Assembly (NCBI GenBank): GCA_017307375.1
Contig: JAFKFH010000013.1
Coordinates: forward strand, 1 to 64,000
Source of the DNA: Alphaproteobacteria bacterium
Lineage (GTDB): Bacteria > Pseudomonadota > Alphaproteobacteria > Ferrovibrionales > Ferrovibrionaceae
Length of the DNA stretch: 64,000 nt
Reading direction: 5' to 3'
Shown piece after piece: positions 1 to 64,000 of the stretch. Each line of letters opens with the position of its first letter. Positions within the stretch are counted from its first letter, which is position 1. A program made the position numbers and the translations under genes. The notes beneath the pieces are model-generated. The model did not search any database. It was not told where the DNA came from and was given only the letters and a program-made list of their open reading frames with translations.

Positions 1-670
1 TCGCATTCTTCAGCTTGGTGACCGCGGCGGTGAAGTCGGTGTCGGTCGGCTTGACGCCGGCCGTCTCGACCACCTTGATGCCCATTTCCTTGGCCTGGTC
101 CTGCACGCCTTCGAGGATTTCCTGGCCGAAGTCGGTGTCCTCGTACAGGCTGCAGATCACCTTGCGCTGCTTGTTCTCGACCAGCCACTTCATCGCCAGC
201 CGGATCTGGTGATAATAGGAGGCGCCGGTCGCGAACTTCAGCCGGTTCAGCGGTTCCGACATCGAGCGCGCCGAGGTCAGCGGGAACATGTTCGGGACGT
301 TCGCCGCTTCCTGCTCCTTGAAGGCGGCATTGATGATCGGGGTACCCAGCCCGCCGACGATCGCAAACACCTTGTCGCGATTGATCAGCTTGTTGACCGC
401 CGCGACGCCGCGCGGCACCTGGTACTGGGTATCCTCGACGATGAACTTGATCTTGCGGCCGTGGATGCCGCCCTGCTCGTTGACGATGTCGTAGCGCATC
501 TGCGCGGCGTTGCGCGACGACACGCCGTAGAACGACGCCGGACCCGACAGGTCGGTGTGCATCCCGATGATGATTTCCTTGTCGGTGATGCCCCGGACCG
601 ACTGGGCCTGGACCGGTACGGCGATGGCCGCAGCCAGCGCGGCGCCGACGAAGACGTGACCATGACGCAT
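1..670 (-). CDS. ABC transporter substrate-binding protein (LIV type), 3' end outside window
   Basis: Periplasmic binding protein of the leucine/isoleucine/valine-type (peripla_BP_6) family, feeding the ABC importer encoded upstream on the same strand. The first 223 residues are in the window: a Sec signal peptide of about 22 residues ending in VQAQ, then the conserved ITDKEIIIGMHTDLSG start of the mature domain, and YEDTDFGQE in the mid-part. The ATG is chosen because GGGGAGG lies just upstream. It is a tandem paralogue of the next gene (887-2065), about three quarters identical by eye, including TQYQVPRGVAAVNKLI. The ligand is unknown; the linked acyl-CoA synthetase suggests an aromatic, fatty or branched carboxylic acid rather than an amino acid (inference). 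Confidence 0.9.
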   Translation of the reverse strand, partial: MRHGHVFVGAALAAAIAVPVQAQSVRGITDKEIIIGMHTDLSGPASFYGVSSRNAAQMRYDIVNEQGGIHGRKIKFIVEDTQYQVPRGVAAVNKLINRDKVFAIVGGLGTPIINAAFKEQEAANVPNMFPLTSARSMSEPLNRLKFATGASYYHQIRLAMKWLVENKQRKVICSLYEDTDFGQEILEGVQDQAKEMGIKVVETAGVKPTDTDFTAAVTKLKNA

Positions 671-828
671 GAAGATGCCTCCCCGCTTTGCGCGTTGTCG
701 CGACGACGGCACCGGAATGGCGCCGACTGGACGCGTTTCCTTCCCTTGGTCCCGCCGGTACCGGAACAAGGGTCCGCGCGGGGACCGGCTTTAGTGTAAC
801 CAGATTTTCCCCGGCCCGTCAGCAGAAA

Positions 829-852
829 GGGGCGGCCGTCACCGGCCGCCCC
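829..852 (-). terminator. Hairpin terminator after second substrate-binding gene
   Basis: A perfect 10-bp inverted repeat (GGGGCGGCCG / CGGCCGCCCC, 4-nt loop) lies about 35 nt after the stop of the gene at 887-2065, followed on the minus strand by TTTC. It is either a terminator or a partial attenuator that lowers expression of the last binding-protein gene. Confidence 0.6.
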
Positions 853-886
853 CTTCCCTTTTCTTCAGAACCGCGATGCGGAACGA

Positions 887-2065
887 TCAGTAGCCCATGC
901 CCTCCTTCGACACCGGCTCCCAGCGCCCCCCCTTGACCACGCTGAGGAACGCGGTGGTCGACCCCTGGTGATTCTCGGCCGAGAAGTTCATCACCGGGCT
1001 GCCGAACATGTCGCGATACCCCTTGATGCTCTCCATCGCCTTGGTGAAGCTTTCGACGGTCAGGTTGCGCCCGGCGCGGTCGAGCGCCAGGATCGTCAGG
1101 TCGGCACCCTGCCACCCGTAGATCGAGCCGGCGTTGATGTCGCCCTTGAACTTCTCCTTATAGGCTTCCATCCATTCCTTGATCGCGGGCGGCGCGGTGT
1201 CGGCGTAGGGCAGGATCATGCCCGACGAGGCATAGTAGCCTTCGGTGGCCCCGCCGGGCGCGGCGGCGATCACGTAGTCATAGGCTGCGGCCTGGCCGAC
1301 GAACAGCGGGTCGTTCCAGCCCATGCGCTTGGCGGTGCCGATCGGGATGATCGTGGTGCGGATGATCGTGCCCATGCCGATCAGGTCGCAATTGGCCGCC
1401 TTCAGCTTGGTGACCGCGGCGGTGAAGTCGGTATCGGTCGGCTTGACCGGCGCGACCTCGGCGACCTTGGTACCCAGCGCCTGGGCCTGATCCTTGATGC
1501 CTTCGAGCACTTCCTGGCCGAAGTCGGTGTCCTCGTACAGGGCGCAGATCGTCTTCCGGTTCTTCTCCTTCCACAGATAGTTCAGACCGGTGCGGATCTG
1601 ATCGTAGTAGGACGAGCCGAGATAGAACTTGAGCTTGTTGAGCGGCAGGAACATCGAACGCGCCGCGGTCAGCGGGAACAGGTTCGGCACGTTGGCCGCC
1701 TCCTGGTCCTTGAACGCGGCATTGATGATCGGCGTGCCCAGCCCGCCGACGATCAGGAAGACCTTGTCGCGATTGATCAGCTTGTTGACCGCGGCGACGC
1801 CGCGCGGCACCTGGTACTGGGTATCCTCGACGATGAACTTGATCTTGCGGCCCTGGACGCCGCCATTGGCGTTGAGGATCTCGTAGCGCATCTGCGCGGC
1901 GTTGCGTGACGACACGCCGTAGAACGACGCCGGACCCGACAGGTCCGTATGCATGCCGATCACGATCTCCTTGTCGGTGACGCCACGTACCGTCTGGGCG
2001 CCGGCCCCGGTGACGCCGAGCCCAGCCGCCATGACCGCGGCGGCCCCGATAATGGTCTTGTACAT
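887..2065 (-). CDS. ABC transporter substrate-binding protein (LIV type)
   Basis: A 392-residue periplasmic binding protein of the type-1 fold LIV family. Signal peptide about residues 1-24 (ends GAGAQ), mature part beginning TVRGVTDKEIVIGMHTD. The lengths and motifs (GPASFYGVSS, YEDTDFGQEV, KPTDTDFTAAV) match its tandem neighbour at 1-670, so the two arose by duplication. The start is the ATG at 2065, preceded by AGGGAGGAGA; a longer in-frame extension upstream would run into the permease gene. It ends the set livH-livM-livG-livF-acyl-CoA synthetase-permease and probably delivers ligand to that importer. The substrate cannot be read from sequence. Confidence 0.92.
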   Translation of the reverse strand: MYKTIIGAAAVMAAGLGVTGAGAQTVRGVTDKEIVIGMHTDLSGPASFYGVSSRNAAQMRYEILNANGGVQGRKIKFIVEDTQYQVPRGVAAVNKLINRDKVFLIVGGLGTPIINAAFKDQEAANVPNLFPLTAARSMFLPLNKLKFYLGSSYYDQIRTGLNYLWKEKNRKTICALYEDTDFGQEVLEGIKDQAQALGTKVAEVAPVKPTDTDFTAAVTKLKAANCDLIGMGTIIRTTIIPIGTAKRMGWNDPLFVGQAAAYDYVIAAAPGGATEGYYASSGMILPYADTAPPAIKEWMEAYKEKFKGDINAGSIYGWQGADLTILALDRAGRNLTVESFTKAMESIKGYRDMFGSPVMNFSAENHQGSTTAFLSVVKGGRWEPVSKEGMGY

Positions 2066-2100
2066 TCTTCTCTCCTCCCTTGGGTCGTTGAACTGTTGGA

Positions 2101-3840
2101 TCAGTCGTTGAAGATCAGCCTTATCTCGTGCACGTCGCCACGCTCGGAAATCTTCACCTTGTTGGCCAGCCGCCGGATCATCATGCCGACGACATCCTCG
2201 GGCTCGAGATGGTCGACCGTGTCCTCCGGCGCCGGCTGGCGCGGCGACAGGTCGATCGCCTGGCCGCGATAGCGCACGATCAGCTTGAACTGGAACTCGT
2301 CGAAGCGGGTCTTCAGGTCGAGAATGCCGGGTTCGGGGCCGGCATGGCCGACCGACGGCGCGACGACGCCGGAGGCGATCAGATGCTCGATCAGCTCGGC
2401 CCCGGCCTGGCGCGCCCGGATCACCGTCACCTGGCCCGCCCCCCACATCGCACCCTGGTCGCGCATGAAGGTATCGGCGGTCTCGAGCATGTCGAGGCTT
2501 GCCGGCAGGGTCGCCATCGCCCGCTTGCCGATGCCGATGCGGAACAGGGCATTCAGCAGGATGGCGACCAGCAGCGCCTGGGCCAGGCTCGACATCAGCC
2601 ACATCTGCGCGACGTCGGGGAGAGCCCGATAGTATTCCGGGATGATGTCACGCGACAGGCCGAGGATCAGGGCCAGGCCCAGCACCAGCACCTTGCGGGC
2701 ATCGAGGGCGCGCGAGGTGATGGTGCGCAGGCCGCCCACCACGACGAACGAGGCGCAGAAGATCAGCGCCGCGCCGATCACCGGCTCGGGCAGCACCGAC
2801 CACAGCCCCGCAACCTTCGGAACGAAGGCCAGCAGCACGAACAGCCCTGCCATGAACAGCCCGATCCGGCGGCTGAGCGCGCCGGATGCCGCCGCCAGAC
2901 CGATCGCGCCGCCATTGACCGTCTGGGTCATGCCGTGCAGCAGGCTGCCGACCAGATTGGTCACCCCCTCGGCCAGGATGCCGCCCGATACGGAATCGAG
3001 GCCAGGACGCCGCCAGTTGGCATCGGCCGCGCGCTGACCGGTAACGATGGCGCCGAAGGAATGAAAGCTCAGCGCGATGCCGGTAATCACGAACGGCAGC
3101 ACCAGCGCGGCATCGAAGGTCAGCGGCCCGTTCAGCGCCGGAATGCCCGGCACCGAGAACCAGTCGAAGGAATCGACCTTGTCGAGCGCAGCCTGATCGA
3201 TCGCGCCGAGCGCGAAGCTCAGGACCAGCCCGACCAGCAGCCCGGCCAGCGCACAGAACAGATGCGGATAACCCTTGGTCCAGACATGCAGGCCCACCAT
3301 CACCGACAGGGTGACGAGGCCGATCAGCTGGGGATGATGGGCCCCCGGCGCCGTGTGATCGGTGGTGAAGAAGTTGCGCACGCCGAGGATGCCGAGGCCC
3401 AGCCCGATCAGCAGCACGGCAAGCCCGGCGATCTCGACCGGGCAGAGCCGCCGCAGCCAGCGCACGGCCGGCCCCATCGCGATCTGGGTCGCCCCGATGA
3501 TCCAGGCCATGCCGAAGACGAGCTCGAGCCCGCCACGGTTCAGCGCGATGAGGATCGCGGGCAGCGCCGCGCCGGTGGTTCCGGTCGGGGCCAGCAGGCC
3601 CGATCCGAACCAGCGGCTGCGCACGACCTGCAACAGGACGCCGAGCCCCGCGGTCAGCATCGTCGCCGAAACCATGCCCACCGTGGTTCGCTGATCGACG
3701 TCCGCCGTGCGCGCCAGTACCACTGGCAGCACCATCAGCACGCCGAGGAAACCGACCAGCTGGATTGCCAGGATCAGCGTGACCAGCGGTGGCGGCTGGT
3801 CGTCGGGGCCGTAGATGATGCCTTCGGGGCGCGTCGCCAT
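2101..3840 (-). CDS. Xanthine/uracil-family permease with C-terminal ATPase-like domain
   Basis: A 579-residue inner-membrane transporter of the NCS2/NAT (xanthine-uracil permease) family. Residues about 20-450 are strongly hydrophobic, with the usual many-helix pattern starting PPLVTLILAIQLVGF. The NAT signature region is recognisable as NGGAIGLAAASGALSR, so substrate specificity is likely divergent. The last ~130 residues are soluble and not part of ordinary permeases: an alpha-helix (ARQAGAELIEHLIASG), a beta-rich FDEFQFKLIVRYRG stretch and an end MMIRRLANKVKIS...EIRLIFND resemble a degenerate RsbW/GHKL-type ATPase fold (inference). It lies in the operon between the acyl-CoA synthetase (87 nt upstream) and the binding proteins (35 nt downstream). 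Confidence 0.85.
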   Translation of the reverse strand: MATRPEGIIYGPDDQPPPLVTLILAIQLVGFLGVLMVLPVVLARTADVDQRTTVGMVSATMLTAGLGVLLQVVRSRWFGSGLLAPTGTTGAALPAILIALNRGGLELVFGMAWIIGATQIAMGPAVRWLRRLCPVEIAGLAVLLIGLGLGILGVRNFFTTDHTAPGAHHPQLIGLVTLSVMVGLHVWTKGYPHLFCALAGLLVGLVLSFALGAIDQAALDKVDSFDWFSVPGIPALNGPLTFDAALVLPFVITGIALSFHSFGAIVTGQRAADANWRRPGLDSVSGGILAEGVTNLVGSLLHGMTQTVNGGAIGLAAASGALSRRIGLFMAGLFVLLAFVPKVAGLWSVLPEPVIGAALIFCASFVVVGGLRTITSRALDARKVLVLGLALILGLSRDIIPEYYRALPDVAQMWLMSSLAQALLVAILLNALFRIGIGKRAMATLPASLDMLETADTFMRDQGAMWGAGQVTVIRARQAGAELIEHLIASGVVAPSVGHAGPEPGILDLKTRFDEFQFKLIVRYRGQAIDLSPRQPAPEDTVDHLEPEDVVGMMIRRLANKVKISERGDVHEIRLIFND

Positions 3841-3927
3841 CGCACAATCTCGTTTTCAACTATCGATGCGACAGGGACGCTGCCTCAATTTCACGGAAAG
3901 GGTCAAGCCGATCGGCAAGCCGCGGCA

Positions 3928-5778
3928 TCAGGCATCGCGGTACATCTCGTCGATCAGCGCCTTGTATTTCTGGTTCACCAGCTTGCGCTTCAGCTTCATC
4001 GTCGGGGTCAGTTCCTCGTCCTCGGCGGTGAGCTGCTGTTCGATCAGCCGGAATTTCTTGATGGTCTCGACCCGGGCGAAGTTCTTGTTCACCCGCTCGA
4101 TTTCCGACCAGATCAGCTCCTGAACCTCCTTGGTCCGGCACAGGCTTTCGAAATTGGTGAAGGGGACGTTCTTTTCCTGGGCGTGCTGGACGACGTTGTC
4201 GTAATCGAGCATCACGAGGCAGGTCAGGAACTTGCGCTTGTCGCCGATGACCACGGCATCGGAAATGAACGGGCTGAACTTCAGCTGATTCTCGATCTCC
4301 GACGGCGTGATGTTCTTGCCACCGGCGGTGATGATGATGTCCTTCATCCGGTCGGTGATCTTGACCCAGCCATCGGGATCGATGACCCCGACATCGCCGG
4401 TATGGAGCCAGCCGTCGACGACCGTCTCGGCCGTCTTCTCCGGATTGTTCAGATAGCCCATGAAGACATGCGGGCCGCGCAGCAGGATTTCGCCTTCCGG
4501 GCTCAGCTTGACTTCGGTGTTCGGCGCCACCTTGCCCACCGCGCCAAGCTTCCAGGCGCCCGGCGGCGGGGCGGTGGCCAGCCCGACGTTCTCGGTCTGC
4601 CCGTAGACCTCGCGCATGTCGCAGCCCAGCGCCATGTACCACTTGATCAGATCCGGCGAGATCGGCGCCGCGCCGGTCAGCAGATAGCGGGCGCGCTCCA
4701 GCCCGATCATGCGTTTGATGTTGCCGAGCACGAGCTTCTCGGCCAGCCAGAAGCGAAGCCTGAGGCCGGTCGAGGGTTCGCGCCCCTCGAGCTTGGCGTC
4801 GGCCATCTGCATGCCGGCATCGATCGCGAGCTTGTAGGCAAGTTGGCCGAGCCAGGTGGCATCGCGCATCCGGATGGCGATGCCGGAGTAGAACTTTTCC
4901 CAGAAACGCGGCACGGCCAGCATCACGGTCGGCTGCAGTTCGCGGAAGTTCTCGGCCACCGTCTCCAGGCTTTCGGCGAAATTCACCGTGGCGCCGGAGC
5001 GCAGCGGATAAAGCACGGTGAAACCGCGCTCGGCGATATGGCACAGCGGCAGGAACGAAAGCTGCTCGTCGTCGGGGCCCGCATCGGCGAGGTCAGCGGT
5101 GTTCTCGAGCTGGAACAGCAGATTGCGATGGCTGATCATCGCACCCTTGGGCATGCCCGTGGTGCCCGAGGTGTAGATCAGGATTGCCAGCTCGTCGGGC
5201 TTGCCGAGCGCCAGCTCCTGCTCCCAGAAGGTCGGATGGGCGCGATGATGATCCTCGCCGATCCGCATCAGCTCGTCGAACGAGATCACCATCGGGTCGG
5301 AGAAGTCGCGCAGGCCTTCGAGGTCGAGCACGACGATCTTCAGCAGGTCCGGGCAGCGCTCGCGCACCTCCAGCACCTTGTCGAGCTGTTCCTCGTTCTC
5401 GACGATCGCGATACGCGTGCGGGAATCGTTGAACAGATACTCGACCTGCTTGGGGGAATCGGTGGTGTAGACGCCCGAGCAGACGCCGCCGATGCCCTGG
5501 GCGCCCATGTCGCAATAGAGCCATTCGGGGTTGTTCTCGGATATGACCGAGACCACCTCGCCGCGCCGCAGGCCCAGCGCGGCAAAGCCGCAACCGACGG
5601 CGCGCGCGTTCTCGCCGTATTCCTTCCAGCTGATCGAGCGCCAGATGCCGTAGGTTTTCTCGCGCATGGCGATCTTGTCGCCGCGTTCGGCCACCCGGCG
5701 CCAGAAATAGCGCGGCAGCGTGTCTTCCATCGCCTGCAGCGACTTGATCAGCGCATCGCCCTTGACATGCACGGTCAT
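3928..5778 (-). CDS. Long-chain acyl-CoA synthetase (AMP-dependent ligase)
   Basis: A 616-residue ANL-superfamily ligase that would activate a carboxylic acid through an acyl-AMP to the CoA thioester. Visible motifs are the P-loop YTSGTTGMPKG (about residues 208-218), GQTE in the adenylate pocket, GWLHTGD, the hinge DRMKDIIITAGGKNI and a C-terminal lysine in TPTMKLKRKLV. Overall layout matches FadD15/Faa1-type long-chain synthetases. The ATG has GGGAGGT upstream. It sits 47 nt after livF, a pairing common in alphaproteobacterial LIV-type clusters, so import and CoA activation are probably coupled. Chain length or aromatic preference is not visible. Confidence 0.93.
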   Translation of the reverse strand: MTVHVKGDALIKSLQAMEDTLPRYFWRRVAERGDKIAMREKTYGIWRSISWKEYGENARAVGCGFAALGLRRGEVVSVISENNPEWLYCDMGAQGIGGVCSGVYTTDSPKQVEYLFNDSRTRIAIVENEEQLDKVLEVRERCPDLLKIVVLDLEGLRDFSDPMVISFDELMRIGEDHHRAHPTFWEQELALGKPDELAILIYTSGTTGMPKGAMISHRNLLFQLENTADLADAGPDDEQLSFLPLCHIAERGFTVLYPLRSGATVNFAESLETVAENFRELQPTVMLAVPRFWEKFYSGIAIRMRDATWLGQLAYKLAIDAGMQMADAKLEGREPSTGLRLRFWLAEKLVLGNIKRMIGLERARYLLTGAAPISPDLIKWYMALGCDMREVYGQTENVGLATAPPPGAWKLGAVGKVAPNTEVKLSPEGEILLRGPHVFMGYLNNPEKTAETVVDGWLHTGDVGVIDPDGWVKITDRMKDIIITAGGKNITPSEIENQLKFSPFISDAVVIGDKRKFLTCLVMLDYDNVVQHAQEKNVPFTNFESLCRTKEVQELIWSEIERVNKNFARVETIKKFRLIEQQLTAEDEELTPTMKLKRKLVNQKYKALIDEMYRDA

Positions 5779-5825
5779 GGCGTAGACCTCCCTTTATCCC
5801 GGCACAATAGCAGAAACGGCGACGA

Positions 5826-6599
<774 letters not shown>

Positions 6600-6602
6600 G
6601 GC

Positions 6603-7364
6603 TCAGCCCCCCAGATAGGCTTTGACGACTTCGGGGTGGCTCTGCACTTCGCGCGCGGTGCCCTCGGCGAGCACCCGGCCGTAGTTCAGCGCCAGCACCC
6701 GGTCGGAGACTTCGTTCACCAGGCTCATGTCGTGCTCGACCATCAGCACGGTGATGCCGAGCTCCGCCTTGATGTCCTGGATCCAGAAGGCCATGTCCTG
6801 GGTTTCCTCGGTATTCAGCCCCGAGGATGGCTCGTCGAGCAGCAGCAGCTTGGGTTCCGTGCAGAGCGCACGGGCCAGTTCGACCACCTTCCGCACGCCG
6901 TAGGGCAGGTTCATGATCAGCGCGTCGCGATAGGCTTCGAGGTCGAGGAACTCGATCACCCGCTCGACCCGCTCGCGGTGGGCCAGCTCGGACTTCCTGG
7001 CCTTGGGCAGGTGCAGGATGTCGTCGATCAGGTTGGTCCCGCGATGGGCATGGCGGCCGAGCAGCAGGTTCTGCAGCAGCGTCGCGTACTCGAACAGCTC
7101 GATGTTCTGGAAGGTGCGCGCAATGCCGATGCCCGCGACATCGTGGGGCGGCACCTTCGTGATGTCGCGTCCCTCGAAGATCAGCTTGCCTTCGGACGGG
7201 TCGTAGATCCGGCTGATCAGGTTGAAGACCGTGGTCTTGCCTGCCCCGTTCGGCCCGATGATGGTGAAGACTTGGCCCTGTCCGACGTCGAAGGTGACGC
7301 CGTCGACCGCCTTGATGCCACCGAAGTTGATGGCGAGGTTCTCAGCCCGAAACAGCGTCGTCAC
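6603..7364 (-). CDS. livG: ABC transporter ATP-binding protein, LivG type
   Basis: A 253-residue ATPase subunit partner of LivF. Walker A GPNGAGKTT, Walker B LLLLDEPSSGL, and the H-loop in VLMVEHDMSLV are intact; the classical LivG signature is relaxed (LPYGVRKVVELARAL), as usual in this subfamily. The start is a GTG whose last two bases are shared with the TGA stop of livM (GTGA overlap), indicating translational coupling. LivG acts with LivF at the cytoplasmic face of LivHM. Confidence 0.92.
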   Translation of the reverse strand: MTTLFRAENLAINFGGIKAVDGVTFDVGQGQVFTIIGPNGAGKTTVFNLISRIYDPSEGKLIFEGRDITKVPPHDVAGIGIARTFQNIELFEYATLLQNLLLGRHAHRGTNLIDDILHLPKARKSELAHRERVERVIEFLDLEAYRDALIMNLPYGVRKVVELARALCTEPKLLLLDEPSSGLNTEETQDMAFWIQDIKAELGITVLMVEHDMSLVNEVSDRVLALNYGRVLAEGTAREVQSHPEVVKAYLGG

Positions 7365-8437
7365 CGGTTGCGCTCCGACTTGGTGTAGGACTTCTGGCGC
7401 TTGAAGGTCGCGCGCTTGTAGAGCGGGAACAGGTCGAAATAGAGCTTGATCTTCAGCCAGCGACCATAGATCCCCAGCGGCTCGAACATGATGAACAGCA
7501 CGAGGATCAGACCGAACAGCCCGGGTTCGAGACCCGGCTGCGAGGCGATGTTGGGCGGCAGGAAATCGCGCCCGATGGCGATGAACTGCGGCAGGGCGCC
7601 GACGAAGATCGCGCCGTAGATCGCCCCATGCAGGCTGCCGAGCCCGCCGACCACGACCAGCAGCAGCAGCTGGATGGAGAGGAGCACGTTGAAGGCGTCG
7701 GGGGCGAGGAAGCCGATCTTGTGGGCGAACAGCGCCCCGGCCAGGCCGGTAAAGAACGCCGACAGACCGAAGGCGATCGTCTTGTAGAGGGCGAGGTTGA
7801 CGCCCATCGACTGGGCTGCGATCTCCGAATCGCGGATCGCGATCATCGCCCGGCCGGTCGGCGACCGCAGCACGTTCAGCGCCGCCAGCAGCACCAGCAC
7901 CAGGACGACAAGGCAGAGATAATAGAACGGAATGCCCTCGGTCAGTTCGAGCCCGAACAGATTGACCCGCGGCACGGCGAAGCCGCGGAACCCGCCGGTT
8001 ACCGCCTCCCAGCGGATGAAGACCTGCTCGATGATCAGCCCGAAGGCGAGCGTCGCGATCGCGAGATAGGCCCCGGTCAGCCGCAGGATCGGGAAGGCCA
8101 CGAGCACGCCGACCACGGCGGCGAGCAGGGCGGCGAGCGGCACCGAGACGACGAACGGCACGCCATGGTTCAGGAAGAAACCATGGGCATAGGCGCCGAC
8201 GCCGAGGAAGGCGGCGTGGCCCAGGCTGGCCAGACCGGTATAGCCGGCCAGCATCATCAGTCCGACACCGGCGACGGCGAGGATGAAGACATAGGCGACT
8301 TCGCCAAGCCAGAAGGTGTCGATCACCAGCGGGGCGAGGATCAGCGCGGCCAGCAGCAGGCTGTACCAGAAGCGCTGGCCGGAATGCTTGAAGAGGTCGA
8401 TATCCTGGTTGTAGTCGGTCTTGAAGATGAAACGCAT
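7361..8437 (-). CDS. livM: Branched-chain-type ABC permease, LivM type
   Basis: A 358-residue inner-membrane permease. The conserved LivM landmarks AGYTGLASLGHAAFLGVGAYA, with about nine hydrophobic helices, and the cytoplasmic coupling loop RSPTGRAMIAIRDSEIAAQSMG are visible (the first is given only as a landmark at about residues 64-84). The tail (KRATFKRQKSYTKSERNR) is basic. It lies 10 nt after livH and overlaps livG by 4 nt. Confidence 0.92.
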   Translation of the reverse strand: MRFIFKTDYNQDIDLFKHSGQRFWYSLLLAALILAPLVIDTFWLGEVAYVFILAVAGVGLMMLAGYTGLASLGHAAFLGVGAYAHGFFLNHGVPFVVSVPLAALLAAVVGVLVAFPILRLTGAYLAIATLAFGLIIEQVFIRWEAVTGGFRGFAVPRVNLFGLELTEGIPFYYLCLVVLVLVLLAALNVLRSPTGRAMIAIRDSEIAAQSMGVNLALYKTIAFGLSAFFTGLAGALFAHKIGFLAPDAFNVLLSIQLLLLVVVGGLGSLHGAIYGAIFVGALPQFIAIGRDFLPPNIASQPGLEPGLFGLILVLFIMFEPLGIYGRWLKIKLYFDLFPLYKRATFKRQKSYTKSERNR

Positions 8438-8447
8438 CGCCCTGCCC

Positions 8448-9320
8448 TCACACGCGCTTGCGGCTGTGGCGGCCGAACAGGCCTTGTGGCCACACGATCA
8501 GCACGGCGAGCAGGACGACCTGGGCTGCGACATCCTTGAAGCCCGGCCCCATGTAGATGCCCGAATACTGTTCGATCACCCCGATGATCAGCCCGCCGAC
8601 GACGGCGCCGGGGATCGAGCCGAAGCCCCCCAGCACCGCCGCGGCGAACGCCTTGATGCCGATCAGGCCCATGTTGACGTCGATCAGCGCGATCGGCGCG
8701 AGCAGGACACCGGCCAGCGCGGCCGTGCCGGCCGAGATCGCCCAGATCGCCGAGAAGATCATCTTGACCGGGATGCCCATGTAGTAGGCGGCAAGCTGGT
8801 TCTGCGACGCCGCCTGCATGGCGACGCCAAGCCGTGTCCGGGAGAAGAAGAGATAGAGCACGAGGCACAGGGCCGCCGTCCCGAGCAGCACCGACAGGTT
8901 GACGTCGGCGATCTGCAGCCCGAGGAAATTCGTCACCCCGGAATCGAACGGGGTCGGCAACTGGCGCGTCTCGGTGCCGAAGAAGATTGACGAGCCCGAG
9001 CGCATCATGAACCCGAGGCCGATCGTCAGCATGACGATCGAGAACTGCGGCTTGCCGATCACCTGGCGCAGGATGAAGCCGTCAAGCAGGTATCCAAATA
9101 CCGCAAGCACGACGACAGCACAGATCAGCCCCAGCCAGTAGGGCAGTCCGAACCCGACGATGAAGGTGAAGGCGGCGAACGCTCCGAGCATCAGGAGGTC
9201 GCCTTGCGCAAAATTGACCGTCTCGGTCGCTTTGTAGATCAGAACGAAACCGAGCGCGACCAACCCATAGATCGATCCGGCGGCAAGGCCGTTCAACAGG
9301 AGCTGCAGAAGCTCGCCCAA
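8448..9320 (-). CDS. livH: Branched-chain-type ABC permease, LivH type
   Basis: A 290-residue membrane permease, first gene of the operon. It has the family start GELLQLLLNGLAAGSIYGLVA, NFAQGDLLMLGAF, and the coupling loop RTRLGVAMQAASQNQ. No ATG exists at the family-typical start; I choose the TTG at 9320, preceded by GAGGGGAGA at good spacing. An ATG 20 codons further upstream would add a non-hydrophobic leader without a ribosome site and would sit within the 5' leader. With LivM it forms the transmembrane channel. Confidence 0.88.
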   Translation of the reverse strand: MGELLQLLLNGLAAGSIYGLVALGFVLIYKATETVNFAQGDLLMLGAFAAFTFIVGFGLPYWLGLICAVVVLAVFGYLLDGFILRQVIGKPQFSIVMLTIGLGFMMRSGSSIFFGTETRQLPTPFDSGVTNFLGLQIADVNLSVLLGTAALCLVLYLFFSRTRLGVAMQAASQNQLAAYYMGIPVKMIFSAIWAISAGTAALAGVLLAPIALIDVNMGLIGIKAFAAAVLGGFGSIPGAVVGGLIIGVIEQYSGIYMGPGFKDVAAQVVLLAVLIVWPQGLFGRHSRKRV

Positions 9321-9683
9321 AGCTCTCCCCTCGTGTTCCCCCTGACCATCCCTTGCGTGTATCACCAAGAAGGTTGACAACCGCTGAGTTGGTCGTTTGT
9401 TTATTTATTACGCAGCCGGCTGACTGCGCGACTGATCGTTATAGTAGGCAGCAATATATTGACCTTTACGTAAACGTCAACCGCTGCCTGCCACCGGGGT
9501 GGCGTCACCAGACTTTAGGCGAACCGGGCCGCCTGGGGAAGCGCCGAGGGGGGTGGTCGGCATAAAAAATGAGGCTGCCTCAGTGACGTTTTGTTGCAAA
9601 GCTTCGTGGCTTGGCCCGCCGACGCCCTCTCGACGAAAGCCGCGTGCGGCCCTAAAACAGCACCTCGATAGTATGACGATGGT
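9321..9683. promoter_or_regulatory. Divergent promoter region with palindromic operator
   Basis: This 363-bp gap separates the LIV/acyl-CoA synthetase operon from the metallo-hydrolase gene. A 22-bp near-perfect palindrome fills 9459-9480 (arms TTGAC/GTCAA, core TTTACGTAAA, only one mismatched pair). Read on the minus strand, its outer half supplies a -35 TTGACG, and 16 nt further lies a -10 TATATT (9453-9458), so a bound regulator would control the livH promoter. The sequence resembles sites of regulators of branched-chain or fatty-acid catabolism (MerR LiuR-like), from memory only. The rest, 9481-9683, shows no clear promoter for the plus-strand gene. Confidence 0.65.
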
Positions 9684-10583
9684 ATGAGCATGGCGGCCCC
9701 CGAGTTCCTGCGCGACATGACCTTCGCCTATGGCGAGGCCGCCACGCTGTCCCCGCTGGTGCGCCGCGTGATCGCCCGCAACCCTTCGGCCTTCACCTTC
9801 CACGGCACCGGCACCTATATCGTCGGCCGCGGCACGGTGGCGGTGATCGACCCGGGCCCGGACGAGCCCGAGCATATCGACGCGCTGCTCGCAGCACTGG
9901 CCGGCGAGACCGTCAGCCATATCCTGGTCACCCATACCCATATCGACCATTCGCCGGGCGCGGCGCGCTTCAAGGCGGCCACCGGCGCGAAGACCTACGC
10001 CTTCGGCGGCCACCCGCGGCACCCCGACGGCACGGTCGTCGAGCAGGGCGGCGACCTCGACTTCACCCCGGACGAAATCATCGGCGAGCGCGACGCGGTG
10101 ACCGGCCCGGGCTGGACGCTGCAGGCCTTGCACACGCCCGGTCATATCTCGAATCACCTGTGCTTCGCCCTGCCCGAGGAACAGGCGCTGTTCTCTGGCG
10201 ATCATGTGATGGGCTGGTCGACCTCGGTGATTTCCCCGCCGGACGGCAACATGGCCGATTATTTCGCCAGCCTGCGCAAGCTGCTGCCGCGCGACGACCG
10301 GCTCTATTACCCGACGCACGGGCCGGCCATTCCCGCCCCGCTGCCGCATGTCCGGTCGTTCATCGCCCATCGCCAGGCCCGGGAGGAACAGATCCTGGCC
10401 TGCGTGCGCGACGGCCTGACCACGGTGCCGGCGATGGTCGCCCGCATGTACGAGGCGGTGCCGCGCCACCTGCATCCGGCTGCCGCCCGCTCGGTCCAGG
10501 CGCATCTCGCCCACATGGTCGGGGACGGGCGCCTCGCCTTGGTCGACGGCGAAGGCCTCGCCGCCGTCTATCAGGCGCCCTGA
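9684..10583 (+). CDS. Metallo-beta-lactamase-fold hydrolase
   Basis: A 299-residue MBL-fold protein of the LACTB2/glyoxalase-II-like group. The metal motif HTHIDH is at residues 84-89, the second His in TPGHISNH near 153, Asp in SGDHVMG near 174 and His in YPTHGP near 214. A winged-helix-like C-terminal domain (about 240-299) follows, as in LACTB2-like RNases. Function may be hydrolysis of a thioester/lactone or RNA; sequence does not decide. Two ATGs lie close (9684 and 9690), without an obvious ribosome site. The tonB-like gene follows 11 nt downstream. Confidence 0.88.
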   Translation: MSMAAPEFLRDMTFAYGEAATLSPLVRRVIARNPSAFTFHGTGTYIVGRGTVAVIDPGPDEPEHIDALLAALAGETVSHILVTHTHIDHSPGAARFKAATGAKTYAFGGHPRHPDGTVVEQGGDLDFTPDEIIGERDAVTGPGWTLQALHTPGHISNHLCFALPEEQALFSGDHVMGWSTSVISPPDGNMADYFASLRKLLPRDDRLYYPTHGPAIPAPLPHVRSFIAHRQAREEQILACVRDGLTTVPAMVARMYEAVPRHLHPAAARSVQAHLAHMVGDGRLALVDGEGLAAVYQAP

Positions 10584-10594
10584 AGGTATCGCCG

Positions 10595-12007
10595 ATGTCT
10601 GCCGCGTTTCTGACTGCCGACGACCGCTCGACCTGGATCGTCAAGGAATCCGACCACGACCGCCGGGTCCTGTGGACCGTGGTAATCTTCGCCTCGCTGC
10701 TGGTCCATGTGCTGATCCTCACCTTCGGTCTCGAGGAAATGCCGTGGAAGCAGGTGCCTGAGGAGCCGCCGGTGGTGGTCGAGCTGGTGCAGGAACCGCC
10801 GCCCCCGCCGCCCCAGCCCCAGGCCCGTCAGCCGACGCCGCCGCGCGTGACGCCGCAGCCGCGGCCCGAAGCGGCGAAGCCGGCGCCCGAGCCGCCCAAG
10901 CAGGAAGCAGCCAAGCCCGAGCCCAAGCCGGAACCCGAACCGAAGCCCGAGCCCAAGCCGCAGCAGGAGCAGCAGCGGCCCGAGCAGCGCGAAATCGCGC
11001 TGCCCTCGGAGATCGAGCCGGAAAAGACGACCGAGCGGCCGCGGATGGGCGAGAAGCCGATGCCCAATCCCGGCAGTGACGTGCCCAAGCCGCCAACTCA
11101 GACCCAGGCCGCCGGCGGGGGCGGATCGCCGCCGCCGCCGCCGGCCGAGGCGACCCCACCCGAGCCGACGCCCCCGCCCACCCCGGCAGCGGCGATGCCC
11201 GAGCCGGCGCCCGCCCCGGCCCCGCCGCCGGAACCGGCCCCGGCGCCCGAGCCCAAGCCGGAGCCCAAGCCGGAGCCCAAGCCCGTTCAGCAGGCCGCGC
11301 TGCCGCCCGAGGAACTGGCGGGCGACATTCCGACGCCGCGGGTCCGCCCGGTCGAAGCCATCCAGGAGCGCGAGCGGCAGGAGCGCGAGGAGAAGGAACG
11401 CGCCGACCGCGCGGCGCGCGAGAAGGCCGAGCGCGAGCGGGCGGAACAGCAGAAGGCCGAGCAGCAGCGCCGGCAGCAGCAGCAGCAGCAGCAGGCCGCG
11501 CGACAGCAGCCCCAACAGCAGCAGCGCCCGCAGCAGCCCTCCCAGGCCGCGCCGAAGACCGATGCCTGGGGCTATTCGCTGGGCAGCGACGGCCGCTTCT
11601 CCAACAATTCGCGCAGCGCGGCGGCCGCGGCGGCAGCGGCCGACGATGACGGCGGCGAAGGCGGCGGTGCCGCGGCCCGCCGGTTGTCCGACTATATCCT
11701 TGGCCAGATCGTCAAGGTCTGGGCCTTCGACTATCGCAGCCCGCGTTATCGCGACGCGGCGATCACGCTGGACGTGATGATGAACGCCGACGGCACGCTG
11801 ACCTCGCCCTTGGGCAAGAGCGATCCGTGGTCACCGCGCCAGATGGTCTACAATTACGACCGTCTGGGTCCGGACGAGCGCCTGGTGATGGACAGCTTCC
11901 TGATCGCCCTGCGCCGCGCCCAGCCGTTCAAGGTGCCGCAGGCGGATGCGGCAAGGGGCGACTGGCCGCGTGCCCTGCGCTTCGCCTTCAATTTCCGCGA
12001 TCTCTGA
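10595..12007 (+). CDS. TonB/TolA-like energy-transducing protein
   Basis: A 470-residue protein with a short cytoplasmic start, one transmembrane helix (about residues 26-45), a very long Pro/Lys/Glu/Gln-rich periplasmic spacer (about 55-345, including PEPKPEPKPEP runs and a Gln tract) and a compact C-terminal domain (about 375-470, RRLSDYILGQIVKVW...RALRFAFNF). This layout is that of TonB or TolA, which transmit proton-motive-force energy to the outer envelope. No exbB/exbD or tolQ/tolR is nearby, so partners are elsewhere. Upstream candidates for translation start inside the metallo-hydrolase gene were rejected in favour of ATG with GAAGG upstream. Confidence 0.75.
   Translation: MSAAFLTADDRSTWIVKESDHDRRVLWTVVIFASLLVHVLILTFGLEEMPWKQVPEEPPVVVELVQEPPPPPPQPQARQPTPPRVTPQPRPEAAKPAPEPPKQEAAKPEPKPEPEPKPEPKPQQEQQRPEQREIALPSEIEPEKTTERPRMGEKPMPNPGSDVPKPPTQTQAAGGGGSPPPPPAEATPPEPTPPPTPAAAMPEPAPAPAPPPEPAPAPEPKPEPKPEPKPVQQAALPPEELAGDIPTPRVRPVEAIQERERQEREEKERADRAAREKAERERAEQQKAEQQRRQQQQQQQAARQQPQQQQRPQQPSQAAPKTDAWGYSLGSDGRFSNNSRSAAAAAAAADDDGGEGGGAAARRLSDYILGQIVKVWAFDYRSPRYRDAAITLDVMMNADGTLTSPLGKSDPWSPRQMVYNYDRLGPDERLVMDSFLIALRRAQPFKVPQADAARGDWPRALRFAFNFRDL
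10795..11545 (+). repeat. Low-complexity Pro/Lys/Glu/Gln coding repeat
   Basis: Within the TonB/TolA-like gene, imperfect repeats of CCCAAGCCGGAG-type codons (PKPEPKPE) and CAG runs encode the extended periplasmic spacer. Such tracts can change length by slippage. Confidence 0.7.
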
Positions 12008-12043
12008 TCGACCGGCCGGCGCGGGAATGGTCTACTGGCGCCC

Positions 12044-12313
12044 ATGAGCCTGCCGTCCAATCCCGACCTTGAATGGGCGAACCTGTCCCGGATGCTGGAC
12101 GAGGCGGCACGCCAGCAGCGCCAGTTGCGGGCGCTCGCCGCCCGCGCGGTGGCCGCGCGCCGGGTTTCAGCCGACCTGATCGAGCGCTTGACCCGCGCCG
12201 ACGGCTATGCGGCGGAACTCGCCGACCGCCAGCTCGAACTGCTCCGGCGAATCAGCGAGGGCCATGGCAAGGCCGGCACGCTGGGCCAGGCACGCGATAC
12301 CGACGGGGACTAG
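12044..12313 (+). CDS. Small alpha-helical protein of unknown function
   Basis: An 89-residue soluble protein not recognised. It is rich in Ala, Arg, Leu and Glu and is predicted by eye to be almost entirely helical or coiled-coil (LSRMLDEAARQQRQLRALAARA, then LIERLTRADGYAAELADRQLELL), without signal peptide or cysteine. It begins 36 nt after the TonB/TolA-like gene on the same strand and may be co-transcribed. It is kept as a gene because codon use resembles its neighbours and the frame fills the gap, but no function is claimed. Confidence 0.5.
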   Translation: MSLPSNPDLEWANLSRMLDEAARQQRQLRALAARAVAARRVSADLIERLTRADGYAAELADRQLELLRRISEGHGKAGTLGQARDTDGD

Positions 12314-12318
12314 GCCGA

Positions 12319-12513
12319 TCAGCGATCGCACGCCTCGCGCCAGGTCTGATTGTGGCGCAGCACCCCCTCGGCCGTGCGCTGCGTAAGCAGGTCTGCCCGG
12401 CTGACGAAGATCGGGCGCGCCAAGGCGCAGTAGTCAGTCCCTTGACCAGTCGCGGCGCAGCCGGTCAGCAGCAGCGCCGTCAGGCAGGCGATCGATTGCG
12501 CGATCGACGTCAT
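12319..12513 (-). CDS. Rz1-like small lipoprotein (putative o-spanin)
   Basis: A 64-residue protein with a lipoprotein signal (LTALLLTGC, lipid-carrying Cys19) and a tail of the form C-x-x-A-R-P-I...S-R-x-D-x-L-T...H-N-x-x-W-x-x-x-C, a pattern I associate with small proteins next to phage lysozymes. Its 5' part overlaps the 3' part of the preceding gene (12434-12673) in another frame, as Rz1 overlaps Rz in phage lysis cassettes. Its likely role is outer-membrane disruption in the last lysis step (inference). Confidence 0.6.
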   Translation of the reverse strand: MTSIAQSIACLTALLLTGCAATGQGTDYCALARPIFVSRADLLTQRTAEGVLRHNQTWREACDR

Positions 12514-12673
12514 TGCGCGTCTCCACGGAGAGGATTGTCGCCTCGAGGGCATCGATGCGGACGGCGTCGCCGCCGGCACCATAGAGCCAGGTACCGGCGG
12601 CAAGCGCTGCCCCCGTCGCCAGCGCGGCAAGCAGGATGCGTATCCCGCCCCCCGCGATCAGCCAGGCCGGCAT
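12434..12673 (-). CDS. Rz-like small membrane protein (putative i-spanin)
   Basis: A 79-residue protein with one N-terminal transmembrane helix (about residues 9-31) followed by a charged helical tail (RIDALEATILSVETRNDVDRA). Its ATG follows the TAG stop of the endolysin gene without a gap, so it is translationally coupled to it. Size, topology and the out-of-frame overlap with a lipoprotein gene fit an inner-membrane spanin; homology itself is not evident. Confidence 0.55.
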   Translation of the reverse strand: MPAWLIAGGGIRILLAALATGAALAAGTWLYGAGGDAVRIDALEATILSVETRNDVDRAIDRLPDGAAADRLRRDWSRD

Positions 12674-13399
12674 CTAACCGGCCCGCCGGCGCAGCATGTA
12701 CCAGATGCCCGTCGCGGCAGCGGCCGCAAGCAGGCCGATGGCGACATGCGGATTGATCCCGGCCTTGATCAAGGCCTCGTGCACCCCGCCGACCTGGACG
12801 ATGGCCTGTTGGGCGACCGTCGCGGTCGCGACGATCGAGCCGCCGATCCGAGCCATCGGTGCAACCGGGTCGGCCGACGGAACCACGACCGCCGCGCGGG
12901 TACGCTGGGGATCGGTCGCCTGCTCCTCGGCGGTCGGTTGCATGTAGAGGGCAGCCTCGACCGCGCGCCGGCGGGTCAGGCCGTTGAGCACCACCAGATC
13001 GCCTTTCGCATTGCGGCCCTTGTTCCACAGCGCGAAGGCCCGGGCCGCCCCGGCGCGGTCGCCGGAATTGTGGAGGCGCAGAACCGACGAACCGATGAAT
13101 CCTGCACGCCCGATGTTGAACCGCAGGCTGACCATCGCGGCGAACTCGTTGTCGTTGGCCGGACGGATCAGCGCGGACGAGACGTCGCCCTCGGCCTCGT
13201 CGAGATCGAGGTCGAGCAGCCGGTCGGCTTCGGCCGGCGTGACGGTCGAGCCGGCATGGACGTCGGGACCGGTATGGCCCCAGCCGATCGTCCAGACGCC
13301 CGACGGGCAGAGATAGGCCTTGAGCGCCGGTCCGCCGCCCGGCCCCTGCTCGAACTCGTGATACAGCGCCAGCCCGGCCGCATTGGTGTTGCGGGGCAT
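12674..13399 (-). CDS. Phage-type lysozyme/endolysin (GH24) with C-terminal membrane anchor
   Basis: A 241-residue muramidase of glycoside hydrolase family 24. Residues 10-45 carry the active site: Glu15/Glu17, Cys31 and Thr37 in the C-x5-T pattern typical of phage 21/P22-like endolysins (CPSGVWTIGWGHTG), with a few extra glycines between Glu and Cys. NDNEFAAMVSLRFNIG and LVVLNGLTRRR are further family landmarks. The C-terminus (about 212-234) is a hydrophobic helix followed by RRR, so the enzyme is membrane-anchored or carries a holin-like segment. ATG follows GGGAG. It heads a three-gene lysis cassette without any phage structural genes nearby. Confidence 0.82.
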   Translation of the reverse strand: MPRNTNAAGLALYHEFEQGPGGGPALKAYLCPSGVWTIGWGHTGPDVHAGSTVTPAEADRLLDLDLDEAEGDVSSALIRPANDNEFAAMVSLRFNIGRAGFIGSSVLRLHNSGDRAGAARAFALWNKGRNAKGDLVVLNGLTRRRAVEAALYMQPTAEEQATDPQRTRAAVVVPSADPVAPMARIGGSIVATATVAQQAIVQVGGVHEALIKAGINPHVAIGLLAAAAATGIWYMLRRRAG

Positions 13400-13424
13400 C
13401 GTGATCTCCCATGTGCTTGAAATG

Positions 13425-13451
13425 AAAAAAGCCGCCCCTGCCGGTGGCGAC
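13425..13451 (-). terminator. Intrinsic terminator-like hairpin before endolysin gene
   Basis: On the minus strand a 6-bp GC stem (GTCGCC / GGCGGC, 9-nt loop) is followed directly by six T residues, about 25 nt before the endolysin start codon. It can end transcription coming from tRNA-Pro upstream, or act as an attenuator for the lysis genes. Confidence 0.55.
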
Positions 13452-13464
13452 CCTCAAACGCAAT

Positions 13465-13519
13465 GCGCCCGGCGGGAGCGGTCTCCAGCCGGGCGCAGGG
13501 CTTCGATCCTGGAAGGATC
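13465..13519 (-). other. Two successive RNA hairpins in the endolysin leader
   Basis: Two inverted repeats lie between tRNA-Pro and the endolysin: a 9-bp stem GCGCCCGGC/GCCGGGCGC with an inner GGAG/CTCC match (13465-13496), and CGATCCT/AGGATCG (13503-13519). Together with the terminator-like hairpin at 13431-13451 they form a structured leader. No known RNA family is recognised. Confidence 0.4.
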
Positions 13520-13628
13520 GTCAAATCCGGGGGCGACTGTCAATGACAAAGTTCTTGTTTTGTTCCATAACTGCCAAATACACGAGTGGCAGGACCGCCG
13601 CTTAAACGACTGAATTTCAAGGGTTTGA

Positions 13629-13705
13629 TGGTCGGAGCGACTGGATTTGAACCAGCGACCCCCAGTCCCCCAGACTGATGCGCTACCAGGCTGCGCTACG
13701 CTCCG
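13629..13705 (-). tRNA. tRNA-Pro, anticodon GGG
   Basis: A 77-nt cloverleaf on the minus strand: acceptor stem CGGAGCG/CGCTCCG with discriminator A and an encoded CCA end, D arm GCGC/GCGC with GGTA loop, anticodon arm TCAGT-CTGGGGG-ACTGG giving anticodon GGG, variable GGGTC and T arm GCTGG-TTCAAAT-CCAGT. It reads proline codons CCC/CCU. Confidence 0.95.
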
Positions 13706-13796
13706 ACCGTGGGGGGCGGTTTAGACCAAACCCAGTCGCCCGGCAAGGTGAAAAGTGGTTATCATCGCGGGTCGGGCCGGCCGTCGGGGGAGCAAG

Positions 13797-14234
13797 ATGT
13801 CATCTTGGGTCGAGAGTTACCGCGGGGTCGTCACCGCTGGCGAATACGATGCGGAAGCCAGCATGAATTCCAGCCTCTACGTCACCCGATTCGACCAGGC
13901 GACCTGGATGCTGCTGCACGAAGTCGGTATGACGCCGGCCGGCTTGCGCGCCGACGGCCAGCGGATTGCCGTTTTCAGACAGTATTACCGGTTCCTGCGC
14001 GAATTGCGCGGCGGCGACCTGGTCGTGATCCGGTCGGCCTTCATCGCGGTCTCGGCCCGCCATGCCCGGTTCATCCATCGAATGACAGACCGTGCCGACG
14101 GCACGCTGGTCGCCACCGCCGACTATACCGGCGGACTTGCCAGCCTGACGACCCAGCAGACCGTGCCGCTGCCCGAGGCGGTACGCGTCAAAGCCGAGGC
14201 GATGGTGATCAGGGAGGCGGCCGAGCCGGCCTAG
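13797..14234 (+). CDS. Hot-dog-fold thioesterase-like protein
   Basis: A 145-residue single hot-dog-domain protein resembling 4HBT-type acyl-CoA thioesterases: YRGVV at the start, [13 protein letters not shown], and [20 protein letters not shown]. The usual catalytic stretch D-H-x-G-H-x-N is replaced by DAEASMN, so enzyme activity is uncertain. The ATG at 13797 has GGGGGAG just upstream and is preferred to a start 14 codons earlier. Its 3' end overlaps the convergent merR gene by 4 bp. Confidence 0.7.
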
Positions 14235-14758
14235 CGCGACGCCCCCAAGGCATCGCCGAGCAGCGACTTCAACTCCAGCAATTCGTTCTTGAGATCGGCA
14301 AGCCGCTGACGCTCCTCCGCGGCGAGCGGCTCCGGCTGCGCCGGCGCGGCCTCGACAATCTCGTCCGCTTCATCGGCCGGCTCGTCAGCGCCGATCTCGG
14401 CGGCATCGGTATCGGGTTCGTCGGCCTCGTGCCCGACAGGGGGCGCGGAACCCGCTGCGACCGGTTCGGCGGCGCTGCGCCCGCCTTCGCGCAGTACCTT
14501 CTGCACGCCCTTGATCGTGTACCCCTCGCCGTAGAGCAAGGTTCGGATCCGGCGCAACAGGTCGACATCTTCGGGCCGGTAATAGCGCCGGCCGCCGCCG
14601 CGCTTCAGCGGCCGGATCTGGCTGAACTTCGTTTCCCAGAAACGCAGGACGTGCTGAGGCACGTCAAGATCGGCCGCGACCTCGCTGATCGTGCGAAAGG
14701 CGTCAGGCGATTTGGCGGCGCGACTTCTGGCGTCGCCGCTATCGATGGTCGTCGACAT
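14231..14758 (-). CDS. MerR-family transcriptional regulator (ihfA-linked)
   Basis: A 175-residue regulator with an N-terminal MerR winged-helix domain (about 20-95: [53 protein letters not shown]) and a variable acidic, Pro/Ala-rich tail without metal-binding cysteines. It belongs to the MlrA-like group that sits after ihfA in many alphaproteobacteria. It starts 36 nt after ihfA. Targets are not predictable here. Confidence 0.88.
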
Positions 14759-14794
14759 GATCTTGTTCTACCTACGCCTGGAACTCGCCGCTTT

Positions 14795-15106
14795 TTACCG
14801 AGCTTTTGTCACCAGCTCGTCGTTGATGCGGTCCTTGAGCACGTGACTGGCCCGGAAGACCAGCACCCGGCGCGGCTGGATCGGCACTTCCTGGCCGGTC
14901 TTGGGGTTGCGCCCGACGCGCCCGCCCTTGGACCGGACATGAAAACTGCCGAAGGAGGAGATCTTGACGGTCTCCTCGCGCGCCAGGCTTTCGACGATCT
15001 CCTGAAGGACGGTTTCGACCAAGTCGGCGGATTCGTTCCGCGACAGGCCGACCTCCTGATAGACCGCCTCGCTCAATTGCGCCCGCGTCACGGTTTTGCC
15101 GGTCAT
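14795..15106 (-). CDS. ihfA: Integration host factor subunit alpha
   Basis: A 103-residue nucleoid DNA-bending protein of the HU/IHF family, with [37 protein letters not shown] and the DNA-binding arm [20 protein letters not shown] around the intercalating proline. It partners IhfB encoded elsewhere. It lies downstream of fabH as usual for the class. Confidence 0.96.
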
Positions 15107-15215
15107 GACCGTCTGCCGCCCATTGCCGCTCTCCCCCGCGAAAGCTTAAGGCAAAACCTTAGCCCGCGGGAAGAAACCCGTCAATATCAGCAGATTAGGC
15201 GAGGAAGTTTATGGA

Positions 15216-16184
15216 TTACCAGCGGGCGAGCGCCGAACCCCAGGTAAATCCGCCGCCCATCGCCTCCATCAGCACGACCTGGCCGCGCCGAATCCGCCCG
15301 TCGCGGACCCCTTCGGCCAGCGCCAGCGGCACCGAGGCTGCCGAGGTATTGGCATGGCGGTCGACGGTCAGGATGACCCGGTCGGTCGTCATGTTCAGCT
15401 TGCGGGCGGTACCGTCGATGATGCGTTTGTTCGCCTGGTGGGGCACCAGCCAGTCGATCTCGCCCGGCGTCATCCCGACCGCGCCCAGCGCCTCGTGCAC
15501 GGCATCGGACAAATTGACGACGGCATGGCGGAAGACTTCCTTGCCGGTCATGCGCAGGTGACCAACCGATCGGGTCGAGGACGGCCCGCCATCGACATAG
15601 AGCAGGTCGTGATGCTTGCCGTTCGAATGCAGATGGGTGGTCAGGATACCCCGGTCGGCCGACGTTCCCTGCCCCTCGCCGGCCTCCAGATAGACCGCGC
15701 CGGCGCCATCGCCAAACAGCACGCAGGTACCGCGGTCGTGCCAGTCCAGGATGCGCGAGAAGGTTTCGGCACCGATCACCAGCGCGCTGTCGACCTGACC
15801 GGCCTTGATGAAATTGTCGGCCACCGACAAAGCGTAGACGAACCCCGAGCAGACCGCCTGAACATCGAAGGCGAAGCCGCCGCAGCCGAGATTATGCTGC
15901 ACCCGGCAGGCCGAGGCCGGAAAGGTCTCGTCCGGCGTCGCGGTGGCCAGCACGATCATGCCGACGTCGGACGCCTTGCGGCCCGCGGCGGCCAGTGCCG
16001 CCGCGGCAGCCTTGGTCGCAAGGTCGGAGGTCAACTCGCCTTCGGCCGCGATATGGCGCTGCTCGATCCCGGTGCGCTCGACGATCCATTCGGGGGTGGT
16101 GTCGACCAGCCGCGACATCTCGGCATTGGTAATCACGCGGGCAGGCAGATAGGAGCCGCAACCGGTAATCAGAGACCGCCTCAT
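15216..16184 (-). CDS. fabH: 3-oxoacyl-ACP synthase III
   Basis: A 322-residue KAS III condensing enzyme that starts fatty-acid synthesis by joining acetyl-CoA to malonyl-ACP. The catalytic Cys112 is in AVCSGF, His in PHQANKRI (about 248) and Asn in HANTSAAS (about 278). Its ATG overlaps the TGA of plsX (ATGA), so the two phospholipid/fatty-acid genes are translationally coupled. Confidence 0.97.
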
Positions 16185-17239
16185 AGGCCCTCCGCCAACG
16201 CCGCCGGCGTCTGATTCATCGCGGCGACAACTCTCTGGAAATCCTTGGCGATACGTTCGGTGAGCCCGTCGGAGACGAGGTCGACCGCCGCCCCTATCGC
16301 ATTGCAGAAGCCCGGCGCATCGGTCCCCCCGTGGCTCTTCACCACGATCCCGTTCAGCCCGACGAACACCGCGCCGTTGTAGAAGCGCGGATCGACCCGG
16401 CTGCGCAGCGCCTCGAAGGCCGGCCGCGCCAGCAGATAGCCGAGCTTGGACCGCCAGTTCATGCGCAGCGCCCGCGACAGATAGCCGGTGATCAGCTTGG
16501 CCGTCCCCTCGGTGGTCTTCAGCGCGATGTTGCCGGTGAAACCGTCGGTCACGACCACGTCGACCGTACCGGCGGCAATGTCATTGCCTTCGACGAACCC
16601 GTGAAAATCGAAGCCCAAACCCTTGGAAGCCATCAGGATTTCAGCAGCGGCCTTGACCGATTCGTTGCCCTTGACGGTTTCGACGCCGACGTTCAGCAGA
16701 CCCACCAGCGGGCGCTGGCGGCCCAGTACGGCATGGGCATAGTTGGCCCCCATGATCGCGAACTGGACCAGATTCTCCGGGTCGCATTCGACATTGGCGC
16801 CGAGGTCGAGCATGACGACTTCGCCACGCAGCGTCGGCAACAGCGAACACAGTGCCGGCCGGTCGATGCCCGGCAGGGTCTTCAGCACGAACTTGGCCAT
16901 CGCCATCAGCGCGCCGGTATTGCCCGCCGAGACGACACCGCCGGCCTCGCCGTTGGCGACCGCGTCGATGGCAAGCCGCATCGACGAGCCGCGCCCCTTG
17001 CGGAGCGCCTGGCTGGGCTTGTCTTCCGACTCGACCTTCTCGGCGGTATGCCGCAGCTCGACCTGACGGGCGAGCTTGGGATACCGCGCCAGCAACGGAC
17101 CGATCTTTCCCTCGTCACCGAAGACGAGGAAACGAACATGCGGGAACATCTCGTGCGCCTGGGCGGCACCCTCGATGACCATTTCGGGGGCGTGATCGCC
17201 CCCCATGGCATCGAGCGCGATGGTCGCTGCAACGGTCAC
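16181..17239 (-). CDS. plsX: Phosphate acyltransferase PlsX
   Basis: A 352-residue enzyme that makes acyl-phosphate from acyl-ACP for glycerolipid synthesis. Recognised by [18 protein letters not shown] near the N-terminus, [29 protein letters not shown] and [16 protein letters not shown]. The start is GTG. Cytoplasmic, peripheral to the membrane. Order rpmF-plsX-fabH is conserved across bacteria. Confidence 0.97.
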
Positions 17240-17340
17240 GGCAAGCTCCAGGCCTGCCGGCGTCGATGCGACGACTCGCCCTTACGCACCCGGGACAGCG
17301 CCATAGGCCCCCGCCCACGCCCCGTGGTCCGGCGCAGGGG

Positions 17341-17526
17341 TCAGGCCGCGGCTTCGGTCGCGATGACCTCGCGGCCGTCATAGTGGCCGCAGGCGCCGCA
17401 CACGTGATGCGGCAGCTTGGTCTCGCCGCAGTTCGGGCACTCGATCGAAGAAGTGGCGGTCAGCGCATGGTGCGACCGGCGCATGTTGCGACGCGACTTG
17501 GACTTCTTCTGCTTGGGGACAGCCAT
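17341..17526 (-). CDS. rpmF: 50S ribosomal protein L32
   Basis: A 61-residue ribosomal protein starting [13 protein letters not shown]. It keeps the zinc-type cysteines (CPNCGE and CGACGHY), so it is the zinc-containing C+ form. It lies between yceD and plsX in the standard order. Confidence 0.97.
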
Positions 17527-17574
17527 GGCACGCTCTCAGTTATAGTGGCCGCCCACGGGCAGCCGTTGGTTAAG

Positions 17575-18147
17575 TCAATTCTGGTCCGGCCTCAGTTGCC
17601 GCAGCACGGCGAACGGAGACGTCTTGACCGGATCTTCCGGCCCGAAGGCCTCCGGAATCGTCGCCCCCGGTTTACGCGGATACGGGTCGAGCGACAAGGC
17701 CAACTCTTCGGCAACCGCGGCGCCGACGTCGATCCGGTCGCCGACCAGCGGATCGGGCGGATCGCCGGCCTCGAGATCGAACCCCAGTTCGTCCTCCAGA
17801 TCGTCGTCACCGCGCCCCGCGGCCGGTTCGGCCACCACGACGGCAGCCGGGTCGTAGATCCGCTCGAACGTCGACTCGACGGTCGATTCGACCGGGTCGA
17901 GCGACACGACGCAGGTCTGCGTGACCGTGGCCTTCAGCCGGCCGGCCAGGCGAACCTGGTCAGTCCCGCTGATCCGGGCCAGCGTCACTTCGGCAGCGAA
18001 CGCGGCCAGATCGACCAGATCGAAGGCCTGCGCCAGTTGCGCCCGTTCCGTCGGTTCGGCGGTGATCGCAAGCGTCAGGCTGTCATCGCCCAGGCGGCTC
18101 ACATCGATGCTGCGGCTGAAATTGCCTGGCGCAATCGGCTCGGACAT
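17575..18147 (-). CDS. yceD: YceD/DUF177-family protein
   Basis: A 190-residue cytoplasmic protein of the DUF177 (YceD) family, implicated in large-subunit rRNA accumulation. The family core CVVSLDPVESTVESTFERIYDP with a following acidic region (DDDLEDELGFDLE) and the end GEEDPVKTSPFAVLRQL-like segment (EDPVKTSPFAVL) are visible. It is 48 nt upstream of rpmF, the usual neighbour. Confidence 0.9.
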   Translation of the reverse strand: MSEPIAPGNFSRSIDVSRLGDDSLTLAITAEPTERAQLAQAFDLVDLAAFAAEVTLARISGTDQVRLAGRLKATVTQTCVVSLDPVESTVESTFERIYDPAAVVVAEPAAGRGDDDLEDELGFDLEAGDPPDPLVGDRIDVGAAVAEELALSLDPYPRKPGATIPEAFGPEDPVKTSPFAVLRQLRPDQN

Positions 18148-18237
18148 CTCAAGACCTCAGCACACTCCGACGTGGCCGGACGGCCCCGCGATCAAGGCGC
18201 GGAACATAGGGAAAACCAATGTTACGGTCAAATGAAA

Positions 18238-18789
18238 TCACAGTCGTCCGGGCACGGGCGGAAAGTCGAGCCGGCCGGCCGAAATCTCGGCGGCGGCCTG
18301 CCGGCCGAGCCGTGCTTCAGCCTCGGTCAGATAGGCCGCCATCGCGGCAAGCGCGCCCGGATCCGGCTCGGCCGTTGCGTAGAGATTGCGGTCGAGCGCC
18401 TCGCGCAGCACCGCGTCACCCCGCACATAACCTTCGTCATAGGCGGCCATGCGGCCGTAGAAGCTTTGCGCCAGGAACTTGACGCGCTTGGCGATCGACA
18501 GGTCGCCGACCCCGAGTTCGCGCAGCGACTGGTCCATGTCGGCAAACATGACGTCGAACACGCGCTGGCCCAGGGCCTGGGCGGCTTCGTCCCCCGTCCC
18601 CAGACGGCGCAGGACCAAATGGATATGGGCCGAAATCACCTCGAATCGGCCTTCGAGCGTATCGGGCACGCCGAGCACGGCATAGAAGGCCGGCTGGCGG
18701 GCCTGCTCGACCGCGGCGACATAGATCCGATGGGCCGCCTCGACCGCCTCGTCCTTCGGCGACCGGCGGAACAGGGACAACAGCTTCAT
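18238..18789 (-). CDS. Ubiquinol-cytochrome c chaperone family protein (CBP3-like)
   Basis: A 183-residue member of the CBP3/UQCC1 family, which assists assembly of cytochrome b in the bc1 complex. Landmarks: YAVLGVPDTLEGRFEVISAH, HLVLRRL, FDVMFADMDQSLRELGVGDL and FYGRMAAY. Located upstream of yceD, a typical alphaproteobacterial arrangement. Confidence 0.9.
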   Translation of the reverse strand: MKLLSLFRRSPKDEAVEAAHRIYVAAVEQARQPAFYAVLGVPDTLEGRFEVISAHIHLVLRRLGTGDEAAQALGQRVFDVMFADMDQSLRELGVGDLSIAKRVKFLAQSFYGRMAAYDEGYVRGDAVLREALDRNLYATAEPDPGALAAMAAYLTEAEARLGRQAAAEISAGRLDFPPVPGRL

Positions 18790-18874
18790 CGGCGTCTCCG
18801 CGACTTAGAAATTTGACAGAACCCGGTGGCAGTGCCATCTATCGGCCGGCCGACACAGTCAAGAGCCTAAATTC

Positions 18875-19345
18875 ATGACCGCCCTGCCGCGCCGCCTGAC
18901 GATCGTTCCCCTGCTGGCCCTGAGCCTGGCCCTCGCTGCCTGCGCGGGGCGCGAGGACGTGCGCGGTGCGGTGATGACCAAGGAGCGGATGGACGAGATC
19001 CGGCCCGGCTCGACCACCCAGAACGAACTGATCGAGATCATCGGCTCGCCGACCGCCTCGACCATGTTCCCGCAAGAAGGCCAGATCTGGTACTATATTT
19101 CGAAGGAGACGAAGACCGTCGCCTTCTTCGAGCCCGAGACGCTGAAGCAGGAAGTCCTGGAAATCCGCTTCGATCCCTCCGGCCGTGTCACCGACATCCG
19201 GAAATACGGCATCGATGACGCCAAGCAGATCGCGCTGGTCTCGCGCACCACGCCGACGCGCGGCAAGGAACTGTCGTTCGTCGAGCAGATGTTCGGCAAT
19301 ATCGGCCGCTTCAACGACCGCTCGACCGGCACCTCCGGTCGCTGA
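18875..19345 (+). CDS. bamE: Outer-membrane assembly lipoprotein BamE
   Basis: A 156-residue SmpA/OmlA-family lipoprotein of the BAM complex. Lipobox LAACA puts the lipidated Cys near residue 23; the BamE domain shows IRPGSTTQNELIEIIGSP and IWYYISKET. The ~45-residue tail after the domain is longer than in E. coli. Divergent from the cbp3 gene. Confidence 0.93.
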   Translation: MTALPRRLTIVPLLALSLALAACAGREDVRGAVMTKERMDEIRPGSTTQNELIEIIGSPTASTMFPQEGQIWYYISKETKTVAFFEPETLKQEVLEIRFDPSGRVTDIRKYGIDDAKQIALVSRTTPTRGKELSFVEQMFGNIGRFNDRSTGTSGR

Positions 19346-19349
19346 GCCC

Positions 19350-20360
19350 TCAGTCTTTATCTGAAACGCCGGCCTCGTCGAACGTCGCCATGCCGTCATG
19401 GCAGGCGACGGCGGCGCGCACCACCCCGATCGCCACCGCGGCGCCCGATCCCTCGCCGAGCCGCATGCCCAGGTCGAGCAGCGGCACCATGCCGAAGCGA
19501 TCGAGCAGCCGGCCGTGGCCCGGCTCGACCGAACGGTGGCCGGCGATGCAATGGTCGAGCCCGCCCGGCACGGCGGCATGCAGGACCAATGCGGCAGCCG
19601 CCACCACATAGCCGTCGAGCAGTACCGGCAGCCGTCGGCGCCGGGCGCCCAGCAGGGCACCGAACATCGCCGCGATCTCGCGGCCGCCGAGCCGCCTCAG
19701 CACCTCCAGCGGATCCGCCAGCGCCTCGCCGTGACACTGCAGCGCCGCGGTCACCGCATCGGCCTTGCGGGCGCGGCCGGCCGAATCGACCCCGGTGCCG
19801 GCACCGCACCAGTCGGCGGCCGGTCCGCCGACGATCGCCGCCGCGATTGCCGCGGCGGCCGTGGTATTGGCAATACCCATCTCGCCGATCACCAGGAGGT
19901 CGGCGGGTGCCTCGGCCGCGGCCAGACCGGCGGCGACGGCCGCGCCGAACTCCGCCTCGGTCATCGCAGGGCCGCCGGTGAAGTCGGCCGTCGGCCGGTC
20001 GAGGTCGAGTGCCACGACGCCGAGTTCCGCACCGTGCAGGCGGCAAAGCTGGTTGATCGCGGCACCGCCGCGCTCGAAATTCGCCACCATCTGTGCGGTC
20101 ACCTCGGCCGGGAAGGCCGAAACGCCGCGCGCCGCGATCCCGTGATTGCCGGCGAAGACAACAGCCCTGATCCGATCAGCATGCGGCCGCGACCGGCGCT
20201 GCCAGCCAGCCAGCCAGATCGCGATCTCCTCGAGCCGGCCGAGCGAACCGGCCGGCTTGGTCAGCCGCCCCTGACGGGCTGCGGCAGCGGCGACGGCACC
20301 GCCATCGGCCACCGGCAGATCCTGGAGAAGCGCGCGAATCGCCGGGAGATCGAGTGACAT
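19350..20360 (-). CDS. cobT: Nicotinate-nucleotide--dimethylbenzimidazole phosphoribosyltransferase
   Basis: A 336-residue enzyme of the lower-ligand branch of cobalamin synthesis, making alpha-ribazole phosphate. Motifs: [44 protein letters not shown] and [14 protein letters not shown]. The ATG at 20360 gives the family-typical start MSLDLPAIR; upstream codons are judged non-coding. Divergent from cobS. Confidence 0.94.
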
Positions 20361-20518
20361 GGGCCTGCTCCGAACAAGGGATGCGCCGTCGTAGGGGCTG
20401 GCGCGACGGGCGTCAACCGAGCCGCGCGGCAAATTCGCGCGCACCCGCGATTTCGTTTGCGGCGCGGCACGGCCTTCATGCTATGCGAAGCCAGACTCTT
20501 CCAGACGTTTGCAGACCG

Positions 20519-21331
20519 ATGTCCGAGACGGATGAAACCCCATCGCCGCCCGGCAGGCTGGCCGCGCTGCGCCTGGCCTTCGCTTTCCTGACCCGCCTGC
20601 CGGTCGGCACGCCGGCCGATTGGGGTCCGGCCGCGCTGGCCCGCGCCGCCTGGGCTTTCCCGCTGGTCGGCGTCGTCGTCGGGCTGATCGCGGCCGCGGC
20701 CTTCGCCGCAGCCACCTGGAGCGGGCTCACGCTCAACCTCGCCGCCGTCGCCGCCGTCGCCGCGTCGATCTGGACCACCCGGGCCCTGCATGAGGATGGG
20801 CTGGCCGATATTGCCGATGGCTTCGGCGGCGGTCACGACCGCGAACGCAAGCTGGCGATCATGCGCGACAGCCGGGTCGGCAGCTTTGCCGTGCTGGCAC
20901 TGGGTATCAGCCTGCTGGCCCGGGTCGGGGCGATCACCGCGCTCGACCATGCCGCCTATGTCGTGCCGGCGCTGGTCGGCGCCGGGGCCGCCAGCCGGGC
21001 GGCCATGGTCGCGCTGATGTACGGGATGGCGCCGGCACGCCCGGACGGGCTGGGCCACCAGGCCGGCAGGCCGTCGGCGGCGACGCTGGTCCTGGCGCTG
21101 CTGATCGCTGCGGCGGCGGCCGAGTTGGGGCTGGGGCTGCGTTCGGGGCTTTACGGCCTCGTCGGCGCGGCGATCGGCGCCGCCGCCATCGCCTGGCTCG
21201 CCCGCCGCCATATCGGCGGACAGACCGGCGACGTGCTCGGCGCCGCCCAGCAGACCGCCGAGATCGGTTTCCTGCTGGCCATCGTCATCGCCGACCCGAT
21301 GTGCCTGAACTGCACCGACATCGCCGGCTAA
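20519..21331 (+). CDS. cobS: Adenosylcobinamide-GDP ribazoletransferase
   Basis: A 270-residue integral membrane enzyme that joins alpha-ribazole to adenosylcobinamide-GDP. It has FLTRLPVG at the N-terminus, the metal-binding HEDGLADIADGFGGG with RERKLAIMRDSRVGS, and several hydrophobic helices. Start chosen at MSETDE because the family core begins about 20 residues later. No cobalamin riboswitch is seen in the 158-bp gap to cobT. Confidence 0.93.
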   Translation: MSETDETPSPPGRLAALRLAFAFLTRLPVGTPADWGPAALARAAWAFPLVGVVVGLIAAAAFAAATWSGLTLNLAAVAAVAASIWTTRALHEDGLADIADGFGGGHDRERKLAIMRDSRVGSFAVLALGISLLARVGAITALDHAAYVVPALVGAGAASRAAMVALMYGMAPARPDGLGHQAGRPSAATLVLALLIAAAAAELGLGLRSGLYGLVGAAIGAAAIAWLARRHIGGQTGDVLGAAQQTAEIGFLLAIVIADPMCLNCTDIAG

Positions 21332-21474
21332 CCTTCCCGGCGGCCACCCTTCGGTTCCGGCCGCGGCGCGACCGGCGGCCGGTTGTCGGCCGGTACCTGA
21401 TTGCGGTCGCGATCGGCATAGAGCCGTAACAGCGCCACGAGGCCGCTGGTCCCGGTACCGCGCCAGATCATCAT
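21328..21474 (-). CDS. Short unknown protein, 48 residues
   Basis: A small frame with two adjacent ATG codons and GGAG about 8-11 nt upstream; product begins MMIWRGTGTSGLVALLRLYADR and ends in a Pro/Arg-rich tail (PPVAPRPEPKGGRREG). There is a short hydrophobic stretch but no clear membrane helix. Its stop overlaps that of the convergent cobS. It occupies the gap between cobS and hppA and uses GC-rich codons like its neighbours, yet could be chance. Confidence 0.4.
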   Translation of the reverse strand: MMIWRGTGTSGLVALLRLYADRDRNQVPADNRPPVAPRPEPKGGRREG

Positions 21475-21540
21475 CGCCCTGCTCCGCTCGTTTCTCTGTC
21501 GTCGCCCGCCGCGACCTGCAAGTAAGACTAAATCGCAAAA

Positions 21541-21583
21541 AATGCCGAAAGAAAAGCCCGCCGGTCGATCGACCGGCGGGCTT
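21541..21583 (-). terminator. Rho-independent terminator of hppA
   Basis: A perfect 30-nt palindrome (AAGCCCGCCGGTCGA and its complement, 21554-21583) 20 nt after the hppA stop, followed on the minus strand by TTTTCTTT and a second T-run. Confidence 0.85.
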
Positions 21584-21603
21584 GCGTCAGTTGGCCGCAG
21601 CCT

Positions 21604-23733
<2,130 letters not shown>

Positions 23734-23893
23734 GATACCCCCTCGTTCGTTATAGGCATTTGGGAGCCAAGCCTAGCGACTCGCGCCCTCCCTACTGGCG
23801 CGGCGACGGCGCAAGTTATGACAGGTCCGTGAGGTCGCGGCAAATATTCGTCCTTGACGCGGATTAAATTGCTGCAGTCGCGAGAATCGCTGA

Positions 23894-25081
23894 TCAACCC
23901 ACGATGCGCCGCACCACGGTCATCCGCCACAGCGCCGCGGCCAGCGCGATGGCGAGCAGCGGCAGCGCGGTCAGCGTCACCGCGTTCCAGCCGCCGCCGA
24001 ACAGGATCTTGCCCGAAGACAGCGAGGCGACCGCCGTGATGGCAAAGACCGTGAAGTCGTTGGCGGCCTGGGTCTTGGCCCGTTCCTGCGGCCGGTAGGC
24101 CTCGGTCAGCAGCGCGGTTCCGCCGACGAACATGAAGTTCCACCCAAGGCCCAGCAGCACCAGCGCGACGAGGAAATTGGCAAAGTCGAGACCGGCCAGC
24201 GCCACCGCGACACAGATCAGGTTGAGCACGCCGCCGGCTGCGATGACGCGCAGCACGCCGAAGCGCCGGATCAGGTGCCCGGTGAAGAACGACGGGCCGA
24301 ACATGGCAATGACATGGAACTGGATGACGGTCGCGGACTGGTCGTAGGACAGGCCGCAGCCGACCATCGCGAGCGGCGTGGCCGTCATCACCAGGCTCAT
24401 CACCGCATAGCCGATCGCCCCGGACAGCACGGCGACGAGGAACACCGGCTGGCGGACGATGGCCGACAGCGGGCGCCCGCCCTGGCCGCGGCCCGCCGGC
24501 GACGGCCGGGGAATGTCGATGAACTGCTGGATCAGGACCGACAGGGCGCAAAGGATACCAGCGGCGACGAACGATCCCTGGAACAGATAGGGCATCAACA
24601 GTTCGCGGGTGTGCTTGGTGATCTCGGGTCCGAGAAAACCGGCCACGACACCGCCGGCCATCACCAGCGAGATCGCCTTGGCCTTGAAGTCGTCGGGGGC
24701 GACGTCGGCCGCAGCAAACCGATAGTACTGGGCGAACGAGGAAAAGATGCCGAACAGGCCGAGGGAGCCGGCGAACAGCGGGAACGAGCCCAGGTAGATT
24801 CCCAGGCAGGACAGGATCGAGCCGAAGATGCCGAACGCACCGCCGACCATGAAACCGGCGCGCCGACCGATGCGGCCCATCAGCAGCGAGGCGGGGATCG
24901 TCCCGACCGCGGTGCCGCAGATCACCATCGCCACGGGCAGCGTCGCCAGCGACTTGTCTTCTGCCAGCATCGCGCCGACCAGCCCCCCGAGGGCGATCTG
25001 AATCGACATGGTCGAGTTGGCCAGCGCCTGGCACGCGGCCAGCACGATAACATTGCGCTTAGCGCGCCGTTTTTCTTCCAT
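23894..25081 (-). CDS. Major facilitator superfamily transporter
   Basis: A 395-residue, 12-helix MFS protein: first-half loop LLMGRIGRRAGF, second-half loop LIRRFGVLR, and YRPQERAKTQAANDF after helix 10. Only 9 nt separate it from fliL, so it ends the long rib/nusB/thiL unit. Its position raises a riboflavin carrier as a possibility (RfnT-like MFS proteins are linked to rib genes), but substrate is not visible. Confidence 0.85.
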   Translation of the reverse strand: MEEKRRAKRNVIVLAACQALANSTMSIQIALGGLVGAMLAEDKSLATLPVAMVICGTAVGTIPASLLMGRIGRRAGFMVGGAFGIFGSILSCLGIYLGSFPLFAGSLGLFGIFSSFAQYYRFAAADVAPDDFKAKAISLVMAGGVVAGFLGPEITKHTRELLMPYLFQGSFVAAGILCALSVLIQQFIDIPRPSPAGRGQGGRPLSAIVRQPVFLVAVLSGAIGYAVMSLVMTATPLAMVGCGLSYDQSATVIQFHVIAMFGPSFFTGHLIRRFGVLRVIAAGGVLNLICVAVALAGLDFANFLVALVLLGLGWNFMFVGGTALLTEAYRPQERAKTQAANDFTVFAITAVASLSSGKILFGGGWNAVTLTALPLLAIALAAALWRMTVVRRIVG

Positions 25082-25090
25082 GGTGGAGGT

Positions 25091-25531
25091 TTACTGCCCC
25101 TTCAGCGCATTCCGGATCAGGACGCGGCTGACCTTGCCCGGTCCCAATACCTTGTCGGCCTGTTTGCCCAGGCGCTCCGTCATCGTGTCGATGTCTTTTT
25201 CGTTCCAGGTGCCGTTCTGGCCGATCGGGTGGGCCTGCAGGTCGCGCACGAACGCATCGCGCACGCGCGGCATGACGTTCTGGATCTCGCCGACATCCTC
25301 GGCCTTCGGGATTTCGAGCGCCAGGTTCATCCACAGCGTCGACCAGGGTTTCTCGGCCGTCCGCAGCGGCACGCTCATCCCCTCGAGCACAACATAGGAT
25401 GCGGGTGCCGGCTTGGGCGGTGGCGGCGCCTCGACCGGCTCGGTCTTGCGCAGCAGGAAGAACCAGGCCGCCGCCCCGCCGCCGGCCAGCAGTACCAGCA
25501 GGATCACCAGGATGACGATCAGTTTCTTCAT
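25091..25531 (-). CDS. FliL-like flagellar basal-body-associated protein
   Basis: A 146-residue single-pass inner-membrane protein: hydrophobic helix at about 4-27, Pro-rich linker (APPPPKPAPAS), then a FliL-like periplasmic domain (YVVLEGMSVPLR, WMNLALEIP, RDAFVRDL, RVLIRNAL). FliL stabilises stators and the motor. No other flagellar gene is in the window. Its ATG shares one base with the TGA of thiL (TGATG), so it is translated with the metabolic genes. Confidence 0.75.
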   Translation of the reverse strand: MKKLIVILVILLVLLAGGGAAAWFFLLRKTEPVEAPPPPKPAPASYVVLEGMSVPLRTAEKPWSTLWMNLALEIPKAEDVGEIQNVMPRVRDAFVRDLQAHPIGQNGTWNEKDIDTMTERLGKQADKVLGPGKVSRVLIRNALKGQ

Positions 25532-26523
25532 CAGAAGTGCCGGTAGCCGGTGCGGGCCAATTCGACGACCCCACCCTGCCGGTCGCGCACGATGACGCCC
25601 TGCCCGGCCGTCACACGGCCGATGCAGGTCACCGGAACCCCGCTGGCCGAGGCGGCTGCCGTGACATCGGTTGCACGGTCGGCCGGCGCGGTGAATGCGA
25701 GTTCGTAGTCGTCGCCCCCCGAGAGACAGTCGACAAACAGCGCCGGCCCGTCGCCGACCAGTTCGGCCGCCGCGGCCGAGAGCGGCACGTCGGCCGCCCG
25801 GATCTCGATGGCGACCCCGGAGGCCAGCGCCATATGCCCGACATCCTGGACAAGGCCGTCGGAGACATCGAGCGCCGCGCTGGCGATCCCGACCAGCCGC
25901 GCGCCGAGGCCGACCCGCGGCGATGGCAGGTCGAGGCGGTCGTTGAGGGCCGCGCGCATATCGGGCGCGACGCCGAAGATCTTGCCGAGCTTCAGATGCA
26001 GCGCCAGCACCGCGTCGCCGATCGTCCCGGAGACATAGAGCAGGTCGCCCGGCCTGGCGCCGCTGCGCCGGAGCACCCGGCCGTCGGCTGCCGTGCCCAA
26101 GGCTGTCAGCGACAACACCGTCGGCCCGGATGTCGCCGTCGTGTCGCCGCCCAGCAGCGCGACACCGAATTCGGCCTGATCGCGCGCGAGGCCCGCGGCA
26201 AACCCGGCGATCCAGGCTTCGTCGACATTCCGCGGCAACACAAGGCCGAGCAGGTAGCCGCGTGGCACCGCGCCCATCGCCGCAAGATCGGAGAGATTGG
26301 TGCGCAACAGCTTGCGGGCGATCACCTCGGGCCCGTCGGCGTCGAGGAAATGGACGCCGGAGACCATGCAGTCCTTGGTCAGGACCACCTGATCGCCCGG
26401 TCCCGGGGCCAGCAGGGCGGCATCATCGGTAAGCCCGAAGGCCAGCGGCGCCGCAGCCGAAAGCGGCGCCAGGTATCGCGCGATCAGCTCGAATTCGCCG
26501 GATCGCGCGACCCCGCCGGTCAC
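25531..26523 (-). CDS. thiL: Thiamine-monophosphate kinase
   Basis: A 330-residue ATP-dependent kinase making thiamine diphosphate from thiamine monophosphate. Family motifs: GEFELIARYLAPL, LTDDAALL, TKDCMVSGVHFL, RTNLSDLAAMGA, GGDTTAT and GGDDYELAFTAP. GTG start overlaps the nusB stop (GTGA). In the order ribH-nusB-thiL seen in many proteobacteria. Confidence 0.96.
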   Translation of the reverse strand: MTGGVARSGEFELIARYLAPLSAAAPLAFGLTDDAALLAPGPGDQVVLTKDCMVSGVHFLDADGPEVIARKLLRTNLSDLAAMGAVPRGYLLGLVLPRNVDEAWIAGFAAGLARDQAEFGVALLGGDTTATSGPTVLSLTALGTAADGRVLRRSGARPGDLLYVSGTIGDAVLALHLKLGKIFGVAPDMRAALNDRLDLPSPRVGLGARLVGIASAALDVSDGLVQDVGHMALASGVAIEIRAADVPLSAAAAELVGDGPALFVDCLSGGDDYELAFTAPADRATDVTAAASASGVPVTCIGRVTAGQGVIVRDRQGGVVELARTGYRHF

Positions 26524-26999
26524 CGGCTGAATTCTTCCGGCCGCACGGCTCGGGCGACGCGGTCCAGCACCGCATTGACCAGGCCCGGCTCGGCCCCGCC
26601 ATAGAAAGCGTGGGCGACATCGACATATTCGGTGATGACGACCTTGGCCGGCACGTCCTTGCGGCCCATCAGTTCGAAGGCGCCGACGCGCATGATGGCA
26701 CGCAACAGCGTCTCGACCCGGTCGGCATCGCGCACCGAGATCGCGGTGGCGAGCTGCCCGTCGATCGCATCGCGCTGCTTGACCGTCTGGCGGGCCAGGT
26801 CGGCGAAGAATTCGGCATCGGCGTCCTTGTACTCGACGCCGTCGATTTCCTTGCCGAGATGCTGGGTGACGAACTCGCCGATGATGCGGTCGATCGACTG
26901 TTCGTTGAGGTCGTACTGATACAGCGCCTGCACCGCGGCAAGCCGCGCTGCCGACCGCTTGCCGATCAGGGCCTTGAAATCGGGATTCGGATTGGTCAC
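26520..26999 (-). CDS. nusB: Transcription antitermination protein NusB
   Basis: A 159-residue helical RNA-binding protein needed for rRNA antitermination with Nus[19 protein letters not shown] at the N-terminus and [25 protein letters not shown] at the C-terminus are the family landmarks (given as positions about 15-32 and 118-142). GTG start, sharing bases with the ribH stop (GTGA). Confidence 0.96.
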
Positions 27000-27454
27000 G
27001 CGCCCAGCCCGAACTTGCGCTTCAGCGCGACCAGCGCCAGGGCCGCCTTGGCGGCGCCGCCACCCTTGTCGAGGTCGGACTTGCGGGCACGCGCCCAGGC
27101 CTGGTCGTCGTTCTCGACGGTGATGATGCCGTTGCCGATCGACAGGCCGAGGCGGATGCCCAGGTCCATGATGCCACGGGCGCTCTCGTTGGAGACGATG
27201 TCGTAATGCGTGGTCTCGCCGCGGATGACGCAGCCCAGCGCAACATAGGCGTCATAGCGGAAGCGCACGTCGCGCGAGCCGGCCTCGGCCGCCAGGACGA
27301 TGGCCGGCGGAATCTCGAGCGCGCCGGGCACGGAGATGCGGTCGTAGCGGGCGCCCGCCTCGTCCAGCGCCGTGGTGGCGCCTTCCAGCATGGCATCGGC
27401 GATATCGTCGTAGAAACGTGCCTCGACGATCAGCACGCGCGGGGAAACGGTCAT
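26996..27454 (-). CDS. ribH: 6,7-dimethyl-8-ribityllumazine synthase
   Basis: A 152-residue lumazine synthase: [17 protein letters not shown] at the start, [28 protein letters not shown] and [16 protein letters not shown]. It joins dihydroxybutanone phosphate to the aminopyrimidine in riboflavin synthesis and forms pentamers or icosahedra. Seven nt after ribBX. Confidence 0.97.
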
Positions 27455-27461
27455 GGTCGGA

Positions 27462-28604
27462 TTACTCCTCGAGGGGCTTGAGCGGACGGATCTCGGTCAC
27501 GTTCAGGCCGTAGCCCTCGATCCCGACAAGACCCTTCACGCGATTGGACAGGACGATCATGTCCTTGAGGCCGAGATCGAGCAGGATCTGCGCGCCGATA
27601 CCGTAGTCGCGCAACTGCCCCTGTTCGTCGACCGGCTGGCCCAGCCGGCGCTTGACCCGGTCGGACAAGGCATTCGGTCGCGGCTCGCGGATCAGCACGA
27701 CGACACCGCGCCCGGCCTCGCCGATCGCCTTCATCGCGCCGTGCAACAGGCCGGCCGAGGCGCTCGACTTGTCGCCCAACACGTCCTCGATGACGTTCAG
27801 CGCGTGCACGCGGACCATCACCGGCTCGTCCCCCGAAATATCCCCCTTCACCAGCGCGATATGCTCGGCATGCTCGACCGTGTTGCGATAGACCAGCATC
27901 TTGAAATCACCGCCCCAGCGGCTGTCGATGCGGTCTTCCAGCACCCGGCGGACCAGATTGTCATGGCGGCGGCGATGGGCGATCAGGTCGGCGATCGTGC
28001 CGACCTTGAGCCCGTGCAACTGCGCGAAGCCGACCAGGTCTGGCAGCCGCGCCATGCTGCCGTCGTCGTTCATGATCTCGCAGATCACGCCGGCGGGGGT
28101 CAGCCCCGCCAGCCGCGCGATATCGACCGAGGCTTCGGTGTGGCCGGCCCGGACCAGGACGCCGCCGTCGCGGGCGACCAGCGGGAAGACATGGCCCGGC
28201 GTCGCGATATCCGCCGCGCCCTTGGCCGGGTCGATCGCCACCTTCACCGTATGCGCGCGGTCGGCGGCCGAAATGCCGGTGGTGACGCCCTCGCGCGCTT
28301 CGATCGACACCGTGAAGGCGGTCTGATGGCGCGACAGGTTGTCCTTGGCCATCAGCGGCAGGCCAAGCTGCTCGACCCGCTGGCGGGTCATCGCCAGGCA
28401 GATCAGGCCGCGTCCGTGCTTGGCCATGAAGTTGATCACTTCCGGCGTGCAGTTGTCGGCCGGAATGACGAGGTCGCCCTCGTTCTCGCGATCCTCGTCG
28501 TCGACCAGGATTACCATCTTGCCGGCACGGATGTCGGCCAGGATGTCCTCGATCGAGGACAGGTACTGCGAATAGCTGTTGATGCCGGGCGGCAGGCTGG
28601 TCAT
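27462..28604 (-). CDS. ribB: 3,4-dihydroxy-2-butanone 4-phosphate synthase with degenerate GTP cyclohydrolase II domain (RibBX type)
   Basis: A 380-residue two-domain protein. The N-terminal RibB domain is intact: [11 protein letters not shown] at residues 35-45, [25 protein letters not shown] and [13 protein letters not shown]. The C-terminal RibA-like domain (about 220-380) has lost the zinc cysteines: where active enzymes have H-S-E-C...R-C-D-C, this reads [20 protein letters not shown], and the GTP loop is changed to [14 protein letters not shown]. It should therefore supply only the butanone phosphate; GTP cyclohydrolase II must come from another gene. Such RibBX hybrids are known from proteobacteria. 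Confidence 0.92.
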
Positions 28605-28607
28605 CGG

Positions 28608-29213
28608 TTAGCGCTCCATCTCGGCCAGCCGGGCGACATAGCGGGCAAGCACGTCGATTTCGATATTCACCATCGTCCCGGCCTGCAGGCGCCCCAGGGT
28701 GGTGACGGCCTGGGTGTGGGGGATCAGGTTGACCCCGAAGGTCGGGCGGCCGTCGGCCGTCTGGCCGACTTCGTTCACAGTGAGGGACACGCCGGATACG
28801 GCGACCGAGCCCTTCTTGGCCACGAACGCGCCGAGCGTCCGGGGCAGCGCGAAGACCAGGCGCAGGGAATCGCCTTCTGGCCGCGCCTCCGTCACCTCGG
28901 CGACGCCGTCGACATGGCCCGAGACGATATGGCCGCCGAGTTCGTCGCCGACTTTCAGCGATCGTTCCAGGTTGATCGGATGCCCCGGACTCCAGGCACC
29001 AAGCGTGGTGCAGGAGAGCGTTTCGGCCGAGACGTCGACCGAAAACCAGTCGGGGCCCTTGTCGACCACTGTGAGGCACACGCCGTCGCAGGCGATCGAG
29101 GCACCGATCGCAATCGAGGCGGTGTCGTAGGCGGTCTCTAGCGCGAAGCGCGTGTCGCCGCGCCGTTCGACCGCGCGGACACGGCCGATATCTGTGACGA
29201 TGCCGGTAAACAT
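28608..29213 (-). CDS. ribE: Riboflavin synthase, alpha subunit
   Basis: A 201-residue protein with the internal duplication of two lumazine-binding domains: MFTGIVTDIGRV, SIACDGVCLTVVD in the first and GSVAVSGVSLTVNEVG in the second, plus GGHIVSGHVDG. It converts two lumazine molecules to riboflavin. Three nt before ribBX. Confidence 0.97.
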   Translation of the reverse strand: MFTGIVTDIGRVRAVERRGDTRFALETAYDTASIAIGASIACDGVCLTVVDKGPDWFSVDVSAETLSCTTLGAWSPGHPINLERSLKVGDELGGHIVSGHVDGVAEVTEARPEGDSLRLVFALPRTLGAFVAKKGSVAVSGVSLTVNEVGQTADGRPTFGVNLIPHTQAVTTLGRLQAGTMVNIEIDVLARYVARLAEMER

Positions 29214-29280
29214 GGCTCTTTCTTAGCGCCGCCGGGGCCTTTGTCCAACCGGTTTATGGGCCGCAACGCTGACGTCGGCG

Positions 29281-30363
29281 TCAGTCGTCGCGGCGCTCGT
29301 AGCTTTCGAGGAGGTCGTCGCCGCAGGGTTCCTGGGCGATCCGCCGCCAGACCGGGGCCTGGGCCAGACGGTCAACCCCGAAGCCCTGCAGGGCAGCAAT
29401 GCCGTCCGCGCCGATCAGACTGGGCGCGCGCATCCAGACCAGCCGGTCGACCAGCCCCGCCCGGACCAGGGCAGCGGCGACCGATGCGCCCCCCTCGGCC
29501 AGCACGCGGGTCAGGCCGCGATCGCCCAGCGCCGCCAAGGCGGCCTTGAGGTCGAGGTGTCCTTCGGCATCGCGCGGGACCGCGATCACCGTCACCCCCG
29601 CCTGCTCGTAGGCCTGGCGGCGCAACGGATCCGAGCCTGCGAGCGTCACGATCCAGGTCGGTGCCGTGGCGGCGGTGCGCACCAGCCGCGAGGTCAGCGG
29701 CAGGCGCAGCCGGCCGTCCAGCACGATGCGGACCGGCGAGCGATCCTCGAGCCCGGCCAGACGGCAGGTCAGGTCCGGATCGTCGGTCAGCGCCGTACCG
29801 ATGCCGACCATGATCGCATCGTGATCGGCACGCATCAGATGGCCGCGGGCACGCGCGGTCGCGCCGGTGATCCAGCGGCTTTCGCCGGCGTGGGTTGCAA
29901 TCCGCCCGTCGAGGGTGGTGGCGAGCTTCAGCGTGACCAGCGGCCGGCCCTGGCGCACCCGCATCAGGAAGCCGGCATTGAGGGCCGCGGCCTCGGCCTC
30001 GCAGACGCCGGTCGTCACCGGGATGCCGGCGGCCAGCAGGCGCCGGATGCCACCACCGTCGACCCGGGGATCGGGATCCTGCAGGGCAACGACGCACCGG
30101 CCGATTCCGGCCGCGATCAGCGCATCGGCGCAGGGCGGGGTCTTGCCGTGATGGGCACAGGGTTCGAGCGTCACATAGGCCGTAGCCCCCGCTGCCTGGC
30201 TGCCGGCGCGGGACAGGGCCACGACTTCGGCATGGGGACGGCCGCCGGGTTGGGTATTGCCGCGGGCGAGGACGATGTCGTCGCGGACCAGCACGCAGCC
30301 GACAGCCGGGTTCGGCCAGGTCCGACCCAGCCCCCGGGCGGCAAGCCCCAGGGCGTGGCGCAT
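29281..30363 (-). CDS. ribD: Bifunctional riboflavin deaminase/reductase RibD
   Basis: A 360-residue two-domain enzyme. N-terminal deaminase: GRTWPNPAVGCVLV, HAEVVAL and YVTLEPCAHHGKTPPC (zinc ligands His, Cys, Cys). C-terminal reductase: VTLKLATTLDGRIATH, SRWITG and VLAEGGASVAAALV. Start assigned to ATG at 30363, matching the family; an extended frame would overlap nrdR. Confidence 0.95.
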   Translation of the reverse strand: MRHALGLAARGLGRTWPNPAVGCVLVRDDIVLARGNTQPGGRPHAEVVALSRAGSQAAGATAYVTLEPCAHHGKTPPCADALIAAGIGRCVVALQDPDPRVDGGGIRRLLAAGIPVTTGVCEAEAAALNAGFLMRVRQGRPLVTLKLATTLDGRIATHAGESRWITGATARARGHLMRADHDAIMVGIGTALTDDPDLTCRLAGLEDRSPVRIVLDGRLRLPLTSRLVRTAATAPTWIVTLAGSDPLRRQAYEQAGVTVIAVPRDAEGHLDLKAALAALGDRGLTRVLAEGGASVAAALVRAGLVDRLVWMRAPSLIGADGIAALQGFGVDRLAQAPVWRRIAQEPCGDDLLESYERRDD

Positions 30364-30394
30364 ATGGGCCACGTCCCGGGCCGATACCGCCGGC

Positions 30395-30856
30395 TCAGTC
30401 GTCGTCGCCGCCACCGAGCTTGCCGACGAAGTCCTCGAAGTCCTTCGCCTCGCGGAAATTGCGGTAGACCGACGCGAAACGGACATAGGCGACCTGGTCG
30501 ATATTGCGCAGGCCTTCCATCACCATTTCGCCGACCTGGTCGGAGGGAATCTCGGACTCGCCGGCGGTCTCCAACCGCCGCACGATCGCGTTGATCATCA
30601 ACTCGACCCGCTCGGGCGCCACCGGGCGCTTGCGGCAGGCGATCTCGACCGAGCGGGCCAGCTTGTCGCGATCGAACGGGGCGCGTGCCCCGTTCTTCTT
30701 GACGATCGTCAGTTCACGTAACTGGACGCGCTCGAACGTCGTGAAACGCTGGCCGCAGTTCGGGCAGAACCGACGCCGGCGGATGGCCGAGTTGTCCTCG
30801 GTGGGGCGCGAGTCCTTCACCTGGGTATCGTCATTGCCGCAGAACGGACAGCGCAT
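30395..30856 (-). CDS. nrdR: Transcriptional repressor NrdR
   Basis: A 153-residue repressor of ribonucleotide reductase genes. The zinc ribbon starts at residue 1 ([11 protein letters not shown]...[12 protein letters not shown]) and is followed by an ATP-cone domain ([15 protein letters not shown]). The start is the ATG giving MRCPFC, as in all NrdR proteins. Between glyA and ribD, the standard place. Confidence 0.97.
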
Positions 30857-30917
30857 CCCCCTCAACCCCTCCGTCGACGATTCGTTTTCAGACCTGACTC
30901 TGACCGATCGTCCGCCC

Positions 30918-32210
30918 TCAGCCAAGCGTCGGATAGATCGGGAAGCCGGCACAGAGCGCCTTTACCTTCTCGGCCACGGCCTGCTCGACCGCGCCGTTGT
31001 CCTGACCGATCCGGGCCTCGAGCACCTCGGCGATCATCTCGCCGATCTGGCGGAATTCCGCCGTGCCGAAACCGCGGGTGGTGCCGGCCGGGCTGCCCAG
31101 CCGGATTCCGGAAGTGACCATCGGCTTCTCCGGATCGTTCGGGATGCCGTTCTTGTTGCAGGTGATATGGGCCCGGTCGAGGGCCTTCTCGGCGTCGTTG
31201 CCCTTGACGTTCTTGGGGCGCAGATCGACCAGCATCAGGTGGCTGTCGGTGCCACCCGAGACGATGGCGAAGCCGCGCGCCAGCAGCGTCTCGGCCAGCG
31301 CCTGGGCGTTGTCGACGACGGCGCGGGCATAGGCCTTGAATTCCGGACGCAGCGCTTCCCCGAACGCCACCGCCTTGGCCGCGATGATATGCTCGAGCGG
31401 CCCGCCCTGCAGGCCGGGGAAGGTCGCCGAATTGATCTTCTTGCCGACCTCCTCGTCGTTGGTCAGCACGAGGCCGCCGCGCGGGCCGCGCAGGGTCTTG
31501 TGCGTCGTCGTCGTGACGACATGGGCATGGGGCAGCGGGCTCGGATAGAGGCCGCCGGCGACCAGACCGGCGAAATGCGCCATGTCGACCATCAGCTTGG
31601 CACCGACCGAATCGGCAATCTGGCGGAACCGGGCGAAGTCGATGATCCGCGAATAGGCCGAGCCGCCGGCGATCAGGATCGTCGGCTTGTGTTCCTCGGC
31701 CAGCTTGGCCAGCGCGTCGTAGTCGATCAGATGGTCATCGGCGCGGACGCCGTAGGAGACGGCCTTGAACCACTTGCCCGACTGATTGACCGACGCGCCG
31801 TGGGTCAGATGGCCGCCTTCGGCCAGGCTCATCCCCATGATGGTATCGCCCGGCTTGGCCAAGGCCATGAAGGCGGCCTGGTTGGCCTGGCTGCCCGAAT
31901 GCGGCTGGACATTGGCGAAATTGGCCGAGAACAGCTTCTTGGCACGATCAATCGCCAGTTGCTCAGCCACGTCGACCCATTCGCAGCCGCCATAGTAGCG
32001 CTTGCCGGGGTAGCCTTCCGCGTACTTGTTGGTCAGCACCGTACCCGCGGCCTCGAGCACCGCGAGGCTGACGATGTTTTCCGAGGCGATCAGCTCGATC
32101 TTGTCGCGCTGCCGGCCCAGTTCGCCGCGGACCGCGGCGAACAGCTCGGGATCGGCATCGGCGAGGCCGCGCGAGAAATAACCGTCGGCCGGGGTGTAGG
32201 CGGTGCTCAT
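30918..32210 (-). CDS. glyA: Serine hydroxymethyltransferase
   Basis: A 430-residue PLP enzyme interconverting serine and glycine with tetrahydrofolate. It shows [32 protein letters not shown] and the PLP-lysine motif [15 protein letters not shown]. Complete length. Confidence 0.98.
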
Positions 32211-32228
32211 GGGCGGTTTTCCTTAGGG

Positions 32229-32684
32229 TCAGCAGCTATGGCCGAGAACGCCGAGCTTGGCGACCCGGCGCTCATGCCGTTCGCCGCCGGCGAACGGCGT
32301 ATCGAGGAAGACTTTGAGGCAATCCTTGGCGGTCTCGACGCCGGTGGTGCGGGCGCCGAGCGCCAGGATCTGGGCGTCGTTATGCTCGCGCGCCAACCGG
32401 GCCGTCAGCGCATCGTGGACGAGGGCTGCGCGCACCTTCGGGTGGCGGTTCGCGGCAATCGAGATGCCGATGCCCGATCCGCAGATGATGACGCCGCGGC
32501 TGGCGCGACCGTCGGCGACGGCTTCGGCGGCGGCATAGCCGAAATCGGGATAGTCGACCGAAGCGGTGCCGTCGGTGCCGAGATCGAGGATGTCGAAGCC
32601 ACGGGCGGCAAGGTCGCGCTTCAACTCGGCCTTCAGCTCGGTGCCGGCATGGTCGCAAGCGATCACGATGGTTTCGGTCGCCAT
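32229..32684 (-). CDS. rpiB: Ribose-5-phosphate isomerase B
   Basis: A 151-residue RpiB/LacAB-family isomerase of the pentose phosphate pathway. IACDHAGTELKAEL, VDYPDFGYAAAEAV, GVIICGSGIGISIAANR and HNDAQILALGAR are typical; the active-site Cys lies in IICGSGIG. ATG chosen at MATETIV. It is the first gene of the long minus-strand unit reaching to 23894. Confidence 0.96.
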   Translation of the reverse strand: MATETIVIACDHAGTELKAELKRDLAARGFDILDLGTDGTASVDYPDFGYAAAEAVADGRASRGVIICGSGIGISIAANRHPKVRAALVHDALTARLAREHNDAQILALGARTTGVETAKDCLKVFLDTPFAGGERHERRVAKLGVLGHSC

Positions 32685-32774
32685 GGCTGGTTCCTCGTTT
32701 TCGCGCACGGATCTGGCTGGACGGCGCCCTAGTAGCATAATGCCCGGCGATTTGTCACCCGCCCGCCGCCTAGT

Positions 32775-32844
32775 CACGACTGCACAGGGATGCCAAGAAA
32801 TATTCGCAAGTCGTGTTGACAAGGATTGTCGTGGCGCCTATCCA
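32775..32844 (+). promoter_or_regulatory. Putative mucR promoter with inverted repeat
   Basis: A sigma-70-like promoter: -35 TTGACA (32816-32821), 17-nt spacer, -10 TATCCA (32839-32844). Directly upstream lies a perfect 7-bp inverted repeat, CACGACT (32775-32781) and AGTCGTG (32809-32815), with an AT-richer centre, a possible operator. MucR proteins often repress their own genes. Confidence 0.55.
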
Positions 32845-32921
32845 TCTCGAAGTCTCGCTGAAAGGCGGACAGAAGTTTCGAATGATTTGCTGATATTCCT
32901 CTGCCCTGGAGATTTCGGACG

Positions 32922-33374
32922 ATGCGCGGAGACAACGCCGTCATGGATGACGCCGACCCGAAGCCGGTCAATAAGGACGAACTGTTGCGGATGACCGCGA
33001 ACATCGTCGGCGCCTATGTCAGCCACAATTCAGTGCCGTCAGCCTCGATTCCGGACCTGATCCGGTCGGTGCACCAGGCCCTCGAAGGCACCCACGGCAC
33101 CGCGCCCGTCCTGGCGCCGGAGCTGAAGCCGGCAGTTCCGGTCAAGAAGTCGGTGACCCCGGAATACATCGTCTGCCTGGAGGACGGTCGGAAGCTGAAG
33201 ATGCTGAAGCGGTATCTTCGCACCACCTACAACATGACCCCCGATGACTACCGGGCGAAATGGGGTCTGCCGCCGGACTATCCGATGGTCGCGCCGAACT
33301 ACGCCGAACAGCGGTCGAGCTTTGCCAAGCAGATCGGCCTGGGCAAGCGCGGGCGCGGCGCGGGCAAACGCTGA
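32922..33374 (+). CDS. MucR/Ros-family transcriptional regulator
   Basis: A 150-residue regulator with the MucR domain in residues 15-140: VSHNSVPSASIPDLI, VTPEYIVCLEDGRKLKMLKRYLR and YNMTPDDYRAKWGLPPDYPMVAPNYAEQRS (positions about 79-130). These proteins control exopolysaccharide, motility and virulence genes in alphaproteobacteria. In the Ros-type zinc finger the first ligands (Cys85, Asp88) are present but the histidine position is Tyr98, suggesting a zinc-poor or zinc-free variant. A second ATG seven codons downstream is possible. Confidence 0.9.
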   Translation: MRGDNAVMDDADPKPVNKDELLRMTANIVGAYVSHNSVPSASIPDLIRSVHQALEGTHGTAPVLAPELKPAVPVKKSVTPEYIVCLEDGRKLKMLKRYLRTTYNMTPDDYRAKWGLPPDYPMVAPNYAEQRSSFAKQIGLGKRGRGAGKR

Positions 33375-33407
33375 CCCAGCCTTTTCCTTCCAGCGCGGCG
33401 GAAATCA

Positions 33408-33436
33408 AACGGCCCGGAGCGATGCTCCGGGCCGTT
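33408..33436. terminator. Convergent terminator between mucR and livK
   Basis: A 13-bp perfect stem (AACGGCCCGGAGC and complement, 3-nt loop) lies between the two converging genes and can serve either strand; the flanking T-runs are weak. Confidence 0.65.
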
Positions 33437-33467
33437 GTCGTTTCGAGGTCGTTCGAGGCGCTTGGGA

Positions 33468-34610
33468 TCAGCCCTTGGTCGACCAGGTCGGATCCTCGAC
33501 CCACTTGCCGTCCTTGAAGACGTAGAAGACGAAATCGGGATTCTTCACGTCGCCCTTGGCGTCGAAGGACAGCTTGCCCAGCACGGTATCGAACTCGCCC
33601 TGGCGCAGTGCGTTCTGCACCTTGGTCGAATCGGTCGTGCCGGCCTTCTTGACCGCTTCCGACCAGACCTGGAAGGTGGCGTAGGTGTAGAGGGTGTAAC
33701 CCTCCGGATCGAGGCCCTTGGCCTTGAAGCGCTCAACCACCTTGGCCGCGTTCGGGTTCTTGCGCGGGTCCGGGGTGAAGGTCATGCGGAAACCTTCGCC
33801 GGTGGTGCCGACGATCTTGCCGAACTCGTCGGTGTTGAGACCGTCGCCGCCGATGAACTGGGCCTGGAAGCCCTGCTCGCGACCCTGGCGCAGCATCAAG
33901 CCGGCCTCGGTGTGGTAGCCGCCGAAATAGACGACGTCGATATTGGCCGCCTTCATCTTCGAGATAAGCGCCGAGAAGTCCTTGTCGCCGGCCGTGACCG
34001 ACTCGTACATGGCTTCCTTAAGCCCGGCGGCATTCATCGCCTTCTTGGTCTCGTCGGCCAGCCCCTTGCCGTAGGCCGACTTGTCGTGGATCACCGCGAC
34101 CTTCTTGTCCTTGAAGCGCGCGGCGATGGTGCGTCCCGCCACGGCGCCCTGCGCATCGTCGCGGCCCAGGGCGCGGAAGACGTTGTGCCAGCCCTTCTTG
34201 GCCGCCTCGTCGGTCAGCGCCGGCGCGGTCGAGGCCGGGGTGATCATGATGACGTTGTTTTCGTTATAGACCGCCGAGGCCGGGATCGACGACCCCGAGC
34301 AGGCATGGCCGGCGACCACGGCGACCTTCTTGACCGACAGCTGGTTGGCGACCGCGACCGCCTGCTTGGGGTCGCACTGGTCATCGCCCAGTTCGAGCTT
34401 CAGCTTCTTGCCGGCGACGCCGCCCGCGGCATTCAGATCCTCGACCGCCATTTCGGCGCCGCGCTTGAACTGATCGCCGAGGGCGGCGAGCTGCCCGGTC
34501 AGCGGGCCGGCGACGGCCACGGGAATATCCTGGGCGCGCGCGGCACCCGCCTCGACCAGCAGCGCGCCGATCGCCGCGGCGGCCAGCAGCAGGGAAGTCT
34601 TCCTGATCAT
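33468..34610 (-). CDS. livK: Branched-chain amino acid ABC transporter substrate-binding protein
   Basis: A 380-residue periplasmic binding protein. Signal peptide about 1-26 (ends GAARAQ), mature start DIPVAVAGPLTGQLAALGDQF, GRDDAQGAVAG, HDKSAYGKGLADETKKAMN and GYHTEAGLMLRQG. These are the hallmarks of the LivK/LivJ amino-acid group and differ clearly from the binding proteins at 1-2065. Start ATG at 34610 with AGGAGA upstream. It is the second of two tandem paralogues following the second LIV system. Confidence 0.93.
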   Translation of the reverse strand: MIRKTSLLLAAAAIGALLVEAGAARAQDIPVAVAGPLTGQLAALGDQFKRGAEMAVEDLNAAGGVAGKKLKLELGDDQCDPKQAVAVANQLSVKKVAVVAGHACSGSSIPASAVYNENNVIMITPASTAPALTDEAAKKGWHNVFRALGRDDAQGAVAGRTIAARFKDKKVAVIHDKSAYGKGLADETKKAMNAAGLKEAMYESVTAGDKDFSALISKMKAANIDVVYFGGYHTEAGLMLRQGREQGFQAQFIGGDGLNTDEFGKIVGTTGEGFRMTFTPDPRKNPNAAKVVERFKAKGLDPEGYTLYTYATFQVWSEAVKKAGTTDSTKVQNALRQGEFDTVLGKLSFDAKGDVKNPDFVFYVFKDGKWVEDPTWSTKG

Positions 34611-34767
34611 CTCGAACTCTCCTGAGGATTTCTTATGTTGGCATCCATGCACGGATGATGTGTCGGTTATACACGGCCGGAAAACCGGCCGCCAACCCCT
34701 GCCGTCATCTACGGAAGAAGGTTCGCAAGCCCCGCATCCCTCCAGCCTGCCCCCGTCCGAAAACAGA

Positions 34768-34795
34768 CACGGCCCGGGGTTGCCCCCGGGCCGTG
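34768..34795 (-). terminator. Hairpin after upstream livK copy
   Basis: Stem CACGGCCCGGGG/CCCCGGGCCGTG with a short loop, 25 nt after the stop of the 34821-35954 gene, followed by TCTGTTTT on the minus strand. It may reduce read-through into the second livK copy. Confidence 0.6.
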
Positions 34796-34820
34796 CGCCG
34801 CAAGCGAGGAAAACCCTCGA

Positions 34821-35954
34821 TTACATCTTCGACTTGTCTTCCGCGTACTTGCCATCCTTCCAGATGTAGAACACGTACTCGGGGTTCTTCAGGTCGCCCT
34901 TGGCGTCGAACGACAGCGGGCCGATGACGGTATCGAACGTGCCGCCGCGCAGCGCGTCGCCGACCTTGGCGGTGTCGATCGAGCCGGCCTTGGCGACCGC
35001 CTGGCCCCACACCTGGACCGCGGCGTAGGACAGCAGGGTGTAGCCCTCGGGGTCGTAGCTCTGCGCCTTGAACTTGGCGACGACGTCCTTCGCCTTCGGA
35101 TTCTCGCGCGGATCCGGGTTGAAGGTCATCAGCAGGCCGTTGGCGGCCGGGCCGGCGATCTTCCACAGCTCGTCGGTGACGAGCGAGTCGGCACCGACGA
35201 ACTGGGCCTTCAGGCCCTGCTCGGCAGCCTGACGCACGATCAGGCCGGCTTCGGTGTGGTAGCCGCCGAAGTAGATCGCCTCGATGTTGGCCTGCTTCAT
35301 CTTGGAGATCAGCGCCGAGAAGTCCTTGTCGCCGGCGGTGATCGACTCATACATGGCTTCCTTGACCCCGGCGGCGTTCATCGCCTTCTTGGTCTCGTCG
35401 GCCAGGCCCTTGCCGTAGGCGGACTTGTCGTGGATCACCGCGACGCCCTTGCCGGCATAGGTCTTGGCCAGCCACTTGCCGGCATAGGTGCCCTGGATGT
35501 CGTCGCGACCGCAGGTGCGGAACACGTTCTTCCAGCCCTTGGACGCCGCCTGGTCGGTCAGCGCGGGATTGGTCGAGGCCGGGCTGATCATCAGGATGTT
35601 GTTTTCGGCGTAGACGGCCGAGGCCGGGATCGACGAACCCGAGCAGAAATGGCCGGCGACGAAGGAAACCTTCTTGCCCGACAGCTGGTTGGCGACGGCC
35701 ACGGCCTGCTTCGGATCGCAGGCGTCGTCGCCGATTTCCAGCTTCAGCTTCTTGCCGGTCACGCCGCCCGCGGCGTTGAGGTCGGACACCGCCATCTCGG
35801 CGCCGCGCTTCAGCTGCTCGCCGAACGCCGCGTTCTGGCCGGTCATCGGGCCGGCGGTCGCGATGGTGATGTCCTGCGCCTGCGCCACCCCGGCGGTCAG
35901 CGCCAAGGTGCTGACGGCACCGACGGCCAGAAGCGAATACATAAACGTGCGCAT
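34821..35954 (-). CDS. livK: Branched-chain amino acid ABC transporter substrate-binding protein
   Basis: A 377-residue tandem paralogue of 33468-34610: signal peptide about 1-26 (GVAQAQ), DITIATAGPMTGQNAAFGEQL, CGRDDIQGTYAG, HDKSAYGKGLADETKKAMN, GYHTEAGLIVRQA. Shared blocks are nearly identical and divergence is concentrated in the C-terminal lobe. RBS GGGAGAAGGG precedes the ATG. It probably serves the livHMGF set at 36463-40272. Confidence 0.94.
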   Translation of the reverse strand: MRTFMYSLLAVGAVSTLALTAGVAQAQDITIATAGPMTGQNAAFGEQLKRGAEMAVSDLNAAGGVTGKKLKLEIGDDACDPKQAVAVANQLSGKKVSFVAGHFCSGSSIPASAVYAENNILMISPASTNPALTDQAASKGWKNVFRTCGRDDIQGTYAGKWLAKTYAGKGVAVIHDKSAYGKGLADETKKAMNAAGVKEAMYESITAGDKDFSALISKMKQANIEAIYFGGYHTEAGLIVRQAAEQGLKAQFVGADSLVTDELWKIAGPAANGLLMTFNPDPRENPKAKDVVAKFKAQSYDPEGYTLLSYAAVQVWGQAVAKAGSIDTAKVGDALRGGTFDTVIGPLSFDAKGDLKNPEYVFYIWKDGKYAEDKSKM

Positions 35955-36108
35955 TGTGGTCCCTTCTCCCTGGTTTTTCGTGAACTCCCCGCCGCCGGAC
36001 CCATCTCCCGGTCGACGAGCCCTCCAGGCGCTACGCCCAAAGGGTCGGTGGCGCGATCTTAGGTCAGCCCCCGACCCCCGGCAACGCCAATCCCTGCAGA
36101 TATACCCG

Positions 36109-36459
36109 TCAACCTTGCGGCGCCCTGTCGCGCCAGGCGAACACCCCTGCCCGCTCGTACAGCCAGGGGTACTGGGCGACCATCTTGGCGACCTGCGTCA
36201 TTCGATAGGACACCATCGCGATCGCCCAGAGGATCACGGCGTGCCCAAGGAAAGCGGGCAGCGACAGCAGATCGCCGCTGAACAGCGCGAAGGTCAGGAA
36301 ATTGTCGCCGACCGACATCAGCAGCGCGTAGGGCACCATGTGCCAGGCCGGCCGCCAGGTCGCGGCCAGCGCCTGCCCGGTCATCCAGGCGGCGCCGCCG
36401 AACAGCACGACGGTCAGGCCGAGAAACACCCAGACATTGGGACCGATGATCTCGCCCAT
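36109..36459 (-). CDS. Small membrane protein linked to livF (DUF6867-like)
   Basis: A 116-residue protein with about three to four transmembrane helices (VWVFLGLTVVLFGGAAWMTG; LSLPAFLGHAVILWAIAMVSY among them) and a polar C-terminus (WLYERAGVFAWRDRAPQG). It starts 3 nt after livF and lies before livK2. I believe this corresponds to a family found between livF and livK in other alphaproteobacteria; function is unknown, possibly an accessory to the importer. Confidence 0.7.
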   Translation of the reverse strand: MGEIIGPNVWVFLGLTVVLFGGAAWMTGQALAATWRPAWHMVPYALLMSVGDNFLTFALFSGDLLSLPAFLGHAVILWAIAMVSYRMTQVAKMVAQYPWLYERAGVFAWRDRAPQG

Positions 36460-36462
36460 GGC

Positions 36463-37176
<714 letters not shown>

Positions 37177-37177
37177 G

Positions 37178-38032
<855 letters not shown>

Positions 38033-38035
38033 GGG

Positions 38036-39349
38036 TCAGCCTCCCTTCCCGGGATTGAGTTTGATCGATGGCTCGCGGCTCGACAGCAGGCCGTTCGGGC
38101 GCCACACCATGATGACGACCATGACGGCACCGAAGATCAGCATGCGGTACTGGGCGAATTCGCGGCCCAGTTCGGGCAGCACCACCAGCGCCAGCGCGGC
38201 CAGCGCCACGCCGAGCTGGCTGCCCATGCCGCCCAGCACGACGATCGCCAGGATGATGGCGCTTTCGATGAAGGTGAAGCTTTCCGGGCTGATGAAGCCC
38301 TGGCGGGTGGCGAAGAATGCGCCGGCGAAACCGCCGAGCGACGCGCCGATCGCGAAGGCCGTCATCTTCGTGTTGGTCGGATTGATGCCGAGCGAGCGGC
38401 AGGCGATCTCGTCCTCGCGCAGGGCTTCCCACGCCCGCCCGATCGGCAGCTTGCGCAGGCGCAACGTGACGATGTTGGTCAGCATCGCCAGGGCGAGGAT
38501 GACGTAGTAGAGGAAGATCACCCGATGGATCGGGCTGAATTCGAGCCCGAAGAACGAGGCGAAGGTCGACTTGCCCTCGGGCGCCGCGGCCTGGAACGGC
38601 ATGCCGAAGAATGACGGGCGCGGGATCGAGGCGATGCCGTTCGGGCCGCCGGTGAAGTCCGACCAGTTGATCAGCACCACGCGGATGATCTCGCCGAAGC
38701 CAAGCGTGACGATGGCGAGGTAGTCACCGCGCAGGCGCAGCACCGGGAAGCCCAGAATGACGCCGAAGGTGGCGGCGAACAGCCCGGCCAGCGGCAGGCA
38801 TTCCCAGAAGGTCAGCCCGAAATGGTGATAGAGCAGCGCGTAGGAATAGGCGCCGACAGCATAGAAAGCGACATAGCCGAGGTCGAGCAGACCGGCCAGC
38901 CCGACCACGACGTTCAGGCCCCAGCCGAGCATCACGTAGATCAGCACGGTAATGCCGATATCGATGACGTAGGCGTTGCCCGACCAGAGGATCGGCACCA
39001 GGATCGCGAAGACGATCAGGAACGGCCCGAACGGCAGCTTGACCTTGGGCACAGAGCCGGCGACCCGGTCCCACAGCGGGACCTGGCCGGGCTGTGCCGA
39101 CAGCATGGTCTGCCGCCAGACCTGCATGACCAGGCGGCCGAAAAAGACGGCGACGACGCCGATGGCGACGGCGCCCCAGCGGGTGCGCAGTCCCAGGCTG
39201 GTCGAGCCCGACTTGTCGAAGGTCTCGAACCCGACCAGCGGAATCGCCAGGATCAGGGCGACGAAGGCGGTAAGGGCCGCGTCCTTGAGCAGGGCCGGAA
39301 TATCGAGGCCGGCACGCGGTGAAGTGGCGGTGGTTGCGCTCGCGCTCAT
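38036..39349 (-). CDS. livM: Branched-chain amino acid ABC permease LivM
   Basis: A 437-residue permease with an N-terminal extension containing two or three additional hydrophobic helices (about 20-90), then the LivM core: GWGLNVVVGLAGLLDLGYVAFYAVGAY (around 150-175) and RLRKLPIGRAWEALREDEIACRSLG (around 320). ATG at 39349 has GAAGG upstream; a TTG overlapping the livH stop is the alternative start. Confidence 0.93.
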   Translation of the reverse strand: MSASATTATSPRAGLDIPALLKDAALTAFVALILAIPLVGFETFDKSGSTSLGLRTRWGAVAIGVVAVFFGRLVMQVWRQTMLSAQPGQVPLWDRVAGSVPKVKLPFGPFLIVFAILVPILWSGNAYVIDIGITVLIYVMLGWGLNVVVGLAGLLDLGYVAFYAVGAYSYALLYHHFGLTFWECLPLAGLFAATFGVILGFPVLRLRGDYLAIVTLGFGEIIRVVLINWSDFTGGPNGIASIPRPSFFGMPFQAAAPEGKSTFASFFGLEFSPIHRVIFLYYVILALAMLTNIVTLRLRKLPIGRAWEALREDEIACRSLGINPTNTKMTAFAIGASLGGFAGAFFATRQGFISPESFTFIESAIILAIVVLGGMGSQLGVALAALALVVLPELGREFAQYRMLIFGAVMVVIMVWRPNGLLSSREPSIKLNPGKGG

Positions 39350-39354
39350 CGGCC

Positions 39355-40272
39355 TCAAACCTTCTCGACTTCCGGACGGCCGAGAATGCCGGTCGGGAGG
39401 AAGATCAGCACGAGAACCAGGATGCCGAACACCGCGACATCCTTGTACTCGATCGAGAAATAGGCCGACCAGAAGGCTTCGATCAGCCCGATGATCACCC
39501 CGCCCAGCATCGCCCCCGGCATCGAGCCGATGCCGCCGAGCACTGCCGCCGTGAAGGCCTTGAGACCGGCGAGGAAGCCGATGAAGAAGTCGATGACGCC
39601 GTAGTAGAGCGACACCATGACGCCGGCGACCGCGGCAAGCACGGCGCCCATCACGAAGGTCAGAGAAATCGTGCGGTCGACATTGACGCCCAGCAGGGCG
39701 GCCATGAACCGGTCCTGTTCGCAGGCGCGCTGCGAGCGGCCGAGCGGCGTGCGGGTGATCGTGTAGGTCAGGCCGATCATCAGGATCACGGTGACCGCGA
39801 TGGCGATCATCTGGATATAGGAGAACCGCACTGCGAAGCCGTTGGCCGATTCCATCAGCACGACACCGCCCTGGATCAGCGGCGGCAACGGCTTGACCCG
39901 CGCGCCCTGCGCGATCTGGACGTAGTTCTGCAGGAAGATCGACATGCCGATCGCCGAGATCAGCGGCGCCAGGCGGAACGAGCCGCGCAACGGACGATAG
40001 GCGATCCGCTCGACCGCCCAGCCATAGGCGGCGGTGAACATGACCGACACGATCAGCACGATCAGCAAGGCCAGCGGCACCCAGGTGATGCCGACAACGC
40101 CGAGGATCGTGAACGTGATCACGCAGATGAAGGCACCGATCATATAGATATCGCCGTGGGCGAAATTGATCATGCCGATGATGCCGTAGACCATCGTGTA
40201 GCCGATGGCGATCAGCCCGTAGATACTGCCGAGCGTCAGCCCGTTGATCAGCTGCTGAAGAAAATATTCCAT
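39355..40272 (-). CDS. livH: Branched-chain amino acid ABC permease LivH
   Basis: A 305-residue permease: LQQLINGLTLGSIYGLIAIGY at the N-terminus, MINFAHGDIYMIGAF, RTPLGRSQRACEQDRFMAALLGV and AVLGGIGSMPGAMLGG. First gene of the second LIV operon, which continues through livM, livG, livF, the small membrane protein and two livK genes. Confidence 0.95.
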   Translation of the reverse strand: MEYFLQQLINGLTLGSIYGLIAIGYTMVYGIIGMINFAHGDIYMIGAFICVITFTILGVVGITWVPLALLIVLIVSVMFTAAYGWAVERIAYRPLRGSFRLAPLISAIGMSIFLQNYVQIAQGARVKPLPPLIQGGVVLMESANGFAVRFSYIQMIAIAVTVILMIGLTYTITRTPLGRSQRACEQDRFMAALLGVNVDRTISLTFVMGAVLAAVAGVMVSLYYGVIDFFIGFLAGLKAFTAAVLGGIGSMPGAMLGGVIIGLIEAFWSAYFSIEYKDVAVFGILVLVLIFLPTGILGRPEVEKV

Positions 40273-40819
40273 GGTCGGCTCAAGTCCCCCTCAAGCACCG
40301 AAGCGTGGCTTCCCCGTCACCGCGCTGCAGGGCTGCAGATCTGAGCCATGCAATCGCCGTGCCGTCCGTGTGGATCCGGTCGGTGACATCGCTCTGCCTC
40401 CCCATTCGAGCGGCGACGTCCATTATTGTTACTGCCCGCGCTCGGGGCGCGCCGTTGTCCGGCTGCCTTTCGCGGTGGCGCGAGCCATTATTACCTTTTT
40501 TTCGCGATTTCCAGCGAAAACTGCGCCCGTTGCGCGAGGTGCAGCGCAGCATTCCGAGGCCTGGTCGTGTGCGGGCAACGGCCCGTGCAACAGCATCGAT
40601 GCGATCCGTCCACCAGTTCGTCAAGAAACCATACCCGCTCCCCGGCTCCACCGAAAGAACATGTCGCGGAAAGCCTGATTTGACGTATCGACCGATCGTT
40701 CGCGGATGCGGGAGGTATGCCGGACCGGCCGTGCGGAAAATGCCCATTCCGCAGTCAGCTTGCCTTCAAAATTATTTTAGATATAAAATGTTTCGACAAA
40801 CTGGGAATGGAATCGAGCG
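40273..40819. other. 547-bp intergenic region between livH and the Rid-family gene
   Basis: No convincing gene is present: frames open on both strands have unlikely composition. It must hold the promoter for the livH operon (a TAATAAT box on the minus strand at 40487-40493 is a candidate -10) and that of the Rid gene. A 7-bp inverted repeat TTTTCGC/GCGAAAA lies at 40499-40520. Confidence 0.5.
40760..40787 (+). promoter_or_regulatory. Putative promoter of Rid-gcdH unit
   Basis: -35 TTGCCT (40760-40765), 16-nt AT-rich spacer and -10 TATAAA (40782-40787), about 32 nt before the Rid-family start codon. Confidence 0.5.
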
Positions 40820-41212
40820 ATGAAAATCCTGCAACCGGCGGGTTGGGCGAAGCCTAAGGGTTACGCCAACGGCATCGAGGCCCGGGGCCGCACCATCTAT
40901 GTCGCCGGCCAGATCGGCTGGAATGCCGAGCAGCGGTTCGAGACCGACGATCTCGCCGCCCAGGTCGAACAGACGTTGCGCAATACCGTCGCGGTGCTGG
41001 CCGAGGCCGGGGCGGGTCCCGAACATATTGTGCGGATGACGTGGTACGTCGTAGACAAGCGTGCCTATCTTGCCGCCGAGAAGGCCATCGGCGTCGCCTA
41101 CCGCGCCGTCATCGGCCGCCATTTCCCGGTGATGACGCTGGTCCAGGTCGCCGACCTTCTGGAAGATCGTGCCAAGGTCGAGATCGAGACCACAGCCGTC
41201 ATCCCCGACTGA
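40820..41212 (+). CDS. Rid (YjgF/YER057c) family protein
   Basis: A 130-residue small trimeric-type Rid protein: [46 protein letters not shown] and [11 protein letters not shown]. The arginine that RidA needs for enamine/imine deamination (in P-x-R-S) is missing: the segment reads FPVMTLVQV. It therefore belongs to one of the Rid groups without proven deaminase activity. It is 25 nt upstream of gcdH, suggesting a role linked to acyl-CoA or amino-acid breakdown. Confidence 0.88.
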
Positions 41213-41237
41213 AAAGCCCCCAAGGAGCATTCCGATC

Positions 41238-42425
41238 ATGAGCAAATCCTCGTCCCGAGCCAGCTTCCAGTGGGATGATGCGTTCCTTCTCGACGACCAG
41301 CTGACCGACGAGGAGCGCATGGTGCGCCAGAGCGCCCATGACTACGCGCAGAGCAAGCTGCTGCCGCGGGTGCTCGAAGCTTTCCGCGAGGAAAAGACCG
41401 ACCCCGCGATCTTCCGCGAGATGGGCGAACTCGGCCTGCTCGGCCCGACGATCGAAGGCTATGGCTGCGCCGGCGTCTCCTACGTCGCCTACGGCCTGAT
41501 CGCCCGCGAGGTCGAGCGCGTCGATTCCGGCTATCGTTCGATGATGAGCGTCCAGTCGTCGCTGGTCATGCACCCGATCTACACTTATGGGACCGAGGCG
41601 CAGCGCGAAAAATATCTGCCCAAGCTCGCGACCGGCGAGTGGATCGGCTGCTTCGGCCTGACCGAGCCGGACCACGGCTCCGACCCCGGCGGCATGAAGA
41701 CGCGGGCCCGCAAGATCGACGGCGGCTATGTGCTGAACGGGTCGAAGATGTGGATCTCGAACTCGCCGATCGCCGACGTCTTCGTGGTCTGGGCCAAGAC
41801 CGAGGACGACGTGATCCGCGGCTTCGTGCTGGAAAAGGGCATGAAAGGCCTGTCGGCGCCCAAGATCCATGGCAAGCTGAGCCTGCGCGCCTCGATCACC
41901 GGCGAAATCGTCATGGACAATGTCGAGATCCCGGAAGATCACCTGCTGCCCAACGTCCAGGGCCTCAAGGGTCCGTTCGGCTGCCTGAATTCCGCGCGCT
42001 ATGGCATCGCCTGGGGCGCGCTGGGCGCCGCCGAGGCCTGCTGGCATCAGGCGCGTCAGTACACGCTGGACCGCAAGCAGTTCGGTCGGCCGCTCGCCGC
42101 CAACCAGATCATCCAGCTCAAGCTCGCGAACATGCAGACCGAGATTTCGCTGGGTCTGCAGGGCTGCCTGCGTGTCGGCCGTCTGAAGGACGAAGGCCGC
42201 GCCGCGCCGGAAATGATCTCGCTGATCAAGCGCAATTCCTGTGGCAAGGCGCTCGAGATCGCCCGCATGGCCCGCGACATGCATGGCGGCAACGGGATCC
42301 ACGAGGAATACCATGTGATGCGTCACCTGGTGAATCTCGAGACCGTCAATACCTATGAAGGCACGCACGACGTCCATGCCCTGATCCTGGGCCGCGCCCA
42401 GACCGGCATCCAGGCGTTCAGCTGA
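41238..42425 (+). CDS. gcdH: Glutaryl-CoA dehydrogenase
   Basis: A 395-residue acyl-CoA dehydrogenase closely matching GcdH, which oxidatively decarboxylates glutaryl-CoA to crotonyl-CoA in lysine/tryptophan degradation. Diagnostic blocks: [56 protein letters not shown] and the catalytic Glu in [22 protein letters not shown] precedes the ATG. Confidence 0.96.
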
Positions 42426-43146
42426 CCTGGCCAGGCGCGGCCGGACGCTCGCCGTCCAGCCGCGCCGCCACCTTCAGCCGGCCGGGATCGAGGATCTCGA
42501 TCTCGCCATAGCGCAGGGCGATGATGCCCTGCCCCTCCAGTTGCCGCAAAATCTGGTTCGTGGTCTGGCGGCTGATCGCCAGCATCATCGCCAACTGTTC
42601 CTGGGGCACCGAGAGCACGCGGCGCGGGCCTGGACCGCCGACCCCGTAGCCCTCGGCGATCAGCACCAGCCGGCGGGCCAGCCTGACCGGCGCCGGCAGC
42701 AAAGCCAGATCCTCCAGCGCAACGAAGGCAAGCCTCAGCTTGTGGGCGGCCAGCAGGCCGATGCCGTGCCACCAGGCGGGCTCGGCCGCGAGAATCCGCA
42801 CGAGCGCCGCCTGCGGCACGTGCAGCAGCAGCACCGGTCCATCGGCCAGGGCGTCATGGGTGCGCGGCCGACCGTCGAACAGCGAGATCTCGCCGAACCA
42901 TCCTGGCGGTTCGATCAGCGTCAACAGCGCCTCTCGGCCGTCCTCGGCCAGGGCGGTGACGCGCAACGTACCGTCCAGCACCGCATAGAGGCCGTCGGGC
43001 GGATCGCCGCGACGGAACAGGGTTTCTCCTGATCCGAGCCGGCGCAGATGGCCGGCCGCGAGCAGCGCGGTCCGCATCGCGACCGGAATTTCAGCAAACC
43101 AGAGGCCGGTTTCGAGCAGTGGTCGATATGGCGCAGTATCGGGCAT
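42418..43146 (-). CDS. Crp/Fnr-family transcriptional regulator
   Basis: A 242-residue regulator: cyclic-nucleotide-binding-like domain (about 30-140: [36 protein letters not shown]) and a Crp-type HTH (about 185-230: [25 protein letters not shown] at positions ~184-208). The phosphate-binding R-T is partly kept (GRPRTHDA), so cAMP or a related effector is possible. No Fnr cysteines. Its 3' end overlaps gcdH by 8 bp, and it may regulate that convergent gene or others. Confidence 0.88.
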
Positions 43147-43231
43147 TTCGTCTCTTTGTCGCCTGCCCGACAGACTAGGGCGGGCGGGCAATGCAGACTA
43201 GCGCCAACAACGACTTCAGGGAGGAACCGAG

Positions 43232-43756
43232 ATGCGCAGCCTGACCGAACACCTGACCCGCTATGCCGCCTACCATCGCGACCGGCGCAACATCGCCACG
43301 CATCTGGTGGGCATCCCGATGATCGTGCTGGCCGTGGCCGTTTTGCTGTCGCGGCCATCGCTGGATTTCGGACCGCTGACGGTCAGCCCGGCCTGGGTGG
43401 TGACCGCCGCCTCCTGCCTGTTCTACCTCGCCCTCGACCGCCGTTTCGGGCTGGCGATGACCGCCCTGCTCGTCCTGACGGTCTGGCTGGCCCAATGGAT
43501 CGCCGGCTTGTCGACGATGGCCTGGGCCTCTTCCGGCATCGGCTTGTTCGTGGTCGGATGGATCATCCAGTTCGTCGGCCACGCCTTCGAGGGCCGCAAG
43601 CCGGCCTTCGTCGACGATGTCGTCGGCCTGTTGATCGGGCCGCTGTTCATCGCCGCCGAGGTCGCCTTCATGCTGGGCTGGCGGGAACCGCTGCGCCGGG
43701 ACATCGAGGCCGAGGTCGGTCCGACCCGCAGCGGCAGCCTGGCCGAGACGGCATGA
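43232..43756 (+). CDS. Mpo1-like (DUF962) membrane protein
   Basis: A 174-residue protein of the Mpo1/YGL010w family, whose yeast member is an iron-dependent dioxygenase acting in alpha-oxidation of 2-hydroxy fatty acids. Conserved histidines are in YAAYHRDRRNIATHLVGIP and IQFVGHAFEGRKPAF. Four hydrophobic helices. Whether the bacterial form has the same activity is unproven. Confidence 0.85.
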   Translation: MRSLTEHLTRYAAYHRDRRNIATHLVGIPMIVLAVAVLLSRPSLDFGPLTVSPAWVVTAASCLFYLALDRRFGLAMTALLVLTVWLAQWIAGLSTMAWASSGIGLFVVGWIIQFVGHAFEGRKPAFVDDVVGLLIGPLFIAAEVAFMLGWREPLRRDIEAEVGPTRSGSLAETA

Positions 43757-44302
43757 TCAGGCGGCGCCGGCGCGCCCCGTCTCGGCCTCGATCTCGGACG
43801 GATTGACCTCGAGCGCGGTACCGACCGAATAGCCGTTCGACGGCGGATACTTGCGCGCCGCCAGGTCATGGGCCTGGAGGCGCGAGCCGGCCCAGACCAG
43901 CATCTTGCGCGACTCGCCCCATCGTGCCTTGGCCGCATCGTCGATATCGGCGCCGCTCAACCCGACCGAGACGGCATACATGGTCTCCGACGGGAAGATC
44001 GGAAAATCGTTCGTGACGTGGATGAACTTCGGCGCCAGCCCGGCATACGAGGCCAGTTCCTCGCGCCGCTTGGCCAGCACCCCCTCGTCGTGCTCGATCG
44101 CCTGTCCGATCGAACGGATCGAGCGTTCGAGGTTGTAGTAGTCGCGCGACAGCGCGGCATAGCGTTCACGCAAGCCGTTCCACTGGTCGCGCTGGCGACG
44201 CAAGGCCGTTTCCATGCGATCGATGGCCGTGTTCATGTCGAAGATGAGCGGCACGATCAGCAGGCAGTTCAGGATGCTCATCAGCCATGTCAGCGTTTCC
44301 AT
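43757..44302 (-). CDS. Unknown membrane-anchored coiled-coil protein (pair member 2)
   Basis: A 181-residue protein with no family recognised. N-terminal transmembrane helix (about 3-22, LTWLMSILNCLLIVPLIF), a long coiled coil (about 28-88) and a C-terminal globular part with MYAVSVGLSGADIDD, RKMLVWAGSRLQAHDLAARKYPPSNGYSVG. The C-terminal part aligns with that of the gene at 44312-44866. It starts 9 nt after that gene, so the two are co-transcribed. Confidence 0.7.
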   Translation of the reverse strand: METLTWLMSILNCLLIVPLIFDMNTAIDRMETALRRQRDQWNGLRERYAALSRDYYNLERSIRSIGQAIEHDEGVLAKRREELASYAGLAPKFIHVTNDFPIFPSETMYAVSVGLSGADIDDAAKARWGESRKMLVWAGSRLQAHDLAARKYPPSNGYSVGTALEVNPSEIEAETGRAGAA

Positions 44303-44311
44303 CCGCCGACC

Positions 44312-44866
44312 TCAGCTCAGCATCGCCTGATCGAAGAACAGCGGCCCGGCGGCACTCAGATCGGCCGGATCGTAGCCTTCGCTGGACAGGAAGCGCAGTT
44401 CGAAACCGGAATGGGGCGGGAAGGTCCGCTCGGCGACCTCGTGGGCATCGCGCAGGCTGGCGGCGTGGATCACCAGGTAATTCCGGAAGCGCCACAGACC
44501 CTCCCGGGTGTTCGAGGCCGTGCGGCCGACGACCGCAAAAAACACGCGGGAGTCACGACCTCGCTGGGCGCTCAGTTCGCGGACCAGCAGATAGGGCCGC
44601 GCCTCGATGTTCAGCAGCTTGCGCTCAACCTCGCGCAGCTCGCCGATGACGCCCTGATGCTCTTCTTCCGCCTCGCCCAGGCGCTGGCGCTGCTGGGCGA
44701 CCGTCTGTTCGAGCGACGCGATGCTCTGGCGCAGCAGTTCCGATTCCCGCCCCAGCTTTGCCATCTCGACCTTGGCGGGATAGGCCATCGGCACCGCGAT
44801 ACGGGCAAGGAATGCCACCAGAAGCGCAATGAAGCTGGTCATGACCAGCGCGTCGGCGATCGACAT
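44312..44866 (-). CDS. Unknown membrane-anchored coiled-coil protein (pair member 1)
   Basis: A 184-residue protein of the same design as the following gene: transmembrane helix (about 4-28), coiled coil (about 34-90, RESELLRQSIASLEQTVAQQ) and a C-terminal domain with VFFAVVGRTASN, RNYLVIHAASLRDAHEVAERTFPPHSGFEL. The shared pattern V-x-V-G...R-x-x-L-V...A-S...A-H-x-V/L-A-x-R/K...P-P...G-F/Y points to divergent duplication. The topology suggests an envelope complex; no function is assigned. Confidence 0.7.
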   Translation of the reverse strand: MSIADALVMTSFIALLVAFLARIAVPMAYPAKVEMAKLGRESELLRQSIASLEQTVAQQRQRLGEAEEEHQGVIGELREVERKLLNIEARPYLLVRELSAQRGRDSRVFFAVVGRTASNTREGLWRFRNYLVIHAASLRDAHEVAERTFPPHSGFELRFLSSEGYDPADLSAAGPLFFDQAMLS

Positions 44867-44983
44867 GGGGCTTGGCGCTGCCTCGAGGCGACCGCCATGG
44901 CCGCCTTACCGGTCGACTGTCGGTCCAATCAAGCGGGGCGGTCAATTGAAACTTCCGCGACCGCCCCTATCATGACGGACGTC

Positions 44984-46306
44984 CTAGTTCGTCCGGACCA
45001 TGCGGTCCATCGCCACCGCAGCCAAGGCGCGCACGCCGAGCTTCAATCCGGCGTTATCGACGTAGAAGCGCGGTGAATGGTTCGGAGCCGCCGTCCTCGG
45101 ATCCTTGCCCGGCGGCGTGATGCCGACGATGAAGAAGAAGCCCGGCGCCTCGCGCGCGAAATACGAAAAATCCTCGCCCGCTGTGGTCGGCGACGGCAGC
45201 AGGCTGACCTTGTCGGCCCCGGCCACCCGCTGCAGGGCCGGCACGCTTGCCGCCGTCAGCTCGGGATTGTTGAAGGTGATCGGATAGCCCAGCGCGATCG
45301 CGACGTCGACCTTGGCGCCCGCCGCGGCGCCGATGTTCTCGGCGACCCGCTTCACGCCCTCATGCGTCTTGTTCTGGACGTCCTCGTTGAAGGTGCGGAT
45401 CGTACCGATCATCCGGACCGAATCCGGAATGATGTTCTCACGGTTGCCGCCATTGATGGCGCCGACGGTGACGACGGCCGGCGACTTGGTGACGTCGACT
45501 TGGCGGCTGGGGACCGTCTGCAGACCCATGATGATCTGGGCCGAGGTCACGATCGGATCGATGCCCAGCCAGGGCATCGCGCCATGGGTCTGCGATCCCT
45601 TGACGTCGATGCTGAACCGATCGGAACTCGCGGTGATCTCTCGGGCCTTGTAGGCGATCATGCCGACCGGCAGGCCGGAGGAGACATGGAGGCCGAACAC
45701 CGCCGCCGGCTTCTGGTCCTTGAAGATCCCTTCTTCGACCATCAGCTTGGCGCCACCCTTTTCGCCTTCCGGCGCCATCTCCTCGGCCGGCTGGAAGATG
45801 AACATCACGGTGCCCGGCAGGTCGTCCTTCATGCCGGCGAAGATCTCGGCCACGCCCATCAGGATCGCGGTATGCGCATCGTGGCCGCAGGCATGCATCA
45901 CGCCGGTCTCGCGACCGTTATAGGTGGTCTTGATCTTCGAGGCGAAGGGAACGTCGACTTCCTCGGTCACCGGCAGCGCATCCATGTCGGCCCGCAGCGC
46001 GATCAGCGGTCCGGGCTTGCCGCCCTTCAGGATGCCGACGACGCCGGTGTGGGCGACCTTGGTCTTGACCTCCATGCCGAGGCGCTGGAGGTGGGCGGCG
46101 ACGACCTCGGCGGTCTTGAACTCGCGATTGCCGAGTTCGGGATTGGCATGGAAGTCCTGCCGCCAGGCGATCACCTTGGCCTCGACCGCGTCCGCGCCCT
46201 TGTCGATCCGGTCGTTCAAGCCTTCGGCCGAAGCCTGTCCCCAGGCCAGCGACAGCGCCAGCAGCGCGGTGCCCGACCACAGTTTCGTCTGCCTGCCCTT
46301 GATCAT
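44984..46306 (-). CDS. M20-family amidohydrolase, secreted
   Basis: A 440-residue metallo-amidohydrolase of the hippurate/IAA-amino-acid hydrolase group. Signal peptide about 1-27 (GQASA), metal site in RADMDALPV, HACGHDAHTAIL, QPAEE, AGEDFSYF and NHSPRFYVD, with the dimerisation lid in between. It would hydrolyse N-acyl amino acids in the periplasm. The ATG at 46306 follows GGGGGC; frames extending upstream are non-coding. Confidence 0.92.
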   Translation of the reverse strand: MIKGRQTKLWSGTALLALSLAWGQASAEGLNDRIDKGADAVEAKVIAWRQDFHANPELGNREFKTAEVVAAHLQRLGMEVKTKVAHTGVVGILKGGKPGPLIALRADMDALPVTEEVDVPFASKIKTTYNGRETGVMHACGHDAHTAILMGVAEIFAGMKDDLPGTVMFIFQPAEEMAPEGEKGGAKLMVEEGIFKDQKPAAVFGLHVSSGLPVGMIAYKAREITASSDRFSIDVKGSQTHGAMPWLGIDPIVTSAQIIMGLQTVPSRQVDVTKSPAVVTVGAINGGNRENIIPDSVRMIGTIRTFNEDVQNKTHEGVKRVAENIGAAAGAKVDVAIALGYPITFNNPELTAASVPALQRVAGADKVSLLPSPTTAGEDFSYFAREAPGFFFIVGITPPGKDPRTAAPNHSPRFYVDNAGLKLGVRALAAVAMDRMVRTN

Positions 46307-46328
46307 CGAAATGCCCCCAACAGCGTTG

Positions 46329-47552
46329 TTACCGGTCGGTATCGTGGGATGCCCCGGGTTGGCGTGCAATACCTTTGTCGTAGTTCAGCGAGGCGATCTT
46401 GACTGCCCCGGCCGCGACCAGGATGAGAGCAGCAGACATTGCCTGGATCGCGGAGAGCGACACGAAGGTCAGGGTCGCGCTGGCCAGGATGACGCCGAGC
46501 GAGTTGGCGGTCCGGGACAACGCGAAGATCTCGGCCTTCCGCTCGGGCGGCGCCAGCGCGTCGAGACGCAGCGAGTAGAAGGTGCTGAGCGGCGCCAGGA
46601 AGCAGCCGATGACGACAGCCCCGGCGATCGTGGCCAGCACCGACAGATTGGCAGCCGCGAGCACGGCTCCCATGCCCATCAGCAGCAGCAGAACGGGAAC
46701 CATCCGCAGGTCGGGCACCCGGTTCCGCGAACTGACCCAGATTCCGCCGGAGACCGAGGCGATGCACAGCGCCACGGCGAAGATCGCGCCCTCGGCGGGG
46801 GCAAGACCGTAGCCGATCGCGATGGCGACCGAGCCGATCTCGACGGCCGCGACGACCGCGCTGTTGGCCATGGTGCAGGCCAGCCACAGGATCACGATCG
46901 GCCGCAGCAGGCTGCCGCCATGCGCCACCGCATCCAGTTCCGACTTCGGCGCCGTGGCCTGCGGTATCGCCGGCACGAGCAGGACAGGCGCGGTGCCGAG
47001 CGCGACCAGCAGCAGCAGGCCTGCGACCGGATTGATGACCGCCCCCAGGACCGAGGCAAGGATCGGGGCCATGACGAAGGTGAATTCGTTGAGTGTCGCG
47101 GCGAGGCCGAGGGCACGCGGCATGCCGGCAGGCTCGACCAGATAGTTCAGGACGGACCGCAGGAAGCCGAAGGCCGCGCCATTGACGATGCCGCCCGCCG
47201 CGGCGGCTGCCAGCAGCACGGGAAACGGTGCGTCGAGATGGGCAAGCAGGGCCAGCAGCGCGAAGGCCAGTGCCCGGACGGCCACGAGCGCCTTGAGGTA
47301 GGATACCGCGTTGAAACCCCGGCCGAGCCGGGCGAAAGGTACCGCGCCGACGATCTGCGCGATGGTTATCGCCAGCACCAGGGCCGCGCCGCTGCCGGCA
47401 CTGCCGGTGAGCGGCATGGCCAGCAGGGTGAAGGCGATCGGGCCGGCTGCCTGCGGCACGCCGAAGGCGCCATAGGCCAGCAGCCAGCGGACAAGCGCGC
47501 CGGAAAAGCCGCCCTGCCCGAACCTTCCCGCTCTGAACCTTGCCGAAGACAT
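46329..47552 (-). CDS. MFS transporter
   Basis: A 407-residue, about 12-helix protein with weak MFS loops (RLGRGFNAVSY after helix 2; RNRVPDLRM in the second half) and LRLDALAPPERKAEIFALSRTANSLG near helix 10-11, typical of MFS drug/metabolite exporters. The substrate is unknown. It follows the valine operon at 131 nt and may be separately transcribed. Start is ATG at 47552; the ribosome site is weak (GGGGTC). Confidence 0.82.
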   Translation of the reverse strand: MSSARFRAGRFGQGGFSGALVRWLLAYGAFGVPQAAGPIAFTLLAMPLTGSAGSGAALVLAITIAQIVGAVPFARLGRGFNAVSYLKALVAVRALAFALLALLAHLDAPFPVLLAAAAAGGIVNGAAFGFLRSVLNYLVEPAGMPRALGLAATLNEFTFVMAPILASVLGAVINPVAGLLLLVALGTAPVLLVPAIPQATAPKSELDAVAHGGSLLRPIVILWLACTMANSAVVAAVEIGSVAIAIGYGLAPAEGAIFAVALCIASVSGGIWVSSRNRVPDLRMVPVLLLLMGMGAVLAAANLSVLATIAGAVVIGCFLAPLSTFYSLRLDALAPPERKAEIFALSRTANSLGVILASATLTFVSLSAIQAMSAALILVAAGAVKIASLNYDKGIARQPGASHDTDR

Positions 47553-47683
47553 GCCGACCCCGCCGATGCAGCGGGGCCCTCCCCAGATGATCTCGGGCAA
47601 GACATGCCCGCGGCGGTAGGATCGCCCTGAAATTTGTCGCAAACTACCAGGATCGCCCGGGCCGTCAACGCCTTCGGCCTGGC

Positions 47684-48466
47684 CTATTCGCCGGTGTAAT
47701 GCGGCGGCCGGCGGGACACGAAACTGGCGACGCCCTCGGCAAAGTCGGCGGTGAAGGTCGCCAGCGCGAACTGGTCGCCGTCCATGTCCGTCGCGGCACG
47801 GGCCAGCGCGTTGGCATAGGCATTCACGCCGCGCTTGATCATGCGGACCGCGATCGGCGGCTTGGCGGCGATCCTGCCGGCGATCTCGGCTGCCGCCGCC
47901 TGCGCGGCGCCGGCGTCGACCAGATAGGTCACCAGGCCGATATCGGCCGCCTGTTCGGCCGTTATCGCCTCCGCGGCGATGCACAGCCGCTTGGTCCAGG
48001 CGGGACCGACCAGATTGACGAGACGGGGCAACGCACCCCAGCTCATGTTCATTCCCCGGTCGATCTCGGGCACCAGAAAGCGGGCGTCGCGCCCGGCGAC
48101 GATGAAGTCGCAAGCCACCGCCAGCGCCACGCCCCCGCCGACGCAATGGCCGTCGACGGCCGCGATCGTCAGCGGCTCGAGCGCCTCGAGCGCGGTGCAG
48201 GCGAGCGGCCCGGCCTTGGCGGCGCGCCGCCGCGCCCCGGCCCCGGCCGTACCCATCGCAACGACGTCGGGATCCTTGAGATCGAAACCGACGCTGAAAT
48301 TGCCGCCGGCCGCCTCCAGGATCACCGCCGAGAGCGCCTCGTCCTCGTCCAGCGCGAGGGCCTCGGCCCGGAGGCGCCGGAGCAAGGCGAGCGATAGGGC
48401 ATTGCGCCCGTCGCCGCGATCGAGGGTGAGGCGCGCGACGCGGCCGTCGCGCGCGACTCCGATCAC
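47684..48466 (-). CDS. Enoyl-CoA hydratase/isomerase family protein
   Basis: A 260-residue crotonase-fold protein, presumably acting on methacrylyl-CoA in the valine pathway by context. The oxyanion-hole segments NFSVGFDLKD and GHCVGGGVALAVACDF are present, as is Glu in LVPEIDRGM, but the other catalytic Glu (G-G-x-E-L in hydratases) is replaced by Ala in GGGVALAVACD. Hydratase activity is therefore doubtful. GTG start, one base after the mmsB stop. Confidence 0.88.
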   Translation of the reverse strand: MIGVARDGRVARLTLDRGDGRNALSLALLRRLRAEALALDEDEALSAVILEAAGGNFSVGFDLKDPDVVAMGTAGAGARRRAAKAGPLACTALEALEPLTIAAVDGHCVGGGVALAVACDFIVAGRDARFLVPEIDRGMNMSWGALPRLVNLVGPAWTKRLCIAAEAITAEQAADIGLVTYLVDAGAAQAAAAEIAGRIAAKPPIAVRMIKRGVNAYANALARAATDMDGDQFALATFTADFAEGVASFVSRRPPHYTGE

Positions 48467-48467
48467 C

Positions 48468-49367
48468 TCACTTCTCGCGCGTCAGGCTGCGCAGCATGCG
48501 GATGATGCCCGAGAAGTCCACGGCGCCGTGCCCGCCCTGCGCGAACTCGGAATAGAGCGCCGAGGCTTCGGCCCCGAGCGGCGTCGTCGCGCCGACCTGA
48601 GCCACCGCCTCCTGCGCCAGGCGCAGATCCTTCAGCATCATGTCGGCGGTGAAGCCGGGCTGGTAATCGCGATTGGCCGGCGACGTCGGCACCGGTCCCG
48701 GAACCGGGCAGTAGGTGGTCAGCGACCAGGACTGGCCCGACGACTTCGACGAGATGTCGAACAGCTTTTGCGGATCGAGGCCCAGCTTCTCGGCCAGCAC
48801 GAAGGCTTCGCAGGTGCCGATCATCGTAATGCCGAGCAGCATGTTGTTGCAGATCTTGGCCGCCTGGCCGTTCCCCGCACCGCCGGCATGCACGATGGTC
48901 CTGCCCATCTGTTCGAGAAAGGGCCTGGCCGCGGCGAAAGCCGCATCCGACCCGCCGACCATGAAGGTGAGGGTTCCGGCCTCGGCGCCGCCGGTGCCGC
49001 CCGAGACCGGCGCATCGACCATCTTCCGGCCTTCGGCTTCGGCCGCCGCGATCACCTCGCGGGCGGTCTTGACGTCGATCGTCGACGAATCGATCAGCAG
49101 CGCGCCGGGCTTGGAGGCGGCGAGCACCCCGCCCTCGCCGAGATAGACCGAACGGACATGCTTGCCTGCCGGCAGCATGGTCACGACGACATCGGCCCCC
49201 GCCGCGGCCTGGGCGGGCGAGCCCGCGGCGGTCGCACCGGCCGCGACCACTTTTTCGACATTGGCCGCGACCAGGTCGAACACCGTCACGGCGTGGCCCG
49301 CCTTGACCAGGTTGCGGGCCATCGGCCCACCCATGTTGCCGACCCCGATAAATCCGATCGTCGCCAT
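48468..49367 (-). CDS. mmsB: 3-hydroxyisobutyrate dehydrogenase
   Basis: A 299-residue NAD-dependent beta-hydroxyacid dehydrogenase: Rossmann GFIGVGNMGGPMARNLVKAGH, DAPVSGGTGGAEAGTL, catalytic Lys in GNGQAAKICNNM, and a family-typical C-terminus QVGATTPLGAEASALY. It oxidises 3-hydroxyisobutyrate to methylmalonate semialdehyde in valine breakdown. In the operon between the CoA hydrolase (18 nt) and the crotonase gene. Confidence 0.95.
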   Translation of the reverse strand: MATIGFIGVGNMGGPMARNLVKAGHAVTVFDLVAANVEKVVAAGATAAGSPAQAAAGADVVVTMLPAGKHVRSVYLGEGGVLAASKPGALLIDSSTIDVKTAREVIAAAEAEGRKMVDAPVSGGTGGAEAGTLTFMVGGSDAAFAAARPFLEQMGRTIVHAGGAGNGQAAKICNNMLLGITMIGTCEAFVLAEKLGLDPQKLFDISSKSSGQSWSLTTYCPVPGPVPTSPANRDYQPGFTADMMLKDLRLAQEAVAQVGATTPLGAEASALYSEFAQGGHGAVDFSGIIRMLRSLTREK

Positions 49368-49385
49368 TTCCCGTTTCCCCTTCCC

Positions 49386-50417
49386 TCAGTTCAGTTCGAG
49401 TTCGTCGCCGGGCTTCGGCGCGAAATGCCTGGCAATCATGTCGTCGGTAACGCCCTCGAGGCTCGCGGGCTGCCACTTCGGGCTGTGATCCTTGTCGATG
49501 ATCACGGCGCGCACGCCTTCGTAGAAATCCTGCGTCTCCGGGATGCGGCTCGCCATCCGCCATTCCATCCGCATGCAATCGTCGAACGACAGACCGCGGC
49601 CCTCGCGGATCTGGCGCAGCGTCAGCTTCAGCGAGAACGGCGACTTGTGCTTCAAGGTCGCAAGCGTCTCGGTGGCGAAGGACGAGCCGTCCGCCTGCAG
49701 CGCGGCAACGATGCCCTCGACCGTGTCGTGGGCGAACAGCCGGTCGATGGCGCCCTGCACCTCGGCCAGCGGGGCCGGGCCGGCGGTCGTCGAAAAGGCC
49801 TGGAGTACGGCATCGACGTCCGATGCCTCGGCCAGCGCCGCCTCCAGCGCATCGATGCGGTCGCGGGTGACATAGTGGGTGCCATAGCCCGCATACATGA
49901 CGTCGGCGGCCTTCAACCGCGCCCCAGTGAGGCCGAGATAGACACCGATCTCCCCGGGCATGCGCGACAGCACGTAGGAACCTCCGACATCCGGAAACAG
50001 GCCGATGCCGGTCTCGGGCATGGCGAACAGCACATGTTCGGAAACGACCCGATGGCTGCCATGGGCCGACACGCCGACCCCCCCGCCCATCGAGATGCCG
50101 TCGACCAGGGCGACATAGGGCTTCGGGTAATGCTTGATCAAGCCGTTCAGCCGGTATTCGTCGCGCCAGAAATGGAATGGATAGTCGGACGACTTGTCGG
50201 CCAGCCGGCGGATGTCGCCGCCGGCGCAGAACGCCTTCTCGCCGGCACCGCGCACCACCACGGCCCGCACCGCGTCGTCGCCGGCCCAGGCCCGCATCTG
50301 CTGTTCGATCGCATGGCACATGTCCAGCGTCAGGGCGTTCAGCGCCTTGGGCCGGTTCAGGACGATCTTGCCGATCCCGCCGGACTGCGAGATCAGGACT
50401 TCGGCTTGGTCGGACAT
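49386..50417 (-). CDS. 3-hydroxyisobutyryl-CoA hydrolase
   Basis: A 343-residue crotonase-superfamily thioesterase specific to the valine pathway: GKIVLNRPKALNALTLDMC, FCAGGDIRRLADKS, SMGGGVGVSAHGSHRVVSEH and FAMPETGIGLFPDVGGSYVLSR, plus the long C-terminal helical extension of HIBCH proteins. It follows the acyl-CoA dehydrogenase by 2 nt. Confidence 0.94.
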   Translation of the reverse strand: MSDQAEVLISQSGGIGKIVLNRPKALNALTLDMCHAIEQQMRAWAGDDAVRAVVVRGAGEKAFCAGGDIRRLADKSSDYPFHFWRDEYRLNGLIKHYPKPYVALVDGISMGGGVGVSAHGSHRVVSEHVLFAMPETGIGLFPDVGGSYVLSRMPGEIGVYLGLTGARLKAADVMYAGYGTHYVTRDRIDALEAALAEASDVDAVLQAFSTTAGPAPLAEVQGAIDRLFAHDTVEGIVAALQADGSSFATETLATLKHKSPFSLKLTLRQIREGRGLSFDDCMRMEWRMASRIPETQDFYEGVRAVIIDKDHSPKWQPASLEGVTDDMIARHFAPKPGDELELN

Positions 50418-50419
50418 GG

Positions 50420-51571
50420 TTACCCCAGGTTGGCGCCGGCCAGCAGGCGGCGGGCGATGATGACGCGCATGATCTCGTTGGTGCCCTCGAGGATCTGATG
50501 GACCCGGGCATCGCGCAAATGGCGTTCGACCGGGTAATCCTTGAGATAGCCGTAGCCGCCATGCAGCTGCAACGCATCGTTGCAGACATTGAACCCGACA
50601 TCGGTCGCAAAGCGCTTGGCCATCGCGCAGAACATCGTCGCCTCGGGGTCACGGGCATCGAGCTTGGCCGCCGCCTGGCGGATCATCAGCCTTGCGGCCT
50701 CCAGCTCGGTCGCCATGTCGGCCAGGCGGAACTGGGTGGCCTGGAAGCCGGATATCGGCTGGCCGAACTGCTGGCGGGTTCCGACATAGTCGCGGGCCTG
50801 CGTCAGCGCGGCGCGGGCAGCCCCCAGCGAGCAGGCGCCGATATTGATCCGGCCGCCGTCCAGGCCCGCCATCGCGATCTTGAAGCCGTCGCCCTCGGCG
50901 CCGACGCGGTTGGCCACCGGCACGCGGCAATCCTCGAAGATCACCATTGCCGTGGGCTGCGAGTTCCAGCCGAGCTTGCGCTCCTGCGCGCCGAACGACA
51001 GGCCGGGGGTACCGGCCTCGATGACCAGGCAGGAAATGCCCTTCGGCCCCTCGCCACCGGTGCGGACCATGGCGACGTAGATGTCGGATCGCCCCCCGCC
51101 GGAAATGAACGCCTTGGTGCCGTTCAGCACATAGTGGTCGCCGTCGCGCACGGCCCGGGTCCGCAGGCTTGCCGCATCCGACCCGGCGCCGGGCTCGGTC
51201 AGGCAATAGCTGGCGAAGCGGCGCATCGCGCAGAGATCGGGCAGGAAACGCCGGCGCAGATCATCGTCGCCGAAGCGGTCGATCATCCAGGACGCCATGT
51301 TGTGGATCGAGATATAGGCCGCGGTCGAGGTGCAGCCGGCCGACAGTTCCTCGAAGATGATCGCGGCATCGAGCCGCGACAGCCCGGAGCCGCCGACCTC
51401 GTCGCGCACATAGATTCCGCCAAAGCCCAGTTCGGCCGCTAGGCGCAGCTCCGCCTCGGGGAAGATCTTGTCCTCGTCCCAGCGCGCGGCGTTGGGGGCG
51501 AAATGCTCGGCGGCGAAGCTGCGCGCGGTTTCCTGGAAGGCGCGCTGATCCTCTGATAGCGAGAAATCCAT
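50420..51571 (-). CDS. Acyl-CoA dehydrogenase, probable isobutyryl-CoA dehydrogenase
   Basis: A 383-residue FAD enzyme: [46 protein letters not shown], and the catalytic Glu in [17 protein letters not shown]. The valine-pathway neighbours identify isobutyryl-CoA as the likely substrate. GGGAGG precedes the ATG at 51571. First gene of the operon, divergent from hemB. Confidence 0.93.
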
Positions 51572-51703
51572 GGTTCTTTTCCTCCCGGCCCATCGTTCGG
51601 GGCCTCGATCCGGGACACACACTAGCAACGAGCCGCGCATAGACGGAAGCTCGCCAGATCAATCCGTCGCATTGAATTTCTCTATCGACCAGCGACAAAG
51701 TGA

Positions 51704-53837
<2,134 letters not shown>

Positions 53838-53989
53838 GACGACCTCGGAAACTGTCATGCCACAGCCTAGTGCCGCAGCCGACCCGTTGAGAAACGACTT
53901 CATCTGATAGGTGAGTTCGCTGAGGGAGATAGCAGATGCCAAACCTTGATGTGATAGGCGCCGCCACCTAAACCGCTAAAGTCCCGGTC

Positions 53990-55087
53990 ATGAAACGTTT
54001 GCTGGCTCATCTCGATCGCTTCCATGTGCCCTTCGGCGTCGTCCTGCTGGCGACCGCGATCGTCTGTGCCGTCATGGTGATGGAGGTCGACCGCCTGGTG
54101 TTCGAGGCTGCCGTCGGCAGACCGCTGACCCGGCAGGCATCGACGATCTTTGCGGTCTCGCTGGTCGTCGCGCTGACGCTTGGCTGGTCGACGCTGGACC
54201 TCGTTCGTCGCCGCGCCGAGACGGCGCGGCTGCGCCAGGCACGGCGCCACGTCCTCTCGGCGATCGGCCGCGGTGCCATCACGATGGCCTACCAGCCGAT
54301 CGTTGATCGCGCCGGCGTGCTGAAAGGCTTCGAGGCGCTGATGCGGGTGCGCGGCCCCGACGGGATTGGACCGCCGGCGGCCCTGCTCGCCGATGCCGCG
54401 CTGGCCGGCCTCGATGGTCCGCTGACCCGTGCGGTATTGGCCCGGGTTCTGGCCGACCAGGATGCAACCCTCGGCCAATCGGTGCCGATAACGGTAAATT
54501 TCTCGGTCCGCGCCATCCGCGACATCGATATCGACTGGCTGATCACGACGATCGCCGGGCGTGGCCTGAACATCGAAGTGACCGAGGATGCCTTCTTCGA
54601 CGACGACCCGCACATCCTCGAGCGCCTCGCCATGCTGCGCGGGGCCGGATCGCGCCTCTATCTCGACGACTTCGGCACCGGCTATTCATCGCTGAACCAT
54701 CTGGTGACGATGCCGATCGACGTGCTGAAGATCGATCAGTCCTTCGTGCGCCAGATGGATCGCTCGGAGCGCCACCGGAATCTGTGTCGAGCCATCATCG
54801 ACCTCGCGGAAACGCTGGATCTCGACATCGTCGCCGAGGGTATCGAGACGCAAGCGACCTTCGACCAGCTTGTCGCGTTCGGCTGCCGCGGTTTCCAGGG
54901 CTATTACATCGCGCGGCCGATGTCGGCGGCGGCGGCAATGGGAATCATTGCTCAATCGGCGGCGTCGGCGGCGTCCGGCGGCATGCGGACGACATCGAGG
55001 AACGCCGACAGCGCGCTCGAGACGAAGCCGTCGGCGCGGCGAACGAACAGGGTCTCAACCAACCCGACGCCCGGCGGCATGTCGTGA
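53990..55087 (+). CDS. EAL-domain cyclic-di-GMP phosphodiesterase, membrane-bound
   Basis: A 365-residue protein: two transmembrane helices (about 14-31 and 50-68) followed by an EAL domain (about 90-320). Key residues are present: E-A-L in FEALMRVR, NFS, Glu in IEVTED, DDFGTGYSSL, Lys in DVLKIDQSF, and AEGIET. It is expected to hydrolyse c-di-GMP. No sensor domain besides the short periplasmic loop. The C-terminal ~45 residues lie beyond the domain and overlap the convergent LysR gene by 136 bp. Confidence 0.92.
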   Translation: MKRLLAHLDRFHVPFGVVLLATAIVCAVMVMEVDRLVFEAAVGRPLTRQASTIFAVSLVVALTLGWSTLDLVRRRAETARLRQARRHVLSAIGRGAITMAYQPIVDRAGVLKGFEALMRVRGPDGIGPPAALLADAALAGLDGPLTRAVLARVLADQDATLGQSVPITVNFSVRAIRDIDIDWLITTIAGRGLNIEVTEDAFFDDDPHILERLAMLRGAGSRLYLDDFGTGYSSLNHLVTMPIDVLKIDQSFVRQMDRSERHRNLCRAIIDLAETLDLDIVAEGIETQATFDQLVAFGCRGFQGYYIARPMSAAAAMGIIAQSAASAASGGMRTTSRNADSALETKPSARRTNRVSTNPTPGGMS

Positions 55088-55839
55088 ATTGCAACGCGCC
55101 CCTCGCGCCACAGCGGGCCGACGACGCTGCGCGGCATCAGGGTGATCCCGACACCCGCGGCAACGCAGGCCAGCAACGCGTCGAGCGTCCCGAACTCGAG
55201 GAGGCGCGTGCCGCCGACGCCGCGGGCGGCAAGGAACGCCTCCAGCCGCTGGCGGTACGAGCAGCCGGCGCGTAGCACAATCAGCTTAAGCCCGTCGCGG
55301 GCGAGCAACGCGTCCAGCCTGGCCTGATGACGGGCGCTGACCAGCACCAGTTCCTCGCGGAATATGGCGTCGGCCACCAGCTCGGCGTCGTCGACCGGGC
55401 CGCAGACGAAAGCGCCCTCGACCCGCCGCTCGCGTACGGCAGTGATCATTTCATCGGTCGTGCCCGTCCGCAGGACCAGATCGACGTCGGGCCAGCGTTC
55501 GACGAATCCGCCAAGCAGCGGCGACAGGCGCAGCGCGGCCGTCGTCTCCAGAGTGCCAATGGTGAGAAGACCTCTGGGCACGCCGTCGTCGACGACGGCG
55601 CGATGCGCCTCGTTCAACAACTGACGGACCTGATGGGCGTAGGGCAGCAGGCGCTGGCCCGCCGCGGTCAGCGAAACGCCGCGGCTGTGCCGTTCGAACA
55701 GCGTCGTGCCCAGCCCGTCTTCCAGCGCGCGGATGCGGGCGGTGACATTCGACTGGACGGTATTGAGCTCGGCCGCAGCCCGGTTCATCGCGCCGAGCCG
55801 GGCCACCGCCTCGAAAATCTTCAGATCGCCTGCATCCAT
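54952..55839 (-). CDS. LysR-family transcriptional regulator
   Basis: A 295-residue LTTR: winged HTH at 3-62 (LKIFEAVARLGAMNRAAAELNTVQSNVTARIRALE, positions ~6-40) and a periplasmic-binding-like effector domain (about 90-285, including LLTIGTLETTAA and GVGITLMPRSVV). Close to the group of GltR/YofA-like regulators. Co-directional with the LysR-YeiH pair (30-nt gap); targets unknown. Confidence 0.9.
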   Translation of the reverse strand: MDAGDLKIFEAVARLGAMNRAAAELNTVQSNVTARIRALEDGLGTTLFERHSRGVSLTAAGQRLLPYAHQVRQLLNEAHRAVVDDGVPRGLLTIGTLETTAALRLSPLLGGFVERWPDVDLVLRTGTTDEMITAVRERRVEGAFVCGPVDDAELVADAIFREELVLVSARHQARLDALLARDGLKLIVLRAGCSYRQRLEAFLAARGVGGTRLLEFGTLDALLACVAAGVGITLMPRSVVGPLWREGRVAIHDMPPGVGLVETLFVRRADGFVSSALSAFLDVVRMPPDAADAAD

Positions 55840-55869
55840 GGCCGGAACCCTCCGCAGCCCGCCGCGGCA

Positions 55870-56766
55870 TTATAACGCGTCGTCGGCCGCCTCGCTCAAG
55901 ACCGCCATCAGCGCCTCGGCCGCCCGCGACATCCGCCGCTCGGCATGGCGGAGCAGCAGGAACGGCCGCGGCGCAACGGCAAACGGCACCTCGATCAGCC
56001 GGCCATGGGATAGCGATTGTTCGGCGACCAGCCGCGACAACAGCGTCGCCCCTGCCCCCTCCTCGACGGCGGCACGCACCGCCTCGTTGGCCGCGAGTTC
56101 GAGCAGCACCGTCAGCCCGGCCGGATCGATCCCGCGTTCCGACAACGCGGTCTCCAGCGCGGCCCGGGTACCGGAACCGGGTTCGCGCAGTACCCAGGTC
56201 GCCGCCGCCAGTGCGTCGGGCGACGGCTCCCCGCCCCCGGCCCAGCGATGGCCGGGTGCGACCAGCAGCGCCAGCCGATCCTCGGCCACCCGACGGGGCA
56301 CCAGCATCTCCTCGGTGAAAGCGCCCTCGACCAATCCCAGATCCGCCTGCCCCGCGCCGACGGCCGCGGCAACTGCCCGGGTATTGCCGACCTTCAGTGT
56401 CAGCGTCACGGCAGGATAGGCGCGGCGGAAGCGGACCAGCCGGCCGGGCAGCCAGTAGTGGGCGACGGTTCGGCTGGCATGCAAGGTCACATGGCCGCGC
56501 TTCAGCCCGGCGAGATCGGCCAGCGCCTGTTCGGCCGCGCCGGCGCGGCGCAGCACCGCGCGGGCCTCGTCGAGAAACAGCCGGCCGGCTTCACTCAGCA
56601 CGATGCGGCGGCCGACCCGGTCGAACAGCTTCACCGCGTACTGCGCCTCGAGCGCCGCGATCGCCGACGACGCACCCGGCTGGGTCAGGCCGAGCGCCTT
56701 GGCCGCCGCGGTCATGTGGCCACGTTCGGCCACCGCGACGAAGATGCGCAACTGCTCAAGCGTCAT
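55870..56766 (-). CDS. LysR-family regulator paired with YeiH-type transporter (YeiE-like)
   Basis: A 298-residue LTTR: HTH with EQLRIFVAVAERGHMTAAAKALGLTQPGASSAIAALE (positions ~4-39) and effector domain with VTLHASRTVAHYWLPGRLVRF and DLGLVEGAFTEE. The linkage to the yeiH-type gene 19 nt upstream is widespread (YeiE/CbbR/CysB-like regulators), and YeiE senses sulfite in enterobacteria, so sulfite/sulfate-related control is likely. Confidence 0.88.
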   Translation of the reverse strand: MTLEQLRIFVAVAERGHMTAAAKALGLTQPGASSAIAALEAQYAVKLFDRVGRRIVLSEAGRLFLDEARAVLRRAGAAEQALADLAGLKRGHVTLHASRTVAHYWLPGRLVRFRRAYPAVTLTLKVGNTRAVAAAVGAGQADLGLVEGAFTEEMLVPRRVAEDRLALLVAPGHRWAGGGEPSPDALAAATWVLREPGSGTRAALETALSERGIDPAGLTVLLELAANEAVRAAVEEGAGATLLSRLVAEQSLSHGRLIEVPFAVAPRPFLLLRHAERRMSRAAEALMAVLSEAADDAL

Positions 56767-56785
56767 GGGCGGATGGGCGCCTCCC

Positions 56786-57811
56786 TCAGGCGAGCGCCAG
56801 GATCAGCCCCAGGCTCACGATCGAGATGAAGACCCAGGCCGCAAAGCCAAGCAAGAGCGGCTTGTGGCCGGCGGCGCGAATTCGCCCGAAATCCGTCGAC
56901 AATCCGATCGCCGCCATCGCCAGCGTCATCAGCAGTGCATTGGCCTGGATCAACGCCCCCTTGATCATCGGCGGCAGCATGTCGGCCGAGTTGATCACGA
57001 CCAGCGCGAGAAAGCCGACCAGGAACCATGGAAACGGCGCGCGCTCGACCGCCTTCTCGCCACCGCGGGCACGTGCCGCCAACCAGCCGAGGACGAGGAC
57101 CGTCGGGACCAGCAACAGCACGCGGGTAAGCTTGGCAACCGTGCCGACGCTGCCTGCCGCCTCGCCGCCCTGAAATGCCGCCGCAACCGCCTGGGCGACC
57201 TCGTGGATCGCCGCGCCCGCCCACATCCCGCCCAGTTCCGGCGACAGCCCCAGCACCGCGGCAAGGCTTGGCAGGGCCAGCATGGCGAGCGTACCGAACA
57301 GGGTCACGCAGCCGACCGCATAGGCTGCATCCTCCTCGTTGCCGCCAGCAACCGCACGGCTGGCCATGACGGCCGATGCACCGCAGATCGACGTCCCCGC
57401 ACCGATCAGGACGGCAAGCCCGCGCGGAACGCCAAGCCGGCGACCGAGCCACAAGGTGAAAGCGAGGGTCAGGGCGAGTGTCGCCGCAACCGCCGCGAAT
57501 CCGCCGAGGCCGAGGGCGGCAATCTGTCCGAGCGTGATCTGCAAGCCGAGCAAGGCGACGGCAATGCGCAGCAGCTTCTTCTGGGCCAGCGCCAGACCGG
57601 GTACGGCCGGCGCCGGCCGCCCGATCGCCGCGCCGAGCGCCATGCCCAGGATGATCGCGAGGATCAGCGGGCTGAACCGGTCGAGCAACGGCAACTGCCG
57701 CAGGGACAGGGCCGCGCCGCCGATCACGGCGGCGAGCAACAATCCGGGGACCGGGCGGCGCAGCCGCTCTGGAACAGTGAAAGGCGACAGGGACAGTGAG
57801 ATCGGCGACAT
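56786..57811 (-). CDS. YeiH/UPF0324 family putative sulfate (sulfonate) exporter
   Basis: A 341-residue membrane protein of the PSE/YeiH family with about ten helices: PGLLLAAVIGGAALSLRQL, LGVPRGLAVLIGAGTSICGASAVMA (the conserved G-T-S-I-C-G-A-S-A motif), and GGMWAGAAIHEVAQAVAAAF (conserved H-E). Proposed to export sulfate, sulfite or similar anions. It is followed by its LysR regulator. Its ATG directly abuts an mRNA hairpin (57812-57838). Confidence 0.88.
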   Translation of the reverse strand: MSPISLSLSPFTVPERLRRPVPGLLLAAVIGGAALSLRQLPLLDRFSPLILAIILGMALGAAIGRPAPAVPGLALAQKKLLRIAVALLGLQITLGQIAALGLGGFAAVAATLALTLAFTLWLGRRLGVPRGLAVLIGAGTSICGASAVMASRAVAGGNEEDAAYAVGCVTLFGTLAMLALPSLAAVLGLSPELGGMWAGAAIHEVAQAVAAAFQGGEAAGSVGTVAKLTRVLLLVPTVLVLGWLAARARGGEKAVERAPFPWFLVGFLALVVINSADMLPPMIKGALIQANALLMTLAMAAIGLSTDFGRIRAAGHKPLLLGFAAWVFISIVSLGLILALA

Positions 57812-57838
57812 ATCTGCGGCACTCCAGTGACCGCAGAT
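57812..57838 (-). promoter_or_regulatory. Inverted repeat over the yeiH ribosome-binding region
   Basis: A perfect 8-bp inverted repeat ATCTGCGG/CCGCAGAT ends at the base before the yeiH start codon. In the mRNA the loop contains GGAG, the likely Shine-Dalgarno. It may be a translational control hairpin or a LysR operator. Confidence 0.55.
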
Positions 57839-57899
57839 AGATCGCGCCGCCAGACCACAAAGTCCAACTGATCGGTGTAATTAGATTGATAGCTCGGAC

Positions 57900-58220
57900 T
57901 TATCGGTCCTGGGTGCGGACGGTCGACACTTCGTCGCGCATGCCGACGCCCACCCGGCGGCCCGAGGCATCACGCACGATCAACTCGCCGTTAAGACCGC
58001 GCTCGAACGTATAGAGCGACTTGGTCTGCCGCGTCGCCTGGCCATCGACATTGCGGCCGGTGTCCTTTCCGGCCCCGCTGCCGACACTGTTGCCGCCGGA
58101 CGACTTGCCGGCCGCATCGCCTGCCCAGGCGGCCGATGCCGACAGGGCAGCTGGCACCGCCGTGCAGCAGATCGCCGCGGCCAGTGGCAGTTCACGCAAA
58201 AAGAAACTCAGCCTCAGCAT
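57900..58220 (-). CDS. Small secreted protein of unknown function
   Basis: A 106-residue protein with a Sec signal peptide (about 1-33, ending SAAWAG), a low-complexity Gly/Ser/Lys stretch (AAGKSSGGNSVGSGAGKDTG) and a C-terminal part TKSLYTFERGLNGELIVRDASG of beta character. ATG at 58220 has GGAGGG upstream; a TTG two codons before is possible. No homologue recognised. It is divergent from the large propeller gene. Confidence 0.6.
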   Translation of the reverse strand: MLRLSFFLRELPLAAAICCTAVPAALSASAAWAGDAAGKSSGGNSVGSGAGKDTGRNVDGQATRQTKSLYTFERGLNGELIVRDASGRRVGVGMRDEVSTVRTQDR

Positions 58221-58594
58221 GCTCAAGTCCCTCCCCGTCCCCGCACGGGCAGGAGAGATTCTAAGCAGATATGGTTTCCAAATCCATAACGTAAGTTTGC
58301 GGAAACCGTCGAGCCCCCGTCCAGTACGGATCGATCCATCGTCGCAGTCGCCCCGATCGTTTCTTTAAAATGATCAAGCTTGTTTCTGAATAAAAACAAA
58401 AATGAAAATCCAATTTCTTCCAAAAAAAGCAGACGACTATTCGGCTATACGCTACGATTATCTAAATACCGCCTGATGCAGCGAATCAGGCCACGAACAA
58501 TTTGAACCGAAAAACCGGAATTTCTTCGAAATATTCACCGCCATGGGTTGGAAATTCGCGTGATTTTGAGAAACCAGGCATGGATGAGGCTGAG
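58221..58594. other. AT-rich intergenic region before the propeller genes
   Basis: This 374-bp gap is much richer in A/T than the surroundings (A-tracts at 58390-58435), and contains the inverted repeat CCTGAT/ATCAGG at 58472-58490. It must hold promoters for both flanking genes, but no box pair is convincing. AT-rich upstream DNA is the type bound by MucR or H-NS-like silencers. Confidence 0.5.
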
Positions 58595-61500
58595 ATGACT
58601 TCGATCACCCGCCTGTACAGGGCGTTTGCCGTAACCGCCCTTCTATTGGCGTCCAATGAAGTACAGGCGACGAGCTACGCCTATATCCTCAATGATAGCT
58701 CGACGACGGTCAGCGTCATCGATACGGCAACCAACCAGATCGTCGCCCAACCCGACATCGGCGGGACCTCGATCCACGGCTCCGCCGTGCTCCCCAACGG
58801 CAATTTCGCTTATCTCGGCGTCTACGGTGCCAACCGCGTCGCCGTCGTCGACACCGCGGACCAGGCTGTGGTGGCAACGGTCACCGGCATCGATCGACCG
58901 CGTGCACTCGCGGCCCTGCCGGACTCGAGCCGGGTCTATGTCGGCAGTCAAGGCAGCCCCAGTGTCACCGTCATCGATACGGCGACGAACACGATTACGG
59001 CGCAGATCGCGTTGGCGGCCGGTACGACTGCCGTGTCGTTTGCGGCATCGCCGGATGGATCGCGGGTCTATGTCGTCCAGGGCACAAGCGAACTGGTCAG
59101 GGTGATCGATACGACGACCAACACCCTGACCGGCCAGCAAGTGTCGGGCGGCACCTCGCCACTCGGCCTTGCGGTGTCGCCGGACGGTTCGACCTTGTAT
59201 GTCGCGGCTAATGGCAATGGGCTGGTTCGAGTCATCGATACGGCGACCATGACCCTGTCTCGGACGATCACCGCCGGCGCCAACCCGACAGGCGTTGCCG
59301 TATCGCCCGACGGAGCGACGCTTTTCGTCGGGACGGCGAGCGGCAGTGTCCTGCGCGTGATCGACGCGGCGACCGGTACCGGCATCGCAAACATCACGAC
59401 AGGCAGCCAGCCGGTCGGCGTCGCGCTGAATGCCGCGGGCACCCGGGCCTATGTGACCAACTTCGGCAGCAACACGGTCAGTATCGTCGACACCGGCAGC
59501 AATACGGTCATCGCTACGGTGAATGCCCCGCAGCCAACGGGCATCGGCAAGTTCGTCACACCGGAATTGTCGCTGCTGACCGTCGGCGGCAACGGCGCGC
59601 GGATCGTCGCCGGCAGCGGCAGCGGCCCTCAGTTGGCCTGTACCGGCAGTTGCCGACGCAACTTTGCCACGACGGCCACCGTGACCCTGACTGCCACGGC
59701 GGTCGATCCGAACACCGTCTTCGATTCCTGGGGCGGGGATTGCAGCGGCCGAACCGCCAGCACGACCATCACGATGACGGCGGCGCGAAACTGCATCGCG
59801 AATATCAGATCCGTCCCGACCCCGCCCGCCGTGCCGCCGGCCTGGTTCAACCCCGACGTCCTGCCCCAGCACCTCGTGACCATGGTGGGTAACGACGGCC
59901 AGTTCCGAACGGCCTCGCTGGCCCCCGGGTTCAAATCGCCGGCGACGCTGTCCTTCACGGCCGCCAGCGCCGACGGCAGCCCGCTTCCCGCCGGTATCGG
60001 CTTCGACCCGACCAGCCTGACCTTCAACGGGACGGTGCCGATGACCGGTCAGCCGATCCAGCGCGGCGGCGACGGCGCCAACCTGATCTATCCACCTTCC
60101 CCGCAGATCAACAGCCTGCCGGTGATGGTCACCGCACGCGACGCCGTCGGCAGCAGTTACAGCCTCATCCAGTATCTCGACCTGAACATGCCGCGCCCGC
60201 CCGCGGCCATGGCAGCCCTTTCAATATCCAGAGTGACCGCGGGCAATGCCCTCTCCACCAAGCCGGCCCTGTCGCGGGATGGCGGCCAGATCGTATTCGA
60301 AAGCGCTGCAACCAACCTCGTCACCACGGCCGCGCCCAGCGGCACCGACATCCTGCGCTATCGTGCGCTTTCGGGTGACCTCGACCGGTTGAGCCAATCG
60401 GCCTTCCCGGCCGGCGGCCCTACCGGCGGGGCGCTCGGCCCGGCCATCGATCCGGCGATCAGCGACGACGGGCGTTACGCCGCATTCGCTGGATCCGGCC
60501 AGGGCCTCGTGCTCGGGCTGAACACGAACGGCGTTCGCCAGATCTATCGCGTCGGCCTGAAATATCCCCGCATCGATCGCGATCCGGGCACGCCGGTCGC
60601 CGAACTGGTCTCCGGCACCGATGCAGGTATTGCCGGCAATGGCCATTCCGATGGCGCGGCGCTCTCGGCCGACGGCCGTTTTGTCGCCTTCTCGAGCATC
60701 GCGACCAACCTGGCAGGCGGCTTCGACGGCATCCGTCGGATCTGGCGGAGGGACATGACCACCGGCACGCTGACCCTGGTCTCGGCCACCGTGACCGGCC
60801 AGCCGATGACGTCGCCCTCGTCCGATCCGGCGATCACGGCCGACGGCCGTTTCGTCGCTTTCGCCTCCGGCTCGCGGATCCATCTGAAGGATCTGCAGAC
60901 AAACGCGGTGTGGAACGTGGCCGAGGGCCGGCGGCCACGTCTGTCGGCAAACGGCGAGGCTATCGTCTTTGCCTCGGCCGGATCTGTCGTCATCGCGCGC
61001 GGCGGCACCATGGACATCATCGGCGCCGGCGATCAGCCCAGCATTTCGGGCGATGCCCGCTTCGTTGCCTGGCGCACGCCTGCCGGCCAGATCCAGGTCG
61101 CCGACGTCATGCGCGGTACCTCGTCCCTGGTCAGCAAGACGGCGAACGGCAAGGCGGGCAACGGCCTGTCGGGGTCGCCCGCGATCTCGGGCGACGGCCG
61201 CTCGATCGTCTTCACTACCGAGGCGACCGACCTGCTCGACACCGGGATCGCGCCGGGCCAGGTGATTCTTGCCGCCAACCCGCTGATCGACCCGGCCGGC
61301 ACGCGCTACTGGCAGACGACCACGGACGACCGACAATCGTTCGCCATCGAGCGTCGCGGCGCGCGCGCCTATGTCGCCAGCCTCACCTACGACGCGACGG
61401 GCAAGCCGACCTGGATCGCCGGGTTCTGCAGCTTCTCGGACCTGACCTGCGCGGGCAGAGGCTTCTCGATCGTCTTTGCCGGGAATGGTGTGGATGCGAC

Positions 61501-61948
61501 ATTGACGACCGGCCAGGCCACGATGGCGTTGCGCGCCCGCCCTCTCGCCGGCACGACCCTGCCCGCCATGCCCGGCCTGCCCGAGGCCGGCTGGTGGTAC
61601 AATTCCGACGATCCCGCAGGCGCCACCGGCTGGTTCCTTGCCACTGCCACGCCCGGCGAAAACGGCATCCCCGAAGCAACCAGGGCCTTGCTCGCCGGCG
61701 CCCTCTACGACGGCGCGGGCCGAGCATTCTGGACGGCAGCACAGGGAACGATCGACGGATCGACCAGTTTCTCCTTCGGTGCCACGCTGGAAATGTTCGC
61801 CGGCGGTGCGCCGCTCGGCCAGGCGGCAATCCAGGCGCCGTCGGCCACGCCGCTCGGTCCGGTCACGATCAGGTGGACAGGCCCGCGTACGGCAGTTGCA
61901 CTGATGCCCGACGGCCGACGCATCAACCTTGCACGCTGGGCTTTCTGA
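58595..61948 (+). CDS. Large secreted double beta-propeller protein
   Basis: A 1117-residue protein. Signal peptide about 1-25 (ends VQATS). Residues ~26-320: seven YVTN-type repeats with V-x-V-I-D-T-A-T-N signatures, i.e. one seven-bladed propeller. ~325-405: an InlB-B-repeat-like domain with ACTGSCRRNF and DSWGGDCSGR (paired cysteines). ~408-425: Pro-rich linker. ~430-532: Ig-like He_PIG-type domain (PLPAGIGFDPTSLTFNGTV). ~535-890: PD40/TolB-like propeller (SRDGGQIVFESAATNLV, SADGRFVAFSS). ~900-1117: two copies of a W-Y-N type repeat (GWWYNSDDPAGATGWFL). Start ATG is preceded by GAGG; a longer TTG start is unlikely. Function unknown; likely extracellular or surface binding. Confidence 0.8.
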   Translation: MTSITRLYRAFAVTALLLASNEVQATSYAYILNDSSTTVSVIDTATNQIVAQPDIGGTSIHGSAVLPNGNFAYLGVYGANRVAVVDTADQAVVATVTGIDRPRALAALPDSSRVYVGSQGSPSVTVIDTATNTITAQIALAAGTTAVSFAASPDGSRVYVVQGTSELVRVIDTTTNTLTGQQVSGGTSPLGLAVSPDGSTLYVAANGNGLVRVIDTATMTLSRTITAGANPTGVAVSPDGATLFVGTASGSVLRVIDAATGTGIANITTGSQPVGVALNAAGTRAYVTNFGSNTVSIVDTGSNTVIATVNAPQPTGIGKFVTPELSLLTVGGNGARIVAGSGSGPQLACTGSCRRNFATTATVTLTATAVDPNTVFDSWGGDCSGRTASTTITMTAARNCIANIRSVPTPPAVPPAWFNPDVLPQHLVTMVGNDGQFRTASLAPGFKSPATLSFTAASADGSPLPAGIGFDPTSLTFNGTVPMTGQPIQRGGDGANLIYPPSPQINSLPVMVTARDAVGSSYSLIQYLDLNMPRPPAAMAALSISRVTAGNALSTKPALSRDGGQIVFESAATNLVTTAAPSGTDILRYRALSGDLDRLSQSAFPAGGPTGGALGPAIDPAISDDGRYAAFAGSGQGLVLGLNTNGVRQIYRVGLKYPRIDRDPGTPVAELVSGTDAGIAGNGHSDGAALSADGRFVAFSSIATNLAGGFDGIRRIWRRDMTTGTLTLVSATVTGQPMTSPSSDPAITADGRFVAFASGSRIHLKDLQTNAVWNVAEGRRPRLSANGEAIVFASAGSVVIARGGTMDIIGAGDQPSISGDARFVAWRTPAGQIQVADVMRGTSSLVSKTANGKAGNGLSGSPAISGDGRSIVFTTEATDLLDTGIAPGQVILAANPLIDPAGTRYWQTTTDDRQSFAIERRGARAYVASLTYDATGKPTWIAGFCSFSDLTCAGRGFSIVFAGNGVDATLTTGQATMALRARPLAGTTLPAMPGLPEAGWWYNSDDPAGATGWFLATATPGENGIPEATRALLAGALYDGAGRAFWTAAQGTIDGSTSFSFGATLEMFAGGAPLGQAAIQAPSATPLGPVTIRWTGPRTAVALMPDGRRINLARWAF

Positions 61949-62033
61949 TCCGGCAATACGCCTTCCGTCGGTCTGTTAAACATTACATTATCAGTAATAA
62001 TCCCTGCCCTGATCAAGTTTGCGGGGGTTCGCG

Positions 62034-64000
62034 ATGGCGGGTGTCGTCTCTGCGCTGCGGCAGCTAGTTCTGGCCGCGGCTTTGGTGGCAGCAGGGAGCA
62101 AGACGGCGCTCGCCGCCCTCGTCTATGCAACCAGCATGACGGGGCACACGATCAACGTGATCGATACCGCGACGAACACGATCGTCGCCCAACCCGACGT
62201 GGGCGGCATCTCCTATATCGGCGCCGGTGTCCTGCCGAACGGCAACTACGCCTATATCGCGGTGGCAAACCCGAACCAGGTGGCGGTTCTCGATACGCTG
62301 ACGCACAGCGTCGTGGCGACGGTCGACACCCTGTCCCAGGCCTGGGGGTTCGCGGCCCTGCCCGATTCGAGCCGCGTGTATGTCAGCGACTACAGCGCGA
62401 ACCGCATTCTGGTGATCGATGCCGCGACCAATACCGTGGCGGCAACAATCACGGGCGTCGTTCAGCCCTACGGCGCTGTGGCTGCCCCGGATGGCAGCAA
62501 GGTCTACGTCGCCACCTTCTCCGGCACCTCCGTCGTCATCATCGACACCGCGACGAACACCATCGCCGACACGATCGACCTGGGCGGCAGTAGTGCGGTC
62601 GCTGTGGACATCTCGCCCGACGGCGGCAAGCTCTATGTGGTCCTGCCCGGGGCGCCGGCGGTGGCGGTCTACGACACGACGACCCTGGCCAGGACCGCCA
62701 CGTATACCCTGCCGAGCAGCGCGCGCGGCATCGCGCTTTCCGCCGACGGGGCCAAGGCCTATGTCGCGTTGAATTCGTCGGCCAACGTCGTGGTGTTCGA
62801 CACCGCCACCGGCAGCCAGATCACATCGATCACGGTCGGCACGGCGCCGCGCGGCGTCTCGCTCGACGCGACGCGCAGCCGTCTCTACGTGACCAATTCG
62901 GGCAGCGGCTCGGTCAGCGTGATCGACGTCACCACCGACACGGTCATCGATACCATCACACCGACACCGGGCGTCAATTCCACGGGCCGGTTCCTGACGC
63001 CCGAGTTGTCGACATTGACCATCGCGACCAGCACCGCAGGCGGCAGCATCAGGGCTGGCCTCGCGACCGGGCCGCAACTGACCTGCACTGCCACCTGCCG
63101 GCGCAACTTCAACGTTTCGGCCACCGTCACGCTGACGGCCGTGCCGCTCGACGGCTACGCCTTCGACCGCTGGGGCGGCGATTGCAGCGGCACCGCGATC
63201 AGCACGACGGTCGACATGGCGACGGCGCCCAGTTGCTCGGCCAGCTTCACCCAATTGCCCCCACCACCGCCGACACCACCGCCACCGCCACCGCCCGTCC
63301 CGGGCTGGTTCAACGAAAACGCCCCGGCCCCGCAACTGGCCACGACCGTCGGACTGGACGGCCGGTTCGTCTCGGCCTCGCTGGCACCGTTCTTCCAGGA
63401 CCCGGCGAGCCTCACCTTCAGCGTCTCGCGGGCCGACGGCGGCGCCCTGCCGGCCGGCATCACCTTCGACCCGGCCACCCTCACCTTCGGCGGCACGGTC
63501 CAGTTGGCCGACCGCCCGGTCCAGACCCTACCAACGGCGGATCCGACCGGTCGATCTGTTCCCAACCCCGTCTATCCGGCCAGCGCACTGATCGAACGCC
63601 TGCCCGTGCTCATAACCGCGCGCGACGGGCGCGGTGCCAGCTACAGCATCACCCAGTATCTCGACCTGCAGACACCGCGCGAACCCGTCGCGATGGCGGC
63701 GCTGTCGGTCAGCCGCGACGGACGGTCGGGCGGCAATGCCATGTCGAGCAAGCCGGCCTTGTCGCATGACGGCGGCCAGATCGTGTTTCAGAGCGCGGCG
63801 ACGAACCTGGTGACGACGGCCTCGCCGGCCGGCACCGACATTCTGCGGTACCACACCCTTGCCGGAACGCTCGATCGGCTCAGCCAGTCTGCGTTTCCGG
63901 GTGGCGGGCCTTCGTCGGGCGCGCTCGGTCCTGCCGTCGACCCGGCGGTCAGCAACGACGGCCAATATGCCGCCTTCACGGCGTCGGGCCAGGGGCTGGT
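62034..64000 (+). CDS. Large secreted double beta-propeller protein, second copy (3' end outside window)
   Basis: The first ~655 residues of a tandem paralogue of 58595-61948, 85 nt downstream. Signal peptide about 1-30 (KTALAA). ~31-320: seven YVTN repeats starting INVIDTATNTIVAQPDVGG. ~323-402: InlB-like repeat with TCTATCRRNF and FDRWGGDCSG. ~406-425: Pro-rich linker PPPPPTPPPPPPPVPGWFN. Then an Ig-like domain (ALPAGITFDPATLTFGGTV) and the start of the PD40 propeller (SHDGGQIVFQSAATNLV). Its second half runs past the window end. Blocks after the linker are more alike between the copies than the first propellers. Confidence 0.8.
   Translation, partial: MAGVVSALRQLVLAAALVAAGSKTALAALVYATSMTGHTINVIDTATNTIVAQPDVGGISYIGAGVLPNGNYAYIAVANPNQVAVLDTLTHSVVATVDTLSQAWGFAALPDSSRVYVSDYSANRILVIDAATNTVAATITGVVQPYGAVAAPDGSKVYVATFSGTSVVIIDTATNTIADTIDLGGSSAVAVDISPDGGKLYVVLPGAPAVAVYDTTTLARTATYTLPSSARGIALSADGAKAYVALNSSANVVVFDTATGSQITSITVGTAPRGVSLDATRSRLYVTNSGSGSVSVIDVTTDTVIDTITPTPGVNSTGRFLTPELSTLTIATSTAGGSIRAGLATGPQLTCTATCRRNFNVSATVTLTAVPLDGYAFDRWGGDCSGTAISTTVDMATAPSCSASFTQLPPPPPTPPPPPPPVPGWFNENAPAPQLATTVGLDGRFVSASLAPFFQDPASLTFSVSRADGGALPAGITFDPATLTFGGTVQLADRPVQTLPTADPTGRSVPNPVYPASALIERLPVLITARDGRGASYSITQYLDLQTPREPVAMAALSVSRDGRSGGNAMSSKPALSHDGGQIVFQSAATNLVTTASPAGTDILRYHTLAGTLDRLSQSAFPGGGPSSGALGPAVDPAVSNDGQYAAFTASGQGL

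Follow-up and report, generated by a model that had tools for sequence, protein, structure and literature searches.

Gene content and layout of the locus

The window analyzed here, a stretch of 64,000 nt on contig C29 of an alphaproteobacterial genome (7.54 Mb in 41 contigs), carries three genes of phage lysis type on its minus strand. The first (12674-13399(-)) encodes a GH24 endolysin of 241 aa with a C-terminal anchor, matching PF00959 in Pfam (E=2.7e-34, residues 23-148) and the endolysin family phrog_7 in PHROGs (E=2.2e-47). The second (12434-12673(-)), whose ATG starts on the base directly after the endolysin stop, encodes an Rz-type i-spanin of 79 aa with an N-terminal hydrophobic segment (hydropathy 1.72) and a match to phrog_1026, an Rz-like spanin (E=1.2e-4, PHROGs). 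The third (12319-12513(-), with its ATG at position 12513 and its stop ending at 12319) encodes an Rz1-type lipoprotein, or o-spanin, of 64 aa, which features an LLLTGC lipobox and matches phrog_1275, likewise an Rz-like spanin (E=7.9e-15; query 12319-12510, without the first residue). This gene overlaps Rz by 80 nt and is read in the +1 frame relative to it. The locus contains, in order, the elements of an Rz/Rz1 lysis cassette: a gene for a muralytic enzyme, followed by i-spanin and o-spanin genes. Because endolysin, Rz, and Rz1 recur in the same order in IMG/VR contigs and twice elsewhere in the genome, the arrangement is not a product of chance. A preliminary description of the window had proposed a membrane-anchored endolysin, an Rz-like gene following it without a gap, and an Rz1-like lipoprotein gene overlapping Rz out of frame, all of which are borne out.

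Three further features lie between the endolysin gene and the host genes upstream. A phage-type control element (13452-13545(-)), recovered by a covariance model, carries a TTGACA box 48 nt before a hairpin at 13465-13496. A second hairpin (13425-13455(-)) with a U6 run, terminator-like by eye, appears in the fold of 13400-13540. The third feature is a tRNA-Pro(GGG) gene (13629-13705(-)), an ancestral neighbor and putative integration site, which ends 230 nt upstream of the endolysin. The cassette thus adjoins a tRNA as first described, and the statement that no capsid or integrase gene is nearby also stands: whole-genome family searches returned no match for HK97 capsid, tail sheath, or tyrosine integrase on C29. 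Neighbors within 1-19 kb, for the most part identified by eye, resemble host genes (a branched-chain ABC transporter, TonB-like, thioesterase, merR, ihfA, fabH, and plsX). On the downstream side, an 89-aa orphan gene (12044-12313(+)) has its stop 5 bp from that of Rz1. Searched as a possible phage piece, it gave no Pfam match and a best PHROGs value of 0.038, and in 20 other genomes it found weak matches at most, none of them clear.

The endolysin, its membrane anchor, and the question of a holin

Residues E15, E17, C31, and T37 of the endolysin are invariant in all seven aligned sequences, with C31 and T37 aligning with the Asp and Thr of "YQDSVGIWT" in PDB 8app. We take these four columns to be the catalytic positions and assume that Cys at the C31 position is able to replace Asp; judged by its residues, the enzyme looks active. 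Among 19-residue segments, hydrophobicity peaks in the one beginning at residue 218, whose mean hydropathy of 1.60 only just reaches the usual threshold for a membrane segment. The structure model contains helices at 190-212 and 217-240, at low confidence (mean pLDDT 57.3, too low for a fold search).

No holin was recognized in the cassette among open frames of at least 25 aa in 12000-13800. Across the same frames, hydrophobic stretches of at least 1.4 occur in the three cassette genes and in one 54-aa frame, with no others. This small frame (12167-12331(-)) overlaps the end of Rz1 and lies antisense to the orphan gene at 12044-12313(+). The small membrane genes upstream of the other cassette copies matched no holin family above the curated cut-off; the one in L021 has a weak XhlA match (E 0.0025).

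A related arrangement was observed in G013, a genome of the same family. There, at L010:470-1513, a phrog_873-type endolysin has a C-terminal region related to that of the window endolysin, a resemblance that is weak when the region is taken alone (45% over 73 aa, E=0.057); in the genome search with the window endolysin, the G013 enzyme scored E 4.7e-9 to 2e-8. Next come a gene for a related Rz (46% over 82 aa, E=1e-20) and, overlapping it, an Rz1-like frame; near-identical stretches are present on three contigs (L010, L008, and L012). Because G013 pairs a related anchor, Rz, and Rz1-like frame with an enzyme of phrog_873 type, anchor and spanins seem to move as a set that can be joined to different enzymes.

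A phage-type control element in the leader

The leader of the cassette resembles sequences in the resident prophages. BLAST against the C38 prophage identified two places, L014:4737-4790 (76% over 55 nt, E 0.003) and L065:12286-12336 (73% over 52 nt, E 0.15), both running in the direction of the phage genes; one of 60 shuffled leaders matched as well as E 0.003. In the C30 prophage, a corresponding hairpin was located with a regular expression (L062:15406-15442(-)). A covariance model, R1, was built from the window leader and these three prophage elements (two from C38, one from C30), and a second, R2, from the three prophage elements only, leaving the window sequence out. With E-values that are rough for both models, R1 run over the whole genome returned its four members, found by construction, and a fifth place at C38:360206-360298 (E 7.4e-4), everything else scoring E≥0.6, while R2 found the window leader with 51.4 bits (E 6.2e-9 in 332 kb), followed by the fifth place (26.8 bits, E 0.0023) and by window positions 21544-21625 (24.6 bits, E 0.0073). 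By eye, the last is a plain terminator following a gene, with no TTGAC box before its hairpin.

The copies of the element, at C38:46237-46329(+), C38:64687-64779(+), C30:214402-214491(-), C38:360206-360298(+), and window 13452-13545(-), share a tight geometry. From the TTGACA or TTGACT box to the hairpin, the distance is 48 nt in the window, in both C38 prophage elements, and in the fifth place, and 47 nt in C30. The window and both C38 elements also have another TTGAC 19 nt beyond the first, and two stem pairs of the window hairpin show compensatory changes relative to C38. The hairpin at 13465-13496 has a z of -4.76; for each of the four hairpins folded, none of 200 shuffles folded as well.

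At the four places other than the window, the element stands before late phage genes. The C30 element precedes a terminase small subunit gene (phrog_83), with another short frame between, and the element near C38:360k precedes a terminase small subunit gene (phrog_57), followed by genes for the terminase large subunit and a major head protein; these genes belong to a further phage region in the genome (L179, C38:352000-371000). Of the other two C38 elements, one lies about 0.7 kb before the terminase large subunit gene and the other before a phrog_8917 gene of unknown function. Such an element was not seen directly before the lysis genes of the resident prophages themselves. We interpret the control element as a putative late promoter whose leader carries a hairpin. 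In the stretch from the tRNA to the cassette, a promoter scan detected no sigma-70-like site; by eye, the window TTGACA box has no recognizable -10 hexamer 17 nt on, and only the fifth place has a clear -10-like hexamer (CATAAA) at the expected spacing.

The second hairpin, with its U6 run, is located 25 nt before the endolysin ATG. A terminator scan of the leader listed part of the first hairpin and not the second, and it produced no more terminators than in shuffled sequences. Rfam gave no match to the leader at E≤1; besides the tRNA, two matches below gathering score fell outside it (npcTB_6715 inside the endolysin gene, E 2.5e-4, and 5_ureB_sRNA, E 0.13). A DNA search of the genome with the leader returned, apart from itself, matches of 18-29 nt only. 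In viral contigs, two exact pattern scans yielded no match and one match (L131), respectively, the latter apparently due to chance. A composite pattern of two TTGAC boxes and a hairpin arm, suitably spaced, yielded five stretches, two of them being the C38 prophage and three lacking a hairpin. The hairpin pattern yielded 29, of which two were the same C38 places and 27 lacked the full element. With these strict, exact patterns over viral contigs, the control element was not found outside this host.

Sister cassettes in resident prophages and sequence conservation

Two further copies of the cassette are present in the genome, at C38:69835-70557 and C30:190252-190974, with endolysin identities of 74% and 72%. 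Both belong to prophages. The C30 prophage contains genes for integrase, terminase, portal, and HK97 capsid, together with one weak tape-measure match (phrog_167, E 1.7e-4); the C38 prophage contains integrase and terminase genes, and the one gene there that was examined as a possible tail gene matched nothing in PHROGs. Among IMG/VR contigs, L018 matches C30 at 99.3% identity and L020 matches C38 at 100%, over about 10.4 kb in each case, with L019 as another relative; all three derive from one metagenome. The C30 prophage (L013) and L019 adjoin a closely similar DMT-type permease gene, which suggests a shared integration site.

The prophage cassettes and the three viral contigs share with the window the same three genes in the same order, a 241-aa endolysin (70-74% identity), and the Rz/Rz1 overlap. 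They differ in their surroundings: the C30 and C38 copies are situated behind late-region genes and immediately preceded by one or two small genes, whereas the window copy has the control element and the tRNA upstream. By BLAST, DNA similarity of the window cassette spans 12327-13413 toward C38 and 12383-13409 toward C30, that is, the genes plus 10-14 nt of the ribosome-binding region.

All three frames of the window cassette are open. In a four-way DNA alignment, the only gap of the window copy inside the cassette is 1 nt long and falls between frames, at the junction of the endolysin stop and the Rz start; one further gap lies in the hairpin-free flanks of the copies. Comparing the window copy with the three prophage copies gives a Nei-Gojobori dN/dS of 0.30-0.33, against 0.17-0.22 for comparisons within the latter group. 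In an unpolarized count, codons unique to the window copy comprise 27.2 synonymous and 22.8 nonsynonymous changes, vs pooled counts of 39 and 9 in the other three copies (Fisher p 0.005). When changes were polarized by three outgroups, the branch of the window copy received 7 amino-acid changes, the stem shared by the other three copies 8, and each tip 2-3, so much of the excess in the window copy reflects a longer path. The unpolarized count had pointed to relaxed selection on this copy; the polarized count did not, and the idea was dropped. Because the frames are open without an excess of amino-acid change, the unit is either recent or kept; recent arrival and maintenance both fit these alignments.

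The tRNA-Pro site across related genomes

A merR match was detected in 51 of the 61 genomes searched, including the present one. Thirty merR loci were examined, one being the window, and tRNA-Pro(GGG) is found in 22 of the 29 from other genomes; judged by this distribution, the tRNA is the ancestral occupant of the locus. Its 3' side differs among most of the 22 loci (L105 and L107 look alike), and no lysis gene was noticed beside tRNA-Pro in the 0.4-1.3 kb of each that was read by eye. At E≤0.001, 56 of the 60 other genomes have no match to the endolysin. In the four that do, the match lies on contigs other than that of merR (G013 and G020) or 2.2 Mb away (G029), or the genome has no merR match (G030). 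Accordingly, this search of 60 relatives, all from other genera, did not reveal the cassette at the same site, and the conservation at the tRNA that the preliminary description had proposed to look for was not encountered there.

In a wider draw, at least 18 of 385 genomes of the class, the present one included, match the endolysin at E≤1e-20, with up to seven candidates scored per genome. Among 25 endolysin-type places in other genomes, three have a tRNA in their flanks: tRNA-Asn (L115), tRNA-Pro(TGG) (L126), and tRNA-Pro(GGG) (L124). The last (L124/L134) is from G235, a member of another alphaproteobacterial family, in which a different GH24 gene (L134:2172-2915(+)) occupies the same junction of merR and tRNA-Pro(GGG). 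This gene is N-terminally extended with a hydrophobic stretch and convergent to the tRNA-Pro (L134:3267-3344(-)), and no Rz or Rz1 was noticed with it. In G139, a GH24 place with an internal stop lies near a tRNA-Pro(TGG).

No att-like repeat of the tRNA 3' end was found in the window by BLAST of 13561-13740 against it, the longest non-self match being 14 nt. We therefore only infer integration at the tRNA. Absence of the cassette from sister strains combined with att-like repeats at its edges had been named beforehand as the mark of a recent prophage remnant; the absence was seen, in 60 relatives of other genera, and the repeats were not.

Origin of the unit and alternative explanations

In our assessment, the locus is a complete phage-type lysis transcription unit left on the 3' side of tRNA-Pro(GGG) by a lost prophage, with a probability of roughly 0.7. 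The preliminary description had offered two origins, a prophage remnant or service to a gene transfer agent (GTA). The former is well supported by the same cassette in two resident prophages, a leader of late-gene type, and a variable junction 3' of the tRNA-Pro; the latter is not supported by the evidence given below. As cassette and leader are both phage-like, a whole phage-type transcription unit would have been stranded at the tRNA. Its source would be a lost, diverged member of the phage lineage whose prophages still reside in the genome, a phage that would have integrated at the tRNA and then shed its remaining genes, leaving the unit at the variable side of the tRNA-Pro. If the unit is expressed, its endolysin may gain access to the wall through its C-terminal anchor with no need of a classical holin, as has been reported for M4Lys, after which Rz and Rz1 would disrupt the outer membrane. 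Since the resident prophages have similar control elements in front of their late genes, the unit, if its putative promoter is active, might be switched by their late regulation and not by the host.

Several observations count against a remnant left by a prophage. There is no att-like repeat of the tRNA end; no other phage gene is recognized beside the unit, and Rz1 ends 5 bp from the next stop; no empty site was seen among the genomes searched, the other ones all being of other genera; the promoter scan picked up no sigma-70-like site, the element was not seen directly before the resident lysis genes, and the unpolarized codon count shows an excess.

There is some chance, a small one, that the unit is wired to the resident prophages. 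Because the control element it carries is of the kind found in these phages ahead of late genes, switching in trans is thinkable: a late regulator may turn the unit on, adding an anchored endolysin and spanins without a holin to prophage lysis, or lysing cells for an element that has no lysis genes of its own. Such expression in trans and a host role akin to that of the DLP12 lysis genes are both possible in principle. The host role would make the unit a domesticated module kept for controlled autolysis, wall turnover, or release of vesicles or DNA, which we regard as unlikely. Three open frames, a sole cassette gap of 1 nt at the endolysin/Rz junction, dN/dS below 1, and similarity confined to the three genes, the ribosome-binding site, and the control element would suit it, as would an endolysin layout reported to be holin-independent in M4Lys (PMC8943055) and the precedent reported for DLP12 (PMC7918800). 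However, the cassette was not found here in the relatives searched, which are of other genera; the control element is phage-like, not host-like; and the signature of purifying selection may have been acquired while the genes were still part of phages.

It is improbable that these lysis genes, though unlinked, serve a GTA, a tailocin, or a defective phage encoded at another place in the genome. GTA_TIM (PF13547) is absent at E≤0.001, the Caulobacter control being positive, and the single HK97 capsid (PF05065) of the genome lies inside the C30 prophage, so that the search for a GTA structural cluster elsewhere, which had been proposed at the outset, revealed none of the RcGTA type. The single tail sheath belongs to an element that is Mu-like by eye (L060-L061, C13:148000-187000) and has an amidase, a cell-wall hydrolase, and a DUF2730 protein. 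On these three grounds, GTA_TIM, capsid, and sheath, a GTA link was abandoned as the leading idea. The C30 and C38 prophages own copies of the same cassette, and the Caulobacter GTA is reported without a holin-endolysin homologue (PMC13236601). What speaks for unlinked service is the report that endolysin and holin of RcGTA are unlinked from its structural cluster (PMC8601537), the resemblance of the control element to those of the resident prophages, which makes co-expression thinkable, and the element before the terminase of the phage region at C38:360k. A Type 10 secretion system is very improbable. These systems are reported to derive from phage lysis cassettes, with holin and hydrolase as the conserved core and spanins in some cases, and to export a partner protein (PMC13284979). 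The window has the same protein classes apart from a recognized holin, which this core comprises, and no secreted chitinase or toxin gene was noticed by eye beside the cassette.

The remnant is real and largely explained: a whole lysis unit survived its phage. It offers a clean case of a lysis operon outliving the phage along with its control element. Because phages with this cassette and with related control elements persist in the genome, cross-talk between the stranded unit and the prophages is directly testable, and the GH24 enzyme could be used to probe holin-independent lysis. If the unit is silent, it is ordinary genome debris.

Comparison with known systems

Phage lambda controls its late genes through pR', tR', and Q, which are a late promoter, a leader terminator, and an antiterminator, respectively. 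The window is comparable in sequence order only, having a promoter-like box, a short leader with one or more hairpins, and then the lysis genes.

Among gene transfer agents, RcGTA (lysis genes rcc00555/rcc00556) is reported to have its endolysin apart from the structural genes, like the window. RcGTA additionally possesses a holin and a GTA cluster, whereas the genome studied here lacks GTA_TIM and its only HK97 capsid is that of a prophage.

In layout, the window endolysin is the same as Enc34 ORF39 and its homologue M4Lys, in which an N-terminal catalytic domain is reported to be joined to a C-terminal membrane domain of two helices, and Rz- and Rz1-like genes follow the Enc34 endolysin as they do here (PMC8943055). 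M4Lys is reported to lyse without a holin via this membrane domain, and full-length Enc34 ORF39 is reported to be toxic (PMC8943055). The catalytic domains differ, PHA02564 in Enc34 and M4Lys vs GH24 in the window, and holin-independent lysis is reported for M4Lys, whereas for the window it is suggested by layout.

As the window probably does, DLP12 of E. coli K-12 retains an intact lysis operon (essD, ybcS, and rzpD/rzoD) from a defective prophage, and deletion of its lysis module is reported to increase vesicle production (PMC7918800). DLP12 keeps a holin and has a tested host effect, whereas the window unit, known from its sequence, has no recognized holin and no other recognized phage gene. 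In both, intact lysis genes persist without a functional prophage, and DLP12 is the closest precedent for a kept cassette.
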